The notes under the pieces: model-generated
What the model was told of the DNA's origin: nothing
What the model saw: only the letters and a program-made list of their open reading frames with translations
Databases searched by the model: none
Position numbers and translations under genes: made by a program
Assembly: GCA_017305715.1 (NCBI GenBank)
Contig: JAFKKG010000013.1
Location: 310,001-374,000, forward strand
Reading direction: 5' to 3'
DNA from: Hyphomicrobiales bacterium
Lineage (GTDB): Bacteria; Pseudomonadota; Alphaproteobacteria; Rhizobiales; Xanthobacteraceae
Length of the DNA stretch: 64,000 bases
Shown: positions 1 to 64,000 of the stretch, one piece after another
Position numbering within the stretch: the first letter of the stretch is position 1
Layout of the letters: the number at the start of each line of letters is the position of its first letter

Positions 1-129
1 CTTGGCCTGCAACGCGGCGAGGCCGCAATGGGCCCCCGGGATCTGCAGGATGCCGGGACGCTCCAGCAGCTTTCGAAAACGCTCACCGGCGCTGAGGGCC
101 GGCAGATCATTGGCGACCAGATAGGTCAT
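1..129 (-). CDS. Isocitrate lyase/PEP mutase family protein, N-terminal fragment
   Basis: Only the first 43 codons lie in the window; the gene runs off the left edge. The start of the protein (MTYLVANDLPALSAG, then RPGILQIPGAHCGLAALQA) has the pattern seen at the N-terminus of the methylisocitrate lyase / phosphoenolpyruvate mutase superfamily, where a short helix precedes the first barrel strand and a P-G-A/V loop. Members cleave or rearrange C-C or P-C bonds of 2-hydroxy or phospho acids. The gene starts 53 bases downstream of the aldehyde dehydrogenase stop on the same strand, so the two are probably co-transcribed. The substrate cannot be told from this fragment. Confidence 0.7.
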   Translation of the reverse strand, partial: MTYLVANDLPALSAGERFRKLLERPGILQIPGAHCGLAALQAK

Positions 130-182
130 TTGGTCTTTGCCTGTGTTGTGGCTTCGCTGATCATATCCCGAAATTGCCCTGC

Positions 183-1661
183 TTATGCTTTAACCGCAAA
201 CGGATCGCGCGTTTCATCGGAAAAATCGATCATCACGTTCTTGCTCACGGTGAATTCCAGCAGGCCCTGTTCGCCGCGTTCACGCCCGAAGCCGCTGTCC
301 TTGACGCCACCGAAGGGGGCCTGCGCGGTGACCATGCGATAGGTATTGACCCAGACCAGGCCGCTTTGCATCGCGCGGATCATTCGCATGGCACGGGACA
401 GGTTCTGGGTCCAGACGCCGCAGGCGAGACCATACGCCGTATCGTTGCCGATTTCGACGGCTTCCGCTTCCTCGTCGAAGGGGATGACGGACAGCACCGG
501 CCCGAAGATCTCCTCACGAGCAACGCGCATGCCATTGTCGACATCGGCGAAGATCGTCGGCTTGATGAACAGGCCCTTGCTCAGTTCGCCGCCGCGGGCG
601 GGTTCGCCGCCTGTCACCAGCCTTGCGCCGTCCTTACGGGCGACGTCGATGTAGTCGAGAATACGCCGGAACTGGGGTTCGTTGGCGGCGGTGCCCATTT
701 CGGTGGCGGTGTTCCGGGGATCGCCGAGCACGATTTTCTGAGCGCGTTCGGCGAGCCGTTCGATGATCTGTTTGTAGATCGGGCGCTGCACCAGGAGGCG
801 CGAGCCGGCGATGCAGGTTTGGCCGGTCGCCGCAAAAATCCCGGCCAGCGCGCCGACCACAGCCTTGTCGATGTCGGCGTCGGCAAAGATGATGTTCGGC
901 GATTTGCCGCCCAGTTCCAGCGTGACCGGACGCAAATTTCGTCCCGCCGTAGCCGCGATCTCGCGGCCGACGCCGGGGCTGCCCGTAAAACTGATCTTGT
1001 CGACGCCGCTGTCGTCGACAAGAGCCCGGCCGACCTTGCCGTCGCCGGTGACGACATTGACCACGCCGGCGGGAAAACCGGCTTTCTCGACCAGCTTGCA
1101 GAACTCCAGCGTGGTCGCCGACGCATGCTCCGAGGGCTTGATGACGACGCAATTGCCGGCTGCGAGGGCAGCCGGGAGCTTGTTGGCAAGCAGCGAAATT
1201 GGAGAATTCCAGGCGGTGATGATGGCGATCACGCCATAGGGCTCACGCATCGCAAAATCGAACATCTGTGGCTGATCGAGCGGGATGACATTGCCCCAGA
1301 TCTTGTCGGCATAGCCGGCAAAGAAGCGGCAGACGCGGGCCGCGAAGAACATTTGCGACCGGGTTTCGCGGATGATCTTGCCGTTGTCGGTCGTCTCGAG
1401 CAGCGACATGCGGTCGGCGTTTTCCTCGAGCAGGCCGGCGAGGCGGTGGAGCAGTGTGGCCCGCTCCAGTCCATTGGTGTGACGCCAGGTTTTCTCGTAG
1501 GCGCGGCGGGCTGCCGCGATCGCAGATTTCACATCCGTGTCGGTGGCTTGCGGAATCTCGGCCCAGACTTCCTGGTTGAACGGGTTCAGCGCCGGGAAAG
1601 TCGCGCCGTCCGAACTGCTTGCCCACTGGCCGTCGATGAAAAGTCTGTAGGCGTCTGGCAT
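183..1661 (-). CDS. NAD(P)+-dependent aldehyde dehydrogenase
   Basis: A 492-residue protein of normal ALDH length that oxidises an aldehyde to a carboxylate in the cytoplasm. Catalytic signatures are complete: Asn152 in WNSP, Lys175 in KPSE for cofactor binding, the general base Glu249 in LELGGKSP, and the nucleophile Cys283 in GQTCIAGSR. The C-terminal half has EEIFGPVLSV and PFGGVKDSGFGRE. It is divergent from the livK-like gene and followed by a PEP mutase-family gene, so it may feed an aldehyde from that pathway into central metabolism. Substrate class unknown; the sequence resembles the betaine/4-hydroxymuconic semialdehyde group rather than the acylating ALDHs. Confidence 0.93.
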   Translation of the reverse strand: MPDAYRLFIDGQWASSSDGATFPALNPFNQEVWAEIPQATDTDVKSAIAAARRAYEKTWRHTNGLERATLLHRLAGLLEENADRMSLLETTDNGKIIRETRSQMFFAARVCRFFAGYADKIWGNVIPLDQPQMFDFAMREPYGVIAIITAWNSPISLLANKLPAALAAGNCVVIKPSEHASATTLEFCKLVEKAGFPAGVVNVVTGDGKVGRALVDDSGVDKISFTGSPGVGREIAATAGRNLRPVTLELGGKSPNIIFADADIDKAVVGALAGIFAATGQTCIAGSRLLVQRPIYKQIIERLAERAQKIVLGDPRNTATEMGTAANEPQFRRILDYIDVARKDGARLVTGGEPARGGELSKGLFIKPTIFADVDNGMRVAREEIFGPVLSVIPFDEEAEAVEIGNDTAYGLACGVWTQNLSRAMRMIRAMQSGLVWVNTYRMVTAQAPFGGVKDSGFGRERGEQGLLEFTVSKNVMIDFSDETRDPFAVKA

Positions 1662-1869
1662 CCGCGCGTCCTCGTGATGGGGCGCAACGTCGCGCCCTTT
1701 GGTGCAGGCGATGTTTCCAACAGCAGCGCCAAACTGTCAACAGTTGACTTTAGCCATTTCGCTACGTAGGTTCCTTGGGCCGGTCGCCGCAAAGGCTGAC
1801 GGAACGAAACAACACAGCAATCGGAAAGGGGCCGGCAGCAACGGCTCCTCGATATCAGGGAGATGGCCC

Positions 1870-3036
1870 ATGCGTGGATTCTTGAAGGTGGCGCTGCTTT
1901 CGACGGCTTGCGCTGCTCTGTCATTCCCGGCCGCGGCGCAGACATTGAAGCTCGGCGTGCTCGCGACCCTGTCGGGAGCCGGAACCGCCTGGGGCATCGC
2001 GATGCAGGGCGCCGCGGAACTCGCTGCGGAAGACGTCAACAGCAAGGGCGGGCTGGAAGTCGGCGGCAAGAAATACAAGGTCGAGGTCGTCGCCTATGAC
2101 GACCACTACAAGGCGGCGGACGCGCTGACCGCCTTCAACCGCATGGTGTTCGACGACAACATCAAGTTCGTCGTCGGTCCGCTCGGCTCGGCGCCGGCGC
2201 TGGCGCTGCTGCCGGTTTCCACCGAAAACAAGGTCATCACGATGACGATGGCCTTCACCCCGAAGGCGCTGTCGGCCGACTACAAATACAGCTTCCGGCC
2301 GGTGATCCCGTCCGACGTGTTCTCCGATCCGCAGATCAAGTGGGTCGTGCAGAAGCTCGGCGCGAAACGGATCGGCGGCCTGTTCCCGAACGACGAGTCC
2401 GGCCAGCAGGTCGGCGCGGCCAACGAAGCGGCCTATCAGGCGGTCGGCGCCAAGTTCGTCGCCAAGGAATTCTTCGAGCGCGAGCGCGTCGATTTCGTGC
2501 CGCTGCTGACGCGCGTGCTGGCGCAGAACATCGATGCCTTCGAACTCAATGGCAACGCGCCGCAGACCGCGGGATTGCTGGTCAAGCAGCTTCGCGAGCT
2601 CGGCTTCAAGGGGCCGATCATCCGGACCGGCGGCGACGCCACCGCCGATATCCTGAAGGTCGCCGGCAAGGAAGCGACCGAGAACGTCTACGTCCATCAG
2701 CCGATCAACACCGATGCGCCCGCAATCCAGGAATACACCAGGCGTTTCGAGGCGAAATACAAGATGCCGCTGAACGCCTTCAGCCCGTTCTTCTACGCCA
2801 ACGTGCAGATGGTGTTCGCCGCGATGCAGAAGGCGGGCACGGTGACGGATTCCGACAAGGTTCGTGAAGCCATGCTCGGCCTCAAGGATTTCGAGACCGT
2901 GCTTGGCAAGGTGAACTGGATCGGCGAGGCGCAGTGGAAATCGAACCAGCAGCTCGATGCGCCGTTCTATGTGGCGCTGCTCAAGGGCGGTGCGGCCCAG
3001 GTCGTCGCCAAGTGCACGCCCAAGCTCTGCGAGTAG
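1870..3036 (+). CDS. Branched-chain amino acid-type ABC transporter substrate-binding protein
   Basis: Periplasmic receptor of a LivK/HAAT-type importer, 388 residues from the chosen ATG. I chose 1870 because a GGGAG Shine-Dalgarno lies about 8 bases upstream and the protein then begins with a clean signal peptide (MRGFLKVALLSTACAALS followed by AAAQ). An upstream in-frame extension has no such features. The mature part starts LKLGVLATLSGAGTAWG, the family's first ligand-loop pattern. First gene of the five-gene liv-type operon. Such systems in soil alphaproteobacteria carry amino acids, amides or aromatic acids; the ligand here is not evident. Confidence 0.92.
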   Translation: MRGFLKVALLSTACAALSFPAAAQTLKLGVLATLSGAGTAWGIAMQGAAELAAEDVNSKGGLEVGGKKYKVEVVAYDDHYKAADALTAFNRMVFDDNIKFVVGPLGSAPALALLPVSTENKVITMTMAFTPKALSADYKYSFRPVIPSDVFSDPQIKWVVQKLGAKRIGGLFPNDESGQQVGAANEAAYQAVGAKFVAKEFFERERVDFVPLLTRVLAQNIDAFELNGNAPQTAGLLVKQLRELGFKGPIIRTGGDATADILKVAGKEATENVYVHQPINTDAPAIQEYTRRFEAKYKMPLNAFSPFFYANVQMVFAAMQKAGTVTDSDKVREAMLGLKDFETVLGKVNWIGEAQWKSNQQLDAPFYVALLKGGAAQVVAKCTPKLCE

Positions 3037-3088
3037 CGCTGCAAGCCTCACTTAGAGAATAGACGCCGCCTCACGCGGGAGAACGGGT

Positions 3089-3958
3089 TTGGACTATTCG
3101 ATACTTCTCGCGCAGGCGGTACTCAACGGCCTCGTCATCGGCGCGATGTACATGCTGATGGCGGTCGGGTTCACGCTGGTGTTCGGGATCATGCGCGTCG
3201 TCAATTTCGCGCATGGCGAATTCTATATGCTCGGCGCCTTCACGGGGTTCTTCACCTACGTCTATTGGGAAATTCCGTTCGTCGTCTGCCTGATCATTGC
3301 GGCGTCGACGGTCGGCATCCTCGGCATGCTGGTCGAGCGTACGCTGATTCAACCGTTCAGGGCCGATGAGATGTCCGGCATGATCGCCACGCTGGCGATC
3401 TCCGTGATCATCCAAAACGGTGCCGTGCTGCTGTGGGGGCCGGTGCCGCGTGCGATGCCCGATATCGTCACGGGTACGCTGGCGATCGGCCCGTTCAACT
3501 TCCCGTGGTCGCGGCTGGTCGTCATCGCGGCCGCGGCGCTGATTTTCGCCTGCTTCTGGCTCTTCATGCAGCGCACGCGGCTCGGGCGTGCGATGCGGGC
3601 TGTGGCGCAGGATACCGAGACCGCGTTGATCCAGGGCATTCGCGTCAACTACATCTATCCGCTGGCTTTCGGCATGAGCGTTGCGCTGGCCGCCCTGGCC
3701 GGCGCGCTGATGGGGCCGGTGTTCTCGGTATCGCCGTTCGTCGGCGCGACGCCGATGCTCAAGGCGTTTGTCGTCGTCATTCTCGGCGGCCTCGGCTCGG
3801 TGCCGGGTGCGGTGGTCGGTGGCCTGATGCTGGGCATGATCGAGAGCTTTACCGCGACCGCGTTTGGATCACTGGTATCCGACATCCTGCAACTGCTGCT
3901 CGTCATCCTGATCCTGCTGGTCCGGCCTGCCGGCCTGCTGGGACAAAGGGAGGCCTGA
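3089..3958 (+). CDS. ABC transporter permease, LivH type
   Basis: A 289-residue inner-membrane permease with about eight hydrophobic segments. It carries the LivH hallmark VNFAHGEFYMLGAF near residue 45 and the late GGLGSVPGAVVGG loop that contacts the ATPase. The start is TTG at 3089 (MDYSILLAQAVLNG), preceded by a GGGAG-containing stretch; no ATG fits the conserved N-terminus. It pairs with the LivM-type permease two bases downstream. Confidence 0.93.
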   Translation: MDYSILLAQAVLNGLVIGAMYMLMAVGFTLVFGIMRVVNFAHGEFYMLGAFTGFFTYVYWEIPFVVCLIIAASTVGILGMLVERTLIQPFRADEMSGMIATLAISVIIQNGAVLLWGPVPRAMPDIVTGTLAIGPFNFPWSRLVVIAAAALIFACFWLFMQRTRLGRAMRAVAQDTETALIQGIRVNYIYPLAFGMSVALAALAGALMGPVFSVSPFVGATPMLKAFVVVILGGLGSVPGAVVGGLMLGMIESFTATAFGSLVSDILQLLLVILILLVRPAGLLGQREA

Positions 3959-3960
3959 TC

Positions 3961-4968
3961 TTGCACGGACCGAGACCCCCGGCGATTGACCAGGACGAAC
4001 CCCGCATCGCGGCGCGCCGTCGCTGGTTGCCTGCCGCCGTCATTGTGACGCTGCTGGCGCTGGCGCTCATCCTGCCGCAGCTCACGACGAACCAGTTCTA
4101 CGTTCATCTGGCGAATCTGATGCTGCTGAACTCGATCTTCGCGATAAGCCTCGGCTTGATCGCCTCGGTTGGACAGATTTCGCTCGGGCATGCGGCTTTC
4201 GTCGCCGCAGGCGCCTACATCTCGGCGCTGGCCGCACTCAGCTTCAAGCTTCCGCCGCTGCTCGGCATCGTCCTTGCCGGGCTGGTGACGGGGCTGGCGG
4301 CGGTAGCACTCGGCAAGATCCTGCTTCGGTTGCGCGGCGTCTATTTCGTGCTGGTGACATTTCTGGCCGGACAGGTCTTCACCCTCGTGGCGCTGAACTG
4401 GGAGAGCGTCACCCACGGCGCCAACGGGCTACTCGGAATTCCCGCCATCTCGATCTTCGGCTTCCCGCTCTCGACGCGCCTGCGCTTCTACTACTTCGCG
4501 CTTGCCGCCTTCATTCTCGTCATCACCTTCGTCTGGGCACTGATGCGCTCGCAATATGGAAGGGCGTTCCGTTCGATTGCCGAGAACATCCGACTCGCCG
4601 AATCCAGCGGCATCGACGTCAGCCACTACCAGATCGTGGCCTTCGCGCTCGGCAGTGGCATCGCGGGGGCTGCCGGCGCGGCGACGGTGCACTACATCCG
4701 CTTCCTGTCGCCGGACAGCTTCACGTTCAACGATTCGATCGCTTACATCACCATGCTGGTCGTCGGCGGGCGCCACACGCTGATTGGCGGCGTGCTGGGT
4801 GCGGCCTTCCTGACACCGCTGCCGGAACTGCTGCGCGGCTTCGTGGGCGCGCAGCACATCATCTATGGGGCGATCCTGCTTGGCGTCCTGCTGTTCATCC
4901 CGAACGGGCTGGTGTCGATCGGTAGCTCCTTGTGGCGAAAAAGCTCCGGGACGGAGGAGCCGAAATGA
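3961..4968 (+). CDS. ABC transporter permease, LivM type
   Basis: Second membrane subunit of the liv-type importer, 335 residues. The conserved GQISLGHAAFVAAGAY is near residue 70 and a VVGGRHTLIGGVLGA loop lies near the end. The start is TTG at 3961, directly after the livH-like stop. Longer in-frame readings overlap the livH-like gene and have no membrane or family features there. It ends in a 4-base ATGA overlap with the next ATPase gene, so translation is probably coupled. Confidence 0.92.
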   Translation: MHGPRPPAIDQDEPRIAARRRWLPAAVIVTLLALALILPQLTTNQFYVHLANLMLLNSIFAISLGLIASVGQISLGHAAFVAAGAYISALAALSFKLPPLLGIVLAGLVTGLAAVALGKILLRLRGVYFVLVTFLAGQVFTLVALNWESVTHGANGLLGIPAISIFGFPLSTRLRFYYFALAAFILVITFVWALMRSQYGRAFRSIAENIRLAESSGIDVSHYQIVAFALGSGIAGAAGAATVHYIRFLSPDSFTFNDSIAYITMLVVGGRHTLIGGVLGAAFLTPLPELLRGFVGAQHIIYGAILLGVLLFIPNGLVSIGSSLWRKSSGTEEPK

Positions 4969-5734
4969 CCGCGTTGCTTCAGGTGGATGCGATCAGCCGG
5001 CGGTTCGGCGGCCTGAACGCGCTCAAGGACGTGTCGTTCGCCATTCATCCCGGCGAGATCGTTGGATTGATCGGCCCCAACGGCGCCGGCAAGACAACGT
5101 GCTTCAACGTCGTCAGCGGCGTCATGCCGCCGTCGGCGGGCGCTATCCGCTTCGACGGCCGCAGCATCGTCGGTAAGAAGCCGAGCGAGATCGTCAGCCA
5201 GGGCCTGGTGCGGACGTTCCAGGCCACCACGATCTTTCCCGAAGCCACCGTGATCGAGAACGTCATGCGCGGGGCATTTTCGACGACGCCGGTCTCGATG
5301 CTGGGTTCGGTGTTCAACACACGCGCCACCCGCGCGACCATGTCGGCGACGCACAGGCGTTGCGAGCTCCTGCTCGACCGGCTGTCGCTGGCGCCGCTTG
5401 CGCAGCGCAAGGCCAGGGAGCTTTCCTATGGCGGCCAGCGCCGGCTTGGCGTCGCGATCGCGCTGGCGGCGCGTCCAAAGCTCCTGATGCTGGACGAGCC
5501 CGTAGCCGGGCTGAACCCGGAAGAGGCCGCCGATTTCGGCCGCCTGATCCGGGAGCTGCACAAGACCGAAAATATCACCATCCTGCTGGTCGAGCACCAT
5601 ATGCGGCTGGTGATGGGACTGTGCGACCGCCTCGTCGTGCTCGATCACGGCGAGAAGATCGCCGAGGGCGTGCCGGCGGACATCCGCGCCAACCGCAAGG
5701 TGATCGAGGCCTATCTCGGCACCGAGGAGGCGGC

Positions 5735-5738
<4 letters not shown>
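4965..5738 (+). CDS. ABC transporter ATP-binding protein, LivG type
   Basis: A 257-residue ATPase. Walker A is GPNGAGKT at residues 38-45. The signature loop is LSYGGQRRLGVAIAL, a LivG-like variant of LSGGQ, and Walker B is LLMLDEPVAGLNP, followed by the switch His in LLVEHHM. ATG at 4965 overlaps the livM-like stop and is preceded by GGAGGAG at a usual distance; an upstream GTG-type start would add 11 poor residues. It energises uptake together with the LivF-type ATPase. Confidence 0.94.
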
Positions 5739-6448
<710 letters not shown>

Positions 6449-6574
6449 GAGACGATCGGCGGCTTCGCATTCGCCAGTGCAGCTGCGCCGGCGCGCATTG
6501 TTGATAGGCGCTGCTTCTTTCCGCTATCCTTACGAAATGCCGGTGGAGACCGCGTCCGCTAACAGGAGCTTCCA

Positions 6575-7831
6575 ATGCCGATGCCAGAGAATGTCGAAGG
6601 TACAACCCCGAAATACCTCCGTGACAAATATGCAATCGTTGGCGTTGGCGAGACGGATTACAGGCGCGGATCGACGCTGAGCACGCGTGCGATGGCCACG
6701 CGGGCGATCGGAAACGCCATGCGCGACGCCGGCCTGAAGGCATCCGAAATCGATGGAATGCTGTCCTATCAGTTCAACGATTCCACGTTTACGCCGCTGG
6801 TGGCGGGTGATCTCGGCATTCGCCTGAATTTCTACATGGATGTCTTTGGAGGCGGATCCTCAATTGAAGCATTGATCGGCATCGCGATAGGCGTGATCGA
6901 AGCCGGCATGTGCAAGACGGTCGTCATCTTCCGTTCGATGAATGGGTTCAGTCAGGTTCGAATCGGCGGAACCGGCGCGAGGGCGGTCGCACCGGTCGCC
7001 GGCGACATGCTTCATTCGCGGGCCTATGGCTGGCAGAGCGCCGGCCAATCCTTTGCACCGTCGTTCATGCGCCACATGTACGACTACGGAACGACGGCCG
7101 AACAGGTTGCTGCGGTGAGGGTCGCCCACAGCCATCATGCGTCCAACAATCCCAAGGCTTTCTATAAAAAGCGCGTCACCGTCGAGGAGGTGATCGGCAG
7201 CCGGATGATCTGCAAGCCGCTTCATCTGCTTGATTGCTGTGTGGAGACCGACAACGCGAATGCGATTATCGTCACGAGTTCGGAGCGTGCGCGCGACCTG
7301 CGCCATGTGCCCGTCAAGATCAGAGGCGTCGTCGGCCGTTGCTGCAAGCCGCGTTCGGATATGCACTATCAGACCGGACCGATTTCGACCGTCGCCGGTC
7401 ATTATGCAAAAGAAATCCTGTGGCCGAATTCCGGAGTCCAGCCGGAAGATATCGATGTGACCGGATCGTATGACGCGTTTACGTTCACGACGATGCTGCA
7501 GCTTGAAGATTATGGATTTTGCAAGAAGGGAGAGGGGGGCCACTACGTCAGTGACGGCACCATCAAGCTCGGCGGAAGACGCCCCAATAATACGAGCGGA
7601 GGCCATCTGTGCGAAGGCTACACGCACGGTATTGCCATGGTTATCGAGAACGTGCGGCAGCTTCGCCACGATGCGGATGATTCATGCCCGATTGGTCCGG
7701 ATGGCAGGCGTCAACATACCCATGATTACGGTGAGGGCGGATGCCGCCAGGTAAAGGACGCTGAACTGAGCGCCAATCTCGGCTGGGCGTCGCCAGGCAC
7801 TGGATCGGCGCTCGTGATGCGGCGTGGCTGA
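6575..7831 (+). CDS. Thiolase-fold lipid-transfer/aldolase-like protein (DUF35 partner type)
   Basis: A 418-residue thiolase-superfamily protein (YAIVGVGETDYRRGS at the start, SEIDGMLSYQF after it). The glycine-rich C-terminal block reads SGGHLCEGYTHG at residues 341-352. Classical thiolases have a GHPxGA block with a catalytic His in that area, so this resembles the Ltp2/SCP-x-like branch, which works with a DUF35 partner; steroid side-chain retro-aldolases belong there. The DUF35 gene follows directly, which supports a heteromeric complex. SD AGGAGC precedes the ATG. It acts on a CoA thioester of unknown structure; its position just after the liv-type operon suggests it processes the imported compound. 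Confidence 0.8.
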   Translation: MPMPENVEGTTPKYLRDKYAIVGVGETDYRRGSTLSTRAMATRAIGNAMRDAGLKASEIDGMLSYQFNDSTFTPLVAGDLGIRLNFYMDVFGGGSSIEALIGIAIGVIEAGMCKTVVIFRSMNGFSQVRIGGTGARAVAPVAGDMLHSRAYGWQSAGQSFAPSFMRHMYDYGTTAEQVAAVRVAHSHHASNNPKAFYKKRVTVEEVIGSRMICKPLHLLDCCVETDNANAIIVTSSERARDLRHVPVKIRGVVGRCCKPRSDMHYQTGPISTVAGHYAKEILWPNSGVQPEDIDVTGSYDAFTFTTMLQLEDYGFCKKGEGGHYVSDGTIKLGGRRPNNTSGGHLCEGYTHGIAMVIENVRQLRHDADDSCPIGPDGRRQHTHDYGEGGCRQVKDAELSANLGWASPGTGSALVMRRG

Positions 7832-7841
7832 GGAGGTCGTC

Positions 7842-8360
7842 ATGATTACAGCAGAATATCTGGGAATGCCGCTCGAGATAAATGATCTGGATACGGAAAA
7901 TCTGGACTATTTCTCGCACTGCTCAAGACATGACTTCCGCCTGCAGCGTTGCTGTTCCTGCGATTTATTTCGTTACCCGCCGACCACCGCGTGTCCGTGG
8001 TGCAGCGGGGCGGAGTCGAAATGGGTGGCGGTCGAGGGCCGTGGAACGGTGCATTCCTATACCGAAGTTCATCACGCGATTCAGCCGGCGTTCAAGCAGC
8101 ACCTGCCTTATCTCGTGCTGGTGGTCGAACTGGACACCCAGAATGGAAAGCCGTCCATCCACGAAGCGCTTCGCGTGGTGGGTAATCTGACGACACCGGA
8201 TGGCGTGCTGGCGCCAAGAAAGGATGTCGGGGCCGTCGGAATCGGAACACGCGTGCGGATGGTTTTCACTGATGTCGCGCCGGGGATCTCGCTGCCACAA
8301 TGGACGATTGATGAAGGCGCTGCCGACAAATCCAGGGTCTGGCGATATCCCCTGGAATAA
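7842..8360 (+). CDS. Zinc-ribbon OB-fold protein (DUF35 family)
   Basis: A 172-residue protein. The N-terminal rubredoxin-like zinc ribbon has cysteines at 37, 38, 40, 51 and 54 (CCSC ... CPWC), and an OB-fold follows with VEGRGTVHSYTEVHH. DUF35 proteins bind acyl-CoA and act as obligate partners of thiolase-fold enzymes such as the preceding gene. ATG 7842 was chosen because GAGGAGG lies just upstream; the in-frame GTG 18 bases earlier lies inside the previous gene and has a worse site. Confidence 0.88.
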   Translation: MITAEYLGMPLEINDLDTENLDYFSHCSRHDFRLQRCCSCDLFRYPPTTACPWCSGAESKWVAVEGRGTVHSYTEVHHAIQPAFKQHLPYLVLVVELDTQNGKPSIHEALRVVGNLTTPDGVLAPRKDVGAVGIGTRVRMVFTDVAPGISLPQWTIDEGAADKSRVWRYPLE

Positions 8361-8380
8361 AATCGCAGGGCGGGATGGCT

Positions 8381-9352
8381 TCAATTGATCGTCGCGCCTG
8401 ACGACTGGATGATCTTCGTCCATTTCGCGGTTTCCTCGGCCAGGAACTGACCGAAGGCCGTACCCGAGATGCTGCCGGGCTCGGCGCCGAGTTCGGTAAA
8501 GCGCTTCTGCACGTCAGGCATTTTCAGGATCGCATCGACTTCGCTTTCCAGCTTGGCCAGCACCGGCGCGGGCGTTTTCGCCGGCGCCACCAGCCCGAAC
8601 CAGGCGGAGGCTTCGAAACCGGGGACGCCTGATTCCGCAATTGTCGGCACGTCGGGGAGGGCGGCCGCGCGCTTGGCGCCGGCCACCGCAATGGCCTTGA
8701 TCGCCTTGCCCTGAACCTGCGGCAGGACGGCCGGGATGTTGTCGAACATCATCGGGATGTGCCCTGCGATGAGATCGTTCATGGCAGGCGCCGCGCCCCG
8801 GTAGGGCAGGTGAACGATATTGATGCCGGTCATGCTCTTCAGCAATTCGCCGGCGAGATGGTTGGTGGAGCCATTGCCCGATGATCCGAAATTGAGGGTG
8901 CCCGGCTTGGCCTTGGCGAGCGCGATCAGCTCCATGATGTTGCTCGCTTCGACCGCGGGATGCACGGCAAGCACGATCGGCACCGAGGCGACCAGCGCGA
9001 TAGGCGCGAATGCCTTGGCCGGGTCATAGGGCAGGTTCTTGTACAGCGCCGCGTTGATCGTGAGCGGCGGCGGCGCCGTCAGCAGCAGGGTGTAACCGTC
9101 CGCCTCCGAGGTAGCGACCGCATCGCTGCCGATATTGCCGCCGGCGCCGCCGCGGTTCTCGATCAGGAATGTCTGGCCGGTCCGCTCGCCAAGCTTTTGC
9201 GCCAGGATGCGGGCGATGATGTCGTTGGAGCCGCCGGCTGGAAACGGCACGACGATTTTGACGGGGCGCGACGGATAATCCTGCGCCGTGGCGCCACCGC
9301 CGGACAGGAGCGCGCCGAGGACGACAAGAAGTGCGCGACGATTGAGCCCCAT
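8381..9352 (-). CDS. TctC/Bug-family tripartite tricarboxylate receptor
   Basis: A periplasmic solute receptor of 323 residues. The signal peptide starts MGLNRRALLVVLGALL. The Bug motifs are complete: YPSRPVKIVVPFPAGGSND, LIENRGGAGGNIG, NLPYDPAKAF and HLPYRGAAPAMNDLIAGHI. Bug receptors bind carboxylates for TctAB permeases or act as sensors. No tctA or tctB gene is in the window. It converges on the DUF35 gene with a 20-base gap. Confidence 0.92.
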   Translation of the reverse strand: MGLNRRALLVVLGALLSGGGATAQDYPSRPVKIVVPFPAGGSNDIIARILAQKLGERTGQTFLIENRGGAGGNIGSDAVATSEADGYTLLLTAPPPLTINAALYKNLPYDPAKAFAPIALVASVPIVLAVHPAVEASNIMELIALAKAKPGTLNFGSSGNGSTNHLAGELLKSMTGINIVHLPYRGAAPAMNDLIAGHIPMMFDNIPAVLPQVQGKAIKAIAVAGAKRAAALPDVPTIAESGVPGFEASAWFGLVAPAKTPAPVLAKLESEVDAILKMPDVQKRFTELGAEPGSISGTAFGQFLAEETAKWTKIIQSSGATIN

Positions 9353-9490
9353 GTTGCGTTCCTCGTCCCTTGCGTGTCTCGCTCGCGCGAGATCTTGTTA
9401 TCTGCTGGCAAGCAAGAATTGCAGGATCGGCGTGAATGTCAACGATGCGCGTTCGTGTCGCTGCGGGCAGCCTTCGAACTCACCGAAGGC

Positions 9491-9607
9491 ATGGTTCGGA
9501 CATTCCAGATTGCGTTCATCGACGTGCGGGACGACGGTGAGACAGTCGATTTTACAATGCAACTGGCTGATGAACATGGCTCCCTACTGGCTCGTTCGAT
9601 TGAATGA
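9491..9607 (+). CDS. Possible 38-residue acidic peptide
   Basis: The short frame MVRTFQIAFIDVRDD ... ADEHGSLLARSIE has protein-like composition with alternating hydrophobic and charged residues, unlike most spurious GC-rich frames. There is no strong Shine-Dalgarno, and its end overlaps the next small ORF by 38 bases in another frame. It may instead be chance, or part of a slightly longer GTG-initiated form beginning near 9451. No function is recognised. Confidence 0.3.
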   Translation: MVRTFQIAFIDVRDDGETVDFTMQLADEHGSLLARSIE

Positions 9608-9812
9608 CGCTCTCACCTGGGTCAATCCGGCCCTGGGCCTTGTCGCTGCGAGCCTGGCGCTATTGACCATCGCGGCCGCGGCCGAGCGCTTCCCCCGCGA
9701 TGTGGCGAGCGCGACGGTCCAGAGCGCGCGACCGGTCAAGGTCGTCGCATTGGCCGATTGCGCGCGTCCGGCCTTGCCGCCCGAACTGCGGGATATGCGG
9801 CTTTACGATTGA
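9570..9812 (+). CDS. Small membrane-anchored hypothetical protein
   Basis: 80 residues: MNMAPYWLVRLNDALTWVN, then one hydrophobic segment (ALGLVAASLALLTIAAAA, about residues 20-37), then a polar tail ending PPELRDMRLYD. The organisation suggests a single-pass inner-membrane protein with a periplasmic tail containing one Cys. I know of similar unannotated small proteins in bradyrhizobia but cannot name a family. It lies between two minus-strand genes, so it has its own promoter if expressed. Confidence 0.5.
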   Translation: MNMAPYWLVRLNDALTWVNPALGLVAASLALLTIAAAAERFPRDVASATVQSARPVKVVALADCARPALPPELRDMRLYD

Positions 9813-9822
9813 TCGTCCGCGT

Positions 9823-10752
9823 TCACGCCGGCGCCGCTTCCCTGCGGGGCATGGTCCCGATCGCGATGCCGCCCAGGATCAGCAGCATCGCGACGACCAG
9901 GTCGGTGGTAACCGTCTCGCCGAGAATGATCGCCGAGCTTGCGACCCCGAACACGGGTGTCGCGAGCAGTCCGAGCGAGGTGACGACGGCGGGCAGGCTG
10001 CGGTTGACGGTCGCCATCGCCCAATAGGCCAATGCCGTTCCGATGACCCCGCTGAACAGAAACAGCCCAACCAGCTTCGCGTTCCATTCCAGATGTGGAG
10101 CCCCATCCTTGAGAAACGCCAGCGCGGAGACCACCAGCGTGGCGAGCAGCGCTTGCCAGAACCCCAACTGGAACGGCGTGGAAATCCAGCGGTGCGCGCG
10201 CACATAGACGATGCTGACGGCCCAGCACATGGCGGCCAGCAGGATGCAGCCGCTTCCGGCCAGGGTGTTGGCGTCGGTCCAATCGAAGGCGAGCGGGTTG
10301 AACATGACCGCGAGACCGGCAAGGCCGATCGCCATTCCCAGCGAACGCGAAGGCGTCATCCGCTCGCCGAGGAACAGCCAGGCCGCAGGCATCACCCAGA
10401 GCGGCGTCGTGTAGCCGAGCACGATCGAACGGCCGACAGCGGCGAATTGCAGCCCGAATGCGACCAGCGTCGAAAACGCCACCATGTGAAATATCGAATT
10501 GACGAAGATGACGGGCAGGTCGCCCCGCCGCGGCACGATCATCTCGCCCCGCGCAAGCAGAAGCGCGCCCAGCGCCACCGTGGCAATGCCGGAACGGATC
10601 GCCGTGATCCACAGCGGCGAAGCGCTTTGCACCAGCGTCTTGGTAATCGTCCAGTTGAGGCCCCAGGCGATCACGATCACCGCGAACAGCAGCAGCGCGC
10701 TGCGATGCGATATCTGGGGCTGCATCCTGATTCCGTCGGTTGGCATTGCCAC
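9823..10752 (-). CDS. EamA/DMT-family transporter
   Basis: A 309-residue inner-membrane protein with ten predicted helices in two EamA repeats (AWGLNWTITKTLV in the first, ALAYWAMATVNRSLPA in the second). DMT members usually export amino acids or other small metabolites. It is divergently transcribed from a MocR regulator 65 bases away, the usual arrangement for a regulated DMT exporter. Starts at 10752 (MAMPTDG) or 10725 (MQPQISH) are both possible. Confidence 0.9.
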   Translation of the reverse strand: MAMPTDGIRMQPQISHRSALLLFAVIVIAWGLNWTITKTLVQSASPLWITAIRSGIATVALGALLLARGEMIVPRRGDLPVIFVNSIFHMVAFSTLVAFGLQFAAVGRSIVLGYTTPLWVMPAAWLFLGERMTPSRSLGMAIGLAGLAVMFNPLAFDWTDANTLAGSGCILLAAMCWAVSIVYVRAHRWISTPFQLGFWQALLATLVVSALAFLKDGAPHLEWNAKLVGLFLFSGVIGTALAYWAMATVNRSLPAVVTSLGLLATPVFGVASSAIILGETVTTDLVVAMLLILGGIAIGTMPRREAAPA

Positions 10753-10817
10753 GGCCGACCATAGCCTTGACTGGCATACACAACAGGTCCATTTCTAGAA
10801 AAATCATTGGGCCAGTT
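10753..10817. promoter_or_regulatory. Divergent promoter with MocR-type direct repeats
   Basis: The 65-base interval between the DMT transporter and the MocR gene holds two direct copies of a decamer-like element, AGGTCCATTT at 10785-10794 and GGGCCAGTTA at 10809-10818, about 24 bases apart. A TTGACT hexamer sits at 10767-10772. MocR/PdxR-type regulators generally bind direct repeats in the divergent control region, so these are the likely operators. No -10 box is convincing. Confidence 0.45.
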
Positions 10818-12311
10818 ATGCCGAGCCTGTTGTCCGGAACCGTCAATCTGAAGTTCGTGCCGCAGGACGGCGGCCGTCTGACGCGCCAGATCTACGATCG
10901 CCTGCGATCGGCCATCCTGTCCGGCGCTTTGCCGCAAGGTTACCGGCTGCCGTCCAGCCGCGTGCTGGCGCAGGACTTTCAGGTTTCGCGCAACACCGTC
11001 TCGTCCGTCATCGATCAGCTCGCGGTCGAGGGGTATGTCGCCGTTGCGCGCGGGCGCCGCCCGGTGGTCGCGGCACTCGAGAAGGTGCGGTTGATCTCCG
11101 CCGATGCGTCCGGTCACCAGGATTCCGGCCCGGTGCGAATCTCGCGCTGGGCGAGGCAAGTCAGCCGGTCAGACCGGCATTTCACCAACGAGGGGCGGCC
11201 GCAGCCATTTGCGCCCGGACTTGCCGACGCGCGCGAATTTCCGCACGAGGTGTGGGCGCGCTGCCTGCGCCGGGCCGCGGGCAGCCGGCATCGTTCGAGG
11301 GCGATCGGCGCCAACCATCCGGCGCTCCGCGCCGCATTGCTCAGCCACCTCGTGGAACACCGCGGCGTCAAGGCCGATGCGCGGCGGCTGATCATCACGT
11401 CGTCGGCCCAGGCCGCCATCGAACTGATCTCACGCGTCATCCTTAACGCCGGCGATCTGGCATGGATCGAAAGCCCCGGCTATGGCGGCGCACGGGTGGC
11501 GCTGGAAGCGACGGGCGCGCGTGTCCGGGGTATCACGCTCGACCGCAGCGGATTGCGGCTTGCGGGGCGGGCCGATCGGCCGCGGCTGATATTCTGCACC
11601 CCTTCCCATCAATATCCGACGGGAAGGTTGATGCCGATCAAGCGGCGGCAGGAATTGCTGGCATTCGCCGCGGAGGCTGGTGCGGCCATCATCGAGGACG
11701 ATTACGACAGCGAGTTTCACTTCGACGGGCGGCCGGTGGTCGCCTTGCAGGGTCTCGATACGTCCGGCAATGTCTTCTATGTCGGAACGTTCTCGAAATC
11801 GATGCTGCCCGACATCCGCGTTGGGTACGCCATCGTGCCTGATCGCTTCGTCGACACATTCGAGCGGGCGCAGCGCCACACCGGCCAGATGGTGACGGGA
11901 GCGACCCAGGGCGCATTGGCGGAATTCATCGGCGATGGCGACTTTGCGACGCATATTCGCCGGATGACCCGAATCTATCGCGGCCGTCGTGATCGGCTCG
12001 CGACTGCGTTGGCATCGGCGGCGGGTGACAGACTGGCGATCACGCCGCCGGCCGGCGGCATGCAACTGCTCGCCCGGCTCGAACCGGGATCGGATGATGG
12101 CCCTCTGGTGGCCGATCTTGCCAGCGTCGGAATCACGGCGCGACCGCTGTCGCGTCATTTCACCGGAAAGGCCACCGAGCACGGCTTGTTTCTTGGATTC
12201 GCCGCCTGGAATGATGCCGAAATCGATGCCGGCGCTGACCTCATCGGCAAGACGCTGGCAAAAATCGCCGCGGGCGGTGAGGCGCGCGCGAAGACGCGCT
12301 CGTTACCATGA
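10818..12311 (+). CDS. MocR-family transcriptional regulator (GntR HTH + aminotransferase-like domain)
   Basis: 497 residues. The N-terminal GntR winged helix (RLTRQIYDRLRSAILSG ... LPSSRVLAQDFQVSRNTV) spans about residues 20-80. A fold-type I aminotransferase domain follows, with the PLP-binding Lys327 in FSKSMLPDIRVGY and the YDSEFHFDGRP block. MocR proteins use bound PLP adducts of amino compounds to control neighbouring genes; here that is probably the divergent DMT exporter. ATG 10818 was chosen because it begins the conserved region; an upstream in-frame ATG at 10740 would place the start inside the divergent gene. Confidence 0.92.
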   Translation: MPSLLSGTVNLKFVPQDGGRLTRQIYDRLRSAILSGALPQGYRLPSSRVLAQDFQVSRNTVSSVIDQLAVEGYVAVARGRRPVVAALEKVRLISADASGHQDSGPVRISRWARQVSRSDRHFTNEGRPQPFAPGLADAREFPHEVWARCLRRAAGSRHRSRAIGANHPALRAALLSHLVEHRGVKADARRLIITSSAQAAIELISRVILNAGDLAWIESPGYGGARVALEATGARVRGITLDRSGLRLAGRADRPRLIFCTPSHQYPTGRLMPIKRRQELLAFAAEAGAAIIEDDYDSEFHFDGRPVVALQGLDTSGNVFYVGTFSKSMLPDIRVGYAIVPDRFVDTFERAQRHTGQMVTGATQGALAEFIGDGDFATHIRRMTRIYRGRRDRLATALASAAGDRLAITPPAGGMQLLARLEPGSDDGPLVADLASVGITARPLSRHFTGKATEHGLFLGFAAWNDAEIDAGADLIGKTLAKIAAGGEARAKTRSLP

Positions 12312-12317
12312 GGAACT

Positions 12318-13253
12318 TCACGCCGCGGGACGAAAGTGTCCCGGCGAATGCTTGGTGTCACGCCGGATCAGGCGGCGCAGGGTGGACGGCTCCGCATATC
12401 CTATCCTTCGGGCGATTTCCTCGACCGACAGGCGCGTGGTCTCGAGCAGGGTTCTTGCGGTCTCGAGCCGGATGCGCTGAACGAATTGAATAGGCGATAC
12501 GCCGCAGGTCGCTGCGACGCGCCGGGCAAACGTGCGTGGTGCCAGAGCGACGGCCTCGGCCAGTTCCTCCATCGCAAAATCGCGCGCGATGTTGTGGCGA
12601 ACCCATTTTTCCGCTCGCGCGATCTTCGGGTCCTGGCTCGCCAGAAAATTAATCGCCATGAAGGGGACTTGGGAGCGCCGCTGATCCAGAAGCAGATAAT
12701 TGGCGCAGGTATGGGCGAGTTTCGGTCCGGCGAACTTGCCGACGATGGCAAGCATCAGGTCCATCTGCGCCATCGCCGCACCACCGGTTGCGATCGGCCA
12801 GTCGGCGACGACGATCCGGTCGGTCGCGAGGTCGATCATCGGATAACGCTGGTGAAACAGCGGTGCGAGCCACCATGTCGTGGTCGCTCGCCGGCCATTC
12901 AGCAGGCCGGTTTCCGCGAGCAGGAAGGTGCTCGCGCAGCCTGCGGCGAGCGTGGCGCCGGTCTCGAACGATTGAGTGAGCATGTCGGTTGCGCGACGGC
13001 AGGCCGGGCTCTTCAGTTTCGCTTCGAGTTGCTCCGCCGACGCAACTCCGAGGCCGAGGCCCGGGACAATGACGAGGTCGGTGCTGCGCGGCCTGTCGCG
13101 GCGCCGGCGCGGCCCGTAGCACACCGTCGTGACATTGAACGGCGGGGCGCGCCCAGCCGTCTTGCTGATCTGGTTGGCCGTCGCCATCACGTCATGGGTG
13201 ATGGCAGCGCCTGACGCCAGGCAGCCCTCGATTTCGACGACGGTCACCCTCAT
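12318..13253 (-). CDS. GlxA-like transcriptional regulator (DJ-1/PfpI domain + AraC HTH)
   Basis: 311 residues. The N-terminal DJ-1/GATase1-like domain (VTVVEIEGCLASGAAITHDV, with ATLAAGCASTFLLAE carrying the nucleophile-elbow Cys) is followed by a C-terminal AraC HTH pair (MEELAEAVALAPRTFARRV and LSVEEIARRIGYAEPSTL). The ATG at 13253 begins the conserved fold; a longer in-frame reading has a basic, unrelated leader. It is divergent from the dienelactone-hydrolase-like gene 98 bases away, its likely target. It converges on the MocR gene, with only 6 bases between. Confidence 0.88.
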   Translation of the reverse strand: MRVTVVEIEGCLASGAAITHDVMATANQISKTAGRAPPFNVTTVCYGPRRRRDRPRSTDLVIVPGLGLGVASAEQLEAKLKSPACRRATDMLTQSFETGATLAAGCASTFLLAETGLLNGRRATTTWWLAPLFHQRYPMIDLATDRIVVADWPIATGGAAMAQMDLMLAIVGKFAGPKLAHTCANYLLLDQRRSQVPFMAINFLASQDPKIARAEKWVRHNIARDFAMEELAEAVALAPRTFARRVAATCGVSPIQFVQRIRLETARTLLETTRLSVEEIARRIGYAEPSTLRRLIRRDTKHSPGHFRPAA

Positions 13254-13351
13254 GTCAAAAAATCCTCGAATAATGTCATTTCTGACACTAGGCGACCCGG
13301 CGCGGAATCGCAATGATCGGAGATCGGTCTTTGCGCGCAGGGAGTACGCCA

Positions 13352-14170
13352 ATGCCAACTCGATCCATGATGCAGGACGATCTACTCGAGGATTTTGAGC
13401 GTCGCGAGATCGCGCTCGATGGCGTCACCAAGGCAGTGCATGTCGCAGGTCGTGGGCCCGCGGTCATTGTAATGACGGAAATGCCGGGTATCAGCCCACA
13501 TGTAGCGCGTTTTGCCCGCTGGGTGCGCGACGCCGGGTTCACCGTCTACATGCCCTCGCTGTTCGGCCGCGACGGCGCGGTTCCGAATGCCGAAGAGGGC
13601 GCGATTGTCTTTCAACGCGCCTGTGTAAGCGCCGAGTTCCGGGCGCTGGCCGCCAATCAATCGAGTCCGGTGACGAAGTGGCTGCGGTCGCTGGCGAGAT
13701 TTGCGCACGGCGAGTGCGGCGGTCCCGGCGTCGGCGCCATCGGAATGTGCTTTACCGGAAATTTCGCGCTGACGATGATGTTGGAGCCGTCGATGCTGGC
13801 GCCGGTGCTTTCCCAGCCGTCGCTGCCGCTCAACGATCCGGCCGGCATCGATATCGCGCCGGATGAAGTCAAGGCGGTGCGCGAACGGCTCGACCGCGAA
13901 AACCTGACCGTGCTGGCCTATCGCTTCGAGGGCGACAAGTTTTGCATGGCGCAGCGCTTTGCGGCCTATCAGGCGGTGCTTGGCGACCGTTTTATTGGCC
14001 GGGTACTCCCCGACAATGCGGCGAACAAGGATGTCCCGCCGTTTTTCGAACGATACGTCACGACGCCGCATAGCGTCGTCACCGCTCACCTGATCGACCA
14101 GGCTGGCCAGCCGACCATCGCCGCGCGCGACGAGATTTTGGGATTCTTCAAGCAGCGGTTGGCTTCCTGA
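13352..14170 (+). CDS. Dienelactone hydrolase family protein
   Basis: 272-residue alpha/beta hydrolase. The nucleophile-elbow Cys133 is in IGMCFTGNF (the DLH pattern is G-x-C-x-G), and a late His lies in HSVVTAHLID. The PAVIVMTEMPGISPHVARFA segment matches the oxyanion/early strand of DLH. Members open lactones of the chlorocatechol pathway, but many act on other esters. The start was chosen for the GGGAG about 7 bases upstream. The divergent GlxA-like gene probably regulates it. Confidence 0.85.
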   Translation: MPTRSMMQDDLLEDFERREIALDGVTKAVHVAGRGPAVIVMTEMPGISPHVARFARWVRDAGFTVYMPSLFGRDGAVPNAEEGAIVFQRACVSAEFRALAANQSSPVTKWLRSLARFAHGECGGPGVGAIGMCFTGNFALTMMLEPSMLAPVLSQPSLPLNDPAGIDIAPDEVKAVRERLDRENLTVLAYRFEGDKFCMAQRFAAYQAVLGDRFIGRVLPDNAANKDVPPFFERYVTTPHSVVTAHLIDQAGQPTIAARDEILGFFKQRLAS

Positions 14171-14195
14171 CTTCCTGGAAGCGCTCAGCCGCACC

Positions 14196-15116
14196 TCACC
14201 GCCACGGCGGCTTCGGTGAGAATTGCTTCTTCAGGTGGCCGATGAAGGCGTTGACGCGGGTGGAGATGCCTCGCCGGGCCGAAACCAGCGCCATCACATG
14301 GGCCGGCTCGAATTCCCACCCTGTCAATATCCTCTTCAGTTCGCCGCGTTCGATCGACGGCGCGGCGTCCCATTCGGAGCGCAGCACACAGCCGAGCCCC
14401 GTGATCGCCCAATTGCGGACGACTTCGCCGTCATTGCTTTTGAGATCGGGCGCGATCCTGATCGACTGCAGTTTCCCCGGCTTGCCGCGCCCGCGGGATT
14501 TCTTTCGGTAGCGCCATAAGCAGACGTCCTCTTCATTCTCCTGGATGCTGAGGCAGGCATGTTGCAGCAACTGCCTGGGCTCCGTCGGCATACCGTGAGC
14601 GGCCAGATATTTCGGGCTGGCGCAAACCCAGCGTTCGTTGCGGGCAATCAAATGCGCGACCCATGATGAGTCGCGTAATTCTCCGATGTGGATCACGACG
14701 TCCGCATCCTTGTTGGCCCGCCATGGATTTTCAGATAGCGCCAGGTCCAGATGCAGCGCGGGATGCGCCTGCGAGAATTCGGCGATGATGGGGGCGATGA
14801 ACGCGCGGCCGAAGCCAAAAGGTGCGACGATCCGCAGGCTGCCCGTCAATGCGCCGCTGTCGGCCCGCATGATCCCAGGCAGCGCGTCGACCCGGCTGAC
14901 CAGCGTCTGGGCTTCCGACACCAGCCGCTCGCCTTCGCTCGTAAACCTGACGTGGCGGGAGTTGCGGATGACGAGATTGACCCCGAGCTCGGCCTCCAGC
15001 TTCTTCAGGCGCATCGAGATCGCCGGTGGCGTGACATTGAGCGCGCGGGCCGCCGCGCTCATGGAGCCAGTCCGGTGCAGTGCCTCCACGAACCTGAGAT
15101 CATCAAGGCTGATCAT
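14196..15116 (-). CDS. LysR-family transcriptional regulator
   Basis: 306 residues. The N-terminal winged HTH (LDDLRFVEALHRTGSMSAAARALNVT, about residues 4-60) is followed by a two-lobed effector domain starting near residue 90 (GSLRIVAPFGFGRAFIAPI). It is divergent from the HAD/TctC/aldolase operon 69 bases away, the usual LysR geometry, so it probably controls that operon in response to a pathway metabolite. The convergent partner ends 25 bases away. Confidence 0.92.
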   Translation of the reverse strand: MISLDDLRFVEALHRTGSMSAAARALNVTPPAISMRLKKLEAELGVNLVIRNSRHVRFTSEGERLVSEAQTLVSRVDALPGIMRADSGALTGSLRIVAPFGFGRAFIAPIIAEFSQAHPALHLDLALSENPWRANKDADVVIHIGELRDSSWVAHLIARNERWVCASPKYLAAHGMPTEPRQLLQHACLSIQENEEDVCLWRYRKKSRGRGKPGKLQSIRIAPDLKSNDGEVVRNWAITGLGCVLRSEWDAAPSIERGELKRILTGWEFEPAHVMALVSARRGISTRVNAFIGHLKKQFSPKPPWR

Positions 15117-15185
15117 TCAGTTTTCCTGAACCAAATCTTCCGTAATCATGAAGCACGGATTTAGGACGGCGCGCTATAGTGCGGC

Positions 15186-15830
15186 ATGGAAAAAACGCAC
15201 CGCTTCCCGAAAGTGATCCTGTTCGATTTGCTGACGGCGCTGCTGGATTCATGGACGGTCTGGAACAAGGCCGCGGGGTCCGAGGCACAAGGGCGGGCCT
15301 GGCGGGCGGAATATCTGCGGCTGACCTATGGCTGCGGGGCCTACGTTCCCTATGAGGAGCTGGTGGCGGCCGCGGCCGAACGCGTCGGTCTTGAGGCCGG
15401 TGTGGCCCAGAAGCTGGAGCAGCTCTGGCCGGAATTGCCGGTCTGGAGCGGCGTGCAGGAAGCGCTTGATGCGATCGGGGGACGGGCGCGGCTCGGCGTC
15501 GTGACGAACTGTTCGAAGCGGCTGGGCAGGGTTGCCGCCGAAAGGTTGCGCACCCGATGGGACTGCGTCGTGACCGCGGAGGAAGCCGGTTACTACAAAC
15601 CCGACCCGAGGCCCTACCGATTTGCGCTCGAAGCGCTCGGCGTCAAGCCGCAAGAGGCGGCCTTTGTCGCGGGATCCGGGTACGACCTGATCGGCACCCA
15701 TGCCGTGGGCTTGCGCACCTATTGGCATAACCGGATCGGTCTCGCGCGGCCTGATGCCGCGCCGCCGGCGGACTTCGAGTCGCGAAATCTGGATCGACTG
15801 GTGCCTTGGCTGGAGGATGCGGAATGCTGA
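15186..15830 (+). CDS. HAD-superfamily hydrolase, haloacid dehalogenase-like
   Basis: 214 residues. The nucleophile Asp14 is in VILFDLLTALLDS. Motif II is VVTNCSK, the motif III Lys is in GYYKPDPRPY, and motif IV is VAGSGYDLIG, which is spaced like the SxNxxD of L-2-haloacid dehalogenases rather than the DxxxD of phosphatases. The real activity could be dehalogenase or phosphatase. It is first in the operon, and its stop lies inside the start of the TctC gene (7-base overlap). Confidence 0.82.
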   Translation: MEKTHRFPKVILFDLLTALLDSWTVWNKAAGSEAQGRAWRAEYLRLTYGCGAYVPYEELVAAAAERVGLEAGVAQKLEQLWPELPVWSGVQEALDAIGGRARLGVVTNCSKRLGRVAAERLRTRWDCVVTAEEAGYYKPDPRPYRFALEALGVKPQEAAFVAGSGYDLIGTHAVGLRTYWHNRIGLARPDAAPPADFESRNLDRLVPWLEDAEC

Positions 15831-16843
15831 TGGTGGCAAGGCAGGCGTGCGTTGGCCGGATCGCTCTTGCGGCGATGATGTTCGGTGCTGTTGCCGGGAG
15901 CGCGCACGCGCAGAACGCGACATCGAACGAAAAGGCGTTCCCGACGCGGTCGATCACGCTCATCGTTCCGTTTCCGGCGGGCGGTCCCAGCGACGCGGTG
16001 GCGCGGGCCGTCAGCCAGTCGATGGCGATGGATTTGGGCCAGAGTATCGTCGTCGAAAACATTGGTGGCGCCGGAGGGACCATCGGGCTTGCGAAATTCA
16101 TCAAGTCGCCGCCGGACGGGTACACGATTGCCTTCGGCACGGTCGGCACCCACGTGGCCAACGTCGCGCTCTACAAGAAACTGCCCTACGATCCGATTTC
16201 CGATTTCGACGCGATCGGGCCGGTAGGTGCGGCGCCGGTCATTCTGGTGGCGAGATCGACCTTGCCCGTCGCCGATCTGGCGGAGTTTGTTACCTACGCC
16301 AGGGCAAACATCGCCAAAATGACATTTGGCAGCGCCGGCGTGGGCTCGATCTCGCATTTGTCCTGCATCACGCTGTTGTCTTCGCTCAAACTCAACCTGA
16401 CCCATGTTCCGTACCGCGGCGTTGCGCCTGCGATGAACGATCTGATCGGTGGTCATACGGACTTCATGTGCGACCAGAGCACGACCTCGCTTCCCCAGAT
16501 TGCGGGTGGCGCGATCAAGGCGATTGCCGTTCTGAGCGCGCAGAAGCTGCCGCAGTTGCCCAACGTCGCCACTGCAGCCAGCGCCGGCTACAGCGATATC
16601 AATATCAGATCGTGGAATGCGCTTTTTCTTCCCAGGGGCGTGCCGGATGAAGCAAGGGCGCGTCTGGCCAAGGCACTTCGCTTTGCCTTGTCCGACAGGA
16701 ATTTGCGGGAGCAGATGGCGGCCGTCGGGGTCGACCTGCCGGACCCCGATAAGGCTGGCCCCGCCGAAGTCACGGCCCTGATCGAGAAGGGTATCAGGAA
16801 TGACGTGCCGGTGCTCCGGGCACGAGGGGAGCAACTGGATTGA
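15824..16843 (+). CDS. TctC/Bug-family tripartite tricarboxylate receptor
   Basis: 339 residues. The signal peptide (MLMVARQACVGRIALAAMM, AHAQ cleavage region) precedes complete Bug motifs FPTRSITLIVPFPAGGPSD, ENIGGAGGTIG and HVPYRGVAPAMNDLIGGH. The ATG at 15824 lies 7 bases after a GGAGG; ATG 15830 is an alternative. It overlaps the HAD gene and the next gene, so the three are translated from one message. It likely supplies the carboxylate handled by the two enzymes, but no TctAB permease is nearby. Confidence 0.92.
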   Translation: MLMVARQACVGRIALAAMMFGAVAGSAHAQNATSNEKAFPTRSITLIVPFPAGGPSDAVARAVSQSMAMDLGQSIVVENIGGAGGTIGLAKFIKSPPDGYTIAFGTVGTHVANVALYKKLPYDPISDFDAIGPVGAAPVILVARSTLPVADLAEFVTYARANIAKMTFGSAGVGSISHLSCITLLSSLKLNLTHVPYRGVAPAMNDLIGGHTDFMCDQSTTSLPQIAGGAIKAIAVLSAQKLPQLPNVATAASAGYSDINIRSWNALFLPRGVPDEARARLAKALRFALSDRNLREQMAAVGVDLPDPDKAGPAEVTALIEKGIRNDVPVLRARGEQLD

Positions 16844-17976
16844 GCACGCTGGCAAGTCTGGTCACGCCATCGGCGCTGATCGACGAGACGCGGATGATGC
16901 GGAACATTTCGCGCATGCAGGACCGCATGAATGCGCTGGGTATGCGCCTGCGTCCGCATGTCAAGACTTCGAAATGTGTCGAGGTCGCGCGGCGCCAGTT
17001 GGGGCAGGGTGCCCGAGGGATCACGGTCTCGACGTTGAAGGAGGCCGAGTGTTTCTTTGCCGCCGGGTTCAACGACATTCTGTATGCCGCGTGCATTCCG
17101 CCCAGCAAAGTTGATCGCGCGCTGGCGCTGCGCCGACGCGGCTGCGACCTCACGGTCATCGTGGATTCAATGGAGGCCGCCCGGTCGCTGGCCGAGACGG
17201 GACGCGCCAACGCTCACGCCTTCGACGTCATGATCGAGATCGATTCCGATGGCCACCGCTCCGGCGTCCGGGCCGGCGATCGGTTGCTGATCGATATCGC
17301 GCGCGAACTGACCGCTGGCGGAGCCAACCTGAAGGGCGTGCTCACCCACGCCGGAAGCTCATATGACTTGAATACATCCGACTCGCTGGAGCAATTGGCC
17401 GAACAGGAGCGGCGCGAAATCGTCGCGGCCGCGGAGCAGTTGCGGGCGGCCGGGTTTCCCTGCCCGGAGGTCAGTGTCGGATCGACGCCGACGGCGTTGT
17501 CGGCGACGAATCTACCCGGCGTCACCGAGGTGCGGGCGGGCGTGTACGTGTTTTTCGACCTTGTGATGTCGAATGTCGGGGTCTGCACGCCGCAGGATAT
17601 CGCGCTTTCGGTGCTCACCACCGTCATCGGTCATCAGGCGGAGAAAGGCTGGGTCATCGTCGACGCCGGATGGATGGCGATGAGTCGCGACCGCGGCACC
17701 GCCAAGCAGGCGCTCGACTATGGTTACGGCGCGGTGTGCGACGTGCACGGCGACATGATCTCGGGATATTCGGTCGCCGCCGCCAATCAAGAGCACGGCA
17801 TTATCAGCCACGGCGGCGGGTCTTCTGATCGGGATGTCGCCGAGCGCTTTCCCATCGGAAGCCTGCTCCGGATACTGCCAAACCACGCCTGCGCGACCGG
17901 GGCCCAGCACGGCGAGTATTGTCTCGTTGACGGCCAGGGGCAGATCAGCAGGTGGACCCGATTCAACGGTTGGTAA
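16840..17976 (+). CDS. D-threonine aldolase / D-serine dehydratase-like PLP enzyme
   Basis: A 378-residue fold-type III (alanine racemase-like) enzyme. PLP Lys42 is in RPHVKTSK. Residues for phosphate binding follow (GVLTHAGSSYD and VSVGSTPTA), and the C-terminal metal site is NHACATGAQH, where D-serine dehydratases and D-threonine aldolases bind a divalent metal through His and Cys. It would cleave or dehydrate a D-beta-hydroxy amino acid. TTG start at 16840 in a 4-base overlap with the TctC stop. Operon partners (HAD, Bug receptor) suggest an amino- or hydroxy-acid catabolic set. Confidence 0.87.
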   Translation: MSTLASLVTPSALIDETRMMRNISRMQDRMNALGMRLRPHVKTSKCVEVARRQLGQGARGITVSTLKEAECFFAAGFNDILYAACIPPSKVDRALALRRRGCDLTVIVDSMEAARSLAETGRANAHAFDVMIEIDSDGHRSGVRAGDRLLIDIARELTAGGANLKGVLTHAGSSYDLNTSDSLEQLAEQERREIVAAAEQLRAAGFPCPEVSVGSTPTALSATNLPGVTEVRAGVYVFFDLVMSNVGVCTPQDIALSVLTTVIGHQAEKGWVIVDAGWMAMSRDRGTAKQALDYGYGAVCDVHGDMISGYSVAAANQEHGIISHGGGSSDRDVAERFPIGSLLRILPNHACATGAQHGEYCLVDGQGQISRWTRFNGW

Positions 17977-18045
17977 TGGCCTGCGAATACCGATCCGGAA
18001 CGGCTCGACCCGGTCGCCAAATTGTATCAAGCTGATGCCCCGCAG

Positions 18046-18067
18046 CGGCTTCACGCCCGTGAAGCCG
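18046..18067. repeat. Perfect 10-bp hairpin after the aldolase-like gene
   Basis: CGGCTTCACG at 18046-18055 pairs perfectly with CGTGAAGCCG at 18058-18067 across a 2-base centre, between the aldolase-like gene stop and the epoxide hydrolase start. No T-tract follows, so it is either an imperfect terminator or a protein-binding palindrome for the downstream gene. Confidence 0.5.
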
Positions 18068-18107
18068 TTGTCCATCCTTGGCAGGCCGGGTATCGAGAGA
18101 GTTTTCC

Positions 18108-19262
18108 ATGCGCGCTGAAATCAAACCCTATCGTATCTCGGTCGGCGACGATGTGCTCGATGATCTGAAATCGCGGTTGCGAAACACGCGCTGGCCGGAA
18201 GCCGAACCGGTCGACGACTGGAGCCAGGGCGCGCCGCTGACATGGATCAAGGATATTTGCCGCTACTGGGCCGAGGCGTATGACTGGCGCGCCCGCGAGG
18301 CGCGCCTCAATCGCTTCACGCAGTTCACGACCGAAATCGACGGCCTCGATATCCACTTCCTCCATGTCCGCTCGCCGCATCCCGACGCGATGCCGCTGAT
18401 CATCACCCATGGCTGGCCGGGCTCGGTCGTGGAATTCCACAAGGTGATCGAGCCGCTGACCAATCCGACCGCGTATGGCGGCAGCGCAGCGGATGCGTTT
18501 CACGTCGTCTGTCCGTCGCTGCCCGGTTTTGGTTTTTCGGCCAAGCCCACCACCACGGGTTGGGGTGTCGATCGCATTGCTGCCGCCTGGGCGGTGCTGA
18601 TGGACCGTCTTGGCTATATCAGCTATGGCGCGCAAGGCGGCGACTGGGGCTCGGCGGTCACGACGGCATTGGGCGCGCAGGATGGCGAGCATTGCGCCGG
18701 CATTCACATTACGCTCGCGATGGCAACGCGGCCCAATGTGGAGGGGCAGCCGACGCCGGAGGAGGCCCGGGCGCTGCAGGGGATCAAATACTACGCAGAT
18801 TGGGATTCCGGCTATTCCAAGCAGCAATCGACCCGGCCGCAAACCCTCGCCTATGGCCTCACGGACTCGCCGAGCGGCCAGGCGGCGTGGATTTTGGAAA
18901 AATTCTGGGCCTGGACCGATTGCGACGGGCATCCCGAAAACATCCTCACCCGCGACGAACTGCTCGACAACGTCATGCTGTATTGGGTGACCGCGACGGC
19001 GGCCTCATCGGCGCGGCTCTATTGGGAGAGTTTTGGGCCGAAGCGCCGGACGCCGCACCAGGTCACGATCCCGAGCGGCGTCGCCGTGTTTCCCAAGGAG
19101 ATCGTGACGCCGGTGCGCAAATGGATGGAGGCCAGCTACACCGATATCCGGCATTGGCGCGAAATGCCGAAGGGCGGCCATTTTTCGGCTTTCGAGCAGC
19201 CCGAGCTGTTTGTTGGCGAAGTGCGAGACTTCTTCAGGACGCTGCGACGGCCCGCGGCCTGA
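18108..19262 (+). CDS. Epoxide hydrolase (EHN-type alpha/beta hydrolase)
   Basis: 384 residues. The N-terminal EHN domain (RISVGDDVLDDLKSRLRNTRW) is followed by the alpha/beta fold with the oxyanion HGWPG. The nucleophile Asp179 is in GGDWGS and the catalytic His358 is in KGGHFSAFEQP. This is the microsomal-type bacterial epoxide hydrolase layout, which hydrolyses epoxides to diols. ATG 18108 starts the conserved EHN region. The gene ends 4 bases from a convergent gene. It may share a role with the nearby monooxygenase at 22565. Confidence 0.92.
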   Translation: MRAEIKPYRISVGDDVLDDLKSRLRNTRWPEAEPVDDWSQGAPLTWIKDICRYWAEAYDWRAREARLNRFTQFTTEIDGLDIHFLHVRSPHPDAMPLIITHGWPGSVVEFHKVIEPLTNPTAYGGSAADAFHVVCPSLPGFGFSAKPTTTGWGVDRIAAAWAVLMDRLGYISYGAQGGDWGSAVTTALGAQDGEHCAGIHITLAMATRPNVEGQPTPEEARALQGIKYYADWDSGYSKQQSTRPQTLAYGLTDSPSGQAAWILEKFWAWTDCDGHPENILTRDELLDNVMLYWVTATAASSARLYWESFGPKRRTPHQVTIPSGVAVFPKEIVTPVRKWMEASYTDIRHWREMPKGGHFSAFEQPELFVGEVRDFFRTLRRPAA

Positions 19263-19266
19263 TGGC

Positions 19267-20208
19267 TCAGAGATACCAGGCGAGCACCGCCTTGAGCTGG
19301 GCGTTCTCGATCACCGGCAGCACCACGATTTGATTCATGCCGGCCGCGCGCGCCGCCTGCGCCGCAATGGATTGATCGACCTTCAGATGCTCGTTGATCG
19401 CGGGCATGCCGGTTGCCCAGGCGCCGCCGATGCTGCCTTCGCCCTTGCCGATGCTCTTCGACGCGTAAAGCGATTCCAGCTCGGTATTCCGGCTGCAATC
19501 GCCGGAGTGAAAGATCAGCGCCGATCGCGCCGCGTTCGGCACCCAGATTTCAAAGCGCCTCGCGATCGGCGTCGCCTGCGCCGACAGGAACGTCATCACC
19601 CAGGTCTTCTCGGGCGATGTGGTGTAGGGAATGCCGACCCCGCAATTGATGCCGATTTCGGAAGCTTCTTCCCAGCGCAGAAACCGTTTTGAATTATGCA
19701 GGTCCTTGATGATCAGCGGCATGCCGGCTTTCCAGGTCCGGCCGGGCAGGCCAAAACCGCGCGGAAACTTGGTGTGCCGTGAATTGAATTCGAACATGTC
19801 GGCGGTGCCGTAATAGCCGTCGACGAGTCCCATCTCGTGGCTGATGTCGGCATCGTTTTGCCAGAGCTCGATCGCGCCGACATGCTTGTCGTCGTCGCCG
19901 CAAAACAGCACCATCACGGCCATCAGGAATTCGCCGGCGAACACCGGCAGCGCCACGCCGCAGGTCAGTCCGGCCTCGATCGCCTCATCGGTGCGCTTGA
20001 AATAGGAGTTGGCGAATTTCGTGAGAATGACCGGATGGCCGCAGGCCCAGGCCTTGCCGGGCAGGCCTTCGTCATAGGCAAACAGGGCGTTTTCGCTGAC
20101 CGCCTTGAATTCCGAATATTCTTCGCTGCAAAGACTGCCGCCGAACTCCAGCCGCGTGCGGGTGCGGTCGGGCACCCACAATTCAACCACTCGAATGAAG
20201 GTCTTCAT
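19267..20208 (-). CDS. Tandem GAF-domain protein
   Basis: 313 residues containing two similar halves: FIRVVELWVPDRTRTRLEF ... GLPGKAWACGHPVIL and RRFEIWVPNAARSALIFHSG ... IGGAWATGMPAI, with a middle block FGLPGRTWKAGMPLII. The repeated GLPG-R-W-x-x-G-x-P pattern and the C-G-V-A/G-x-P-V pattern (CGVALPVF, CGVGIPYT) are typical of stand-alone GAF sensors. No output domain is attached, so it probably senses a ligand or redox state for another protein. Function not assigned. Confidence 0.7.
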   Translation of the reverse strand: MKTFIRVVELWVPDRTRTRLEFGGSLCSEEYSEFKAVSENALFAYDEGLPGKAWACGHPVILTKFANSYFKRTDEAIEAGLTCGVALPVFAGEFLMAVMVLFCGDDDKHVGAIELWQNDADISHEMGLVDGYYGTADMFEFNSRHTKFPRGFGLPGRTWKAGMPLIIKDLHNSKRFLRWEEASEIGINCGVGIPYTTSPEKTWVMTFLSAQATPIARRFEIWVPNAARSALIFHSGDCSRNTELESLYASKSIGKGEGSIGGAWATGMPAINEHLKVDQSIAAQAARAAGMNQIVVLPVIENAQLKAVLAWYL

Positions 20209-20284
20209 CGGGACGCACCTGTCGCCTCGCCGACGACGAGCATCGGCGATTTGGCGGCAGGATGTGCGATCAAATTACAGGCAA

Positions 20285-20309
20285 GGCCCGCCCAAAGTTC
20301 GTGCGGGCC
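20285..20309 (-). terminator. Hairpin downstream of the class II aldolase gene
   Basis: GGCCCGC at 20285-20291 pairs with GCGGGCC at 20303-20309. Read on the minus strand it lies about 20 bases after the aldolase stop and is followed by a short TT. A weak intrinsic terminator is the simplest reading. Confidence 0.45.
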
Positions 20310-20329
20310 CGATCACGCCGGCCGAAATC

Positions 20330-21124
20330 TCAATTCCGGTAGGACGGATCGATGCGGTCGAGTTTGCGCAAGTAGGCCGGCCAGGCGAGGTCGCCGTTGC
20401 GGGCCGGCCGGTCGACCCGCGGCTTCACCTTGTCGTAGGTCGCTTCGAGAACGTCTCGCGGCGGATAGGTCAGCTTGGTGTTACAGGACAGCGCCATGAC
20501 CTGCACCTGGCAGGCGCGCTCCAGGCGCCACAGCACGTTGAAGGCCGACGGCACCGTGCGGCCGACGACGAGCAGGCCGTGGTTGCGCAGGATCATCGCT
20601 TCGTGGTCGCCGAGGTCCCTGACCAGCCGCTCGCGCTCGTCGACGTTATCGGCGATGCCTTCGAAATCGTGATACGCGACGTGCAGGAATCGCATCGAGG
20701 TCTGCGCCAGCGGCAGCAGGCCGCATTCCATGGCCGAGACCGCCATGCCGGCCGGCGTGTGCGTATGCGCCACGCAATCCATGTCATGCTTGGCCATGTG
20801 GATGGCGCTGTGAATGACGAAGCCGGCGAGGTTGACGTTGTAGTCGGTCGCGTTGAGCAGCGTGTTGCCCTCGACATCGACCTTGATCAGGCACGACGCG
20901 TCGATCTCCTCGTAGAGCATCCCGTAAGGATTGATCAGGAATTGATCGGTGGTGCCCGGCACCCGGCAGGAGATGTGGTTGGCGATCATCTCGGTCATGC
21001 CGTACAATTCGGTGAGCCGGTAGCAGGCGGCGAGGTCAACGCGCGCCTGCCACTCCTCCGCACTCACCTGTTCCCGCACCGATTTCACGACCTTGATGGC
21101 AGGCGAGCTGACAGGAGGATTCAT
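20330..21124 (-). CDS. Class II aldolase/adducin family protein
   Basis: 264 residues. The metal-binding HTHTPAGMAVSAM and the late NHGLLVVG are the class II aldolase/adducin signatures, and the early TEMIANHISCRVPG block is the phosphate/substrate loop. Members cleave sugar phosphates, decarboxylate or retro-aldol hydroxy acids. Homologs of this length next to acyl-CoA and aromatic genes often lack a proven substrate. It lies upstream of the GAF gene on the same strand. Confidence 0.87.
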   Translation of the reverse strand: MNPPVSSPAIKVVKSVREQVSAEEWQARVDLAACYRLTELYGMTEMIANHISCRVPGTTDQFLINPYGMLYEEIDASCLIKVDVEGNTLLNATDYNVNLAGFVIHSAIHMAKHDMDCVAHTHTPAGMAVSAMECGLLPLAQTSMRFLHVAYHDFEGIADNVDERERLVRDLGDHEAMILRNHGLLVVGRTVPSAFNVLWRLERACQVQVMALSCNTKLTYPPRDVLEATYDKVKPRVDRPARNGDLAWPAYLRKLDRIDPSYRN

Positions 21125-21348
21125 GGCGTTTCTCCGTGGGGCGGTTGTTGGCCGGGCAGGGCCTGTTATTGCCGGGAAGGATAGCTGCGGATGCCGCTGC
21201 GCCGCAAGGCGGGCCGCCCCGGTTTATTGCAGGGCTGGCGGGCGGAATCCGAATGCGCCGGTGCTCGAGCGCGTCGGATGCCGGTCTCGCAAGCATCTGT
21301 CAGCCTGGCGAAACTTGATAAGCAGATTGAAAACAGCGGAAGTACGCG

Positions 21349-21978
21349 TCATTTCCGGTGGCGGCTTCCGAGCGCCGCGGCGATCGAGTCAGGGTTCTTG
21401 ATGCGCTCGATCAACAGCTCGATGCGGTCGCCGCCCCAGAACAGTTCGCCGTTGAACACCATGGTTGGCACGCCGAACACGCCGAGCTCCTCGGCTTCGT
21501 CGATGATGCGGTCATGTTCGGCCCGGGCCGGACCGTGCACATAGGCTTCGAATTCCCGGGCCGAGCCGCCGATCGACGCGATCACGCCCGAAATATCCGA
21601 CAATTCGTCGATCTCGAGATCGTGGCTCCAGAAGCGCCGGAACACCGTGTCATGGTAGGGCCGAAATATGCCGTGAGCTTGCGCGAACAGCATGCCGGCG
21701 CTGGCGTAGAACGCGTCATAGATCCGCCGCGGGCCTTTCATGGTGAGGCCCTGCGCGTTGGCATAGCGCCGCGCGTCCATGTAGAGGTAGCGGACCTTGC
21801 GCCAGAAATGCGGGGTACGTTCCTCGACCGAGCCCATGAATTCGGGGATGCGCAGCGTGTAGGGCAGCCATTCCAACTCGACGCCGTATAGCTCTTCCAG
21901 TTCGAACAGCCGCTTGTTGGCGACAAGCGCGTAGGGGCTCTTGTAGTCGGTGTAGATTCGTACGCGCGGTTTTGCCAT
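21349..21978 (-). CDS. DsbA-like thioredoxin-fold protein, 2-hydroxychromene-2-carboxylate isomerase type
   Basis: 209 residues. The N-terminus RVRIYTDYKSPYALVANKRL has the S-P-Y pattern of the kappa-GST/HCCA isomerase branch in place of a CxxC pair, and ELGVFGVPTMVFNGELFWGGDRIELL is the conserved cis-Pro loop and C-terminal helix. These enzymes use glutathione in aromatic degradation or act as GST-like proteins. The substrate is unknown. Separated from the class II aldolase by 224 bases. Confidence 0.85.
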   Translation of the reverse strand: MAKPRVRIYTDYKSPYALVANKRLFELEELYGVELEWLPYTLRIPEFMGSVEERTPHFWRKVRYLYMDARRYANAQGLTMKGPRRIYDAFYASAGMLFAQAHGIFRPYHDTVFRRFWSHDLEIDELSDISGVIASIGGSAREFEAYVHGPARAEHDRIIDEAEELGVFGVPTMVFNGELFWGGDRIELLIERIKNPDSIAAALGSRHRK

Positions 21979-22564
21979 TTCCGGTCCCTGCCTTGATCGG
22001 CCAATTCTTTCCGATCAGAGCGGCAGATGCAATCTGGCGGAAATCTCGGCGAGTGCGTGCGCGCAGCAAACATCCGCAAACGAATGGGCCCCGGTGCATT
22101 CAAGCAGCGCGGGGCCCTACATCTTCGTTATAGGCGAAGGATTTCTGGTAGACACCAGTGCATTTTTCAAAATCGAAAAGCGCGTGGCCTTTGCGCTCCG
22201 ATCCTGCGGATAGGTTTGGATTTTTAGGCACCGCAACAGGGCGAGCAGCTGCTGTTCACCCAATTTGCGTCGAGACCTTGCCGTTGAGCAAGGTCACTGG
22301 CTTAGCCGGTGGCGTCATGCTCCTCTCCAAGAGTGGGCCCGACGGACATCTGTCCGCATCCGCTGCTTGCAGTTCGATCACATGATCGGCCGCCAATTCC
22401 TGCAAGGCAGAGAGCCGAACGCTCCGCTACCCCGACAGGTGCAGCAGTGCGAATGCTGCGGCAGATATCGCCAGCTGTCAAGTTACGCCGTGCGAAACGG
22501 CGCTTGGGTTCCCCTGCTAAGCCCGCCAGCGTGCAGATGCTTTTGGTTCCGAAACCCGATCAGG
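21979..22564. other. 586-base gap without a recognised gene
   Basis: It lies between the isomerase start and the monooxygenase stop. It holds one perfect 7-bp hairpin (GGGCCCC at 22086-22092 with GGGGCCC at 22111-22117) and a shorter one around CCTTGC/GCAAGG near 22270-22290. A short plus-strand frame near 22382 contains CECCGRYRQ but continues antisense into the monooxygenase gene, so I do not accept it. The promoter of the minus-strand isomerase gene should be at the left end. Confidence 0.5.
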
Positions 22565-24475
22565 TTACGCGCGCGTCTGGCGATATTGGGTGAAATCCGG
22601 ATCGTGGGTCATCGCCCAGTAATCGACGAACCGCCACGGCATCGCCGAGAACACCCGGCCCTGACGGTTGCGATAATAGGTCGTCATGCCCGGATGCGAC
22701 CAGATCAACTGCTCATGCTCGGCGTCGACCTTTTCGATGTACCGATCGTGCGCATCCTGGCGCACGTCGATCGCGGCGATGCCGCGCTCGATCATCTCGA
22801 CCAGGCAGGCGCTGATGTAGCGGCTCTGGCACTCCGACTGGAAGATCACGCTGCCGCCATGCGCGGGCCCGGTGTTCGGGCCGAGCATGACGAAGAGATT
22901 TGGAAAGTCCGGCACGGTCAATCCGAGATAGGCGGTCGGGTTGTCGTTGGCCCAGGCCTGTCTGAGATCCCTGCCGTCACGCCCTCTGATGTTGAGGCGC
23001 GCCGCCATTTCGGTGACCTTGAAGCCGGTCGAGATCACGATGATGTCGGCGGTGCGCGATGTGCCGTCCGACGTGACAATGCCGTCAGGCGCGAAATGAT
23101 CGATCCTGTCGGTGACCAGCTCGACATTCGGTCTCGTCAGCGTCTTGAACCAGTTGTTGTCGAGCAGGATGCGCTTGCCATAAGGCGGGTAGGTCGGCAC
23201 GCATTTCGCGATCAGGTCCGGGCGGTCCTTCAGTTCGGACAGGATGAAGTCGGTCAGTTCCTCGCGATGCCGGTCATTGCCCTTGTTCACGGCGCGATCG
23301 GGATGCGGCCAGTTCGGATCCTTGCGCAGGAACGGCAGCAGGCCGTCACCATAGCGCCAGAACATGTTGAAGCGGTACCACTGCACATAGAAGGGCAGAT
23401 GCGCGAGCAGCCATTGGGCGCCGTCGGTGATGGGGTCGGAATAGCCCGCGACCGGCCGCGACCATTGCGCGGTGCGCTGATAGACGGTGAGCGAGGCGAC
23501 CTTGCCCGCGATCGAGGGCACCAGCTGCATCGCGGTGGCGCCGGTGCCGATCACCGCGACATGCTTGCCGTCGAGTTTGATGTCGTCGGACCACAACGCC
23601 GAATGCAGGGTCTGTCCCTCAAAGTCTTCCTCGCCCTTGAAATGCGCCGGCGCGGGGTCGTTGAGCTGACCGATCGCGCTGACGAGAATGGTCGATTCAA
23701 AAGTCTCCTCGCCGTCGGCCGTCTTCAGCGTCGAAATCCAGCGCCGCCTGCTTTCGTCCCAGCGTGACGACGTCAGTTCGGTATGGAGGCGCAGATGCTT
23801 TCGAATGTCGTATTCGAGCGCGACCTTCCTGAGATAGTCGAGCAGTTCCTGGCGCTGCGCGAAATACCGCGTCCACGGGTTTCGCGCGCCGAACGAGAAG
23901 GAATAGGAGTGGTTCGGTGTATCGACGCCGCAACCGGGATAGCGGTTGACATACCAGGTGCCGCCGAGTTCGGCATTCTTCTCGACGATGGTGTAGGGAA
24001 TGCCGAGCCGGCCAAGTGACACGCCAAGCGCGATCGCACAGACGCCGGCGCCGACGATCAGGACATGCTGCTGCGCCAGCTTTTCGTCGGATGGAGGTTC
24101 GCTCCAGCGCGCCTCGCGGGGAATGAAAGCCATTTCCTCGCGCATCAGCGGCGCATATTCCGGCGCGACGTTCTCGCCGAGCGTGGCGCGCATCATCTTC
24201 AGCATCAGCTCGTCACCGGGGTCCGATATGACGGGCTTCGGCTCGCCATCGGCGAACAGTTTGACGACCGCGGCGCGGATTTCATCCTGCACTTCGCGGG
24301 GCAGGCCGGCCTCGGGATCGGGGATCAGGCGAACGTCGCGCCGCGGCCTGTACGGCGGCTCCAGCCAGCGCTCGTCGCCGGTCATATGCACGAGCACCAT
24401 CAGCAGCACGCGGATGTCGCCTTCGGCGATCGCGGAAGCAAGATCGAGTTTCTGGCGGGGCATTTCGAGGTTCAT
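22565..24475 (-). CDS. Flavin-containing (Baeyer-Villiger type) monooxygenase
   Basis: 636 residues. FAD GxGxxG is IVGAGVCAIALG at about 140-151, followed by ELGGTWYVNRYPGCGVD. The Baeyer-Villiger fingerprint FxGxxxHxxxW is present as FEGQTLHSALW, and the NADPH site is VIGTGATAMQ. About 130 extra residues precede the FAD motif, a helical extension (ending EARWSEPPSDEKL) seen in a subgroup of long BVMOs. It inserts oxygen next to a carbonyl to give an ester or lactone. The SDR gene lies 9 bases upstream on the same strand, fitting an alcohol-to-ketone-to-ester sequence. Confidence 0.92.
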   Translation of the reverse strand: MNLEMPRQKLDLASAIAEGDIRVLLMVLVHMTGDERWLEPPYRPRRDVRLIPDPEAGLPREVQDEIRAAVVKLFADGEPKPVISDPGDELMLKMMRATLGENVAPEYAPLMREEMAFIPREARWSEPPSDEKLAQQHVLIVGAGVCAIALGVSLGRLGIPYTIVEKNAELGGTWYVNRYPGCGVDTPNHSYSFSFGARNPWTRYFAQRQELLDYLRKVALEYDIRKHLRLHTELTSSRWDESRRRWISTLKTADGEETFESTILVSAIGQLNDPAPAHFKGEEDFEGQTLHSALWSDDIKLDGKHVAVIGTGATAMQLVPSIAGKVASLTVYQRTAQWSRPVAGYSDPITDGAQWLLAHLPFYVQWYRFNMFWRYGDGLLPFLRKDPNWPHPDRAVNKGNDRHREELTDFILSELKDRPDLIAKCVPTYPPYGKRILLDNNWFKTLTRPNVELVTDRIDHFAPDGIVTSDGTSRTADIIVISTGFKVTEMAARLNIRGRDGRDLRQAWANDNPTAYLGLTVPDFPNLFVMLGPNTGPAHGGSVIFQSECQSRYISACLVEMIERGIAAIDVRQDAHDRYIEKVDAEHEQLIWSHPGMTTYYRNRQGRVFSAMPWRFVDYWAMTHDPDFTQYRQTRA

Positions 24476-24484
24476 GCACTTATC

Positions 24485-25261
24485 CTATTGCGCGCCGGGT
24501 GCTTCGCGCAGGCCGCCATAGGCGGCCCAACTGGTGCCTGCGATGTAGCCGGCGTCGACCGGCAGGTTGATGCCGGTGACGCCGCTGCTCATCGGCGACA
24601 GCAGCCAGGCGATCGCTTGCGCCACCTCCATCGGCTCGACCAGCCGGTTCATCGCCGTCGGACTTTCGAGCAGGCGCTTGTTGAGCGCACCTGACGCGAT
24701 GCCGGCCTCCAGCGCCGCGGTCCGGGTGAAGCCCGGCGAGACCGCGTTGACGCGCACGCCGGCGCGGCCCCATTCGGCGGCAAGGGTTTGCGTGATCTGG
24801 ATGACGCCGGCCTTCGCCGCGGTATAGGCGTGGATCGGACCCGACGTCATGCCCGCGACCGACGCGACATTGACGATGGCGCCATGCCGCCGCTCCGCCA
24901 TTTTGATGCCGACGCTGCGCGCGACCAGAAAGGTCCCACGCAGGTCGATGTTGACCTCGCGGTCCCACTGATCCATCCGCACGCGCTCGATCGGGTGCAT
25001 CTTGCCGAACACGCCAGCAGCATTGACGAGGCCGGTGATCGGGCCGTGGGCGGCCTCGATATCGGTGATGCCGCTGACGACCGCGCTCTCGCTGGCGACA
25101 TCGAAGGGGGCGGGCCACAGGATCGTCTTCGTTCCGGGCAGCGGTTCCGGCGCAATATCGACGATCACGACGCGGTGGCCCTGGTCGGCCAGCAGTGAGG
25201 CGGTTGCCGCGCCGATGCCGCGGCTGCCGCCAGTGACGAGAACGATGCCCTCAGCGCTCAT
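24485..25261 (-). CDS. Short-chain dehydrogenase/reductase
   Basis: 258 residues. Cofactor loop TGGSRGIG is at 10-17, NAAG follows mid-domain, and the catalytic Ser and Tyr-x3-Lys are in NVASVAGMTSG and YTAAKAG. ATG 25261 was chosen for the GGAGGT about 7 bases upstream; an in-frame start 15 bases earlier has no such site. It probably oxidises the alcohol that gives the ketone used by the adjacent Baeyer-Villiger enzyme. It is divergent from the CoA-transferase operon. Confidence 0.92.
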   Translation of the reverse strand: MSAEGIVLVTGGSRGIGAATASLLADQGHRVVIVDIAPEPLPGTKTILWPAPFDVASESAVVSGITDIEAAHGPITGLVNAAGVFGKMHPIERVRMDQWDREVNIDLRGTFLVARSVGIKMAERRHGAIVNVASVAGMTSGPIHAYTAAKAGVIQITQTLAAEWGRAGVRVNAVSPGFTRTAALEAGIASGALNKRLLESPTAMNRLVEPMEVAQAIAWLLSPMSSGVTGINLPVDAGYIAGTSWAAYGGLREAPGAQ

Positions 25262-25600
25262 GGTCGTTACCTCCAATGCGGGGCAGCCGACGGTCGGCCC
25301 GATACAGCGGGCCGCAGTCGGTCTGGGTATTGTCCTCGACGCGGAATTTTCACGCCGCAGCGGTCTAGTGTCCGGCAGAAGTCGTAGTTCATCCTTGACT
25401 TGGCGTCACCCCCGTTCGTCCAGGGCGCTGACCGAGCGGAACATGCATTTTTGCCTTGGCGTTGCGATCCACACGACGGTTACCGAGGGCAGGCGGATCG
25501 TCTACACATTCCGATATCGAAGAGTCGAAAAGCGGACGATAACATTCGTCAGCGCTATCCTGCGTTGCAGCTTTCGCCCCAATCGGTTGTGGGAGGATCA
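25262..25600. other. 339-base divergent intergenic region
   Basis: Between the SDR and the CoA-transferase operon. No gene is convincing here; an in-frame extension of the CoA-transferase gene to the left has no family features. It must hold two divergent promoters, but no clear -35/-10 pair or operator was recognised. Confidence 0.5.
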
Positions 25601-26806
25601 ATGGCCGTCAAACGTACGCTATCGCCGACGCATGAGGCGCCGTATCGCGGCCTGCGGGTGCTCGATTTCGGGCAGGGCATCGCCTCGCCCTATTGCGCGA
25701 TGCTGCTCGGTGTCTACGGCGCCGACGTCGTCAAGGTCGAGCCGCCGGAGGGGGATTGGTCGCGCTTTCTCGGCACGACCTACGGAAACCACACCACCTT
25801 GTCGGCGGTCTTCAATCGCGGCAAGCGCAGTCTTTGCCTCGACATGAAGAACAAGGACGCGATCGCGGTCGCCCGGCAGCTGGCAACGGACTGCGACGTC
25901 CTGATCGAGGGCTTTCGTCCCGGCGTGGCCGCCCGCCTCGGGATCGGCTACGAGGAACTGTCGCGCGACAACCCGGGCCTGATCTATCTCTCGGTCAGCG
26001 CGTTCGGGCAGAGCGGCCCTTACTCCAAGCGGCCGGGCTCGGATTCCGTGGCGCAGGCGTTCTCGGGCCTGGTGTCGGTCAATGTCGGCAACGACAAGAC
26101 GCCGCACCGGGTCGGGACGACCGTTTCCGATGTCGTGACCGGCGTCTACGCCTTCCAGGCGATCGCCACCACGTTGTTCGCGCGCGCAACCGTCGGCACC
26201 GGCCGGTGGATCGACGTCAATCTCTGCCAGTCCACCGCGGCACTTCTCGGCCATAAGGTCGCCGAGCACGTTCTGGAGGGCGGCGCGCCGCGGGCGCTCA
26301 ATGTCCCCGCCGGCTCCTACCAGACCAGCGACGGCTGGATGATGGTGACGCTGGTCAATGAGCCACAATACAAGCGCCTGTGTGCCGCCGTCGGCCGCGA
26401 CGATCTCGCCAGCGATCCGCGCTTTGCCGACTTTGCCAGCCGGGCCGACTCGGCTGATGTGCTGATCTCGGAGCTGCGCGAGGTGTTTGCCGGGCAGGCT
26501 ACCGAAGTCTGGCTGTCGCGATTGCATGCGGCGGATATCATTGCGGAGCGAATTCTCAATCCCGGGGAATGGCTGCGCAATCCGCACGTCGAGGCGACCA
26601 AAGCGGCCGTGTGCCAGGACACCCCGGGAGTAGGTCTGGTCTACACGCCGCGTACGCCGGGCATTGCCAGCCTTTCCGAAGACACCCTTTGCCCCGCGCC
26701 GGATATCGGACAGGATAGCGTTGCAGTCCTGACCGAAGCCGGGCTCGATCGCGACACGATCGATCAATTGATCAAGGCCGGCGCCGTGCGTCAGGCTAGG
26801 CAATAA
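25601..26806 (+). CDS. Family III CoA-transferase (CaiB/BaiF type)
   Basis: 401 residues. The N-terminal RGLRVLDFGQGIASPYCAMLL and GADVVKVEPPEGD match the family, as do FNRGKRSLCLDMKNKD and LIEGFRPG. At the place of the catalytic Asp of formyl-CoA transferase (S-x-x-D) this protein has Gln210 in DVNLCQST, by eye alignment. ATG 25601 follows GGGAGGA. It is first in a run with crotonase, MaoC and CitE-like genes, so it probably activates a dicarboxylic acid by CoA transfer for that pathway. Confidence 0.88.
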   Translation: MAVKRTLSPTHEAPYRGLRVLDFGQGIASPYCAMLLGVYGADVVKVEPPEGDWSRFLGTTYGNHTTLSAVFNRGKRSLCLDMKNKDAIAVARQLATDCDVLIEGFRPGVAARLGIGYEELSRDNPGLIYLSVSAFGQSGPYSKRPGSDSVAQAFSGLVSVNVGNDKTPHRVGTTVSDVVTGVYAFQAIATTLFARATVGTGRWIDVNLCQSTAALLGHKVAEHVLEGGAPRALNVPAGSYQTSDGWMMVTLVNEPQYKRLCAAVGRDDLASDPRFADFASRADSADVLISELREVFAGQATEVWLSRLHAADIIAERILNPGEWLRNPHVEATKAAVCQDTPGVGLVYTPRTPGIASLSEDTLCPAPDIGQDSVAVLTEAGLDRDTIDQLIKAGAVRQARQ

Positions 26807-26818
26807 GGAGGCCGCATC

Positions 26819-27595
26819 ATGAGCGCTGAACTGGTTCGCTATTCCGTCTCGGACAACATCGCCGAGATCATGCTGGACCGGCCGCCGGTCAACGCGCTGA
26901 GCATGCCGCTGATCGATGCGCTGCTGGCGGCGCTGCAAAAGGCCAGGGATGACGCGTCGGTATCGGCCGTCATCATCGGCAGTCTCCATAAGGTATTTTG
27001 CGCCGGGCTCGACCTGGATATCGTCAGGGGCAAGCCCGGGATCGAAACCAAGAAGTTTCTCGAGCGGCTGTATTTTGCGCTCAACGACACCCAATACCGC
27101 ATGGGTAAGCCGACCATTGCCGCGGTCGACGGCGCAGTGCGGGCCGGCGGCATGACGATTGCGATCTCCTGCGACATGATCATCGCCGGCGATGCCTCGA
27201 CCTTCGGCTATCCGGAGATCGATGTGGGGCTGATCCCGGCGATCCACTTCGTGCAATTGCCGCGGCTGGTCGGAAAGCATCAGGCGTTCGGACCATTGTT
27301 TCTGGGCGAGCCTTTCGATGCCGCGACGGCATTCCGGATGGGCCTGCTGAGTGAAGTCGTAGCAAGGGGGACCGCGCTCGAACGCGCCCGCGAGATTGCG
27401 CGGAAGCTCTCTGCCAAGTCGCCGATCGTGATGAAGATCGGCCGCGACGCCTTCATGCGCGCCGTCGATGCCGATTTCCGCCGCTCGGTGGAGAACACCG
27501 CTGAAAGTTTTGTGGTTGTCGCGACGACGGAAGATTGTCAGGAAGGGTTGAATGCGTTCGTCGAAAAACGGACGCCGGTCTACAAGGGACGCTGA
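26819..27595 (+). CDS. Enoyl-CoA hydratase/isomerase family (crotonase) protein
   Basis: 258 residues. It has the crotonase oxyanion elements FCAGLDLD and AVDGAVRAGGMTIAI, then ISCDMIIAGDASTFGYPEIDVGLIP. The usual G-A-G-G after the second Glu is replaced by AIHFVQLPR, so activity may differ from simple hydration. AAGGAGG lies before the ATG, and the gene starts 12 bases after the CoA-transferase. Acts on the CoA ester made by the preceding enzyme. Confidence 0.88.
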   Translation: MSAELVRYSVSDNIAEIMLDRPPVNALSMPLIDALLAALQKARDDASVSAVIIGSLHKVFCAGLDLDIVRGKPGIETKKFLERLYFALNDTQYRMGKPTIAAVDGAVRAGGMTIAISCDMIIAGDASTFGYPEIDVGLIPAIHFVQLPRLVGKHQAFGPLFLGEPFDAATAFRMGLLSEVVARGTALERAREIARKLSAKSPIVMKIGRDAFMRAVDADFRRSVENTAESFVVVATTEDCQEGLNAFVEKRTPVYKGR

Positions 27596-27640
27596 CGTCG
27601 TAGCCAGGCGTACCCGTGTTCAAACAAAAGGGAGAAAAAG

Positions 27641-28096
27641 GTGGCGGGATTGTATTTCGAGGAGTTCGAGGTCGGCCGGGAGTTTCATCATGAGTTCAGC
27701 CGGACCGTCACCGAGATGGATAATACCATGTTCAGCCTGCTGACGATGAATCCGCAGCCGCTGCATATCGATGCGCATTTTTCCGAGAATACCGAATTCG
27801 GCCAGCGGCTGTTCAACAGCCTCTACACGCTCGGGATCATGATCGGCATGAGTGTCTATGATACGACGCTCGGCACGACAATCGGCAATCTCGGCATGAC
27901 CGATGTGAAATTCCCGAAGCCGGTGTTTCACGGCGATACCTTGAAATCCCACACCAAGATCATTTCCAAGCGTGCCAGCAAGTCCCGTCCGACCCAGGGC
28001 ATCGTCGAGTTCGAGCACACCATGACCAATCAGCGCGGCGAGGTGGTCGCGAGTTGCCGCCGCACCGGCCTGATGCATTGCAAACCGAAGGCATGA
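27641..28096 (+). CDS. MaoC-family dehydratase
   Basis: A 151-residue hot-dog-fold protein starting GTG at 27641 after GGGAG. The hydratase-2 motif is MNPQPLHIDAHFSE, and LGMTDVKFPKPVFHGDTL is the C-terminal part of the fold. Short single-domain MaoC proteins of this length next to a CitE-like lyase include itaconyl-CoA and mesaconyl-CoA hydratases. Five bases separate it from the lyase gene. Confidence 0.9.
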   Translation: MAGLYFEEFEVGREFHHEFSRTVTEMDNTMFSLLTMNPQPLHIDAHFSENTEFGQRLFNSLYTLGIMIGMSVYDTTLGTTIGNLGMTDVKFPKPVFHGDTLKSHTKIISKRASKSRPTQGIVEFEHTMTNQRGEVVASCRRTGLMHCKPKA

Positions 28097-28100
28097 TTTA

Positions 28101-28958
28101 ATGCGATCGTTTCTGTTCGTTCCGGGCGACAGCCTGCGCAAGTTCGAAAACGCGAAAAAGACTGCCGCCGATGCGCTGATCCTCGATCTCGAGGATTCGA
28201 TCGCGCCGGACGAGAAGGTCGGTGCGCGGCGCACGGTGCGCGAGATGCTGGATGCCCGCAATCCCGCCCAGAAGATCTATGTACGCGTCAACGCGCTCGA
28301 CACCGGCATGACGCTCGGCGATCTCGCGGCCGTGATACCTGGTCGGCCCGACGGCGTCGTACTGCCGAAATGCGCTGGTGCTGCCGACGTCAACCGTGTG
28401 TCGCTATATCTCGACGCGTTCGAGGCGACCGCTGGTATCGGGCAGGGAGCGACCCGGATCGTGACGGTGGCGACCGAGACCGCGCGGGCGGTGCTCAAGC
28501 TGCTCGACTTCGAGAATATGAGCCCACGTTTGTGGGGCATGATGTGGGGCGCGGAAGATCTTGCGGCGTCGCTCGGCGCCTCGAAGAACCGGACCGGCCG
28601 CCGCTATCACGGCCCGTTCCTGCTGGCGCGCGATCTCTGTCTGATCAGTGCCGCCGCAGCCGGCGTGGTTGCCATCGACGCCGTCGCCACCGACATCAAC
28701 GACCTCGATGCCCTGCGCGAAGAATCGATTGCCGCGCGTCAGGACGGGTTCCTGGCCAAGGCCGTGATCCATCCAAAGCATGTCGACGTCGTCAACGCCG
28801 CCTTCCTTCCGACCGAGGAGGAAATCGCCTGGTCGGAGAAGGTGGTCAAGGCCTTCAACGATCATCCGGCGTCCGGCGTCGTGAAGATCGACGGCAAGAT
28901 GATCGACAAGCCGCATCTGCGCGCCGCCGAGAAGATTTTGGCATTGCGGGCGCGCTGA
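28101..28958 (+). CDS. HpcH/HpaI aldolase, CitE-like CoA-ester lyase
   Basis: 285 residues: MRSFLFVPGDSLRKFENA, then the Mg-site DLEDSIAPDEK, Arg in YVRVNA and Glu in VATETARAV. This is the CitE/malyl-CoA/citramalyl-CoA lyase fold; such enzymes split beta-hydroxyacyl-CoA esters into acetyl-CoA plus an oxoacid. The MaoC and CoA-transferase neighbours fit citramalyl-CoA or malyl-CoA as substrate, but nothing in the sequence decides between them. Confidence 0.9.
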   Translation: MRSFLFVPGDSLRKFENAKKTAADALILDLEDSIAPDEKVGARRTVREMLDARNPAQKIYVRVNALDTGMTLGDLAAVIPGRPDGVVLPKCAGAADVNRVSLYLDAFEATAGIGQGATRIVTVATETARAVLKLLDFENMSPRLWGMMWGAEDLAASLGASKNRTGRRYHGPFLLARDLCLISAAAAGVVAIDAVATDINDLDALREESIAARQDGFLAKAVIHPKHVDVVNAAFLPTEEEIAWSEKVVKAFNDHPASGVVKIDGKMIDKPHLRAAEKILALRAR

Positions 28959-28960
28959 AC

Positions 28961-29045
28961 GGGGTGGGCGAAGGCGCCCTTGCGCCGTGCCCACCATTTT
29001 GACTCCGACTTGGACGGTGGGCACGTTTCGCTTGCCCACCCTGCG
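28961..29045. repeat. Two tandem GTGGGC hairpins
   Basis: GGTGGGC at 28963-28969 pairs with GCCCACC at 28989-28995 and is followed by ATTTT. A second copy, GGTGGGCA at 29016-29023, pairs with TGCCCACC at 29033-29040. The two stems share the same arm sequence and occur directly after the lyase gene, so they may terminate transcription. From memory, hairpins of this GTGGGC/GCCCAC type are scattered between genes of bradyrhizobia. Confidence 0.6.
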
Positions 29046-29071
29046 AAACCGCTTACTCTGGGAAAAACACC

Positions 29072-29641
29072 ATGCGACTGACCAGGCCACGCATACCACC
29101 CGTTCCCGCCGAAAAATGGACCGAGGAGCAGCGCGAGCTCGTCGCGCCGATGCAGGCGCGTGGCCGCATCATCAATATCTTCCGTACCATGATCACCCAT
29201 CCGGCAGCCGCGAAGGCTTTCCTGACCTGGGGCGGTTACATCCTGAGCCGCAAGTCCACATTGCCGCCGCGCGAGCGCGAGATCGTCATCCTGCGCACCG
29301 GATTCCTGTGCAAGTCGGGCTATGAATGGACCCAGCATGTGCCGATCGGCCAGAAGGCCGGCCTGACCGACGAGGAGATTGGCCAGATCAAACGCGGCGC
29401 TGACGCGCCCGGCTGGAGCGCGGCCGACGCGGCGCTGCTGCGCGCCGCAGACGACCTGCACCGCGAGCAGTTCATCACCGAACCGGTCTGGACGGAACTG
29501 ACGCGGCATTTCAACGAACAGCAGCGCATGGACGTCGTGTTCACGGTCGGCCAGTACACCCAGGTCTCGATGCTTCTCAACAGCTTTGGCGTCCAACTCG
29601 ACGAAGGCCAGACTTTGGATCCCGATCTGAAGCGGTTTTGA
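29072..29641 (+). CDS. Carboxymuconolactone decarboxylase family protein
   Basis: A 189-residue AhpD/CMD-like protein. The family helix ILRTGFLCKSGYEWTQHV carries the Cys and distal His, and LLRAADDLHREQ and VFTVGQYTQVSMLLNSFG are the flanking helices. Members are decarboxylases, disulfide reductases or uncharacterised hydrolase-like proteins. It is last in the gene run after the lyase but separated from it by 113 bases with two hairpins. Confidence 0.85.
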   Translation: MRLTRPRIPPVPAEKWTEEQRELVAPMQARGRIINIFRTMITHPAAAKAFLTWGGYILSRKSTLPPREREIVILRTGFLCKSGYEWTQHVPIGQKAGLTDEEIGQIKRGADAPGWSAADAALLRAADDLHREQFITEPVWTELTRHFNEQQRMDVVFTVGQYTQVSMLLNSFGVQLDEGQTLDPDLKRF

Positions 29642-29654
29642 GGCCATGGAATTC

Positions 29655-29743
29655 GTCCTTGCGAGCAGCGAAGCGGCGAAGCAATCCATCCATCCATTCG
29701 TTGTGCTGCGCGGTGGATTGCTTCATTCCGCTCGCAATGACGG
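29655..29743. repeat. Inverted-repeat element (GAAGCAATCCA hairpin)
   Basis: GAAGCAATCCA at 29678-29688 pairs with TGGATTGCTTC at 29714-29724. The outer arms CTTGCGAG and CTCGCAA also pair, making a long cruciform-capable element. From memory this CGAAGCAATCC family is very common between genes in bradyrhizobia. It sits immediately after the CMD gene. Confidence 0.75.
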
Positions 29744-29797
29744 AGTATGTGGCAACCTGCGGCAAATTAACCCGACGGGCAAAATTCCGCTTTCGCT

Positions 29798-29817
29798 GTC
29801 GGGCAAATCAGCGGCAC
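29798..29817. repeat. Dispersed 20-mer copy 1
   Basis: GTCGGGCAAATCAGCGGCAC occurs here and again at 62211-62230. A one-base variant is at 62387-62406. Here the downstream part differs and no terminator follows, so only the head of the element seen at 62.2-62.5 kb is shared. Confidence 0.8.
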
Positions 29818-29849
29818 CGATTGTTGCGTCTCACCCGACAAGAGGGGCG

Positions 29850-30250
29850 TGCGCACGTCACGAACGCGCGGTGGGATGCGGTGGACGCCGAGGTTGCGAT
29901 GGACGATCGCAGCTTTGGCGTACGGCGAAGACGTGTGGTCCTGGCGTCGCGGTGGTGGCGTCAAGTTCCCGGGAAGCTGACGCTCTCGGGAGCGACGGTG
30001 GCAAGAAGCCCGTTCACCGGGGAGAGCTCGCTATAAGCCGTAAAGCCATTGCGCAGGGAAGGCCGGGTGTTCTCCGCTGGACCTGTATGCTCATGTGCAT
30101 TTTGTTTTGTGCACGACGCACATGAGACCGCGGGTGCAGCGCGCACCCGGTCTTCCCTGCGCCCTCGATCAGTGAGGGCGGGAAGTCTCCGATCAAATCT
30201 CGGGCGCATCGCGTCGCGAGGTCGCGGAAGTGCGTTCGGTGTAAAGCGCG
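29850..30250. repeat. Long noncoding repeat element
   Basis: A block with several hairpins: CATGTGC with GCACATG near 30092-30125, and CGGGTGC with GCACCCG near 30135-30155. It sits between the CMD gene and the CoA-transferase gene. I recall nearly this block as a multi-copy element of Bradyrhizobium genomes. Its minus-strand frame at 30014-30259 (with AGKTGCALHPRSH) is often called as a hypothetical protein; I treat it as noncoding. No other copy is in the window. Confidence 0.6.
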
Positions 30251-30260
30251 GCAACGCACC

Positions 30261-31487
30261 CTACAGTTCCGGGTCGATCATCCCACCCTCAGCGATCAAC
30301 GCCGCGATCTCGTTTTCCGCAAATCCGGCCTCATGCAAAATCTCTCGCCCATGCTCCCCAAGCCCCGGCGGATGCTGCCGGATCGACGGCGGCGTCTTGC
30401 TCCAGGTCGCGGCAGGGCCGGCGACGCGCAGCGGGCCTTCGGTCGGATGTTCGATGGTCTGCAGCAGTCCCACGGCCGCCAGATGCGGGTCGTCGATCAG
30501 GCTGTCGAGATCATGCAGGGGCGCGTGGGGAATATCGGCCTCGTTGAAGAAGGCGAGCCATTCCGCCGTGCTGCGGGTCTTTATGATTTGCGAAAACCAC
30601 TCATAGACGAAATCGTAATTCCTGGTCCGTGCCGAGATGCTGTTGAGGCGGGGATCGCGGTCGGCTTCGTTCGCAAGGCCGATGGCGCGGAAGAACGCAT
30701 TCCATTGCTTGTCGGAATACACCAGTGCGCAGACATAGCCGTCGCTGGTCTGGTACGGGCGGCGATCGGGCGACAACAGCCGCGAATAGCCGGGCGGACC
30801 GATCGGCGGCTCGAAACTGCGGCCCGCCATGTGATCGCCGAGCACGAATTGCGCCATGGTTTCGAACATCGGGATTTCGATGGCCTGGCCCTCGCCGGTG
30901 CGTTCGCGATGGAACAGCGCTGCCAGGATCGCGTGGGTGGCGTTCAGCCCGACCACGCGGTCGGCCATCGTGGCCGGCGAATAGCGGGGCTCGCCGGTGA
31001 TCTTGCCGGTGAGCGCGGGCAGCGCCGTCAGTCCCTGGATCAGGTCGTCATAGGCCGGCCGCCCGGCATACGGACCGCGTTCGCCGAAGCCGTGCAGGCT
31101 GGCGTAGACCAGCCGCGGATTGAGCGCGAGCAGGTCGTCGGCGCCGAGTTTGAGGCGCGCCATCGCCGCCGGCCTCACATTATGGACGAAGACGTCGGCG
31201 GTCGCCGCCAGCCGCAACAGCGCTTCGCGGCCGCCGGCTTTCTTCAGGTCGAGCACGATGGAGCGCTTGTTGCGATTGCCCTGCAGGTACATCGCGCCCA
31301 TTTTGGGATGCCGCATCGGCGCTGCGAAGCGCATGACGTCGCCGTCCGGGCTCTCGACCTTGATGACGTCGGCGCCGTAGTCGCCGAGGATCATGGTCGC
31401 GTAGGGGCCCATCATCACGCTGGTCAGGTCGATGATCCTGACGCCGGCGAGCGGCCCCGACGACGCGGCGGCGTTGGCGCTATTCAT
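30261..31487 (-). CDS. Family III CoA-transferase (CaiB/BaiF type)
   Basis: 408 residues: AGVRIIDLTSVMMGPYATMIL, GADVIKVESPDGD, QGNRNKRSIVLDLKKAGG and VFVHNVRPAA. The position of the catalytic Asp appears to be Glu209 in MFETMAQF. It follows the TRAP receptor gene by 6 bases on the same strand, so an acid taken up by the TRAP system is probably converted to its CoA ester here. Stop is GC-rich-flanked; the repeat block begins right after it. Confidence 0.9.
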   Translation of the reverse strand: MNSANAAASSGPLAGVRIIDLTSVMMGPYATMILGDYGADVIKVESPDGDVMRFAAPMRHPKMGAMYLQGNRNKRSIVLDLKKAGGREALLRLAATADVFVHNVRPAAMARLKLGADDLLALNPRLVYASLHGFGERGPYAGRPAYDDLIQGLTALPALTGKITGEPRYSPATMADRVVGLNATHAILAALFHRERTGEGQAIEIPMFETMAQFVLGDHMAGRSFEPPIGPPGYSRLLSPDRRPYQTSDGYVCALVYSDKQWNAFFRAIGLANEADRDPRLNSISARTRNYDFVYEWFSQIIKTRSTAEWLAFFNEADIPHAPLHDLDSLIDDPHLAAVGLLQTIEHPTEGPLRVAGPAATWSKTPPSIRQHPPGLGEHGREILHEAGFAENEIAALIAEGGMIDPEL

Positions 31488-31493
31488 GGGCGC

Positions 31494-32531
31494 TCAATGG
31501 CCCGTAGCCAGGGCCTCGGTGAAAGCCTTGAACACCTCGGTGCCGGGCTTGCCGCGCTTGTTGATGTCCTTGACCCAGTCTTCGGCCACGGCCTTGAAGG
31601 CGGCGTCGAACAGCTTCTTGTCGTCGGCGCCGAAATTGATGACCTTCATGCCCTGCGACTTCATCTTTTCGGCGGCGGCCTTCTCGCCATCCTCGAAGCG
31701 CTTGCAGCCCTCTCGCGTCGTTCTTTCGCCTGCCTCGATCAATGCCTTGCGCACGTTCTCGGGCAGCGACTTGAATTTCGCCTCGCCGATCGAATAGGTG
31801 AAAATGGCGGTGCCGAAGTTGAGGGCCTCGGTGCCCGATTTCATGATCTTGCCGAAATCGTAGGACACCGAGCTCTGATACGAGAAGATCACGCCGTCGA
31901 GCGTGCCCCGCGTCAGCGATTCGTAAATCTCGGGGGCGGCCATGCGAACGGGGACGCCGCCGATCGAGCGCATCATCAGGTCCATCGCGCCGCCGGTGGT
32001 GCGGATCTTGAGGCCCTCGATATCCTTCGCGGTCTTGAGCTCGCGGCTGCTGGCAAGCTGAAGTTGATAGGCGGGCAGCGCGATGGTCACGAGCGGCCGC
32101 AATTGATTCGGCGCGAACTCCTTGGTCTCCAGAATCCCGCCATTGTGGGAAATCTTGTAGAAGGCCAGCGAGCCCTGGCATTCGCCGTCAAAAATGCCCG
32201 GCAGCTCGGCGACCGCGGTGAGCGGGTATTTTTCCGACGAATAGGACGGCACGATATAGGAAACGTCGGCGACCCCGGCGACGGTGAGCTGCGCCATGTC
32301 CTTGGCCTTGCCGAGCTGCTCGGCCGGATAGTGCTGGAACACCACCTGTCCATTGGTGGCCTTGGTCACCAGCTCCATGAACGGCTTTGCCACCAGTTCA
32401 TGAATGACGTGGCCGGCGGGCAGGCTTTCGGCTAGCCGCAGCGTGATTTTCTCCTGTGCGGCGGCGGGGCACGTCGCGGCGGCAAGAAACGCGGCAGTGA
32501 CGACGGACCGTTTGTCCAGAGCAGCGATCAT
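31494..32531 (-). CDS. TRAP transporter solute receptor DctP (second receptor)
   Basis: 345 residues. The signal peptide (VVTAAFLAAATCPAAAQ) precedes LRLAESLPAGHVIHE and the mid-domain GLKIRTTGG, which holds the carboxylate-binding Arg of TRAP receptors. IYESLTRGTLDGVIF follows. It is clearly paralogous to the receptor at 34455 along its length (ADV/ADI blocks, CQGSLA, GGAMDL/GGAQDL, VPVRMAAP). It lies downstream of dctM in the same operon. Confidence 0.92.
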   Translation of the reverse strand: MIAALDKRSVVTAAFLAAATCPAAAQEKITLRLAESLPAGHVIHELVAKPFMELVTKATNGQVVFQHYPAEQLGKAKDMAQLTVAGVADVSYIVPSYSSEKYPLTAVAELPGIFDGECQGSLAFYKISHNGGILETKEFAPNQLRPLVTIALPAYQLQLASSRELKTAKDIEGLKIRTTGGAMDLMMRSIGGVPVRMAAPEIYESLTRGTLDGVIFSYQSSVSYDFGKIMKSGTEALNFGTAIFTYSIGEAKFKSLPENVRKALIEAGERTTREGCKRFEDGEKAAAEKMKSQGMKVINFGADDKKLFDAAFKAVAEDWVKDINKRGKPGTEVFKAFTEALATGH

Positions 32532-32561
32532 GGGGTTTCTCCTCCCGTTATTGTTGCAGCC

Positions 32562-33851
32562 TCAGTAACCCATCTTGATCGGCAGCCAGAGGATGATCTG
32601 CGGCCAGACCACCAGAATGGCGATCGCGATCAAATGCGCGACGAAATGTGGGAACACGCCGTGAAACACTTCGGCCACCGGGCGTCCCGAATAGCGCGCC
32701 ACCACGAAGCAGTTCAGCCCCACAGGTGGCGTGATCATGCCGACCTCGGCGGTGACGATCTTGATGACGCCGAACCACAGCGGATCGTAACCGAGCGACT
32801 TGATCAGCGGCAGCACGATCGGAACCGTGAGCACGAGGATCGCGATCTGGTCCATGAAGGACCCGAGCACGATGTAGCCGAACAGGATGATGATCAGGAT
32901 CACCCAGGGTGGCACCGGCAGGCTGCCGACCCACGCCACCAGATTCTGCGTGACCTGCGTGAGCGTGAAGAAATAGCCGAAGATCGAGGCGCCGAACAGG
33001 ATCATCGCGATCATGCAGGTGCCGTGTGCGGAACGCAGCAGCGCGCTGCGCAGTGTCAGGAAGTTGATCTTGCCCTTCCACATCGCCAGTGCAAAGGCGC
33101 CGAACGCACCCAGCGCCGAGGCTTCGGTCGGGGTGGCGACACCGGTGTAGATCACGCCGGTGACCATGCCGAACAGCAGCAGCATGGGGCCAACCACCCG
33201 CAGCATGCGGAATTTCTCGATGAACGAGACCGCCGGCGCCGATGGGGCGCGCGAAGGATCCTGCCAGGCGAGAAACCAGACCGTCGCCATGATGGTGATG
33301 GTGACGAGGATGCCGGGGATGACGCCGCCGATCAGCAGCGCGCCGATATTCACTTCCGCCAGCAGGCCGTAGATGACGAGCGCGACCGACGGCGGGATCA
33401 GCATCGCCAGCGTACCGGAAATGGCGACCACGCCGGCCGCCATCTTGGGCTCGTATCCCTGCTTCAGCATCGCGGGCAGGGAGGTCGCCGACAGCGTGGC
33501 GGCCGACGCGGTGCTGGTGCCGCAGATCGCGCCGAAACCAGCGCCTGCCAGCGCGGTCGCCATGCCGAGCCCGCCGGGGATCTTGCCGACCCAGGCAGCC
33601 GTTGCCTTGAACAGATCATCCGCGATGCCGCTGACCAGCACGAATTCGGCCATCAGCAGGAACATCGGGATGGTGATCAGCTCGTAGGACGTCACCGCCG
33701 ACAGCGGCGCGGTTTGCAAAATGCCCGACAGCATCGGCATGCCGCCGACCAGATAGAGTCCGAGAACGCCGGAGCCGGCCATGGCAAAGCCCACCGGCGT
33801 GCCGATCGCCAGCAGCACGAAGAGCACGATCATCGCCAGCGTGAGAATCAT
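32562..33851 (-). CDS. TRAP transporter large permease DctM
   Basis: A 429-residue permease with about twelve helices. It starts MILTLAMIVLFVLLAIGTPVGFAM, has the family block GAICGTSTASAATLSATSLPAM, and has EVGMITPPVGLNCFVV near the end. The ATG at 33851 overlaps the DctQ stop by four bases; longer readings run through the dctQ gene in another frame. Imports carboxylates by Na+ symport with DctP and DctQ. Confidence 0.93.
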   Translation of the reverse strand: MILTLAMIVLFVLLAIGTPVGFAMAGSGVLGLYLVGGMPMLSGILQTAPLSAVTSYELITIPMFLLMAEFVLVSGIADDLFKATAAWVGKIPGGLGMATALAGAGFGAICGTSTASAATLSATSLPAMLKQGYEPKMAAGVVAISGTLAMLIPPSVALVIYGLLAEVNIGALLIGGVIPGILVTITIMATVWFLAWQDPSRAPSAPAVSFIEKFRMLRVVGPMLLLFGMVTGVIYTGVATPTEASALGAFGAFALAMWKGKINFLTLRSALLRSAHGTCMIAMILFGASIFGYFFTLTQVTQNLVAWVGSLPVPPWVILIIILFGYIVLGSFMDQIAILVLTVPIVLPLIKSLGYDPLWFGVIKIVTAEVGMITPPVGLNCFVVARYSGRPVAEVFHGVFPHFVAHLIAIAILVVWPQIILWLPIKMGY

Positions 33852-34396
33852 TCGAAGGTCTCTCCGGCGACGTGCGAAGCGGGCAGCGCGATCAGCTCGC
33901 GGCCCGTGGCGAGCGTCAGCAGATGCGCGATGAGGTGGGCGGCAAGCCGTATTGTGATCAGCCCGGCGCCGAACGGCACGAGGCCGATGGAAGGCCACAT
34001 CGGCCAGGGAATGGCGCCCGCCATGACGTCGGCGGATTGAAAGCTGTCCACCGCGCGCAGAAAGCCGAGATAGGCGATCAGGGAGAACACGACAATGCCG
34101 ATGACGCAGGTCACCATTTCCGACAACCGGATCATGGCTGGCGAAAATTTCTGCTGCAGGATATCGACGCTGACATGGGCGCGGCTGGTATAGGCCTCCG
34201 AAAGCACCAGGAAGAACACGCCCGCCATCAGGTACATCGAGATCAGGTCGTAGGCCCACGAGAACGGCCTGTTGAAGACGTAGCGCATGATGACGTCGCT
34301 GAAAACGATCATCATGATCGCGAACATGAAGGCCGCGGCTATGGTAGAGGCGATCTTCTCAATCGTCCCCAGCACCTTGAATATTCCGTCAAGCAA
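33848..34396 (-). CDS. TRAP transporter small permease DctQ
   Basis: 182 residues with four hydrophobic helices (IAAAFMFAIMMIVFSDVIMRYVFNRP in the first two, MAGVFFLVLSEAYTSRAHVSVDIL in the next). R-x-x-F-N-R-P and the AHVSVD segment are DctQ hallmarks. It couples to DctM by a 4-base overlap. It lies 58 bases downstream of the first receptor gene. Confidence 0.93.
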   Translation of the reverse strand: MLDGIFKVLGTIEKIASTIAAAFMFAIMMIVFSDVIMRYVFNRPFSWAYDLISMYLMAGVFFLVLSEAYTSRAHVSVDILQQKFSPAMIRLSEMVTCVIGIVVFSLIAYLGFLRAVDSFQSADVMAGAIPWPMWPSIGLVPFGAGLITIRLAAHLIAHLLTLATGRELIALPASHVAGETFE

Positions 34397-34454
34397 AATT
34401 CACCTCCCCCGGGGTGTCTATCTTGCAGGCTGCGGCGGACCGCGTCTTGCGTTT

Positions 34455-35486
34455 TTATTTGGCTGGAATGGCGGCCACGGCGGCGTCGAACTCCTTGAGT
34501 GCATCGCTGCCGCGCTTGTTGCGGGCGTCGAGTCCGGTCGACCAGGTCTTGGCGACGCCCCTCATCAAATCCTTGAATTTCGCGTTGACCTCCGGCTGCA
34601 GCGTCTCGAAGCGAACGCCGGTCGCTTCCATCGACTTCTTGACGTCATTGTCGGCCTTCTGGATTTGCTGGCAGGCCGACGGGATGATCTCCTCGGCCAC
34701 ATCGATCATCGCCTTCTGGATCTCCGGCGACAGCTTCTTCCAGGCGGCGTCGCTGATCGAATAGGAAACGACGAAGCTGCCGAAGCCGAGCCCGTCGGTG
34801 GAATATTTCACCAGCTTGTCGGCGCCGTAGGCCACCACGCTTTCGAGCGGGAAGAGGAGGCCGTCCATCGTGCCGCGCTGCAACGATTCATAGGCGTCGG
34901 GTGCGGCCATGCGCACCGGCACGGCGCCGATCGCGCGAAGCGTGAGGTCCTGTGCGCCACCGGTGGAGCGCAGTTTCAGGCCGGTGACGTCGGCGACGTC
35001 CTTGACCGGCTGCTTGACGGTGAAGATGCGGTACTGCGGCAGGGTCACGGCAAGCAGCAGGCGAATGTTGTTGGCGGTATAATCCTGCTGCGCAATCACG
35101 CCGTTCCGCGCCAGCTTCCAATAGGCAAGGCTGCCCTGGCAGGCATGTTCGAATGCGCCTGGCAGCATCGCCGCTTCGGAGACAGGCATCTTCTCCGATG
35201 TATAGCCGGGCGCGACGTAACCGATGTCGGCGACGCCGGTCTGCGTCAGCTTCAGCATGTCCGCGGCCTTGCCGAGTTGCTGCGCGGGGTAATGCTCGAA
35301 GGCAACCGCGTTGTTGGTGCGCTTGCTGACCTGCTCCATCCACGGTTCAAGGATCAGCTTGACGAGAAAGTGGCCCTTCGGAAATGAATCGGCCACGCGC
35401 AATTTGATGGGGTCCGCTGCCTGCGCCAGAACGGTGGCTGCAATCAGAAAGCCGGAACCGGCAAGCGCTGTCAGAACCCTGATCAT
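34455..35486 (-). CDS. TRAP transporter solute receptor DctP (first receptor)
   Basis: 343 residues from the ATG at 35486, which begins a clean signal peptide (MIRVLTALAGSGFLIAATVL, AQAAD) after GGGAAGAG. An upstream in-frame ATG adds 15 charged residues and is unlikely. Motifs include LRVADSFPKGHFLVK, CQGSLAYWK and GLKLRSTGG with the substrate Arg. It is the first transporter gene after the LysR gene and shares the permease pair with the paralogous receptor at 31494. Confidence 0.92.
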   Translation of the reverse strand: MIRVLTALAGSGFLIAATVLAQAADPIKLRVADSFPKGHFLVKLILEPWMEQVSKRTNNAVAFEHYPAQQLGKAADMLKLTQTGVADIGYVAPGYTSEKMPVSEAAMLPGAFEHACQGSLAYWKLARNGVIAQQDYTANNIRLLLAVTLPQYRIFTVKQPVKDVADVTGLKLRSTGGAQDLTLRAIGAVPVRMAAPDAYESLQRGTMDGLLFPLESVVAYGADKLVKYSTDGLGFGSFVVSYSISDAAWKKLSPEIQKAMIDVAEEIIPSACQQIQKADNDVKKSMEATGVRFETLQPEVNAKFKDLMRGVAKTWSTGLDARNKRGSDALKEFDAAVAAIPAK

Positions 35487-35607
35487 ATCTCTTCCCTTGG
35501 GGACGAATTCTTGTTCCAAATAGCTGCGCATAAACGAAATTGATCGTCAAGGATCGCGATCCGGCTGTTGCTACAACCGGAGAGCGCAGCACCGGAGCTT
35601 GAACGCC

Positions 35608-36537
35608 TCAGCCGTTGATGGGTCGCTTGGCGCGCATCGCGGGTCCGCGATGCGGTGCGGTCAGTTTTCTGATCAGGCGCGCGACGATCTGCGCGGCAGC
35701 CGACAGCGGGCGGTGTGAACCGAACGACATCCAGGTGATCTGTTCGATGCTGGGACGCACGATCCGCACGGCGCTGAATTCGCCGGAGGCGATCTCGCGC
35801 GAAAACACCTGCACCGGCGACAGGGTGGCGAGGTCGGAGGCGCGCATGGTTTCGCTGATCAGCGGTGTCGAACTGGCTTCGAGCCGGATGTCGAGTTCGA
35901 AATGCCGGGCTGCGGCGAGGCCGGTCAGCAAATTGGTCAGGCTGTTGGGCCGCACGGGCAAGGCAAGCGGGATTTTGGCGATCTCGCGCAGCGGGACCTC
36001 GCGTCCCTGCGCGATCGGATGACTGCTGCGGATGATCAGATGCGTATCCGCGCGAAGGATCGCCTCGGCATTGGCAACACGGACACGCCGGTAGCGGTTG
36101 TAGATCGCGATATCGACGCGATGGGCCGCGAGCCATTCCTCCACCTGTCCGCTGTAGCCCTCGAGCACGCGTAGCCGGATGCCCGGATAGTGGTCGCGCA
36201 GTTGCGCGGTCAGCCCGGCCACCAGCATACGCGACGCGACAGGCACGAGGCCGAGCGTGACTTCGCCTGAGGGACGATCCTTGGGGCTGCGGGCGGCTTG
36301 CGCGAAAGCGACAGCATCGGCGATCAGTGCGCGGCCTTGCGGCAACACGCGCTCGCCGATCTCGGTCAGCGCGACGCCGCGGCCGTTGCGGTGGAATAGC
36401 CGCCCGCCGACTTCCCGCTCCAATGCCGAGACCTGCCGGCTCAGAGCAGACTGCGCGATGCCGAGCGTATTCGCCGCGCGCACGTAACTGCCCTGCGTCG
36501 CGACTTCTACGAATGCCTTGAGGTGACGGAGTTCCAT
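35608..36537 (-). CDS. LysR-family transcriptional regulator
   Basis: 309 residues. HTH MELRHLKAFVEVATQGSYVRAANTLGIAQ spans about residues 1-60, and the effector domain begins near GEVTLGLVPVASRMLV. It sits upstream of the TRAP operon on the same strand (121-base gap) and is divergent from the CoA-transferase/TctC/thiolase run 78 bases away. It could control either set. Confidence 0.92.
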   Translation of the reverse strand: MELRHLKAFVEVATQGSYVRAANTLGIAQSALSRQVSALEREVGGRLFHRNGRGVALTEIGERVLPQGRALIADAVAFAQAARSPKDRPSGEVTLGLVPVASRMLVAGLTAQLRDHYPGIRLRVLEGYSGQVEEWLAAHRVDIAIYNRYRRVRVANAEAILRADTHLIIRSSHPIAQGREVPLREIAKIPLALPVRPNSLTNLLTGLAAARHFELDIRLEASSTPLISETMRASDLATLSPVQVFSREIASGEFSAVRIVRPSIEQITWMSFGSHRPLSAAAQIVARLIRKLTAPHRGPAMRAKRPING

Positions 36538-36615
36538 CGGATATGCCGTTCCAGCAATTCTGATTTATCGGACTTGATCCTATAGCATTGATGGAACTGC
36601 GGCTAGGATCGGCTT

Positions 36616-37845
36616 ATGAAACCATCCGCCACGCCATCCGACGCCGCCGTGCTGTCCGGCCCGCTTGTGGGCCTGCGCATTCTCGACATGTCGACGGTCG
36701 TCGCCGGCCCCTTTGCCGCGACACTGCTGGCCGATCTCGGAGCCGACGTCATCAAGGTCGAATTGCCGGGCAAGGGCGATCCGCTGCGGGAATTGGCGCC
36801 GCACAAGAACGACATTCCGCTGTGGTGGAAGGTCACCAACCGCAACAAGAAAGGCATCACGCTCGATCTGCGCAAGCCTGAGGGCAAGGTGCTCTTGTCC
36901 AAGCTGCTCGGGGATCGTGATGTGCTGATCGAGAATTTCCGCTCGGGCACCCTCGACCAATGGGGCATCACCCGGGAATGGCTGCAGGAAATCAATCCGA
37001 GGTTGACCATCTTGCGCGTGACCGGCTTCGGTCAGACCGGGCCCTATAAGGATCGCCCCGGCTTTGCGCGCATCTTCGAGGCGATGAGCGGCTTCACCCG
37101 GATGTGCGGCGAAGAAGGCGGCTCGCCGCTGCACCTTGGCTATCCGATCTCGGACGCCATCGGCGGGTTGTTCGGAGCGGTGGGCGTGTTGTCGGCGCTT
37201 TACCGGCTCAAGGAGGACCCTGTCGCGCGCGGCCAGGAGATCGATTGCTCCATGACGGAAGCGATGCTGCGCACGCTCGACTTCCTCGCCATCGAATATG
37301 ACCAGCTCGGCGTGGTGCGGACCGCCAGCGGCAATCGCAGCCAGTACGCGGCGCCGGGCAATATCTATGCGACGGGCGACGGCAAATGGGCCTCCATCGC
37401 CGCCTCGACGCAGAGCATCTTCGTGCGGTTGTGCGCGGCGCTCGAACTCGGGGCGCTGCTGACCGATCCCCGATTTGTCGATAACCCGGCGCGCGTGAAG
37501 AATCGGGATGTGCTGGACGCGATCGTCGGCGGCGCCATCGCACGCTTGACACTGGCGGAGTTGCGCTCGCGGTTCGAGGCGCACGAGGTCGGTTTCTCGC
37601 CAATCTATGACGCGGCCGATATTTTTGTCGATCCGCACTTCATCGCCCGCGAGACCATCGTCACCGTGCCCGATCCGGAACTGGGCGATGTGCGCATGCA
37701 GTGCGTCGTGCCGCGCTTTTCGGAAACGCCCGGCGCGGTGCGCAGCGCCGGTCCTTCGATCGGACAGCACAATGACGAGATCTATACCGCCTTGGGGTTG
37801 ACGCCGGACGACATTATTCGTCTGCGCGATGCCCGCACGATCTGA
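36616..37845 (+). CDS. Family III CoA-transferase (CaiB/BaiF type)
   Basis: 409 residues: GLRILDMSTVVAGPFAATLL, GADVIKVELPGKGDP, RNKKGITLDLRKPEG and LIENFRSG. By eye the residue at the catalytic position is Glu215 in CSMTEAML. The next gene, a Bug receptor, starts 11 bases after it, and a thiolase follows. The set looks like uptake and CoA-activation of a carboxylic acid with final thiolysis. Divergent from the LysR gene. Confidence 0.9.
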   Translation: MKPSATPSDAAVLSGPLVGLRILDMSTVVAGPFAATLLADLGADVIKVELPGKGDPLRELAPHKNDIPLWWKVTNRNKKGITLDLRKPEGKVLLSKLLGDRDVLIENFRSGTLDQWGITREWLQEINPRLTILRVTGFGQTGPYKDRPGFARIFEAMSGFTRMCGEEGGSPLHLGYPISDAIGGLFGAVGVLSALYRLKEDPVARGQEIDCSMTEAMLRTLDFLAIEYDQLGVVRTASGNRSQYAAPGNIYATGDGKWASIAASTQSIFVRLCAALELGALLTDPRFVDNPARVKNRDVLDAIVGGAIARLTLAELRSRFEAHEVGFSPIYDAADIFVDPHFIARETIVTVPDPELGDVRMQCVVPRFSETPGAVRSAGPSIGQHNDEIYTALGLTPDDIIRLRDARTI

Positions 37846-37856
37846 GGGACGCCAGG

Positions 37857-38810
37857 ATGAAACGAATTATTGTGGCAGCGCTGGCGATGGTCGTGGCGAT
37901 GCTGCCAACAGCACAGGCGGCGGAAGTGTCCCGCATCGTGGTCGGATTTCCGGCAGGCCAGGCGACGGACATTGTCGCGCGGCTGATCGCCGAACGTATC
38001 GGGCCCCTTCTTGGCGAGACGTTGATCGTGGAAAATCGTCCGGGGCAGGGCGGCAGCATTGCGCTGGCCGCGCTCGCCAAGTCGCAACCGGACGGGCGCA
38101 CGATGGTGCTGGCGCCGCTGGCCTCGTTGGTCGCGAACCCGCATCTGTATAAATCGGTCGGTTACGACAGCCTGAAGGATTTCGCCCCGGTGGCGCTGAT
38201 TGCCGACTTGCCGATGCTGCTGGTGGTCAACCCGTCGATGCCGGTCAAGACCGTGCCGGACCTGATCGCCTATGCGAAGGCCAATCCCGACAAGATCAAC
38301 TATTCGTCTTCCGGCAACGGCACGCTGTCGCACCTTGGGATGGAAGACTTCAAGCGGCGTGCCGGCATTGCCATGCTGCATGTCCCCTATCGCGGTAGCC
38401 CGCCGGCGATGACCGATCTCATGGCGGGTGTCGTGAACGCGGGGATGGATACGGTCACGGTCACGCAGCCCTTTATCCAGTCGGGCGGGTTGCGGCTGAT
38501 CGCCAGCGCCTATTCGAAACGCGTACCGGAATTCCCCGATACGCCGACGATGGCGGAACAGGGCTTTCCGGGCTTCGGCCTCGCCGCCTGGCTCGGCTTC
38601 GTGGTTCCAGCCGGTACGCCACCGGAGCGGGTTGCGGCGCTGAGCGAGGCGATCGTCAAGGTCGTTCAATCCGACGAGATCGGTCAGAAATTCACGACGC
38701 TTGGGGTGATGCAGCGCACTGCCGGGCCCGAGGGGTTTGGGGAGTTCATCAAAAGCGAATACTCGCGCTGGGGCGAAATCGTCAAAGCCACGGGCGCCAA
38801 GGTCGATTGA
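37857..38810 (+). CDS. TctC/Bug-family tripartite tricarboxylate receptor
   Basis: 317 residues. The signal peptide (MKRIIVAALAMVVAMLP, AQAAE) precedes VSRIVVGFPAGQATDIVAR, VENRPGQGGSIALA, VGYDSLKDFAPVAL and HVPYRGSPPAMTDLMAG. It overlaps in function the CoA-transferase 11 bases upstream, which probably activates the acid bound here. As with the two other Bug receptors, no TctAB genes are nearby. Confidence 0.92.
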   Translation: MKRIIVAALAMVVAMLPTAQAAEVSRIVVGFPAGQATDIVARLIAERIGPLLGETLIVENRPGQGGSIALAALAKSQPDGRTMVLAPLASLVANPHLYKSVGYDSLKDFAPVALIADLPMLLVVNPSMPVKTVPDLIAYAKANPDKINYSSSGNGTLSHLGMEDFKRRAGIAMLHVPYRGSPPAMTDLMAGVVNAGMDTVTVTQPFIQSGGLRLIASAYSKRVPEFPDTPTMAEQGFPGFGLAAWLGFVVPAGTPPERVAALSEAIVKVVQSDEIGQKFTTLGVMQRTAGPEGFGEFIKSEYSRWGEIVKATGAKVD

Positions 38811-38908
38811 CATGCAGTCTGCGGGGCCGGGCTGTGCCGCGGGGTGAATTGACTCCGAGGCTTGATCGGCTGCAAATGCAGCCAATCAACAATTCCGAGG
38901 AGCACACC

Positions 38909-40141
38909 ATGGCTGACGCGCTGATCATCGACGCCTGCAGGACGCCGCGAGGCATTGGCAAGGCCGGCAAGGGTGCGCTCGCGGGCATCCATCCGCAGCA
39001 ACTCGGCGCCACCGTCCTGCGGGCGCTGGCCGACCGTACCGGCATCAATACCGCTGACGTCGACGATATCATCTGGGGTACCAGCTCGCAGCGCGGCCCG
39101 CAAAGCGGCGATCTCGGCCGGATGTCGGCGCTCGACGCCGGTTATGACGTACGCGCCAGCGGCGTCACGCTGGACCGGTTTTGCGGCTCCGGCATCACCA
39201 GCGTCAACATGGCGGCCAACGCCATCATGTCGGGCTCCGAGGATCTTGTGATCGCTGGTGGCACCGAGATGATGTCGATGGAAGGCCGCCGCGGCGAGGG
39301 GCCGTTCATGATGGACAATGGCAACCTTCGCTTGCGCGCCCGGCACCCGCAGTCGCATCAGGGCGTCTGCGCCGATGCGGTGGCAACGCTGGAGGGTATT
39401 TCCCGGCAGGATGTCGATGCGCTCGGTCTCGAGAGCCAAAAGCGGGCGGCCGCCGCCATCAAGGGTGGGCACTTCGACAAAAGCCTGGTGCCGGTTCACC
39501 GGGAGGATGGCAGCCTGGCGCTGGACCGTGAGGAATATCCGCGGCCCCAGACCACGATGGAAGGTCTCGCCGGACTGAAGCCGGCGTTTCCGGCGGTGGC
39601 GGATTATCCGCTCGACGACAAGGGCACCACCTATCGCAAGCTCATCCTCGAAAAATATCCCGATCTCGACATCAACTTCATGCACCATGCCGGCAATTCC
39701 TCCGGCGTCGTCGACGGCTCGGCGGCTATTCTGCTGGCGTCACCCACTTACGCCAAGGCGCATGGCCTCAAGCCGCGGGCCCGCGTCGTGGCGATGGCGA
39801 ATATGGGAGACTCCCCGACCCTGATGCTGAACGCCCCGGTGCCCGCCGCGCGCAAGGTGCTGGCCAAGGCCGGCCTCACCCTTGATGATATCGACCTGTT
39901 CGAGATCAACGAGGCCTTTGCCGTCGTTGCCGAAAAATTCATCCGGGACCTCAAGATCGATCGTGAAAAGGTCAACGTCAACGGAGGCTCGATCGCACTC
40001 GGCCATCCCATCGGCGCGACCGGCTCGATCCTGATCGGGACCGTTCTCGACGAATTGGAGCGGCGAGACCTCAAGCGCGGCCTGGTGACGATGTGCGCCG
40101 CCGGCGGCATGGCGCCTGCGATCATTATCGAGCGGGTCTAA
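38909..40141 (+). CDS. Thiolase (acetyl-CoA C-acyltransferase)
   Basis: 410 residues with a complete classical thiolase active site. The nucleophile Cys is in DRFCGSGITS. NEAFAVV and the GGSIALGHPIGATGS His loop follow, and the second Cys is in MCAAGGMAPA. It catalyses CoA-dependent cleavage of 3-oxoacyl-CoA. ATG 38909 was chosen because GAGGAG precedes it and the family starts MADALIIDACRTPRG; the longer frame upstream has no homology. It is convergent with the histidine kinase, with the stop codons overlapping by four bases. Confidence 0.94.
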   Translation: MADALIIDACRTPRGIGKAGKGALAGIHPQQLGATVLRALADRTGINTADVDDIIWGTSSQRGPQSGDLGRMSALDAGYDVRASGVTLDRFCGSGITSVNMAANAIMSGSEDLVIAGGTEMMSMEGRRGEGPFMMDNGNLRLRARHPQSHQGVCADAVATLEGISRQDVDALGLESQKRAAAAIKGGHFDKSLVPVHREDGSLALDREEYPRPQTTMEGLAGLKPAFPAVADYPLDDKGTTYRKLILEKYPDLDINFMHHAGNSSGVVDGSAAILLASPTYAKAHGLKPRARVVAMANMGDSPTLMLNAPVPAARKVLAKAGLTLDDIDLFEINEAFAVVAEKFIRDLKIDREKVNVNGGSIALGHPIGATGSILIGTVLDELERRDLKRGLVTMCAAGGMAPAIIIERV

Positions 40142-41730
40142 GCCGCAGGAAATCGGAGTTCGAACGCGACGCTCTTGTCGGTAGGCAATAACCGAATCGA
40201 TCCGCCGTGACTTTTCATCACGGCCTGGACGATGGCCAACCCCATTCCAGTGCCGCCGGTGTCGCGGCGCGTCGTGAAGAATGCGTCGAATATCCTTTCC
40301 CGGTTGGCTTCCGATATCGGGTCGCCGTCATTGCTCACGGTCATCTTGATCGTGGCGCCTTCATCGATCGCCTCCAGCCGCACATTCCCGGCATTGTGAC
40401 GGATGGCGTTATCCGTCAAATGCGAAAGGACGATCAGGGCCTTTTCGCTGGACATGCCGACCGAGCGTTCGAGGCAGCCGGCGGCATCGATCGAGCGGGT
40501 GGGAAACCGGCTCTTCAACCCACTGACGATCTGGCTTAGTTCGGTGTGCTCGTTTTGCGGCGCGGTTTCGGCGCGGGCCAGTTCGCGCAGGCGCTGGGTC
40601 ATCGCTTCCAGGCGTTCGGCGTCGCCCAGAATATTCGATATGAAGGTCTTTTGTTCCGCCGGCGTGAGATTGTCGGACTTGCTCTGCAACGAATCCAGCA
40701 ACAGCTCGGCTGCGCCCTTGATCGACGTCAACGGCGATTTCAGCTCGTGGGTGAGATGCGAGGAGAACGTCGCGATATAGTCCGATCGCCGCGACAATTG
40801 CTCGGCCATGTCGAGGAAGCTGTGCGATAGCTGGGCGAATTCGCGGGTGCCGTAATGGGCGAGCGGCTGAAAGGCATCACGGTCGCCGCGGCCGATACGG
40901 GCGGCGCGCTCGACCAGTTCGCGCATCGGCCGGGTGATGGTTCGGTAGAACACCAATCCTATGATGATGGTGGCAAGGATGACCGTAAGTCCGGCCAGCG
41001 CGAACTTGCCGCGCTCCTGGTAGAGATGATCGAAAATATTGCTGGGCGTCCTCGATGTGTAGACGACGCCTGCCACGCGGTTGTTGACGATGACGGGCAT
41101 CGCCGAAAAGACGTGAACGCCGACGCCGCGGCTGATCGAATAGATCGGCGGCGGGCGCTTGTCGGGAACGCGAATGCGCAACGCTGCGCGATATTGCCCC
41201 TTGAGCGCCGTCGCCACTTCCTCGATATGCGCGAGCGATTGACCCACCTCGCTGCGGCCGGCAATCACGATGCCGCCGGGATCGAGAATCCGGAAGCCGG
41301 CCAGGGTGACCTTCTGCGTCTCCAGGATGATCGGCATCAGCCGCGCGCCGATCTCGACATAGGCCTGAGACGCGGGCGTGCTCGCCGGAAGCGCATCGGG
41401 GCGCCGCCTCAACAGATCCGCGCCGGCGGCCAGGTCGAGTGCCGGCCGGATTGGCGTCACCTTGTCGTTCGGGTCAGGTTGCGCTCCGGGTGGGATTTCA
41501 GCGCCGAGGACAACCCCGGCGTCGAGACGGGCTTCCACCTCCCGCGCGTAGACCGCTGCCAATACCCTGCTTTGGGCAATCAGTTCGGCCTGGGTCTGGT
41601 GAATCAACTGATTGTCATAGAGCCGGAAGAAAAACAGGCCGACCAGGGGCAGCGCGGCTACGGCGGCCAGGGACGTGAAGATGATCAACCCAATCGATGG
41701 TCGCCACTTCTCGCGGGCCCTCGATGTCAT
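40138..41730 (-). CDS. Two-component sensor histidine kinase
   Basis: 530 residues. An N-terminal TM segment (GLIIFTSLAAVAALPLVGLFFF) is followed by a periplasmic region with a CHASE/Cache-like appearance (VLGAEIPPGAQPDPND ...), a second TM (LAGLTVILATIIIGLVFY) and HAMP. HisKA has His328 in HLTHELKSPL, and HATPase has LTDNAIRHNAGN and GGTGMGLAIVQ. The ATG at 41730 overlaps the response-regulator stop. It phosphorylates the partner regulator; the signal is unknown. Confidence 0.92.
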   Translation of the reverse strand: MTSRAREKWRPSIGLIIFTSLAAVAALPLVGLFFFRLYDNQLIHQTQAELIAQSRVLAAVYAREVEARLDAGVVLGAEIPPGAQPDPNDKVTPIRPALDLAAGADLLRRRPDALPASTPASQAYVEIGARLMPIILETQKVTLAGFRILDPGGIVIAGRSEVGQSLAHIEEVATALKGQYRAALRIRVPDKRPPPIYSISRGVGVHVFSAMPVIVNNRVAGVVYTSRTPSNIFDHLYQERGKFALAGLTVILATIIIGLVFYRTITRPMRELVERAARIGRGDRDAFQPLAHYGTREFAQLSHSFLDMAEQLSRRSDYIATFSSHLTHELKSPLTSIKGAAELLLDSLQSKSDNLTPAEQKTFISNILGDAERLEAMTQRLRELARAETAPQNEHTELSQIVSGLKSRFPTRSIDAAGCLERSVGMSSEKALIVLSHLTDNAIRHNAGNVRLEAIDEGATIKMTVSNDGDPISEANRERIFDAFFTTRRDTGGTGMGLAIVQAVMKSHGGSIRLLPTDKSVAFELRFPAA

Positions 41731-42428
41731 GCCTGCGGCTCGCATCGCCCGAGCTTGAAGCCGACACCGTGAATGGTATCGATGACATTCTCGCAATTCG
41801 CCGCGGCGAGTTTGGCGCGGATATTGCGGATGTGGCTGTCGATGGTGCGGTCCGACACCTGGATGTTCAGCTGGTAGGCTGCACTCATGATCTGCTCGCG
41901 GCTGAAAACGACCGTGGGCCTCGTCAGAAATGCCCTGAGAATTCCGAACTCGATGGCCGTGAGACGAAGCGGCGTGCCGGCGAACGTCGCCAGGTGCTGC
42001 TCCGGATCGACGGACAGTCCGCCTTGGGAAAGCGGCACCGGCGCCTTTGCATCCAGTGCGCGCATGGTCGTGCGGCGCAGAATGACGTTTACCCGTGCAA
42101 CCAGTTCCCGTGGGCTGAACGGCTTGGTGACGTAATCATCGCCGCCGATCTCGAGGCCAAGCACCCGGTCAATCTCTTCGTCTCGCGCCGAAAGAAACAG
42201 GATCGGAACGTCGGAGGATTTTCGGATCTCGCGGCAGACGTCGAGGCCGTCGAATTCCGGCATGCCGATATCGAGGATGATGAGGTCTGGCCGGTCGCCT
42301 GCGAAGCGGGTCAGTGCTTCCTTGCCGTCGCGCGCCTCGAACACGGTCATTCCGGCCTTCCTGAGCGCGACCCGAATGACCTCGCGGATATGCAGGTCGT
42401 CGTCAACGATGAGAATACGGTGCGTCAC
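41727..42428 (-). CDS. OmpR-family response regulator
   Basis: 233 residues. Receiver domain MTHRILIVDDDLHIREV has the acidic pocket at Asp9-Asp11 and the phospho-acceptor Asp53 in IILDIGMPEFDG, and the late Lys is in DYVTKPFSPREL. The C-terminal winged HTH (LTAIEFGILRAFL ... VSDRTIDSHIRNIRAKL) binds DNA. Co-transcribed with the kinase, ATGA overlap. It is divergent from the NagZ-like gene 417 bases away. Confidence 0.93.
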   Translation of the reverse strand: MTHRILIVDDDLHIREVIRVALRKAGMTVFEARDGKEALTRFAGDRPDLIILDIGMPEFDGLDVCREIRKSSDVPILFLSARDEEIDRVLGLEIGGDDYVTKPFSPRELVARVNVILRRTTMRALDAKAPVPLSQGGLSVDPEQHLATFAGTPLRLTAIEFGILRAFLTRPTVVFSREQIMSAAYQLNIQVSDRTIDSHIRNIRAKLAAANCENVIDTIHGVGFKLGRCEPQA

Positions 42429-42845
42429 GCGGCTCTCCGGAGCAGGATCATGGCTGGTCTACGGGCGAACTCGTTTGGGCATCCAAGATACGCCGCGCCG
42501 CCGACTCCGAGAACCCCAGGCGTGCCAGGAAGCCAAATCATCTCGATGCCGTTCTACAAGGCAATTGCGGTTGGGAACAAGGTTTGGATCGGAGCCTCGG
42601 AGCGCCGTTGCCCTGTCGATCGCCAACCATCATTTGGCCAATCGGGCGGGGACGGGCTTCGAAGATCGTCACCGGTTTGCAGGAGGAACCATGCGCAAGA
42701 AATTGTGCACTCGCCGCGAGGCTGGTCTGCAAGAGTTCAGGATTTTTATGCAGTTTCCGTGCAACCGCGCTTATGCGCTCGCGCGTGAACCACAAGCTTG
42801 CTACGGGCGATGCGGTCGTTCGATCTCAAGCAAGCAGCATCCCCC
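42429..42845. other. 417-base gap before the NagZ-like gene
   Basis: Between the response regulator and the NagZ-like gene, divergent. AGGAGGAACC at 42681-42690 is a near-consensus ribosome-binding site in front of ATG 42691, which opens a Cys-rich frame MRKKLCTRREAGLQEFRIFM that runs on to 42879 into the NagZ-like gene. I could not support it as protein-coding, so the site may be accidental or belong to a leader peptide. No promoter was recognised. Confidence 0.4.
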
Positions 42846-44145
42846 ATGCAGATTGTCAGACGTGTCCGCGTTGTCTTGATTTGGTTCGCCGGAATGGCTT
42901 GCGCCTTCGCCGCGGCCAACAAGAACGATCCCTATCTGATCTTGATGCGCGGCCCCGGGAATGTCGCCCTGTCGGTAGCGAGTATTGCCGCGCTCGTGGT
43001 CCTGGTCCGGTCCGGTCACTGGCGCGGAGGTATGGCCGGAAAACTGCTGATCCTGTTGTGGTGCGTGCCGCCGCTGGCGATGGTGTGCGCGCACGCCTCG
43101 TTCGAGGCACGCAAGCGAGATGTTTTGCAAACCGGGTTGATACAGGCGCGGGGTCTTGGGCAGCACTTCATGGTGGGCTATTCATCCTTTCCCGACGTCG
43201 CCGTCCTTGCCGAGAAAGGCCTGATCGCGGGTATCTACGTCACCAGGCACAACATCGCGGGAAAGACAGCGGAGGCGCTGAAATCCGAAATTGCGATGCT
43301 TCAGGACACGCGCCGCGTTGCGGGCCTGCCACCTCTGATCGTTGCTGCCGATCAGGAGGGCGGTATCGTCTCGCATCTGTCGCCGCCCTTGAGCAAACTG
43401 CCAGCGTTATCCACGCTGGCCAACCTTCCGTCCGATATCAGAGCCGAAAAGGCAAAGGAGTTCGGTCGGGCTCACGGACAGGAACTGGCGGCACTCGGCG
43501 TCAACTTCAATTTGGCGCCGGTGCTGGATCTGAGGCCCGAAGCAAGGCGCAATCGGTTCGATTTCAACACCCTGATCGGATATCGCGCGATCTCCGACGA
43601 TCCGGCCATCGTGGCCGATATCGACAAATCCTATATCCATGGGCTGGAGGCATCCGGCGTCGGCGCAACCGTGAAGCACTTTCCGGGACTGGGGCGGGTC
43701 CGCGCCGATACCCACCATTTCAGCGCCGGTCTGGAAACGCCTCTGGCTGAACTGGAAGCGTCGGACTGGCTACCGTTCCGGGACGTGCTGGCAGGTTCCA
43801 AGGCACAACTGATGATTGGGCACGTGACGCTGGCAGCCGTCGATCCCGATCGTGCCGCGTCGCATTCGCGGCGTCGTGGACGGGATCGTCCGCAAGAAAT
43901 GGAATTATCAGGGTGTCATCATGACCGACGATCTGGTGATGGGGGCGATCTACCAGAACAACGTCTGCACGGCGGTGGAGGAAGCGCTCAATGCCGGCGT
44001 CGACCTGCTGCTGGTCGCTTTCGATGGCGCGCAGTTCTACCGGATATTTGCCTGCGCAAAAGCGGCATCATCCCAGGGGAAACTCGATCCGGCGACGTTG
44101 CGGGACAGCGAGATCAGGCTAAGGCAAGCGTTTCCCGCGGATTGA
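42846..44145 (+). pseudogene. NagZ-like glycoside hydrolase family 3 gene, frameshifted
   Basis: An N-terminal membrane anchor (two hydrophobic segments, VVLIWFAGMACAFAAAN and VALSVASIAALVVLV) is followed by GH3 catalytic features: LIVAADQEGGIVSHL, LAPVLDL and KHFPGLGRVRADTHH. Around 43869-43872 the frame moves by one base. The continuation VVDGIVRKKWNYQGVIMTDDLVMGAIYQNN, with the catalytic Asp block TDDLVM, lies in the +1 frame up to 44145. The original frame then reads unrelated residues. So nucleophile and acid/base are split. It could be a pseudogene, a sequencing error or a programmed shift. The product would cleave beta-N-acetylglucosaminides of peptidoglycan fragments. Confidence 0.75.
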
Positions 44146-44263
44146 GGGCCGCGCGTCGGTGCTGGAAGACGAGGGATTTGCCATATAACATCGCCTTACG
44201 ACGCGTCGGCTGCCATCGACCCCATCGCTGCAAGCCGGAAAAGACGTCAACGGGGGCGGAGCC

Positions 44264-45307
44264 ATGCATTTCGGAATATTCGATCAAAACGACCGCGGGC
44301 CATATCCGCTCGCCGAACAATATGAAAACCGGCTGCAATTGATCCAGTTCTACGATCAAGCCGGGTTTCGTACCTATCACATGAGCGAGCATCATTCGAC
44401 GCCGCTCAATTTGACGCCATCGCCCAGCGTGTTCCTGGCGGCCGTGGCGCAACGTACCAAGCGGTTGCGGCTCGGCGCGCTGGTCTATGTATTGCCGGCG
44501 CATCATCCGCTGCGGCTGGCTGAAGAAATCTGCATGCTGGATCATCTGAGCCAGAGCCGGATCGAGGTCGGGATCGGCCGTGGTGCGTCACCGCATGAAC
44601 TGCATTATTTCGGCGTTGATCCGGATCAGGCGCAAGCGATGTATGTCGAGGCTTACACCGTCATCATGCAGGCGCTCACGCGTGCCGAGGTGAATTTCGC
44701 GGGCAAACACTATCAATTCGAGAACGTGCCGATCGATATGAAGCCATCGCAGCTTCCGCATCCGCCGCTGTGGTACGCGGTGCCGGTGCCGGAAGGCGCG
44801 GCCTGGCCGGCGCAGAACAGGATCAACATCGTGTGCGGCGGACCGTTACCGCGCGTGCGCGAGATCACCGACCGCTATCGCGCCGAATGGGCCGCGGCCG
44901 GGAATTCGCCCGACGATCTCCCCTTGCTTGGGATCAATCGCTTTGTGATCGCTGCCGGCAGCGACCGCGAAGCGATGGAACTTGGCCGCCGGGCATGGCC
45001 GGATTTCTACACGAGTTTCATGAAGCTCTGGAAGAAGCATGGCACCCAGCCGCGCTTTGCGCGATTGCCGGAAGATTTTGATACGATGGTGCAGAACGGC
45101 GGAGCCATTGCGGGCTCGCCGGGCACGATCCGCGATCAGGTAGGAAGAATGACGGAAGAAGCGGGTGCCAATTACTTCATCAGCCAGTTTTCCTTCGGCA
45201 ACCTCACCCAACAGGAGGTCCTGCATTCCGCCGGAATTTTTGCCGGCGAGATGCTACCGGCGGCGCGGGAGCCCATCGCAAGGTCGATCCAGGGACGCCT
45301 GACATGA
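44264..45307 (+). CDS. LLM-class flavin-dependent oxidoreductase (luciferase-like)
   Basis: A 347-residue bacterial luciferase-like protein: HFGIFDQNDRGPYPLAEQYENRL, SEHHSTPLNLTPSPSVFLAA and RIEVGIGRGASPHELHYFG. The TIM-barrel FMN-type monooxygenase family uses a flavin supplied by a reductase. Substrate unknown. It overlaps the next small gene by four bases (ATGA). Confidence 0.9.
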   Translation: MHFGIFDQNDRGPYPLAEQYENRLQLIQFYDQAGFRTYHMSEHHSTPLNLTPSPSVFLAAVAQRTKRLRLGALVYVLPAHHPLRLAEEICMLDHLSQSRIEVGIGRGASPHELHYFGVDPDQAQAMYVEAYTVIMQALTRAEVNFAGKHYQFENVPIDMKPSQLPHPPLWYAVPVPEGAAWPAQNRINIVCGGPLPRVREITDRYRAEWAAAGNSPDDLPLLGINRFVIAAGSDREAMELGRRAWPDFYTSFMKLWKKHGTQPRFARLPEDFDTMVQNGGAIAGSPGTIRDQVGRMTEEAGANYFISQFSFGNLTQQEVLHSAGIFAGEMLPAAREPIARSIQGRLT

Positions 45308-45615
45308 TTATCCGTCTTGTCGCGTCGAGCCGATCCGTCGAAATCGACGATCCCAGGAATTTCAGGGCATTTTCCGTTCGCATCGAAGGCAATATGGATT
45401 CGGCGTTGCGATCGGAACTGCTCGGTCGTGTGGCCGCGAGCCATGACCCCGAACATGCCTGGATATCGGAGAAGGCGCTGCGCGAGTGGCCTTCGCTCAA
45501 ATCCGAAGAGTGGTGGCAGCAAGGCCTGACGCAGATGATCGCCGCCGTGCGGAAATTCGGCTGGATCGATCAGGCCAGGCAATCGATCCGTGCCCATATC
45601 GAATACGTCCCGTAA
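45304..45615 (+). CDS. Small hypothetical protein coupled to the LLM gene
   Basis: 103 residues: MIIRLVASSRSVEIDDPRNF, SEKALREWPSLKSEEWWQQG and MIAAVRKFGWIDQARQSIRAHIEY. Its ATG overlaps the LLM stop by four bases, so it is translationally coupled. No domain I can name; the pattern suggests a small soluble alpha/beta protein. Convergent with the OpgC-type gene. Confidence 0.75.
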   Translation: MIIRLVASSRSVEIDDPRNFRAFSVRIEGNMDSALRSELLGRVAASHDPEHAWISEKALREWPSLKSEEWWQQGLTQMIAAVRKFGWIDQARQSIRAHIEYVP

Positions 45616-45638
45616 CGACGGCAGGGCCGTGGATACGC

Positions 45639-46790
45639 TTATCGCGTGCTGAGCGCGGGTTTGTAGTCCTGCCGCCGGGACCACGAGACGTAATAGGCAG
45701 CGCCGGCCATGATCGCGATTCCGGCGATGCTGACCAGAATATGCATAGCAAGCAAATTCGGACCCGTGATCAGGACGAAATGTCCGGCAAAGGAGAGGAA
45801 GACGCCGGTACAGAACACCGTCAGCCATTCTTCCCCGCATTTGATGACCGGCTGCAAGACCGGCGATTGAAACCCGCGCCAGTTTCTTGGCACTGCATAG
45901 GAGAACAGGAAGGCCAACGCCAGGAAATGAACTATCCTGTAAGGGGCCAGATTTTCCTTGTCATTGGGAAGGAAAAGATTGAGCAGGGGTTCGGGAACGA
46001 CGCCGGCCAATTGCGGCAGGTTGCCCGCAACGGTCACGACCAGCGCGAACAAGAGATAGAGCAACGCTACAATACGCAGGATCGAAATATTCTGAAGGGA
46101 GTGGATCACGCGCGCTTGCTTCGCGCCAGCCAGGGCGAACCAGGCGCCCAGCACAAACAGCAACTGCCAGGAGAACGGGTTGAAGTACCAGCGGCCGTCC
46201 GGAAATGAGGATAGATTCCAGTCGAATTCACGGGCGGCAAGATAAAGCGCAATGGATCCGGCCGCCGTCAGATTTGGTCGACGCAACATTCCAAACAATA
46301 CGATCGGAAAGAATGCCATCAAGACGATGAACAGTTGCAGCGCGTCGAGGTTGAGCGGCTTGGCCTGGAGCAACAAGCCGTAAATCAACGTCCGGATGGT
46401 GTGGCCGAGGATCCCGGCCACATTGAATTCGTGGATGATCTCAGGCGCGGCGGATTTCCTCGCGACATATCCGATCAGATTGATATAGACCACGAACAGC
46501 ACGACATAGGCGGCGTATAGTTGCCATACCCGCCTGAAAATGCGGGTCGCGCTCACCACGAAGCCGCGCTCCAGCATCATTTTTCCATAGAGGATCGCGG
46601 CGGTGTAGCCGCCGACGAATACGAAAACGTCCGTCGCGCCGCTGAATCCGAAATTCCGCAGGGTCAATGCGCTGACCGCGTTATGCGGAACGTGATCCAG
46701 AAACAGAAACCAGGCCGCGATGCCAAACAGCAGGCTGAGCCTGGGATCACCGTCGCGTGCAGCAATCTCGGCCTTCGTTGAAGGATGCAT
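45639..46790 (-). CDS. OpgC-type membrane acyltransferase
   Basis: 383 residues from ATG 46790 with about ten hydrophobic segments: LSLLFGIAAWFLFLDHVPHNAV, FGFSGATDVFVFVGGYTAAILYG and RIFRRVWQLYAAYVVLF. This is the OpgC pattern; OpgC succinylates osmoregulated periplasmic glucans in the inner membrane. The start is not certain: an in-frame ATG at 46856 is possible, and no strong Shine-Dalgarno marks either. Confidence 0.85.
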   Translation of the reverse strand: MHPSTKAEIAARDGDPRLSLLFGIAAWFLFLDHVPHNAVSALTLRNFGFSGATDVFVFVGGYTAAILYGKMMLERGFVVSATRIFRRVWQLYAAYVVLFVVYINLIGYVARKSAAPEIIHEFNVAGILGHTIRTLIYGLLLQAKPLNLDALQLFIVLMAFFPIVLFGMLRRPNLTAAGSIALYLAAREFDWNLSSFPDGRWYFNPFSWQLLFVLGAWFALAGAKQARVIHSLQNISILRIVALLYLLFALVVTVAGNLPQLAGVVPEPLLNLFLPNDKENLAPYRIVHFLALAFLFSYAVPRNWRGFQSPVLQPVIKCGEEWLTVFCTGVFLSFAGHFVLITGPNLLAMHILVSIAGIAIMAGAAYYVSWSRRQDYKPALSTR

Positions 46791-46955
46791 TGGAGTACAG
46801 AAACTTTGCAGGCCGGAGGAATCGAATCGCCTCTCTAGCGCGATTGTCCGCGCCATCCGAGTAGACTTTGCGTGAACAATATTTAAGGAAGCCGCCGAAG
46901 ATCGGAGCCCGCCAACAATCACATTATTTTGACGACGGAATAGGTTTGCGCAAAT

Positions 46956-47231
46956 TCATGCCGTCTCGTGTTTTCGCAAATCGCGCGCGTGGTCGAACTG
47001 ATCGGCCTGCAGATCGGGTCTTGCCGCGCCGATGTCGGGCAGGGCTGCCTCGTTCATGATATCGGCGGTGATATCCTCGACCGAGGTGTCGACGATTTCA
47101 TGGATGAAACTGACGTTCTTGTACTCGCCCGACACGATCCGCGAGATGACCTCGCGCCGGGTGATTTCAGGATCGACAACGGCCTCGCGGCCGCGGCGGC
47201 CGTAATCGATCATCACGACGAAATACTGCAT
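46956..47231 (-). CDS. Small conserved hypothetical protein, phage-island associated
   Basis: A 91-residue protein: MQYFVVMIDYGRRGREAVVDPEITRREVISRI, then YKNVSFIHEIVDTSVEDI. I recall proteins with this start in bradyrhizobia, but have no function for them. The start could also be TTG at 47240. It lies downstream of the S24 repressor on the same strand, separated by a hairpin, and belongs to the regulatory island. Confidence 0.65.
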   Translation of the reverse strand: MQYFVVMIDYGRRGREAVVDPEITRREVISRIVSGEYKNVSFIHEIVDTSVEDITADIMNEAALPDIGAARPDLQADQFDHARDLRKHETA

Positions 47232-47331
47232 ATTCTGCAATCTGCCTGCCCCCTGGAACGGATGACGGCAGTATTTACGGAAAATCGGAAATAGTCAAGA
47301 GTGAATTCGGTAAAGCAGAATTGAAGCGAGT

Positions 47332-47353
47332 CCGGCCCCGTTTCCGGGGCCGG
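47332..47353 (-). terminator. Strong 9-bp hairpin after the repressor gene
   Basis: CCGGCCCCG at 47332-47340 pairs with CGGGGCCGG at 47345-47353 across TTTC. It lies about 66 bases beyond the repressor stop on the minus strand and upstream of the 91-residue gene. No T-tract follows, so termination is inferred from the strength of the stem. Confidence 0.5.
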
Positions 47354-47418
47354 TTGACCGAATCACTTGATGACTTTGCCTGCCGGAATAGCTTCCTGTT
47401 TGTCCGGTATCCGACCCG

Positions 47419-48036
47419 CTATTTTGCTTTCCCGGCCTTGCGCGACCGGGCCGCCGCCTTGCTCCGGAGGCGTTCGATCTGCCCGCGGGGCAGGGTGACG
47501 CAGATCTCGCCGATCCATTCGAGCTTTACCCCGACGATCGGCTTGGCATTGAAGCTTTTGAGGTTGACGGTGTTCGGAGATTTCCCTCGCTCGATCGTCT
47601 TCAAATAGCGTTCGCCGGTCTTCAGGCGCACGGCGGCTTCCTCGCCGTAAAAGCTCGACAATGGATGGCGTTGCTCGCGGAAAACCACGATCACGTCGCC
47701 ATTCTCGTATTTCGGCAGCATGGAATCGCCTGCCACTTCAAAGGCGATGGTCTCTTCCTCCATCGGGAAGGGCAACTCAATCTCGCCGAGGCCTTCCGGC
47801 GGTACCTGCTCGTGCTCCGGCTCGATCAAGGCGCCGGCGCCGACGCGGCCCATGATCGGTACCGAATTCAGCCCGAGATATTCCGTGATCGGCCCGATCT
47901 CGGAGGCCTTGATCAGCCGTATCCCGGACAGGATTTCCGAGACGGCCCCCGCACGAACCCCCATGGCTTCCGCCAGGCCACCCTTGCTCTTGCCCGTCCT
48001 GGCAAGTGCCCGTTCGATCATCTTGACGTCCAGCAT
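47419..48036 (-). CDS. S24 (LexA/CI-type) repressor
   Basis: 205 residues. An N-terminal helix-turn-helix of XRE/Cro type (about residues 15-55, SKGGLAEAMGVRAGAVSEIL) is followed by a S24 self-cleavage peptidase with Ser105 in AGDSMLPKYENGD and Lys146 in ERYLKTIERG. Cleavage would be at the Ala-Gly in GRVGAGAL. Such proteins repress phage or stress genes and are inactivated by RecA. AAGGA lies before the ATG. The operators upstream (48071-48138) fit its own and divergent promoters. Confidence 0.93.
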   Translation of the reverse strand: MLDVKMIERALARTGKSKGGLAEAMGVRAGAVSEILSGIRLIKASEIGPITEYLGLNSVPIMGRVGAGALIEPEHEQVPPEGLGEIELPFPMEEETIAFEVAGDSMLPKYENGDVIVVFREQRHPLSSFYGEEAAVRLKTGERYLKTIERGKSPNTVNLKSFNAKPIVGVKLEWIGEICVTLPRGQIERLRSKAAARSRKAGKAK

Positions 48037-48070
48037 GGCTCATCCTTTCCCGAATCTCGGACCGTCCCGA

Positions 48071-48138
48071 ATTTCGGAAATACTACAGTTACGATTAGCC
48101 GAAATCAAGCTTGACTTCTTGTTCTGAATATCGGAAAT
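48071..48138. promoter_or_regulatory. Three palindromic ATTTC-G-GAAAT-type sites
   Basis: In the 147-base space between the repressor and the GcrA-like gene, ATTTCGGAAAT lies at 48071-48081 (perfect arms). Variants are at 48095-48105 (ATTTCGGCTAA on the minus strand) and 48128-48138 (ATATCGGAAAT). Spacing is about 24 and 33 bases between starts. TTGACT at 48111-48116 could be the -35 of the GcrA-like gene, so the third site would overlap its promoter. The likely operators of the S24 repressor. A similar AAATCGGAAAT occurs at 47282-47292. Confidence 0.55.
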
Positions 48139-48183
48139 TGAGGGTGGGCTTCAGGCGGCGTAGAAAGAAACGGGAATTCGATA

Positions 48184-48714
48184 ATGGAACCAACAGACTG
48201 GGCGCCCGAACACTCGGGCGCGCTGCGGGACCTGCTTGCCCAACGTTTGTCATTTTCCGAAGCCGCGGCGGTTATCAACAAGAGATTCAACACCGCTTAT
48301 TCGCGTAGCGCCGTGATCGGCCGTGCCAGGCGGCTGGGGCTCGCGGGGGCCGATCGGCCGGGAGGGACGCCATTTGCGCAGCACCGAATCAACCGGCTGG
48401 GGGAAGTTTGCTCCGTTGTCCCGCCAGCGCCGAGGCTTCACTGGCCGCCGCCGCCCACCGAAGAAGCGACACCGGTCCCGTTGCGCTGCGTCGAGATCGA
48501 GCCGCGTCACCTTTCCCTGGTCGAACTGGAACCCGGCGATTGTCGCTACCCTTACGGTGGGGACGTGGGGGGCGAAGCCATCACCTTCTGCGGTCATCCG
48601 CGTCGGCCGGGTTCGAGTTACTGCACGCCTCATTTCCACCTCAGCCGCAGTCCCGGCACCCCTTCGGAGCGCGCGGCGTGCGCCGTCTTGCTGAGGCTGG
48701 GCGAGACGGCATGA
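48184..48714 (+). CDS. GcrA-like regulatory protein
   Basis: 176 residues. An N-terminal HTH (LAQRLSFSEAAAVINKRF followed by SRSAVIGRARRLGLAG) has the GcrA pattern, and a C-terminal CRYPYGGDVGG ... FCGHPRRPGSSYCTPH is the GcrA zinc-ribbon-like end. GcrA binds RNA polymerase sigma factor and methylated GAnTC sites to control cell-cycle genes; phage copies are known. It is divergent from the repressor, under likely repressor control. Whether it is a host-type or phage-type copy is unclear. Confidence 0.82.
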   Translation: MEPTDWAPEHSGALRDLLAQRLSFSEAAAVINKRFNTAYSRSAVIGRARRLGLAGADRPGGTPFAQHRINRLGEVCSVVPPAPRLHWPPPPTEEATPVPLRCVEIEPRHLSLVELEPGDCRYPYGGDVGGEAITFCGHPRRPGSSYCTPHFHLSRSPGTPSERAACAVLLRLGETA

Positions 48715-48782
48715 ACGCCGGCGCCAAGTTCTTCTGAACGCTATTCAAAAATCCCGTCATTTTCGAGAGGAGAGCATTCAAC

Positions 48783-49352
48783 ATGCCAAGGGCCAAGCGG
48801 AACAAGCCGTACAATCCTGCAAAAGCGCACGACCGGAGATCCCGGGATTTGTCACGCAATGCCGAAATCGCGACCGTCGAGGTCGATAATCCGCTTGCGC
48901 TCGAGCCGGGAGAGAAGATCGTTGCCCTGCGTTCAATCCGCAACGATCCGCTCGGCCGGCTGCATTCGCATCATCAGATCGATGAGGCGCAGTACCAGGG
49001 CGGGCGAGCCTTTCAACAGGACTGGGAAAGAGCCGAGCGCGGGCCGCGTGCGGTTGATCCGACGCGGGAATATGTCGATGGCGGACAGATGCGCGAGCCG
49101 ATCACCGAAGGCCAGCGCAAGGCGGTGCTGCGGCTCAACCGCGCGGTCCGTGAGCTCGGCGCCGACGGTTCGGCGCTGGTGCATGACGTCCTCGTCCGCG
49201 GCATGACCATGGAGCAGGTCGGCCAGAGGCGCGGTCTGACCACCCAGCGCTGGAAGGACTATTTCGCGCGCAGGTTCTGCGAATGCCTTGACCGGCTGGC
49301 CCTGATCTACGGGTTCGCGACGGCTGACGCTGTCAAAACGCCGCCGCGATGA
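48783..49352 (+). CDS. Phage-type HTH protein, unassigned
   Basis: 189 residues with a basic N-terminus (MPRAKRNKPYNPAKAHDRRSR) and a C-terminal helical part resembling a HTH (LVRGMTMEQVGQRRGLTTQRWKDYFARRFCECLDRLALIYG), similar to DUF6456-like phage proteins. AGGAGAG precedes the ATG. It lies 68 bases after the GcrA-like gene on the same strand and probably belongs to the same transcript. No enzymatic motif was found. Confidence 0.7.
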   Translation: MPRAKRNKPYNPAKAHDRRSRDLSRNAEIATVEVDNPLALEPGEKIVALRSIRNDPLGRLHSHHQIDEAQYQGGRAFQQDWERAERGPRAVDPTREYVDGGQMREPITEGQRKAVLRLNRAVRELGADGSALVHDVLVRGMTMEQVGQRRGLTTQRWKDYFARRFCECLDRLALIYGFATADAVKTPPR

Positions 49353-49357
49353 CGGGC

Positions 49358-50932
49358 TTATTCCAGCCCGGCGCGTCGGAACCCTTCGAGGTAATGCTCC
49401 CGGTCGGCATCGAGCTTCCACGGTAGCTGGGTCGCGATCCAGGCGAGGGAGATATTGGGCTGGGTCCGCCGCAGTTCGTCGAGCGCGGCTTTGGCGACGT
49501 CGATCTTTCCGGCCATGCCGGCGGCCACCGTCAGAACCCGGTAGGCACCGGTAAGATCGCCGCGTTGCCTTGTCGCGTCGCGGGCCAGCGCGATCGCTTC
49601 GGGATAATTTCTCCCGACGAACTGGGCGTAGGCAGCGACGCCGTAATAGATCGCGGACGAGGGATCACGCGGGCTCTGGCGAATGGCGCGTTGCGCGGCG
49701 GCATAGGAGTCTTGCCAGCGCCCGCTGTAGGAAAGAGCCAGCGCATAGTAGCCCTGCGCCAGCGAAAAATTCGGGTTGAGCTGCAACGCCAGTTCGAATT
49801 CGGCCAGCGCATGATCGAGGCGGCGCGTGGAGAAACAGACGCTGCCCAGCGCCGTATGGGCCCAAGCGTCGTCGCCGTCCGCCGCGATAGCCGCCAGCGC
49901 GGCGCGCTCGGCGATGGGGGCCGCGGTGGCGATATCCGTCCAGCCCAGATGCACACCGAACATGTGGTTGGTTGCGGAAAGCGACAGCGCCTGGCCATAA
50001 TTCGGGTCGATCGCAATCGCCTGCTCCAGCAGGGCCTGAGCGGCCGCACTGTCGGCGCGCGTCACACGCCAGTGATGCGATAGCGCCCGCATCACCAAGT
50101 CCCACGCGTCGACACTGTTTGGCGGCTTGCGCCGGCTGCGGAAGTCTTCGGCGGCATAGATCTGCGGTTCGATCGCGGCTACGACGGCGTCCGTGATCTC
50201 GTCCTGCACGGCGAAGACGTCGACGAGATCGCGGTCATAATGCTCTGCCCAGAGGTGGCTGCCGGTCGCCGTGTCGTTGAGCTGTGCCGTGATGCGCACC
50301 CGATCGCCGCTCTTGCGCACGCTGCCTTCGACCACATAGCGCACCCCAAGTTCGGCGGCGACCTGCTTGATGTGCACCGGCTTGCCCTTGTAGGTGAATG
50401 ACGAGTTGCGGGCGATCACGAAGAACCAGCGCAGTTTCGACAGCCCGGTAATGATGTCTTCGGTGATTCCGTCGGAAAAATACTCCTGTCCCGGGTCGCC
50501 GCTCATGTTGTCGAAGGGCAGCACCGCAATCGCGGGCCGGTCAGGCAATGGTAGCGGTGCTGGTTCGACAGCGGCCTCCGGCGGCGTCGCGGCGGTCAGA
50601 TCGCCGTTCGGCTGCTCGTTCACGGCTCCAACGAAACGAATACCTTTCCTCGGAATGGTCCGGATCAGCCGTTGCGCCTTGCCGCTGTCGCCGACCGCAT
50701 TGCGGGCGGCATTGATGCCGCTGTCGAGCGTCGAATCCGATACGATCCGGCCGCCCCAGACCAGGGCAATGAGGTCGTCCCTGCTGACGACGCGATCGCG
50801 ATGGTTCAGCAGATGAACCAGCAGATCGAATACCTGCGGCTGCATCGCAACCAGCTCGCCGTCACGGCGCAGCTCGCGAAGATCGGTGTCGAGCGCGCAA
50901 TTGTCGAAGTCAAATTTCACGTGCTTCATCAC
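49358..50932 (-). CDS. Winged-helix/TPR transcriptional regulator (CadC-like)
   Basis: 524 residues. OmpR/PhoB-type winged HTH (LRRDGELVAMQPQVFDLLVHLL ... SDSTLDSGINAARNAVGD) is at about 1-110. A TolB/FlgO-like domain follows (AIAVLPFDNMSGDPGQEYFSDGITEDIITGLSKL, about 140-280), and then TPR-like repeats (AAQALLEQAIAIDPNYGQAL, ALAEFELALQLNPNFSLAQGY). No membrane segment, so it is a cytoplasmic version. This arrangement is common as orphan regulator; the target is unknown. Confidence 0.9.
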   Translation of the reverse strand: MMKHVKFDFDNCALDTDLRELRRDGELVAMQPQVFDLLVHLLNHRDRVVSRDDLIALVWGGRIVSDSTLDSGINAARNAVGDSGKAQRLIRTIPRKGIRFVGAVNEQPNGDLTAATPPEAAVEPAPLPLPDRPAIAVLPFDNMSGDPGQEYFSDGITEDIITGLSKLRWFFVIARNSSFTYKGKPVHIKQVAAELGVRYVVEGSVRKSGDRVRITAQLNDTATGSHLWAEHYDRDLVDVFAVQDEITDAVVAAIEPQIYAAEDFRSRRKPPNSVDAWDLVMRALSHHWRVTRADSAAAQALLEQAIAIDPNYGQALSLSATNHMFGVHLGWTDIATAAPIAERAALAAIAADGDDAWAHTALGSVCFSTRRLDHALAEFELALQLNPNFSLAQGYYALALSYSGRWQDSYAAAQRAIRQSPRDPSSAIYYGVAAYAQFVGRNYPEAIALARDATRQRGDLTGAYRVLTVAAGMAGKIDVAKAALDELRRTQPNISLAWIATQLPWKLDADREHYLEGFRRAGLE

Positions 50933-51057
50933 ATCTCAAGAAACAATCAAGTCCATCTCATGAAGAGATCAAGCGTCAGGCAAAGTCTTGTCGTCGCGCT
51001 TCAGCCATTCTGCGACAACCGAAGTCACGACCCATTGCCCTCAACGGAGTTAATTTT

Positions 51058-51834
51058 ATGTCCGAAGCCAGAGCCATTGGCTCAGCCATGCCGGCAAACC
51101 GAATGCTCAGATTCACTGCATTCCTGTTCGGCGCTGTGGCCTATTTCACATTTCTCTTCACTATTTTGTATGCGATCGGTTTCGTGTCGGACATGGTGGT
51201 GCCGAAAGCCATCGATACCGGCGCGAAATCGTCCGTTTTCGAAGCGCTCGCCGTCAATCTCGCGTTGATGTCGTTGTTTGCCGTCCAGCACAGCGTGATG
51301 GCGCGCAAAGGGTTTAAACAATGGTGGACCCGGTTTATTCCGAAATCGGTCGAGCGCAGCACCTATGTGCTGTTCGCAAGCCTGACGTTGCTGCTGTTGT
51401 TCTGGCAATGGCGGCCGATGCCGGCCGTCGTCTGGCACATCGAGGAGCCCGAAATGGCCGCGACCGTCGCCATATTGTCGTTCATCGGCTGGGTGATCGT
51501 TTTCACCAGCACTTTCCTGATCAATCATTTCGAATTGTTCGGATTGCATCAGGTCACCAGCAATCTGACCGGCCAGCAGATGCCGACGCCGACCTTCCGG
51601 ACGCCGCTGTTCTACAATTTCGTGCGACATCCGATCTATCTCGGCTTCATCATCGCGTTCTGGGCGGCTCCGACCATGAGCGTCGGCCATCTTCTGTTTG
51701 CCGTGGTGACCACGGCCTACATCTTTGTCGGCATTTTGCTCGAAGAGCGCGACCTCATTGACATGTTTGGCGACGAGTACCGTCGCTACAAGGAGCGGGT
51801 ATCGATGCTGTTCCCGTGGCGCAAGCCGAACTGA
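51058..51834 (+). CDS. mddA: Methanethiol S-methyltransferase, MddA type
   Basis: A 258-residue integral-membrane methyltransferase of the isoprenylcysteine methyltransferase/NnrU-like fold with about six hydrophobic segments. The MddA-like pattern is HSVMARKGFKQWWTRFIP, ERSTYVLFASL, FWQWRPMP and FVRHPIYLGF, with the SAM-binding end EERDLIDMFGDEYRRYKERV. MddA methylates methanethiol to dimethyl sulfide; Bradyrhizobium enzymes are known. I give the symbol by family likeness; methanethiol specificity is not proved by sequence. It precedes the GFA gene by 35 bases. Confidence 0.82.
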   Translation: MSEARAIGSAMPANRMLRFTAFLFGAVAYFTFLFTILYAIGFVSDMVVPKAIDTGAKSSVFEALAVNLALMSLFAVQHSVMARKGFKQWWTRFIPKSVERSTYVLFASLTLLLLFWQWRPMPAVVWHIEEPEMAATVAILSFIGWVIVFTSTFLINHFELFGLHQVTSNLTGQQMPTPTFRTPLFYNFVRHPIYLGFIIAFWAAPTMSVGHLLFAVVTTAYIFVGILLEERDLIDMFGDEYRRYKERVSMLFPWRKPN

Positions 51835-51868
51835 TGCAACTTCCATTTCATGCAAGGAAACACAGGTT

Positions 51869-52291
51869 ATGAAACACACGGGAAACTGTTTTTGTGGCGC
51901 GGTCGAAGTCCAGGTTACGGGCGTGCCGGAAGGCATGGGCTACTGCCATTGCAGCTCGTGCAGGTCGTGGTCCGGCGGGCCGGTGAATGCCTTTACGCTA
52001 TGGAAGCCGGAGGCGGTGGAGATCACGTCGGGCAAGCAATACGTCGCGACATTCGAGAAGACCCCGATGAGCCAGCGCAAATATTGCGCGAAGTGTGGTG
52101 GGCACTTGATGACCAACCATCCTACGCTTGGGCTCGTCGACGTCTTTTCGGCAACACTCCCGACCCTCGCATTCAAGCCCGGCGTCCACGTCAACTACGC
52201 CGAGACGGTGCTACCGATGCGCGACGGCCTTCCGAAGCTGAAGGACTTTCCCGCGGAGCTGGGTGGATCTGGCGAAGCGATCCCTGAGTAA
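51869..52291 (+). CDS. GFA-family (glutathione-dependent formaldehyde-activating/CENP-V) protein
   Basis: 140 residues with the GFA zinc pattern: Cys7/Cys9 in NCFCGAV, Cys26/Cys28/Cys31 in CHCSSC, and the second centre YCAKCGG. ATG 51869 starts the conserved region; a longer frame lies inside mddA. GFA proteins bind glutathione adducts or act as zinc scaffolds; the exact role is unclear. Being in an mddA operon, it might relate to thiol/formaldehyde chemistry. Followed by two terminators. Confidence 0.9.
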   Translation: MKHTGNCFCGAVEVQVTGVPEGMGYCHCSSCRSWSGGPVNAFTLWKPEAVEITSGKQYVATFEKTPMSQRKYCAKCGGHLMTNHPTLGLVDVFSATLPTLAFKPGVHVNYAETVLPMRDGLPKLKDFPAELGGSGEAIPE

Positions 52292-52317
52292 CGGAACGCG
52301 TTCCAGATAGCAGCAAA

Positions 52318-52352
52318 TGCTGCGGCGACATGATTCGCCGCAGCACCTTTTG
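52318..52352 (+). terminator. Intrinsic terminator 1 after the GFA gene
   Basis: TGCTGCGGCGA (52318-52328) and TCGCCGCAGCA (52335-52345) form a perfect 11-bp stem with a CATGAT loop, followed by CCTTTTG. This is a strong Rho-independent terminator for the mddA-GFA transcript. Confidence 0.85.
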
Positions 52353-52360
52353 AAGAAATG

Positions 52361-52408
52361 GCGCCGCTCGATTCCTGGGTTAATCCCGGATCGGGCGGCG
52401 CTCTTTTT
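52361..52408 (+). terminator. Intrinsic terminator 2 after the GFA gene
   Basis: A long stem: GCGCCGCTCGAT ... ATCGGGCGGCGC (52361-52372 and about 52390-52401) with one wobble pair, an internal bulge and an inner GGG/CCC extension, then CTCTTTTTGG. It lies 9 bases after terminator 1 and 135 bases before the CoA-transferase gene. It may be a second safeguard for the mddA transcript or a leader attenuator of that gene. Confidence 0.8.
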
Positions 52409-52543
52409 GGAGAGCTATGTCAGAGGCAGGTCCCGCCCTGCAAAATCGGGGTTTGGTGTTCGCCGGGCCGTTCCGGTAAAAGGCCTTTAACGACCTTTCG
52501 CGGTGGCGGCGATCTGTTCCGCCAGGCAAAATAACGTGAGGAA

Positions 52544-53815
52544 ATGCCGGAAATGACTGCCAGACCGCAATTGCCGGAGCGAACCCCGCGCGCCAAGGGC
52601 GAGCCGACTGCCCTTGATGGTCTGCTGGTCGTCGATTTTACCCGTGTCGTCGCGGGGCCCGCCTGTACGCAGACGCTGGCCGACTTCGGCGCCGAGGTGA
52701 TCAAGATCGAAAATCCGGACGGCGGCGACGATAGTCGGCACTATGAGCACGCGGAAATCGGTGGTGAGAGCGCCGCCTTTATCAGCCTTAATCGCAACAA
52801 GCGCGGCATTGCGCTCGATTTCACCAATCCGGCCGCGCTGGAGGTGGCGCGCGAACTGATCGCCAAGGCCGACGTCGTGGTGGAGAATTTCTCCGGCGGC
52901 GTGATGAAGAAATACGGGCTCGACTACGCCTCGGTCTCCCCAACCAATCCGCGGCTGGTATATTGCTCGATCTCGGCCTATGGCCGCAAGGGAGACTTCG
53001 CGCTGCGCCCGGGCTTCGATCCGATCACGCAGGCGGAAAGCGGCTTCATGTCGCTGAACGGTTTTCCGGACGGCGAGCCGGTGCGGACCGGTCCGCCGAT
53101 CGTCGATCTGGCGACGGGAATGTCTGCCTGTAACGCGATCCTGCTGGCGCTACTTGCCCGCGAGCGGCTCGGCCGTGGCCAGAATGTCGAGGTGGCGTTG
53201 ATCGACACGGCGGTGGCGATGACGGCCTTTTACGGCATGGCCTACCTGATCAGCGGCGAGAACCCCGGCCGCTTTGGAAACTCCCCGAACGGTTCACCGA
53301 CGGTCGGGGTGTATCAGGCCTCCGACGGGCCGCTTTATATGGCATGCGCCAACGACCGGCTGTATCGCCGGCTTGTGACGGATGTGCTGGGACGGCCCGA
53401 CCTCGTCACTGACCCGCAGTTCGCTCACCGGAAGAACCGATCGATCAACAAGGAAAAGCTGCGCGCCATCATCGCCGGCATTTTTGCCGGCGACCGGCTC
53501 GAGAACTGGATGGCGAAGATGAAGAAGGCCAACATCCCCGTTGGCTATCTGCGCACGGTCGAAGAGGGCCTCAACGCGCCGGAGGTGCGCGATCGCGATC
53601 GCCTGAGCCGCATCCCGCATCCGACGGCGGGCTCGGTGCCCAATATCGAAACGCCGCTCGTTATGAGCCTCACGCCCACCATCGATCCGGTCGCCGCGCC
53701 GCTGCTCGGCGAGCATACCAAGGAAGTGCTGCGCAAGACGCTTGGTTATGACGACCGCCGTATAGCGGCCCTGGCCGAGGCAGGGGCTTTTGGAAAGACG
53801 GGCAATACCGGCTGA
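52544..53815 (+). CDS. Family III CoA-transferase (CaiB/BaiF type)
   Basis: 423 residues: GLLVVDFTRVVAGPACTQTLADFGAEVIKIENPDGGDD, RNKRGIALDFTNP and VVENFSGGVMKKYGLDY. It is the only one of the four family III genes here that keeps Asp at the catalytic position (Asp221 in ALIDTAVAM). ATG 52544 follows GTGAGGA; MTARP at 52553 is an alternative. It is alone in orientation, with terminator hairpins on both sides; substrate unknown. Confidence 0.92.
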   Translation: MPEMTARPQLPERTPRAKGEPTALDGLLVVDFTRVVAGPACTQTLADFGAEVIKIENPDGGDDSRHYEHAEIGGESAAFISLNRNKRGIALDFTNPAALEVARELIAKADVVVENFSGGVMKKYGLDYASVSPTNPRLVYCSISAYGRKGDFALRPGFDPITQAESGFMSLNGFPDGEPVRTGPPIVDLATGMSACNAILLALLARERLGRGQNVEVALIDTAVAMTAFYGMAYLISGENPGRFGNSPNGSPTVGVYQASDGPLYMACANDRLYRRLVTDVLGRPDLVTDPQFAHRKNRSINKEKLRAIIAGIFAGDRLENWMAKMKKANIPVGYLRTVEEGLNAPEVRDRDRLSRIPHPTAGSVPNIETPLVMSLTPTIDPVAAPLLGEHTKEVLRKTLGYDDRRIAALAEAGAFGKTGNTG

Positions 53816-53881
53816 TCGCCGAGCAGCCGTGGACCGGGTTGCGCCCGTGGATGATCCATCCAGCTCTCTATTTCGAGAGTG

Positions 53882-53917
53882 CACGCCGGATCTGATCCTT
53901 TCGGGTCGCCCGGCGTG
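53882..53917. terminator. Hairpin between convergent genes
   Basis: CACGCCGG (53882-53889) pairs with CCGGCGTG (53910-53917), a perfect 8-bp stem with a 20-base loop, between the convergent CoA-transferase and the 61-residue gene. No T-tract on either side, so it may act bidirectionally only as a weak terminator. Confidence 0.4.
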
Positions 53918-53973
53918 ATCCAGGTCAATTCTGCGATGTCGCGCTGAAAGCGCCAGACTGGCCTTCCAGCGCC

Positions 53974-54159
53974 TCAGTTCGGCTTGCTGCGCAGGTTGTT
54001 TCCCGGAATAGTTTCAACCTTCTTGGGTTCGGCCCGGTCGATCTCCAGGCGAGCCATTCGAAGTATCAAGGTCGCCGTCGTCAAGCCGAGCCGTTCGGCT
54101 TCTTGCGCAGCGGTATCGACTTTCTGGGCCAAGCCCTCACGTTTACCTTGATGTGCCAT
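53974..54159 (-). CDS. Small hypothetical protein, last gene of the YqcI-type operon
   Basis: 61 residues: MAHQGKREGLAQKVDTAAQEAERLGLTTATLILRMARLEIDR. A ribosome-binding stretch AAGAGGAACAGCA precedes the ATG. The protein looks like one or two amphipathic helices with a basic tail (GNNLRSKPN). It starts 24 bases after the cupin stop. No family was recognised. Confidence 0.55.
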   Translation of the reverse strand: MAHQGKREGLAQKVDTAAQEAERLGLTTATLILRMARLEIDRAEPKKVETIPGNNLRSKPN

Positions 54160-54183
54160 TGCTGTTCCTCTTCTGGGGTTGCT

Positions 54184-54504
54184 TCAATTGTTCGCCGGGT
54201 TGGCAGGTGGGCGCGTCGCGATCGCATAGACCGCGCCACCCTCCAGCGCCTCGGATTGGTGGGGCGTTCCGGCGGGCAGCAATATGGTGTCGCCAGCGCC
54301 GACGATGCGCTCGCCGCCGTCCCACATAAAATTCAACCGGCCACGGATGATCACGAGAATCTCGTCCACTGGATGGGTGTGAAGGTGATGCACCTTGCCC
54401 GCGGTGTCGTGCTGCAGTTCGATGCTGCCCTGTTCAGGCAACAGGTTCAGGATGACGGGATCGATGGCGAACTCGGTCTTGTGGCCTGCAATGATCTGGG
54501 TCAT
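54184..54504 (-). CDS. Single-domain cupin protein
   Basis: 106 residues: VHHLHTHPVDEILVIIRGRLNFMWDGG gives the first cupin motif with metal ligands HxH...E, and GDTILLPAGTPHQSEAL gives the second with the last His. Cupins bind Fe, Mn or Zn and include dioxygenases, isomerases and binding proteins. The start overlaps the YqcI-type stop by four bases, so both proteins are made together and may act on one product. Confidence 0.88.
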   Translation of the reverse strand: MTQIIAGHKTEFAIDPVILNLLPEQGSIELQHDTAGKVHHLHTHPVDEILVIIRGRLNFMWDGGERIVGAGDTILLPAGTPHQSEALEGGAVYAIATRPPANPANN

Positions 54505-55256
54505 GCCGCTTGCTCCTTGCCTTCGATCTGAGGCGGTTTGTTCTGCGCGAGTTTGGCGAAGGGGCAGCCCCCTCCGGATTCATTGTCGTCATGCAGAAAA
54601 TATTGCCGGTATTCGCGCCCGTCGGCCGCGCCGTAGCGACCGAGATGCGGTGAGGGGCCCGCACTGTCGTACGGAATGAGCCGCTTACGCACTTCAGCGA
54701 ATGCGGCGTTGGCTGCCCTTTCGGTTCCGAGGATCTTGTCGAAGACCCATCGCGGTTGGAAGGTGAGCATGAAGGCGCTGGACCGGCGGCTTTGCCGCAT
54801 CACATGTGCCGGCGTCGTGCAAACCACGAAAATCGGCTCGCCCGCGAACGAGAATTCCCACATTGGATGATCGATCTGTTCGGGGATCTCCGCGGGCCAT
54901 GGGCTGTTATCGAGCCGCGCCAGCTGGTCGAGCGTTAGCCACATCTTGCGGTAATACGCATCCAGCGTCTGCACCGGGCGAGGCCGGGTAAATACAATAA
55001 GCGAAGTGTTGGGACCGTAGGATCGGGACTCGGAGACATATTGGGCCAGCTGGCCGGCGAGCACCTCGACGTCGTAGGGATCGAGGAACAGATAGCGCAG
55101 TTGGTCCTGGCGATGGCCGGCCACGCCGAAAACACAGGGAAAGGGTCTCGCTTCGCTACTCATCTGGGATTCGAATTCGGAGAACATCACGCTCTGCCAA
55201 CTGCTCACCGCATATTTCGAAGCGACTTCCTCTCGTCTCAAAAACAAACGCTCCAT
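54501..55256 (-). CDS. YqcI/YcgG family protein, heme-dependent N-hydroxylase-like
   Basis: 251 residues. The family blocks are PFPCVFGVAGHRQDQLRYLF near the start, LIVFTRP in the first third, HPMWEFSFAGEPIFVVCTTPAHVMRQSRRSSAF mid-protein and FQPRWVFDKILG. The C-terminal ADGREYRQYFLHDDNESGG and CPF end complete it. The family includes GntA, a heme-dependent enzyme that N-hydroxylates a guanidino group, so a related N-oxygenation is plausible here; the substrate is unknown. It is co-transcribed with MFS, GNAT and cupin genes, as in a small-molecule cluster. Confidence 0.78.
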   Translation of the reverse strand: MERLFLRREEVASKYAVSSWQSVMFSEFESQMSSEARPFPCVFGVAGHRQDQLRYLFLDPYDVEVLAGQLAQYVSESRSYGPNTSLIVFTRPRPVQTLDAYYRKMWLTLDQLARLDNSPWPAEIPEQIDHPMWEFSFAGEPIFVVCTTPAHVMRQSRRSSAFMLTFQPRWVFDKILGTERAANAAFAEVRKRLIPYDSAGPSPHLGRYGAADGREYRQYFLHDDNESGGGCPFAKLAQNKPPQIEGKEQAA

Positions 55257-55281
55257 AACGCTCCCTCTACTTTCACGACGT

Positions 55282-56574
55282 CTAGCGGCCTATCAATTTG
55301 TTCCTCATCAATAACGGCCCGGCTATACCGGGCAGCGACATGAGCAGCAGAATTCCGATCAGGGTGGTGTAGCCCGCGTCACCGATGGCGGGGGCGCCTT
55401 GCACCGCGTCCGCTCCAGCAAGCTGGCTGGCTGCAACCATCGCAAACCCGATCACGGGCTGTGCGGCGCCAGCGAAAATTCCCGCAGCCGTCGTGTTCAC
55501 GGATGCGCCAACGCCGATCAGGTCGGCGGTGTAGAGCTTCTTGGTGGACTTCAGCACCAGTGGAACGGTCCCGCCGGCGACAAGCCCGAGCGCCGTAAAG
55601 ACGATGGTGACGTAGACCAGGCCGAACGCATGGGCGATCGCCGGCAGCAACATCGTAATCAGGATCATTCGCAGCACGCAAATGCGGATCAGCGCGTTGT
55701 CGAGCGCCGCCGCGGCACGGTCAGCGGCGTGACCGAGAAAGATCGAGCCGACCGCATTGCCGATCATGAAGGCGAGCAGGGGCGTGCCTGCGGCGGTCGG
55801 CGAGATATTGAAGAAATGCGCCACCATCGGAATGCCCCAGACGCCCGACAACGTGGTCACCACGGCGAAATGGGACGCAAACGTCATGGCGCAGCCCCAG
55901 TTGGCGAGCCCGGTCAGTGATTGCCGGGCGGCCATCACGACGCTTTTCAGCGTCTTGTTGCTGTGCGACACCGGATCGGGTTTCAGCACGACCTTGGCGA
56001 CGGCAAGATTGGCGAGGCCAACGGCGGCGATGAACAGGAAGCAAGCGCGCCAGCCAAAGCCGGTTACAGCCGCCGCGAGCGGTGTCGTGGCGATGACGCC
56101 ACCGACATATCCCGACACTTGGGAAATGCCCGACATCACGCCGAATCGCTCGTCGCTGAAGCTCTGCGCCACCAGCTTCAGCAACGCCGTGAATACCAGC
56201 GCATCACCGCAAGCAATAACCAGGCGCGCGGCAAACGCGTCGAGCATATTCGGCGCCAGCGCGAACGCAGCGCTCCCCAGCGAGGAGGCCGCCATGCTGA
56301 ACAGCACCACGCGCTTGACGCCATAGCGGTCGACCAGCAGGCCTGCCGGGATCTGCATCAGGGTGTAGCCCCAGAAATAGCTGGAGGCGAGCATCGCGAT
56401 GCCGGCGGCGTCGGTGCTGAAATCGTGCATGAAGTTCAGGCTGACCGTTTGCGGCGACACGCGCTGCAGGAACGCGATGGCGTATGCGATCGCCACCGCC
56501 GCCCAGGCCAGATAGGCACGATCCGTGAATCGCGAGAGCGGTGTGAGTACGGCTTGCTGTCCGGGCATCGACAT
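55282..56574 (-). CDS. MFS transporter
   Basis: 430 residues with twelve helices. LQRVSPQTVSLNFMHDF and LVDRYGVKRVVLFSMAASS (MFS loop 2-3 motif G-x-x-x-D-R-x-G-x-K-R) mark the first half, and LGHAADRAA the second. The ATG shares a base with the GNAT-like stop (TGATG), so translation is coupled. Its role may be uptake of a precursor or export of the product of the operon. Longer in-frame readings to 56877 lie inside the GNAT-like gene. Confidence 0.88.
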   Translation of the reverse strand: MSMPGQQAVLTPLSRFTDRAYLAWAAVAIAYAIAFLQRVSPQTVSLNFMHDFSTDAAGIAMLASSYFWGYTLMQIPAGLLVDRYGVKRVVLFSMAASSLGSAAFALAPNMLDAFAARLVIACGDALVFTALLKLVAQSFSDERFGVMSGISQVSGYVGGVIATTPLAAAVTGFGWRACFLFIAAVGLANLAVAKVVLKPDPVSHSNKTLKSVVMAARQSLTGLANWGCAMTFASHFAVVTTLSGVWGIPMVAHFFNISPTAAGTPLLAFMIGNAVGSIFLGHAADRAAAALDNALIRICVLRMILITMLLPAIAHAFGLVYVTIVFTALGLVAGGTVPLVLKSTKKLYTADLIGVGASVNTTAAGIFAGAAQPVIGFAMVAASQLAGADAVQGAPAIGDAGYTTLIGILLLMSLPGIAGPLLMRNKLIGR

Positions 56575-57284
56575 CACACCCTCGCGTATCCGACCGAGAA
56601 CAGGGCATCGGCGGTATCGGGAATCATACGGGACATCGCGGCGTCGACCAGCGACGCAGCGCCATGATAGTCCTGCCGGTGGTGCTTGATGTGGCCGTAG
56701 GCGCCCCGCATGATCATGCCGGGTAGCTCCAGCGGTTTGCCGGGGTACAGCGCGGCGCACATCTCGATGCAAGCCGCTTGCAGCGCGGAATCCTGCACGT
56801 CCTCCAGCAACGAGGGGGTTACCTTCTCGCAGATCTTGGCATTGGCCGTCCAGACGATCGGGTTTCGCGTCCGCCATCCATAGAGCACGCTGTCACCCAT
56901 CTCGGCAGCGCCTGAACATTTCAGCACTTCCGAGGTGAAGAAGCCGTAGAGACCGCGGCCCTGATGAGCGGGGAGCACTTCGGTGCCGCTGCGATAGATC
57001 GCAAGCTCGCCGGAAATCCGCAGCACGCGATAGACTGAAAATGCGGCCAGTCCGGAGCTGTCATACACCAGGACGAGGCCGTACTTGCCGTCAAACGGAG
57101 AGGCCTGCGCCGTCCAATGCGGCTCGGTCGCTTTCCAGTTGACGGCAATGATGCCGTTCATGGCGTCCATCAGCGGCTGCTGGTCGGAGGCCGCGATGCG
57201 CGATGCGTCCGGAAAGCTGTAAATCGCGTAATCGGTCCAGGGCGATTTGATCGCCTGATACTGGCTGCCCAGATTTTGCGGCAT
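56574..57284 (-). CDS. GNAT-like N-acetyltransferase
   Basis: 236 residues. The part QGRGLYGFFTSEVL has the Q/R-x-x-G-x-G/A acetyl-CoA loop pattern, preceded by LAAFSVYRVL and the ELAIYRSGTEVLPAH strand. The rest has little similarity to any subclass I know. ATG 57284 was chosen for the GGAG 7 bases upstream. First gene of the five-gene minus-strand operon and divergent from a GlxA-like regulator 63 bases away. Confidence 0.65.
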   Translation of the reverse strand: MPQNLGSQYQAIKSPWTDYAIYSFPDASRIAASDQQPLMDAMNGIIAVNWKATEPHWTAQASPFDGKYGLVLVYDSSGLAAFSVYRVLRISGELAIYRSGTEVLPAHQGRGLYGFFTSEVLKCSGAAEMGDSVLYGWRTRNPIVWTANAKICEKVTPSLLEDVQDSALQAACIEMCAALYPGKPLELPGMIMRGAYGHIKHHRQDYHGAASLVDAAMSRMIPDTADALFSVGYARV

Positions 57285-57347
57285 GGCCGAACTCCAGTTA
57301 CGCAACCCGAGCTATACAGGCGGGCCTCGAATGCCTTAAAGGACAAT

Positions 57348-58367
57348 ATGCCCTCGAAATCTGCCAAAGCCCGCCGTCCCGGACCGCGCGAAGCGGCGTC
57401 GATGCGGCGCATCGCTATCGTCGGCTTTCCCGGCGTGACCCTGCTCGATATCTCCGGACCGGCGCAGGTGTTTGCGGAGTTGGCGGCGATCGAACTGCCG
57501 GGTCCCGGCTATGCGCTATCGTATCTCTCGACCTCGGGCGGGCTGGTGCCGACCGACGTCGGGATGATGATCGATACCGCTGCGATCGATAGCGTGCGGC
57601 CGCATCAGGTCGATACGCTGGTAATCCCGGGCGGCCCCGGCATTTGGGATATCCGCAAGGACGCGCGCCTGATGCAGTGGATTTCGGAGGCGCTGCCCAA
57701 GGCGCGCCGGGTGGCCTCGGTGTGTCTTGGGGCTTTCGCGCTGGCCTGGACCGGCATACTGGACGGCAAGCGCGCCGTGACCCATTGGCGTTTTTGCCCG
57801 AGACTGCAGGACAGCTTCCCCAACATCCGTGTCGAGCCGAATGCCATCTTCGTCCAGGACGGCCGGGTCTGGTCATCGGCCGGCGTCAGCGCCGGTATTG
57901 ATCTGGCGCTTGCCATGATCGAGGAGGATTTCGGGCATACGACTGCGCTCGACGTCGCGCGGAGACTGGTGGTCTATCTGAAGCGGCCAGGCGGCCAGAG
58001 TCAATTTTCCACCGTACTCGCGGCGCAGGCCTCCGACGTCGAAGGGCGATTCAGCGCGCTGCACGCCTGGATCATCGAAAACATCGCAAGCGATCTCAGG
58101 GTCGAGACGCTCGCGGCGCAGGCCGGGATGACGCCGCGGACGTTCGCTCGCACCTACACCAGTCGCACCGGCATGACGCCGGCGAGCGGCGTCGAGGCGC
58201 TGCGGGTCGAGACAGCGCGGCTGCTGCTCGAAAGCCGGCAGGTCGGTGGTGTCATCGAGGTCGCCAAACGCGCCGGCTTCGGCGATGACGAACGCATGCG
58301 GCGCGCGTTCCTGCGACATCTCGGCGTATCGCCCAGCGAATACCGCAGCCGCTTTTCGGGCGGCTGA
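57348..58367 (+). CDS. GlxA-like transcriptional regulator (DJ-1/PfpI domain + AraC HTH)
   Basis: 339 residues. The DJ-1-like domain (RIAIVGFPGVTLLDISGPAQVF ... LVIPGGPGIWDI ... VASVCLGAFALAW with the elbow Cys) spans about 20-200. The AraC double HTH follows (VETLAAQAGMTPRTFARTY and VIEVAKRAGFGDDERMRRAF). It starts 63 bases from the divergent operon with YqcI, MFS and cupin genes, its probable target. A basic N-terminal leader (MPSKSAKARRPGPRE) precedes the fold. Confidence 0.9.
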   Translation: MPSKSAKARRPGPREAASMRRIAIVGFPGVTLLDISGPAQVFAELAAIELPGPGYALSYLSTSGGLVPTDVGMMIDTAAIDSVRPHQVDTLVIPGGPGIWDIRKDARLMQWISEALPKARRVASVCLGAFALAWTGILDGKRAVTHWRFCPRLQDSFPNIRVEPNAIFVQDGRVWSSAGVSAGIDLALAMIEEDFGHTTALDVARRLVVYLKRPGGQSQFSTVLAAQASDVEGRFSALHAWIIENIASDLRVETLAAQAGMTPRTFARTYTSRTGMTPASGVEALRVETARLLLESRQVGGVIEVAKRAGFGDDERMRRAFLRHLGVSPSEYRSRFSGG

Positions 58368-58518
58368 GCGGCGCGGGCTGGGAGTTTTCCGCTCCAGGCC
58401 GACGTACCTCGCCAGCGAATAGCAGCCCTTCGTTTGTGCACCGGATCAACCTGTTCAAGGCGGTAGCTTTTCTCGTTTATCTGCGGCTAATGTGCCGCGA
58501 AAATGGGAGAGAAGCACG

Positions 58519-59652
58519 ATGAATGACGGGACCCCTATCCGGCCGGCGCGGAATGTCGAACTCGGCGCCAGCGGCGAAGAATTCCAGAATCTCCACGAAT
58601 TCGTGCGCAAGGCCCGGGCCCGGCTGAACCAGAACGCGTGGGATTACATCGTCGGGGCGTCGGAGACCGAGACCACCATGCGCCGCAATCGTATGGCGCT
58701 CGACGAGCTCGCATTCCGGCCGCGGGTGCTGCGCGATGTCGCCAAGGTCGATGCGTCGACCACGGTCTTCGGCCGCAAATTGCGCCTGCCGGTCATGATC
58801 GCACCTGTCGGTGCGCTGGAAATTTTCGATCCCGATTCAGGTGCTGCGGTGGCGCGCGGAGCCGGCCGGTTTGGCGCTGCCCATATGCTCAGTTCGGTCT
58901 CGGAGCCCGGGCTCGAGGCCACGGCAAAAGCCGCACCCGATGCGCTCCGCATCTTCCAGCTCTATGTCCGCGGCGACGATGCTTTTGTCGAAGACATGGT
59001 CAGCCGCACGATCGCGAACGGGTATGCCGCGTTCTGTCTGACCGTCGACACGGCGCATTACAGCCGTCGCGAACGCGATATCGCCAAGCGCTATGTCCGG
59101 GAAAGCCGGATCCGCGCCACCGGAGGCGACTTCCAGAAGGGCTTGGAATGGCGGACCGTGAAGCTGATCAAGGACAAGTATAAAATCCCGCTGGTGCTCA
59201 AGGGTATCGCGACCGCCGAAGATGCCGCCATTGCGCTCGATCACGGCGTGGATTGGATCTATGTGTCGAACCACGGCGGACGCCAGCTCGACCACGGCCG
59301 CGGCTCGATGCATGTGCTGCCCGAAATCGTCGACGCCGTTGCCGGCCGCGCCAAGATCATGGTCGACGGTTCGTTCTGCCGTGGCACCGACATCGTGAAG
59401 GCGATCGCCTCGGGCGCCGATCTCGTCGGCATCGGCCGCCTGCAATGCTGGGCGCTCGCCGCCGGCGGCGAAGCCGGCATCACCCGGATGCTGGAACTGC
59501 TGGAGGATGAGATGATCCGTTGCCTCGGATTGCTCGGTGTCACCAGTCTCGCCGAGCTGAACAAATCCTGCCTGCATGCTGCGACGCCGACCAACCTGCC
59601 GAGCGTATTCAGCGCGTTTCCGCTGCTGGATATTGAACCCTATCGGTACTGA
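58519..59652 (+). CDS. FMN-dependent alpha-hydroxy acid dehydrogenase
   Basis: 377 residues: VMIAPVGALEIFDPDSG, LYVRGDDAFVEDMVSRTI, TVDTAHYSRRERDIAKRYV, VLKGIATAEDAAIALDHGVDWI and the catalytic His252 in SNHGGRQLDHGR. The lactate/glycolate oxidase family oxidises L-2-hydroxy acids with FMN. ATG 58519 was chosen by GGGAGAGAAG upstream; an earlier in-frame start adds 9 residues. It is 151 bases after the GlxA-like gene on the same strand and may belong to the same regulon. Confidence 0.92.
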   Translation: MNDGTPIRPARNVELGASGEEFQNLHEFVRKARARLNQNAWDYIVGASETETTMRRNRMALDELAFRPRVLRDVAKVDASTTVFGRKLRLPVMIAPVGALEIFDPDSGAAVARGAGRFGAAHMLSSVSEPGLEATAKAAPDALRIFQLYVRGDDAFVEDMVSRTIANGYAAFCLTVDTAHYSRRERDIAKRYVRESRIRATGGDFQKGLEWRTVKLIKDKYKIPLVLKGIATAEDAAIALDHGVDWIYVSNHGGRQLDHGRGSMHVLPEIVDAVAGRAKIMVDGSFCRGTDIVKAIASGADLVGIGRLQCWALAAGGEAGITRMLELLEDEMIRCLGLLGVTSLAELNKSCLHAATPTNLPSVFSAFPLLDIEPYRY

Positions 59653-59741
59653 GGACGGCGTTTCAGGGCCGGCCGGATTCGCACAAAAAGCCGCCGCGAT
59701 GCCGACAAAATCTGATCGAATTGTTCCACTAGTCGAAGCGG

Positions 59742-59939
59742 ATGGTGGACAATCCCTTCGCTGAACACGATCTCGAACGCGCTATTGGTCTTCGCTGGAC
59801 GCTGCGCGACATTCAGGCCCGTCGGCTGAAAATGTGGCCCGTCAGCGACGAAGATTTGCGCGTTCTGACGGAACTCGGTTTGATCGAACTGCGAGACGAG
59901 GGGCCGGTGCTGACAGAGTCAGGAGCTGCCGTGCTGTGA
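59742..59939 (+). CDS. Small hypothetical protein
   Basis: 65 residues: MVDNPFAEHDLERAIGLRWTLRDIQARRLKMWPVSDEDLRVL, then LIELRDEGPVLTESGAAVL. The C-terminal half looks like a winged-helix-type wing (LTELGLIELRDEGPVLTESG), so it may be a mini-HTH protein. No clear ribosome-binding site. A similar sequence exists in my memory of bradyrhizobia without known role. Confidence 0.6.
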   Translation: MVDNPFAEHDLERAIGLRWTLRDIQARRLKMWPVSDEDLRVLTELGLIELRDEGPVLTESGAAVL

Positions 59940-59959
59940 CCCGGGCTCTAGATTCTTGT

Positions 59960-60014
59960 TTTGACGCGTTTTCTTTACGCGAACCGGTATCCACTCCGCT
60001 CGAAAACGCTCTAG
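59960..60014. repeat. REP-like element, copy 1
   Basis: TTGACGCGTTTTCTTTACGC (59960-59979) is followed by GAACCGGTATCC and CCGCTCGAAAACGCTCTAG at 59996-60014. The last 19 bases recur with one change at 60828-60846. ACGCG/CGCG arms flank the T-rich centre. I recall near-identical elements in many Bradyrhizobium intergenic regions. It abuts the stop of the zinc-ribbon gene. Confidence 0.7.
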
Positions 60015-60200
60015 CTAGCGGGCCTTCAAGAAGCTCTCACCGGACTCGCACGGCGTGCACCGGTAGGTCAGGACATCGTAATTCTGATCGCGCGGTTCAA
60101 TCGTCGCCAGTCTCATTTGCGTGCCGCACTTGATGCAGGGCATTTCTATGCTGGTTTGAAAGCGCGTGCAGGTTGGCGTCGGCCGAAAGGTTTGTAGCAT
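60015..60200 (-). CDS. Small zinc-ribbon protein
   Basis: 61 residues from ATG 60200, chosen for GGGGAT just upstream. The C-terminal 42 residues carry two CxxC pairs in a treble-clef/ribbon: MPCIKCGTQM and YRCTPCESGESF. A shorter start at 60143 (MPCIKC) is possible. Its TAG stop is directly next to the REP-like element. Function unknown; such short ribbons often bind zinc in regulatory complexes. Confidence 0.65.
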   Translation of the reverse strand: MLQTFRPTPTCTRFQTSIEMPCIKCGTQMRLATIEPRDQNYDVLTYRCTPCESGESFLKAR

Positions 60201-60451
60201 TTGATCCCCATGTCCCCGAGGGCGACGCAACGCCACAAACCGTCGAACTCAAGCCCGAATCACTATGCCATACTGTTGACATGATTGGAATCAGGTCCGC
60301 TAGCCCGTATCGCTACGGGTCCAGATAGGAGATAATTCCTTGACGACGACGCCGGGATGCTGGTCTCGGAAAGTGGCGCGCGGGCCAATCCGGCACAGAC
60401 GACGGCCGGAACTATGCTAACGTCCCGGAGACGATATCGGAGAGGGCGACC

Positions 60452-60805
60452 ATGATTGAACCGAAACTTGAAGTTCCGGCCGAGCTGCGCGATCTGGCCG
60501 AAAAGACCATTGATCAGGCGGAAAAGGCGTTCGGCATGTTCTTCGATGCCGCCGGCAAGTCGATGACGTCGATGCCGGGGCCGGGCACCGAAATCTCGCG
60601 GCAGGCGCTGTCGTTTACCGAGCAGAACATGAAGGCTGCGTTCGAGCACGCCCGCAAGCTGGTTCACGCGACCGACCTCCAGGAAGCGATGCGAATTCAG
60701 TCGGAATTCCTGCGCAGCCAGTTCACCAATGCCGGCGAGCATATGCGGCAGATCAGCGGTGGTGTGATGTCGGCTGCCAAGGACGCGACCAAGGGCAAGT
60801 TCTGA
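60452..60805 (+). CDS. Phasin-family protein
   Basis: 117 residues: LRDLAEKTIDQAEKAFGMFFDAAGKSM, SFTEQNMKAAFEHARKLVHATDLQEAMRIQSEFLRSQF, and a short GGVMSAAKDATKGKF end. This alpha-helical pattern is the phasin family, which coats polyhydroxyalkanoate granules or acts as a helical chaperone. GGAGAGGG lies before the ATG. It stands alone with its own promoter. Confidence 0.9.
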   Translation: MIEPKLEVPAELRDLAEKTIDQAEKAFGMFFDAAGKSMTSMPGPGTEISRQALSFTEQNMKAAFEHARKLVHATDLQEAMRIQSEFLRSQFTNAGEHMRQISGGVMSAAKDATKGKF

Positions 60806-60827
60806 ACGGCCAGCGCCAGCGTACGCT

Positions 60828-60846
60828 CCGCTCGAAATCGCTCTAG
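60828..60846. repeat. REP-like element tail, copy 2
   Basis: CCGCTCGAAATCGCTCTAG matches the end of the 59960-60014 element except for one base. It overlaps the 3' end of the 84-residue minus-strand gene, whose TAG stop lies in it, so both copies sit at the ends of minus-strand genes. Confidence 0.7.
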
Positions 60847-61097
60847 CGGCGGCGTGCTACCGCGACGCCGAACAGGAAGGCGATAAACAGACTGGCGAAC
60901 GGCGCTTCCCGGGTGATTGCGCTGATGGTGGAAAGCGGCTTTCCCGGTTGCCGTGCCGCCGCGATCGCCTCGCTGAGACGATCGACCGCGGCCTGAAGCG
61001 CAGCGGATACTTCGGTGATCGTGCGCGATAGGTCGGTCGCGGTATCGATCGCGCGTTCTGCCATGTTGGGCTGCAGCGGTGGTGTTTCGATGCTCAC
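60843..61097 (-). CDS. Small membrane protein, DUF883-like
   Basis: 84 residues from GTG 61097 (VSIETPPLQPN) or a shorter 73-residue form from ATG 61064. A helical part (AERAIDTATDLSRTITEVSAALQAAVDRLSEAIAAARQPG) is followed by one C-terminal TM and a basic tail (APFASLFIAFLFGVAVARRR), like the ElaB/YqjD-type DUF883 proteins. I favour the GTG because it extends a conserved-looking T-P-P start. Role unknown. Confidence 0.7.
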   Translation of the reverse strand: MSIETPPLQPNMAERAIDTATDLSRTITEVSAALQAAVDRLSEAIAAARQPGKPLSTISAITREAPFASLFIAFLFGVAVARRR

Positions 61098-61253
61098 CGG
61101 TCGGCTTTCACTGAAATCACTTCGGCAAGCACGCAAATGCGCGAGCGAGGGATTTGTTCCGTCAAACCCCTGCTTTCTGGCCGGCTCGAAGGCGGAACAA
61201 TGGTCGTCGCCGGGATTTGATTCCAGGATCGAAATCAACCCGGGTTTTCCAAG

Positions 61254-61553
61254 ATGACGAGCGAGCTTTCGAGGCAATCTCACAGGACGCGCCGCGGCGG
61301 CACGCCATTGGCGGTGGCAATTGCCATCGCCATTGTCGGGGTGCTGGGGATGTTGGTCGTCGATCACGGCCCATGGAATAAGCCGCACGCGAAGACGGCG
61401 GTGGTGGCCAATATGACGACAACCGGGGACGCTGCCCGGAACGCCGGAGCGACCGTCATTCCGACCGAACCGAAGCGGCTGCTTGAACCCGATGCCCCGG
61501 GCCCGAGGCCCGTCTATCCGGTAAATCCGGCACTGCCGCCCAAGAATTTCTAG
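61254..61553 (+). CDS. Small single-pass membrane protein
   Basis: 99 residues: a basic N-terminus (MTSELSRQSHRTRRGG), one TM (VAIAIAIVGVLGMLVV, about residues 20-36), then a Pro-rich, periplasmic-looking tail ending PVYPVNPALPPKNF. The Pro-rich C-terminus resembles cell-envelope-linker tails. Divergent from the DUF883-like gene. No family recognised. Confidence 0.6.
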   Translation: MTSELSRQSHRTRRGGTPLAVAIAIAIVGVLGMLVVDHGPWNKPHAKTAVVANMTTTGDAARNAGATVIPTEPKRLLEPDAPGPRPVYPVNPALPPKNF

Positions 61554-61564
61554 TTGTCCGATAT

Positions 61565-61819
61565 TTAGTTCCCCGCGCGCTCCGTCGGGCTCAATACCCT
61601 CAGGGTGGCATCGATTCTCATGTGCACGCGCCGGGCAGCCAAATGAAACAGCCGGGTCCTGGTCTTGCCGATCCTGGTTTGCTCACCGATCTGAAATTGC
61701 CATTGCCAGACATCCGGCTCGATGGTGGCCGTGAGGCTATATTCGACATCCCTGTAAATCACGAGTTGTCCCGCGTCTGTTGGAGCAACAGAGGAACAAT
61801 TCTTTGCCGTTGCAATCAA
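61565..61819 (-). CDS. Small hypothetical protein
   Basis: 84 residues: LVIYRDVEYSLTATIEPDVWQWQFQIGEQTRIGKTRTRLFHLAARRVHMRIDATLRVL. The VEYSLTATIEPDVWQWQFQIG run reads as a conserved beta-sheet protein of rhizobia (unannotated small proteins with E-x-x-W-x-W-x-F). No function known. It lies convergent with the membrane protein gene. Confidence 0.55.
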   Translation of the reverse strand: MIATAKNCSSVAPTDAGQLVIYRDVEYSLTATIEPDVWQWQFQIGEQTRIGKTRTRLFHLAARRVHMRIDATLRVLSPTERAGN

Positions 61820-61922
61820 TCCGGGTGATTACGGAACGCGGGCTCGCGCTCTGCATGCTTCTCATGCGCATTGCGCGCTGGTCAGACCATCCGACGGCCG
61901 AAGTTCAGGGACTGGCGGCGCG

Positions 61923-62108
61923 TCAGCGGATGCTGACGAAAGCGCCCCATGCGGCGGCCAGTGCTGCGCCCACCAGGACGATGAGCGGGTTGGCGCAAAA
62001 CGAACTGCCGTACTGGCACATCGTGACGCCGAGCGAGCCGATCTCGTGATGGCTTGCCGCATAGAACAGGCCCGACAGGATCGCGAGCACGGTAGCGACG
62101 AAATACAT
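61923..62108 (-). CDS. Small two-TM membrane protein
   Basis: 61 residues: MYFVATVLAILSGLFYAASHH, then GVTMCQYGSSFCANP with two Cys, then PLIVLVGAALAAAWGAFVSIR. Two hydrophobic segments flank a short external loop with a likely disulfide. GAGGAGG lies before the ATG, a good ribosome-binding site. Function unknown. Confidence 0.65.
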   Translation of the reverse strand: MYFVATVLAILSGLFYAASHHEIGSLGVTMCQYGSSFCANPLIVLVGAALAAAWGAFVSIR

Positions 62109-62203
62109 CAATGGCCTCCTCGCGATCCGGGAGCGCGCCGGCTGATGCCGCGCGTCCCCATGTTTCCATTTCGAATGTCGACGTACCGAGCCGGTTTTTG
62201 CGC

Positions 62204-62294
62204 TTGACGCGTCGGGCAAATCAGCGGCACATCGTCATCATCGCCGATATCGTCAAGCTCGCGCCGGTCAAACGGCCGCGGGCTTTTTCATTTG
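62204..62294 (+). ncRNA. Putative small RNA unit A (TTGAC + intrinsic terminator)
   Basis: The unit begins TTGACGC, shares GTCGGGCAAATCAGCGGCAC with the other copies, and ends in a GC-rich bulged stem (about 62256-62266 with 62273-62284) followed by CTTTTTC and a TTTG. No plausible protein is encoded. A start-like TTGAC plus terminator about 91 bases apart fits a small RNA, but no convincing -10 box was found, so a repeat with a terminator is also possible. Confidence 0.4.
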
Positions 62295-62379
62295 CAGCAA
62301 TGCTACCCGCAGGGAAGTTTCAAATTATCCAACCTGTTGCATCGCATTTTCCGTAATTTGTTGACGGCTCGAAAAACAT

Positions 62380-62471
62380 TTGACACGTCGGGCAAATCAC
62401 CGGCACATCAACATCATCGCGAGAATTGACAAAGCCTGCGGCGGAGAAATCCGCCGCGGGCTTTTTGTTTG
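62380..62471 (+). ncRNA. Putative small RNA unit B (TTGACA + intrinsic terminator)
   Basis: Second copy of the same unit, 92 bases. It has TTGACAC at 62380-62386 (a -35-like match), GTCGGGCAAATCACCGGCAC at 62387-62406, and CATCATCGC. A strong terminator follows: GCCTGCGGCGGA (62434-62445), GAAA loop, TCCGCCGCGGGC (62450-62461), then TTTTTG. The terminator stem is nearly perfect. The two units are 176 bases apart and align end to end. Confidence 0.45.
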
Positions 62472-62715
62472 ACAAATTCCAATCGGACGGCGGCCGCACG
62501 TCACGACGCCTCATCTCCCAACGCCTGTCGCCTGAAGCGTCGTCAGCGTGCCGCCGTCCGAACCCATCATCTTTAGCCGGCACGCGCGAACGTGCCGGCG
62601 TGCGGCGTGGTGCAGAAGCCACGGCCGCAAGCGGCCCCTGCAGCAGGGATACGGTTCGCGCCCGAAATGATCGCGTCGCCGCGATCTGCCGCGCATTTAT
62701 TCCAGAGAGAAGCCG
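62472..62715. other. Gap between the putative small RNA unit and the phage genes
   Basis: 244 bases with no supported gene. A minus-strand frame of about 100 codons with C-x-x-C at its end (near 62320-62622) is largely antisense to the repeat units and is rejected. Upstream signals for the phage genes may be here, but none was recognised. Confidence 0.4.
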
Positions 62716-62787
62716 ATGACCGCGTATCTGATATCGCTCGCGCTGATCGGCCTGATTGCAATCGCAATATGGGAGGAGTCCTCATGA
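62716..62787 (+). CDS. 23-residue single-TM micropeptide
   Basis: MTAYLISLALIGLIAIAIWE, then ESS. A hydrophobic helix of about 18 residues with a short acidic end. The ATG at 62716 has an AGAGAAG-like site before it and its end overlaps the next ATG by 4 bases (ATGA), so it is probably translated in the phage transcript. From size and position it may be a small membrane regulator or holin-like helper, but this is only an inference. Confidence 0.5.
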   Translation: MTAYLISLALIGLIAIAIWEESS

Positions 62788-62945
62788 GTGCCGATGTTAT
62801 CCAGTTCATCCCGCGCCCCAGGAACGATCAGGAGCAGACGGATTTTCCGGCCATCGCGTTCCGTTCCGCCGTGCCTGATCTGAGCAGGGAACATGTCGAT
62901 ACAGCGGCGTGCGAGCATGTCGAGCCGGAAGGCGGCGAAACCTAA
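62784..62945 (+). CDS. Small phage-cluster protein
   Basis: 53 residues: MSADVIQFIPRPRNDQEQTDFPAIAFRSAVPDLSREHVD. GGGAGGAG precedes the ATG. I recall small proteins starting MSADVIQFIPRP in bradyrhizobial genomes, often near phage remnants, without a known function. It ends directly before the GTG of the next gene (TAA-GTG, no gap). Confidence 0.65.
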   Translation: MSADVIQFIPRPRNDQEQTDFPAIAFRSAVPDLSREHVDTAACEHVEPEGGET

Positions 62946-63200
62946 GTGTCAACCCTCATCCAAATTCGTTTGCTGGCCCGCAGCCATACCAAGGCGGCGA
63001 TCAACGTCCTCGTCAAAATCATGCAAAGCAAGGATGCCACGCCTGCGGCGCGCGTTTCCGCAGCCAACGCCATCCTTGATCGCGGTTGGGGCAAGGCCGC
63101 GCAACCATCGGAGAGCGGCAATGACGGTCCGGTCGAGTCCCCCCAACGCATCGAACGGGTCATCGTCAATCCTGAAGATCCCGACGGCGAAAGTATTTGA
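62946..63200 (+). CDS. Small phage protein before the terminase, HTH-like
   Basis: 84 residues from GTG: LIQIRLLARSHTKAAINVLVKIM, then ATPAARVSAANAILDRGWGKAAQP. The helix-rich pattern with R-V-x-A-A-x-A-I-L-D-R-G-W is what I know from small proteins directly before phage terminase large subunits (a small-subunit-like position). The last 80 bases overlap the following terminase remnant in another frame. Confidence 0.7.
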   Translation: MSTLIQIRLLARSHTKAAINVLVKIMQSKDATPAARVSAANAILDRGWGKAAQPSESGNDGPVESPQRIERVIVNPEDPDGESI

Positions 63201-63483
63201 GCCGTTGCTGCAGCCCGCCAGGTACCGCGGAGCCTTTGGGGGCAGGGGATCTGGAAAATCCCACTTCTTCGGGGAGCTTCTGGTCGAGACGTGCCAGGCC
63301 GAGCGCGGCACGCTCGCGGTCTGCATTCGCGAGTCGCAGCGGACGCTGGCGCAGTCGAGCAAGCGCTTGATCGAGAGCAAGATCACGGCACTCGGCGTCG
63401 GCAGCGGGTTCAGGCTCTATAGCGACAAGATCGAGACGCCGGGTGACGGCGTCATCATCTTCCGGGGGATGCAGGCTGAGGCA
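63121..63483 (+). pseudogene. Terminase large subunit, N-terminal remnant
   Basis: About 118 residues: KVFEPLLQPARYRGAFGG, Walker A GGRGSGKS at residues 40-47, ERGTLAVCIRESQRTLAQSSKRLIES, and VIIFRGMQ. Complete large subunits are some 400-550 residues with Walker B and a nuclease domain. Here the reading frame passes straight from FRGMQ (about 63474) into a holin-like sequence, so about three quarters of the gene is missing. Cannot package DNA. Confidence 0.8.
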
Positions 63484-63762
63484 GTGAACTGGATCAAAGA
63501 GAAATCGCGAGGGCTGCGCGAAAGGCTGAAGGGCTGGAAGACGATCATCCTTGGCGCAACCGCCGCGGCTCCGCTGGCTCTTCTGGAGCTTGTTGAACAA
63601 CTCAAGCTGGCTGATCCGTCGTCATTCCTGCCGGAGCCGTGGGGCCAACGCATCGCACTGGGCCTTGCAATTGCCATGATCCTGCTTCGCCTGATCACGA
63701 CCGGCCCGGTGGGCTCAAAGGGCGAGGAAGAGCCGGACCAAGACCTGAAGGCGGGTGAATGA
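63484..63762 (+). CDS. Holin-like small membrane protein
   Basis: 92 residues from GTG 63484 (VNWIKEKSRGLRERLKGWKT), with two hydrophobic parts (ATAAAPLALLELVEQL and IALGLAIAMILLRLIT) and a charged end. CTGAGGCA just before GTG is a fair ribosome site, so it may still be made alone; the upstream frame fuses it in phase to the terminase remnant. Holins of this sort precede lysis genes in phages. A membrane role is clear, lysis is inferred. Confidence 0.6.
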   Translation: MNWIKEKSRGLRERLKGWKTIILGATAAAPLALLELVEQLKLADPSSFLPEPWGQRIALGLAIAMILLRLITTGPVGSKGEEEPDQDLKAGE

Positions 63763-63763
63763 C

Positions 63764-64000
63764 ATGTGGATGACCATCGTCAGCTTCCTCGGCGGTCCTG
63801 TCATCAAGGGCCTGATCGACGGCTACAAGGCAAAGCTCGCCGCTGGCAATACATCCGAGAAGATCGCCAGCGATACGGCAGCCAGTGAAATGGTCGTACA
63901 GACGGCGGAAATCAGGGCGCTGAACGAATACAAGATCGCCGCGCTGGGCCATTGGTACGAACCCGACAAGATCATGGGCTACGCGGTTGCGATCTATTTC
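63764..64000 (+). CDS. Phage holin-type protein (3TM-like), cut by the window end
   Basis: 79 residues visible: MWMTIVSFLGGPVIKGLIDGYKAKLAAGNTSEKIA, TAEIRALNEYKIAALGHWYEPDKIMGYAVAIYF. The W-Y-E-P-D-K-x-M-G-Y-x-V block is what I remember from GTA/phage three-TM holins following small membrane genes. The gene begins two bases after the holin-like stop and continues beyond the window. Confidence 0.7.
   Translation, partial: MWMTIVSFLGGPVIKGLIDGYKAKLAAGNTSEKIASDTAASEMVVQTAEIRALNEYKIAALGHWYEPDKIMGYAVAIYF

What the first reader, a model, noticed from the sequence alone, without database searches (positions are those of the whole stretch)
53974..57347. Compact operon around a heme-type N-hydroxylase relative with GNAT, MFS and cupin genes
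Five minus-strand genes sit within 3.3 kb (GNAT-like, MFS, YqcI/YcgG family, cupin, 61-residue protein) with overlaps or gaps of at most 25 bases. They are divergent from a GlxA-like regulator. Family knowledge: YqcI/YcgG includes GntA, a heme-dependent N-hydroxylase of a guanidino group. The combination (N-oxygenation + N-acylation + transporter + metal cupin) is not one I recognise as a described pathway. It could make or degrade an N-hydroxylated small molecule. An FMN 2-hydroxyacid dehydrogenase at 58519 may belong. Inference: the enzyme's substrate is an amine or guanidine.
Basis: partly seen in the sequence, partly recalled or inferred. Interest (0 to 1): 0.78.

Follow-up and report, generated by a model that had tools for sequence, protein, structure and literature searches.

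The report
Heme N-hydroxylase paired with a cupin
A small gene cluster in Bradyrhizobium encodes a heme enzyme that probably adds oxygen to a nitrogen atom of an amino acid such as arginine, coupled to a metal enzyme (cupin) and a transporter, which suggests a minimal bacterial route to an unusual nitrogen-oxygen or nitrogen-nitrogen compound that has not yet been tested in the laboratory.

Summary
The five minus-strand genes and the divergent GlxA/AraC-type regulator exist as described. The YqcI/YcgG protein is a clear relative of AglA, a heme-thiolate guanidine N-hydroxylase (PDB match E 3.8e-31), and keeps its heme cysteine and substrate-gate residues. The new point is the cupin. In 68 of 68 loci found by the YqcI sequence alone (three phyla: Pseudomonadota, Bacillota, Acidobacteriota) a relative of this cupin follows YqcI or is fused to it; a Rhodoferax plasmid also has the fusion. 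More distant YqcI genes lack it (0 of 16 loci; 0 of 6 inspected plasmid loci). All 68 loci also have a transporter, of changing type (MFS, amino-acid permease, LysE). GNAT and this MFS are confined to Bradyrhizobium and Gluconacetobacter. The FMN dehydrogenase is a genus-wide neighbour, not a member. The cupin has the metal ligands and a tyrosine (His+11) that SznF uses in N-N bond formation; eight other host cupins lack that tyrosine, but specific kinship to SznF is not shown. Most likely: a minimal N-hydroxylase/cupin pathway on arginine or a similar amino acid, its product exported. Pairing is strongly supported; substrate, export and N-N chemistry are inferred. New variant of a known kind (graminine GrbE/GrbD logic without NRPS or SznF-like protein).

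The parts
54501..55256 (-). YqcI/YcgG-family protein, predicted heme-thiolate N-hydroxylase (251 aa; Cys41 = AglA heme ligand Cys44)
   Evidence: PF08892 E 5.4e-65; AglA in PDB E 3.8e-31; residues compared
54184..54504 (-). stand-alone cupin (106 aa), predicted metal ligands His42, His44, Glu48, His82 and Tyr93; start overlaps the YqcI stop (ATGA)
   Evidence: Cupin_2 E 3.2e-11; behind or fused to YqcI in 68 of 68 loci; ligand and Tyr counts
55282..56577 (-). MFS transporter (430-431 aa; ATG at 56574 or GTG at 56577)
   Evidence: MFS_1 E 1.8e-31; conserved in 46 of 68 loci, replaced elsewhere by APC, LysE or another MFS
56574..57284 (-). GNAT-fold N-acyltransferase without Pfam/NCBIfam match (236 aa; HQGRGLYG acetyl-CoA motif at 107-114)
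   Evidence: model m3583514b7c5d pTM 0.84, PDB hits NatD 4u9v E 2.4e-6 and other GNATs; alignment
57348..58367 (+). divergent GlxA/FtrA-like AraC regulator (DJ-1/PfpI + HTH_18), probable start 57348
   Evidence: a relative in 47 of 68 loci
53974..54159 (-). 61-aa protein of unknown function, operon-associated in Bradyrhizobium
   Evidence: full-length match in 7 of 36 same-genus genomes, exactly those with the operon; two weak partial matches, one of them a broken copy in G006 at the same site

Best explanation
The operon encodes a minimal small-molecule pathway whose core is a two-enzyme unit. A YqcI/YcgG heme-thiolate oxygenase N-hydroxylates the guanidino (or amino) group of a free amino acid, most likely L-arginine or a close relative, with electrons from a housekeeping ferredoxin/reductase. 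The partner cupin then takes the labile N-hydroxy product directly and rearranges it, most likely by SznF-like metal chemistry that can form an N-N bond. In Bradyrhizobium and Gluconacetobacter a GNAT acylates substrate or product, the MFS protein exports it, and the GlxA/AraC-type regulator controls the operon. Shown: family membership, conserved catalytic residues, YqcI-cupin adjacency or fusion in 68 of 68 loci, a transporter in 68 of 68. Inferred: substrate, electron donor, export direction, roles of GNAT and regulator, the cupin reaction, and the N-N bond, which is the least sure step (about 0.35 alone).
For: YqcI: PF08892, AglA match, and invariance in 17 of 17 aligned members of the counterparts of AglA Cys44 (heme), Phe152, Arg166, Gln177, Arg179, Phe182, Arg200 and Gln228 (roles from PMC12866846). 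AglA Lys225, a phosphonate contact, is Glu in 17 of 17; the AglA mutant K225E hydroxylates free arginine, and the Tistrella GrbE homologue (arginine route to graminine) also has Glu there. Pairing: cupin behind or fused to YqcI in 68 of 68 loci; one fused ORF in 6 Bacillus/Sutcliffiella loci and 1 acidobacterium and in a Rhodoferax plasmid; the fusion model fits AglA plus a cupin. Controls: no such cupin at 16 of 16 other PF08892 loci, nor at 6 of 6 inspected plasmid loci under 40% identity, against 5 of 5 inspected at 45% or more. Cupin: ligand set plus Tyr at His+11 (57 of 68) or +10 (9 of 68); 0 of 8 other host cupins found with this profile have Tyr at His+11; SznF has Tyr459 at His448+11. 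Transporter in 68 of 68; LysE or YjeH-like proteins (exporter families, recalled) in 20 of 23 non-Bradyrhizobium loci.
Against: No biochemistry was found for this subfamily. The cupin is not specifically close to SznF by sequence: SznF ranks 44th in the PDB profile search (E 0.003) behind generic cupins and at ranks 20-47 by fold; in a small direct test the window's own cupin scored poorly against SznF and MobE. It carries a Glu ligand, a spacing also seen in the zinc hydrazine-forming cupins PyrN/RHS1, which need a MetRS-like partner that is not among the genes scanned here. AglA Lys196 is Phe in the window (Phe, Leu, Gln or Arg in the family); in AglA K196M and K196H send hydroxylation to the terminal nitrogen while K225E favours the internal one, so regiochemistry is open. 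No reductase lies among the genes scanned. The Roseovarius locus (L096) has lost two of the cupin His ligands, so the metal chemistry may not be essential everywhere. The window MFS scores best with a D-galactonate transporter model, then with multidrug and other models, all far below cut-off, so it could import.
Confidence: 0.6

Rival explanations
1. The pair destroys rather than builds: YqcI N-hydroxylates arginine or a toxic guanidine (for example legume canavanine), and the cupin, as a lyase, hydrolase-like enzyme or dioxygenase, breaks the hydroxyguanidine; the MFS imports the substrate and the regulator senses it.
For: The MFS scores best with a D-galactonate transporter model, though far below its cut-off; GlxA/GbdR-type regulators often govern catabolism of amines (recalled family knowledge); D-cycloserine biosynthesis uses a YqcI enzyme and a hydroxyarginase (passage and reference title in PMC8976061).
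Against: LysE and YjeH-like families (export types, recalled) replace the MFS in 20 of 23 other loci; an ATP-grasp amino-acid ligase in L082 and a weaker, sub-threshold one in L103 look biosynthetic; the marine, Bacillus and acidobacterial distribution does not fit a legume toxin; no deaminase, urease or arginase among the genes scanned.
Confidence: 0.22
2. The cupin is not an enzyme of the same pathway but a sensor or a metal/heme-protecting subunit of YqcI (a structural partner).
For: Fusions and strict adjacency also fit a subunit; Roseovarius L096 keeps the domain after losing two His ligands.
Against: Full ligand set and Tyr read in 66 of 68 loci (1 lost, 1 not resolved by the pattern); AglA and ChmN hydroxylate in vitro without such a cupin.
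Confidence: 0.1
3. Ordinary single-step resistance or salvage module: only YqcI matters, and the neighbours are chance or lineage baggage.
For: GNAT, the window MFS and the 61-aa gene are limited to one branch; other YqcI genes occur with LysE and no such cupin.
Against: 68 of 68 cupin adjacency and fusions in three lineages are not chance.
Confidence: 0.08

Closest known systems
AglA / AlpD (argolaphos; YqcI/YcgG heme N-hydroxylase, PDB 9ub3 and mutants)
   Same: Same Pfam family and predicted fold; heme Cys, gate Phe/Arg/Phe and Gln residues conserved.
   Different: AglA acts on aminomethylphosphonate-linked arginine; its phosphonate contacts Lys196 and Lys225 are Phe and Glu here; no phosphonate gene among the 8 window proteins scanned, and no cupin among AlpA-AlpI, the part of the Alp table seen in a passage.
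GrbE + GrbD (gramibactin), MobF-GrbE + MobE (tistrellabactin), ChmN + ChmM (chalkophomycin)
   Same: A YqcI N-hydroxylase paired with a protein that carries a cupin domain; graminine with its N-N bond comes from arginine. ChmN hydroxylates free arginine (passages of PMC10849742, PMC6771848, PMC10391617, PMC11705231).
   Different: There the cupin is the C-terminal domain of an SznF-like protein and the product enters an NRPS. Here the cupin stands alone or is fused to YqcI, no NRPS is among the window genes scanned, and the host gave no MobE match (without positive control).
SznF/StzF (streptozotocin)
   Same: Cupin with HxH...H ligands and the His+11 Tyr (Tyr459); rearranges a hydroxylated arginine derivative (review PMC11705231, passages).
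   Different: SznF's own diiron domain does the hydroxylation; no such domain here. Specific sequence kinship is weak.
PyrN / RHS1 / Spb40 hydrazine synthetases
   Same: A small metal cupin, separate or fused, acting on an N-hydroxylated amino acid; PyrN's His50, His52, Glu56, His90 have the same spacing as the window cupin (PMC8664883, passages).
   Different: They need a MetRS-like ligase and a lysine N6-hydroxylase; neither is among the window genes scanned.
Oxygenase-cupin operons with YqcI/YcgG noted in 2010 (PMC2922099, passages)
   Same: Earliest mention that I saw of YqcI in operons with a cupin-bearing protein and, in some, an efflux transporter.
   Different: Those are diiron-oxygenase/cupin proteins with NRPS; the stand-alone or YqcI-fused cupin is not mentioned in the passages read.

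Membership tests
YqcI/YcgG (PF08892) heme-thiolate N-oxygenases | Profile match above Pfam's cut-off | tested here: met
   219.6 bits, cut-off 27
YqcI/YcgG (PF08892) heme-thiolate N-oxygenases | Axial heme cysteine (AglA Cys44, ChmN Cys47) | tested here: met
   Cys41 in PFPC, invariant in 17 of 17 and in all 10 rows; position checked
YqcI/YcgG (PF08892) heme-thiolate N-oxygenases | Heme-carboxylate residues Arg166, Lys196, Arg200 of AglA | tested here: inconclusive
   Arg157 and Arg190 kept; Lys196 is Phe186
YqcI/YcgG (PF08892) heme-thiolate N-oxygenases | Heme binding and guanidine N-hydroxylation | not testable with these tools
   needs protein
GntA (NCBIfam NF041366 equivalog) | Score above the curated cut-off of 145 bits | tested here: not met
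   57.8 bits
SznF-type N-N forming enzymes | Heme-oxygenase-like diiron domain joined to the cupin | tested here: not met
   106-aa cupin only; no MobE match in the host genome (which has no positive control)
SznF-type N-N forming enzymes | Cupin His407, His409, His448 and Tyr459 | tested here: met
   His42, His44, His82, Tyr93; His82 to Tyr93 spacing of 11 as in SznF; resemblance, not proof of kinship
Graminine pair GrbD/GrbE | GrbE homologue beside a GrbD homologue in an NRPS cluster | tested here: not met
   no GrbD-like protein or NRPS among the window genes scanned; no MobE match in the host
Cupin/MetRS hydrazine synthetases | MetRS-like ligase and N-hydroxylase of the lysine type beside the cupin | tested here: not met
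   neither among the neighbouring genes examined
GNAT superfamily | GNAT fold and acetyl-CoA motif Q/R-x-x-G-x-G/A (motif recalled) | tested here: met
   fold matches; QGRGLYG

The most novel reading that the evidence does not exclude
YqcI plus this cupin (in Bacillus a single protein of about 358 aa) is a minimal N-N bond-forming system: two catalytic domains that turn free arginine or a relative into an exported N-nitroso or diazeniumdiolate amino acid, without NRPS, SznF-like protein or ligase. In root-nodule bacteria such a molecule could act as a nitric-oxide donor or metal ligand toward the plant.
Probability: 0.3. Interest if true: 0.88.

Novelty: new variant of a known kind. Interest (0 to 1): 0.63.

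Why it matters
Only six bacterial YqcI/YcgG enzymes are said to be characterised (PMC12866846, introduction), and how their N-hydroxy products become N-N bonded compounds is unproven: the review PMC11705231 says ChmM activity on free hydroxyarginines has not been confirmed (passage). A naturally fused YqcI-cupin protein of about 358 aa is an unusually simple test object for that question. If it makes an N-N or other N-oxygenated amino acid, dozens of Bradyrhizobium genomes, marine Rhodobacteraceae and bacilli would be producers of a metabolite that I did not find described, possibly a nitric-oxide donor in root symbiosis.

Tried and rejected
FMN dehydrogenase (58492-59652) and CoA transferase (52544-53815) as members: rejected. 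Beside the operon they are found only in Bradyrhizobium (39 and 38 of 68 loci); both are missing in the BTAi1 group (L074-L078) and in L083, and the CoA transferase also in L071, which ends there; both are missing in G025 (L015). The dehydrogenase has a match in 35 of 36 same-genus genomes whether or not the operon is there. In G006 the two genes flank a broken 61-aa gene with no match to the operon's other genes or the regulator between them: I read this as a footprint of loss.

The 61-aa gene as mere neighbour: considered, then kept as operon-associated in Bradyrhizobium, because full-length matches occur in exactly the 7 operon-bearing genomes of 36 (two weak partial matches elsewhere).

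GntA identity: rejected by score. NO synthase in the host as an alternative source of hydroxyarginine: none found, with positive controls. Tight kinship of the cupin to SznF: not supported by the PDB profile search. A test in which MobE and SznF cupin stretches were compared with 16 family members, the window's cupin and 8 host cupins put family members at the top, but with modest scores and with host cupins interleaved lower down; the window's own cupin ranked below one host cupin in each case. hhalign gave probability 85%, which generic cupins may also reach (not tested). Second YqcI group in another Bradyrhizobium (G009, L016): about 30% identical, no such cupin, beside a YjeH-like permease and a KamA-like radical SAM protein; not the same unit. 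Promoter scan of the operon: no promoter-like site; 7 terminator-like sites against 3.0 expected, not interpreted. Search for papers on Bradyrhizobium and N-hydroxyarginine: none; on ycgF/ycgG: four, none on this family by their abstracts.
Full report
What is there. The divergent regulator (DJ-1/PfpI plus AraC helix-turn-helix) most likely starts at 57348, about 63 bases from the GNAT start.

YqcI. The protein scores 219.6 bits against PF08892 and finds AglA in the PDB at E 3.8e-31. From passages and two sections of PMC12866846: AglA binds heme through Cys44; Arg166, Lys196 and Arg200 hold the heme carboxylates; Phe152, Arg179 and Phe182 gate the substrate; Gln177 and Gln228 make water-bridged contacts. 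In a 17-member alignment the counterparts Cys41, Phe143, Arg157, Gln167, Arg169, Phe172, Arg190 and Gln218 are invariant; the numbering was checked. Two differ from AglA: Lys196 is Phe186 in the window (Phe 7, Leu 7, Gln 2, Arg 1 of 17), and Lys225 is Glu215 (17 of 17). Both lysines contact AglA's phosphonate. The AglA mutants K196R and K225E hydroxylate free arginine at the internal nitrogen, K196H and K196M at the terminal one. The Tistrella GrbE homologue, from a pathway fed by arginine (PMC10391617, passages), has Arg and Glu at these two places, that is, the state of the AglA double mutant. So a free arginine-like substrate is plausible for the window protein, with regiochemistry open. 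It is not GntA by the curated model.

The core is YqcI plus cupin. A scan of 84,980 species genomes with a YqcI alignment alone gave 68 loci: 45 Bradyrhizobium and 23 others. The two short patterns used select this subfamily, so 68 is a lower bound, and all six rows of the alignment were already known to have the cupin; the cupin itself played no part in the selection. A relative of the window cupin follows YqcI or is joined to it in 68 of 68. In six Bacillus/Sutcliffiella loci and one acidobacterium the two form one open frame, and also in a Rhodoferax antarcticus plasmid. Plasmid records, a separate collection, agree: 48 records matched, 30 were listed and I inspected 11; 5 of 5 with at least 45% identity have the cupin (L148-L151, L156), 0 of 6 with less than 40% (L152-L155, L157, L158; L158 was judged from its annotation only, and L153 has an annotated cupin on the other strand that this profile does not match). 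Among 16 other PF08892 loci in the phylum (15 genomes besides the host, of 299 searched) none has it within the 10.5-11.5 kb taken. A tree of 33 rows puts all 27 cupin-bearing rows on one side of a branch (support 87/91, not strong), with the fused forms toward its base and the separate-gene alphaproteobacterial form as a well-supported group of 22 (99/94); Bradyrhizobium plus Gluconacetobacter is 99/99 (several long branches, midpoint root). This suggests a fused ancestor that split once, but does not prove it.

Changing partners. Each of the 68 loci has a transporter: the window MFS in 46; a YjeH-like amino-acid permease with a divergent Lrp/AsnC regulator in 14; a divergent LysE-family protein, with a nitroreductase downstream, in 6; a weakly scoring MFS with an ATP-grasp ligase in L082; an 845-aa MFS protein with a sub-threshold ATP-grasp part in L103. 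The GNAT occurs in the same 46 as the window MFS. The regulator has a relative in 47. More distant YqcI genes sit with LysE (Priestia, Parageobacillus) or, in Halorussus, beside a urea carboxylase-associated protein, and the Priestia plasmid also carries ornithine carbamoyltransferase and ATP-grasp genes nearby. These contexts point to amino acids of the arginine/ornithine kind, as inference; Natronococcus (L157) and other inspected distant loci show no such hint.

The cupin. It has the HxHxxxE...H ligand set. A pattern count over the 68 loci gave full ligands with a tyrosine 11 residues after the last His in 57, 10 after it in 9, loss of two His in 1 (Roseovarius, L096) and no reading of the second motif in 1. 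SznF has Tyr459 at His448+11; computational work cited in the review PMC11705231 gives it a proton-transfer role in the rearrangement (passages; spacing seen). None of 8 other host cupins found with this profile at E 0.01 or better has that tyrosine. Against a special tie: SznF stands 44th in the PDB list of the profile; the fold search of the fusion lists SznF at ranks 20-47 of the 50 rows shown, among generic cupins; and under tried and rejected. The host has no match to MobE, the Tistrella SznF-like protein (without a positive control), and no NO synthase.

Structures. The Sutcliffiella fusion model (pLDDT 82, pTM 0.63, a low-confidence stretch at 239-251 between the two domains) matches AglA (E 6e-18) and cupins. 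The GNAT-like model (pTM 0.84) matches NatD and other GNATs.

Literature. Searches of the open PMC library for YqcI with YcgG, guanitoxin/GntA/heme (12), AglA/argolaphos (13), DcsA/hydroxyarginine (23), cupin and N-N bond (42), YqcI with cupin (47) and graminine (65) found the graminine and chalkophomycin work and a 2010 note of YqcI in operons with diiron-oxygenase/cupin proteins (PMC2922099). In the passages read I saw no stand-alone or YqcI-fused cupin; papers outside this library, and unread parts, were not checked.

Verdict. The interesting thing is narrower and stronger than stated: an N-hydroxylase/cupin pair found together in every locus of the subfamily examined. I hold the pairing at about 0.9, heme N-oxygenase activity at about 0.85, an arginine-like substrate at about 0.6, export at about 0.6 and N-N bond formation at about 0.35; these are judgements.

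Noticed in passing
L016 8830-18754 (G009, another Bradyrhizobium): Two further, distant YqcI genes about 6 kb apart; the second is followed by a YjeH-like permease and a KamA-like radical SAM protein (near models include lysine and arginine 2,3-aminomutase, all below cut-off), suggesting a second kind of YqcI cluster.
   Followed up: partly
L160 5595-5733 (G006): A broken 61-aa gene remains between the CoA transferase and the FMN dehydrogenase where the operon is missing: probably a footprint of operon loss.
   Followed up: yes
L150 2105-4846 (Acetobacter pasteurianus plasmid pAP1342-3): YqcI in two pieces around an IS1380-family element, with an unannotated cupin of this family behind it.
   Followed up: no
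   Followed up: partly
L096 8717-9073 (Roseovarius sp. 217): Cupin that has lost two of its metal-ligand histidines beside an intact-looking YqcI.
   Followed up: no
L159 2193-14150 (Priestia megaterium plasmid): Distant YqcI with LysE near ornithine carbamoyltransferase, two ATP-grasp genes, two thiamine-pyrophosphate enzyme genes and a PEP mutase-family gene by annotation: may be a phosphonate-type biosynthetic cluster.
   Followed up: no
window 60452-60805 +: ORF that looks like a phasin (storage-granule protein) by eye; not searched.
   Followed up: no
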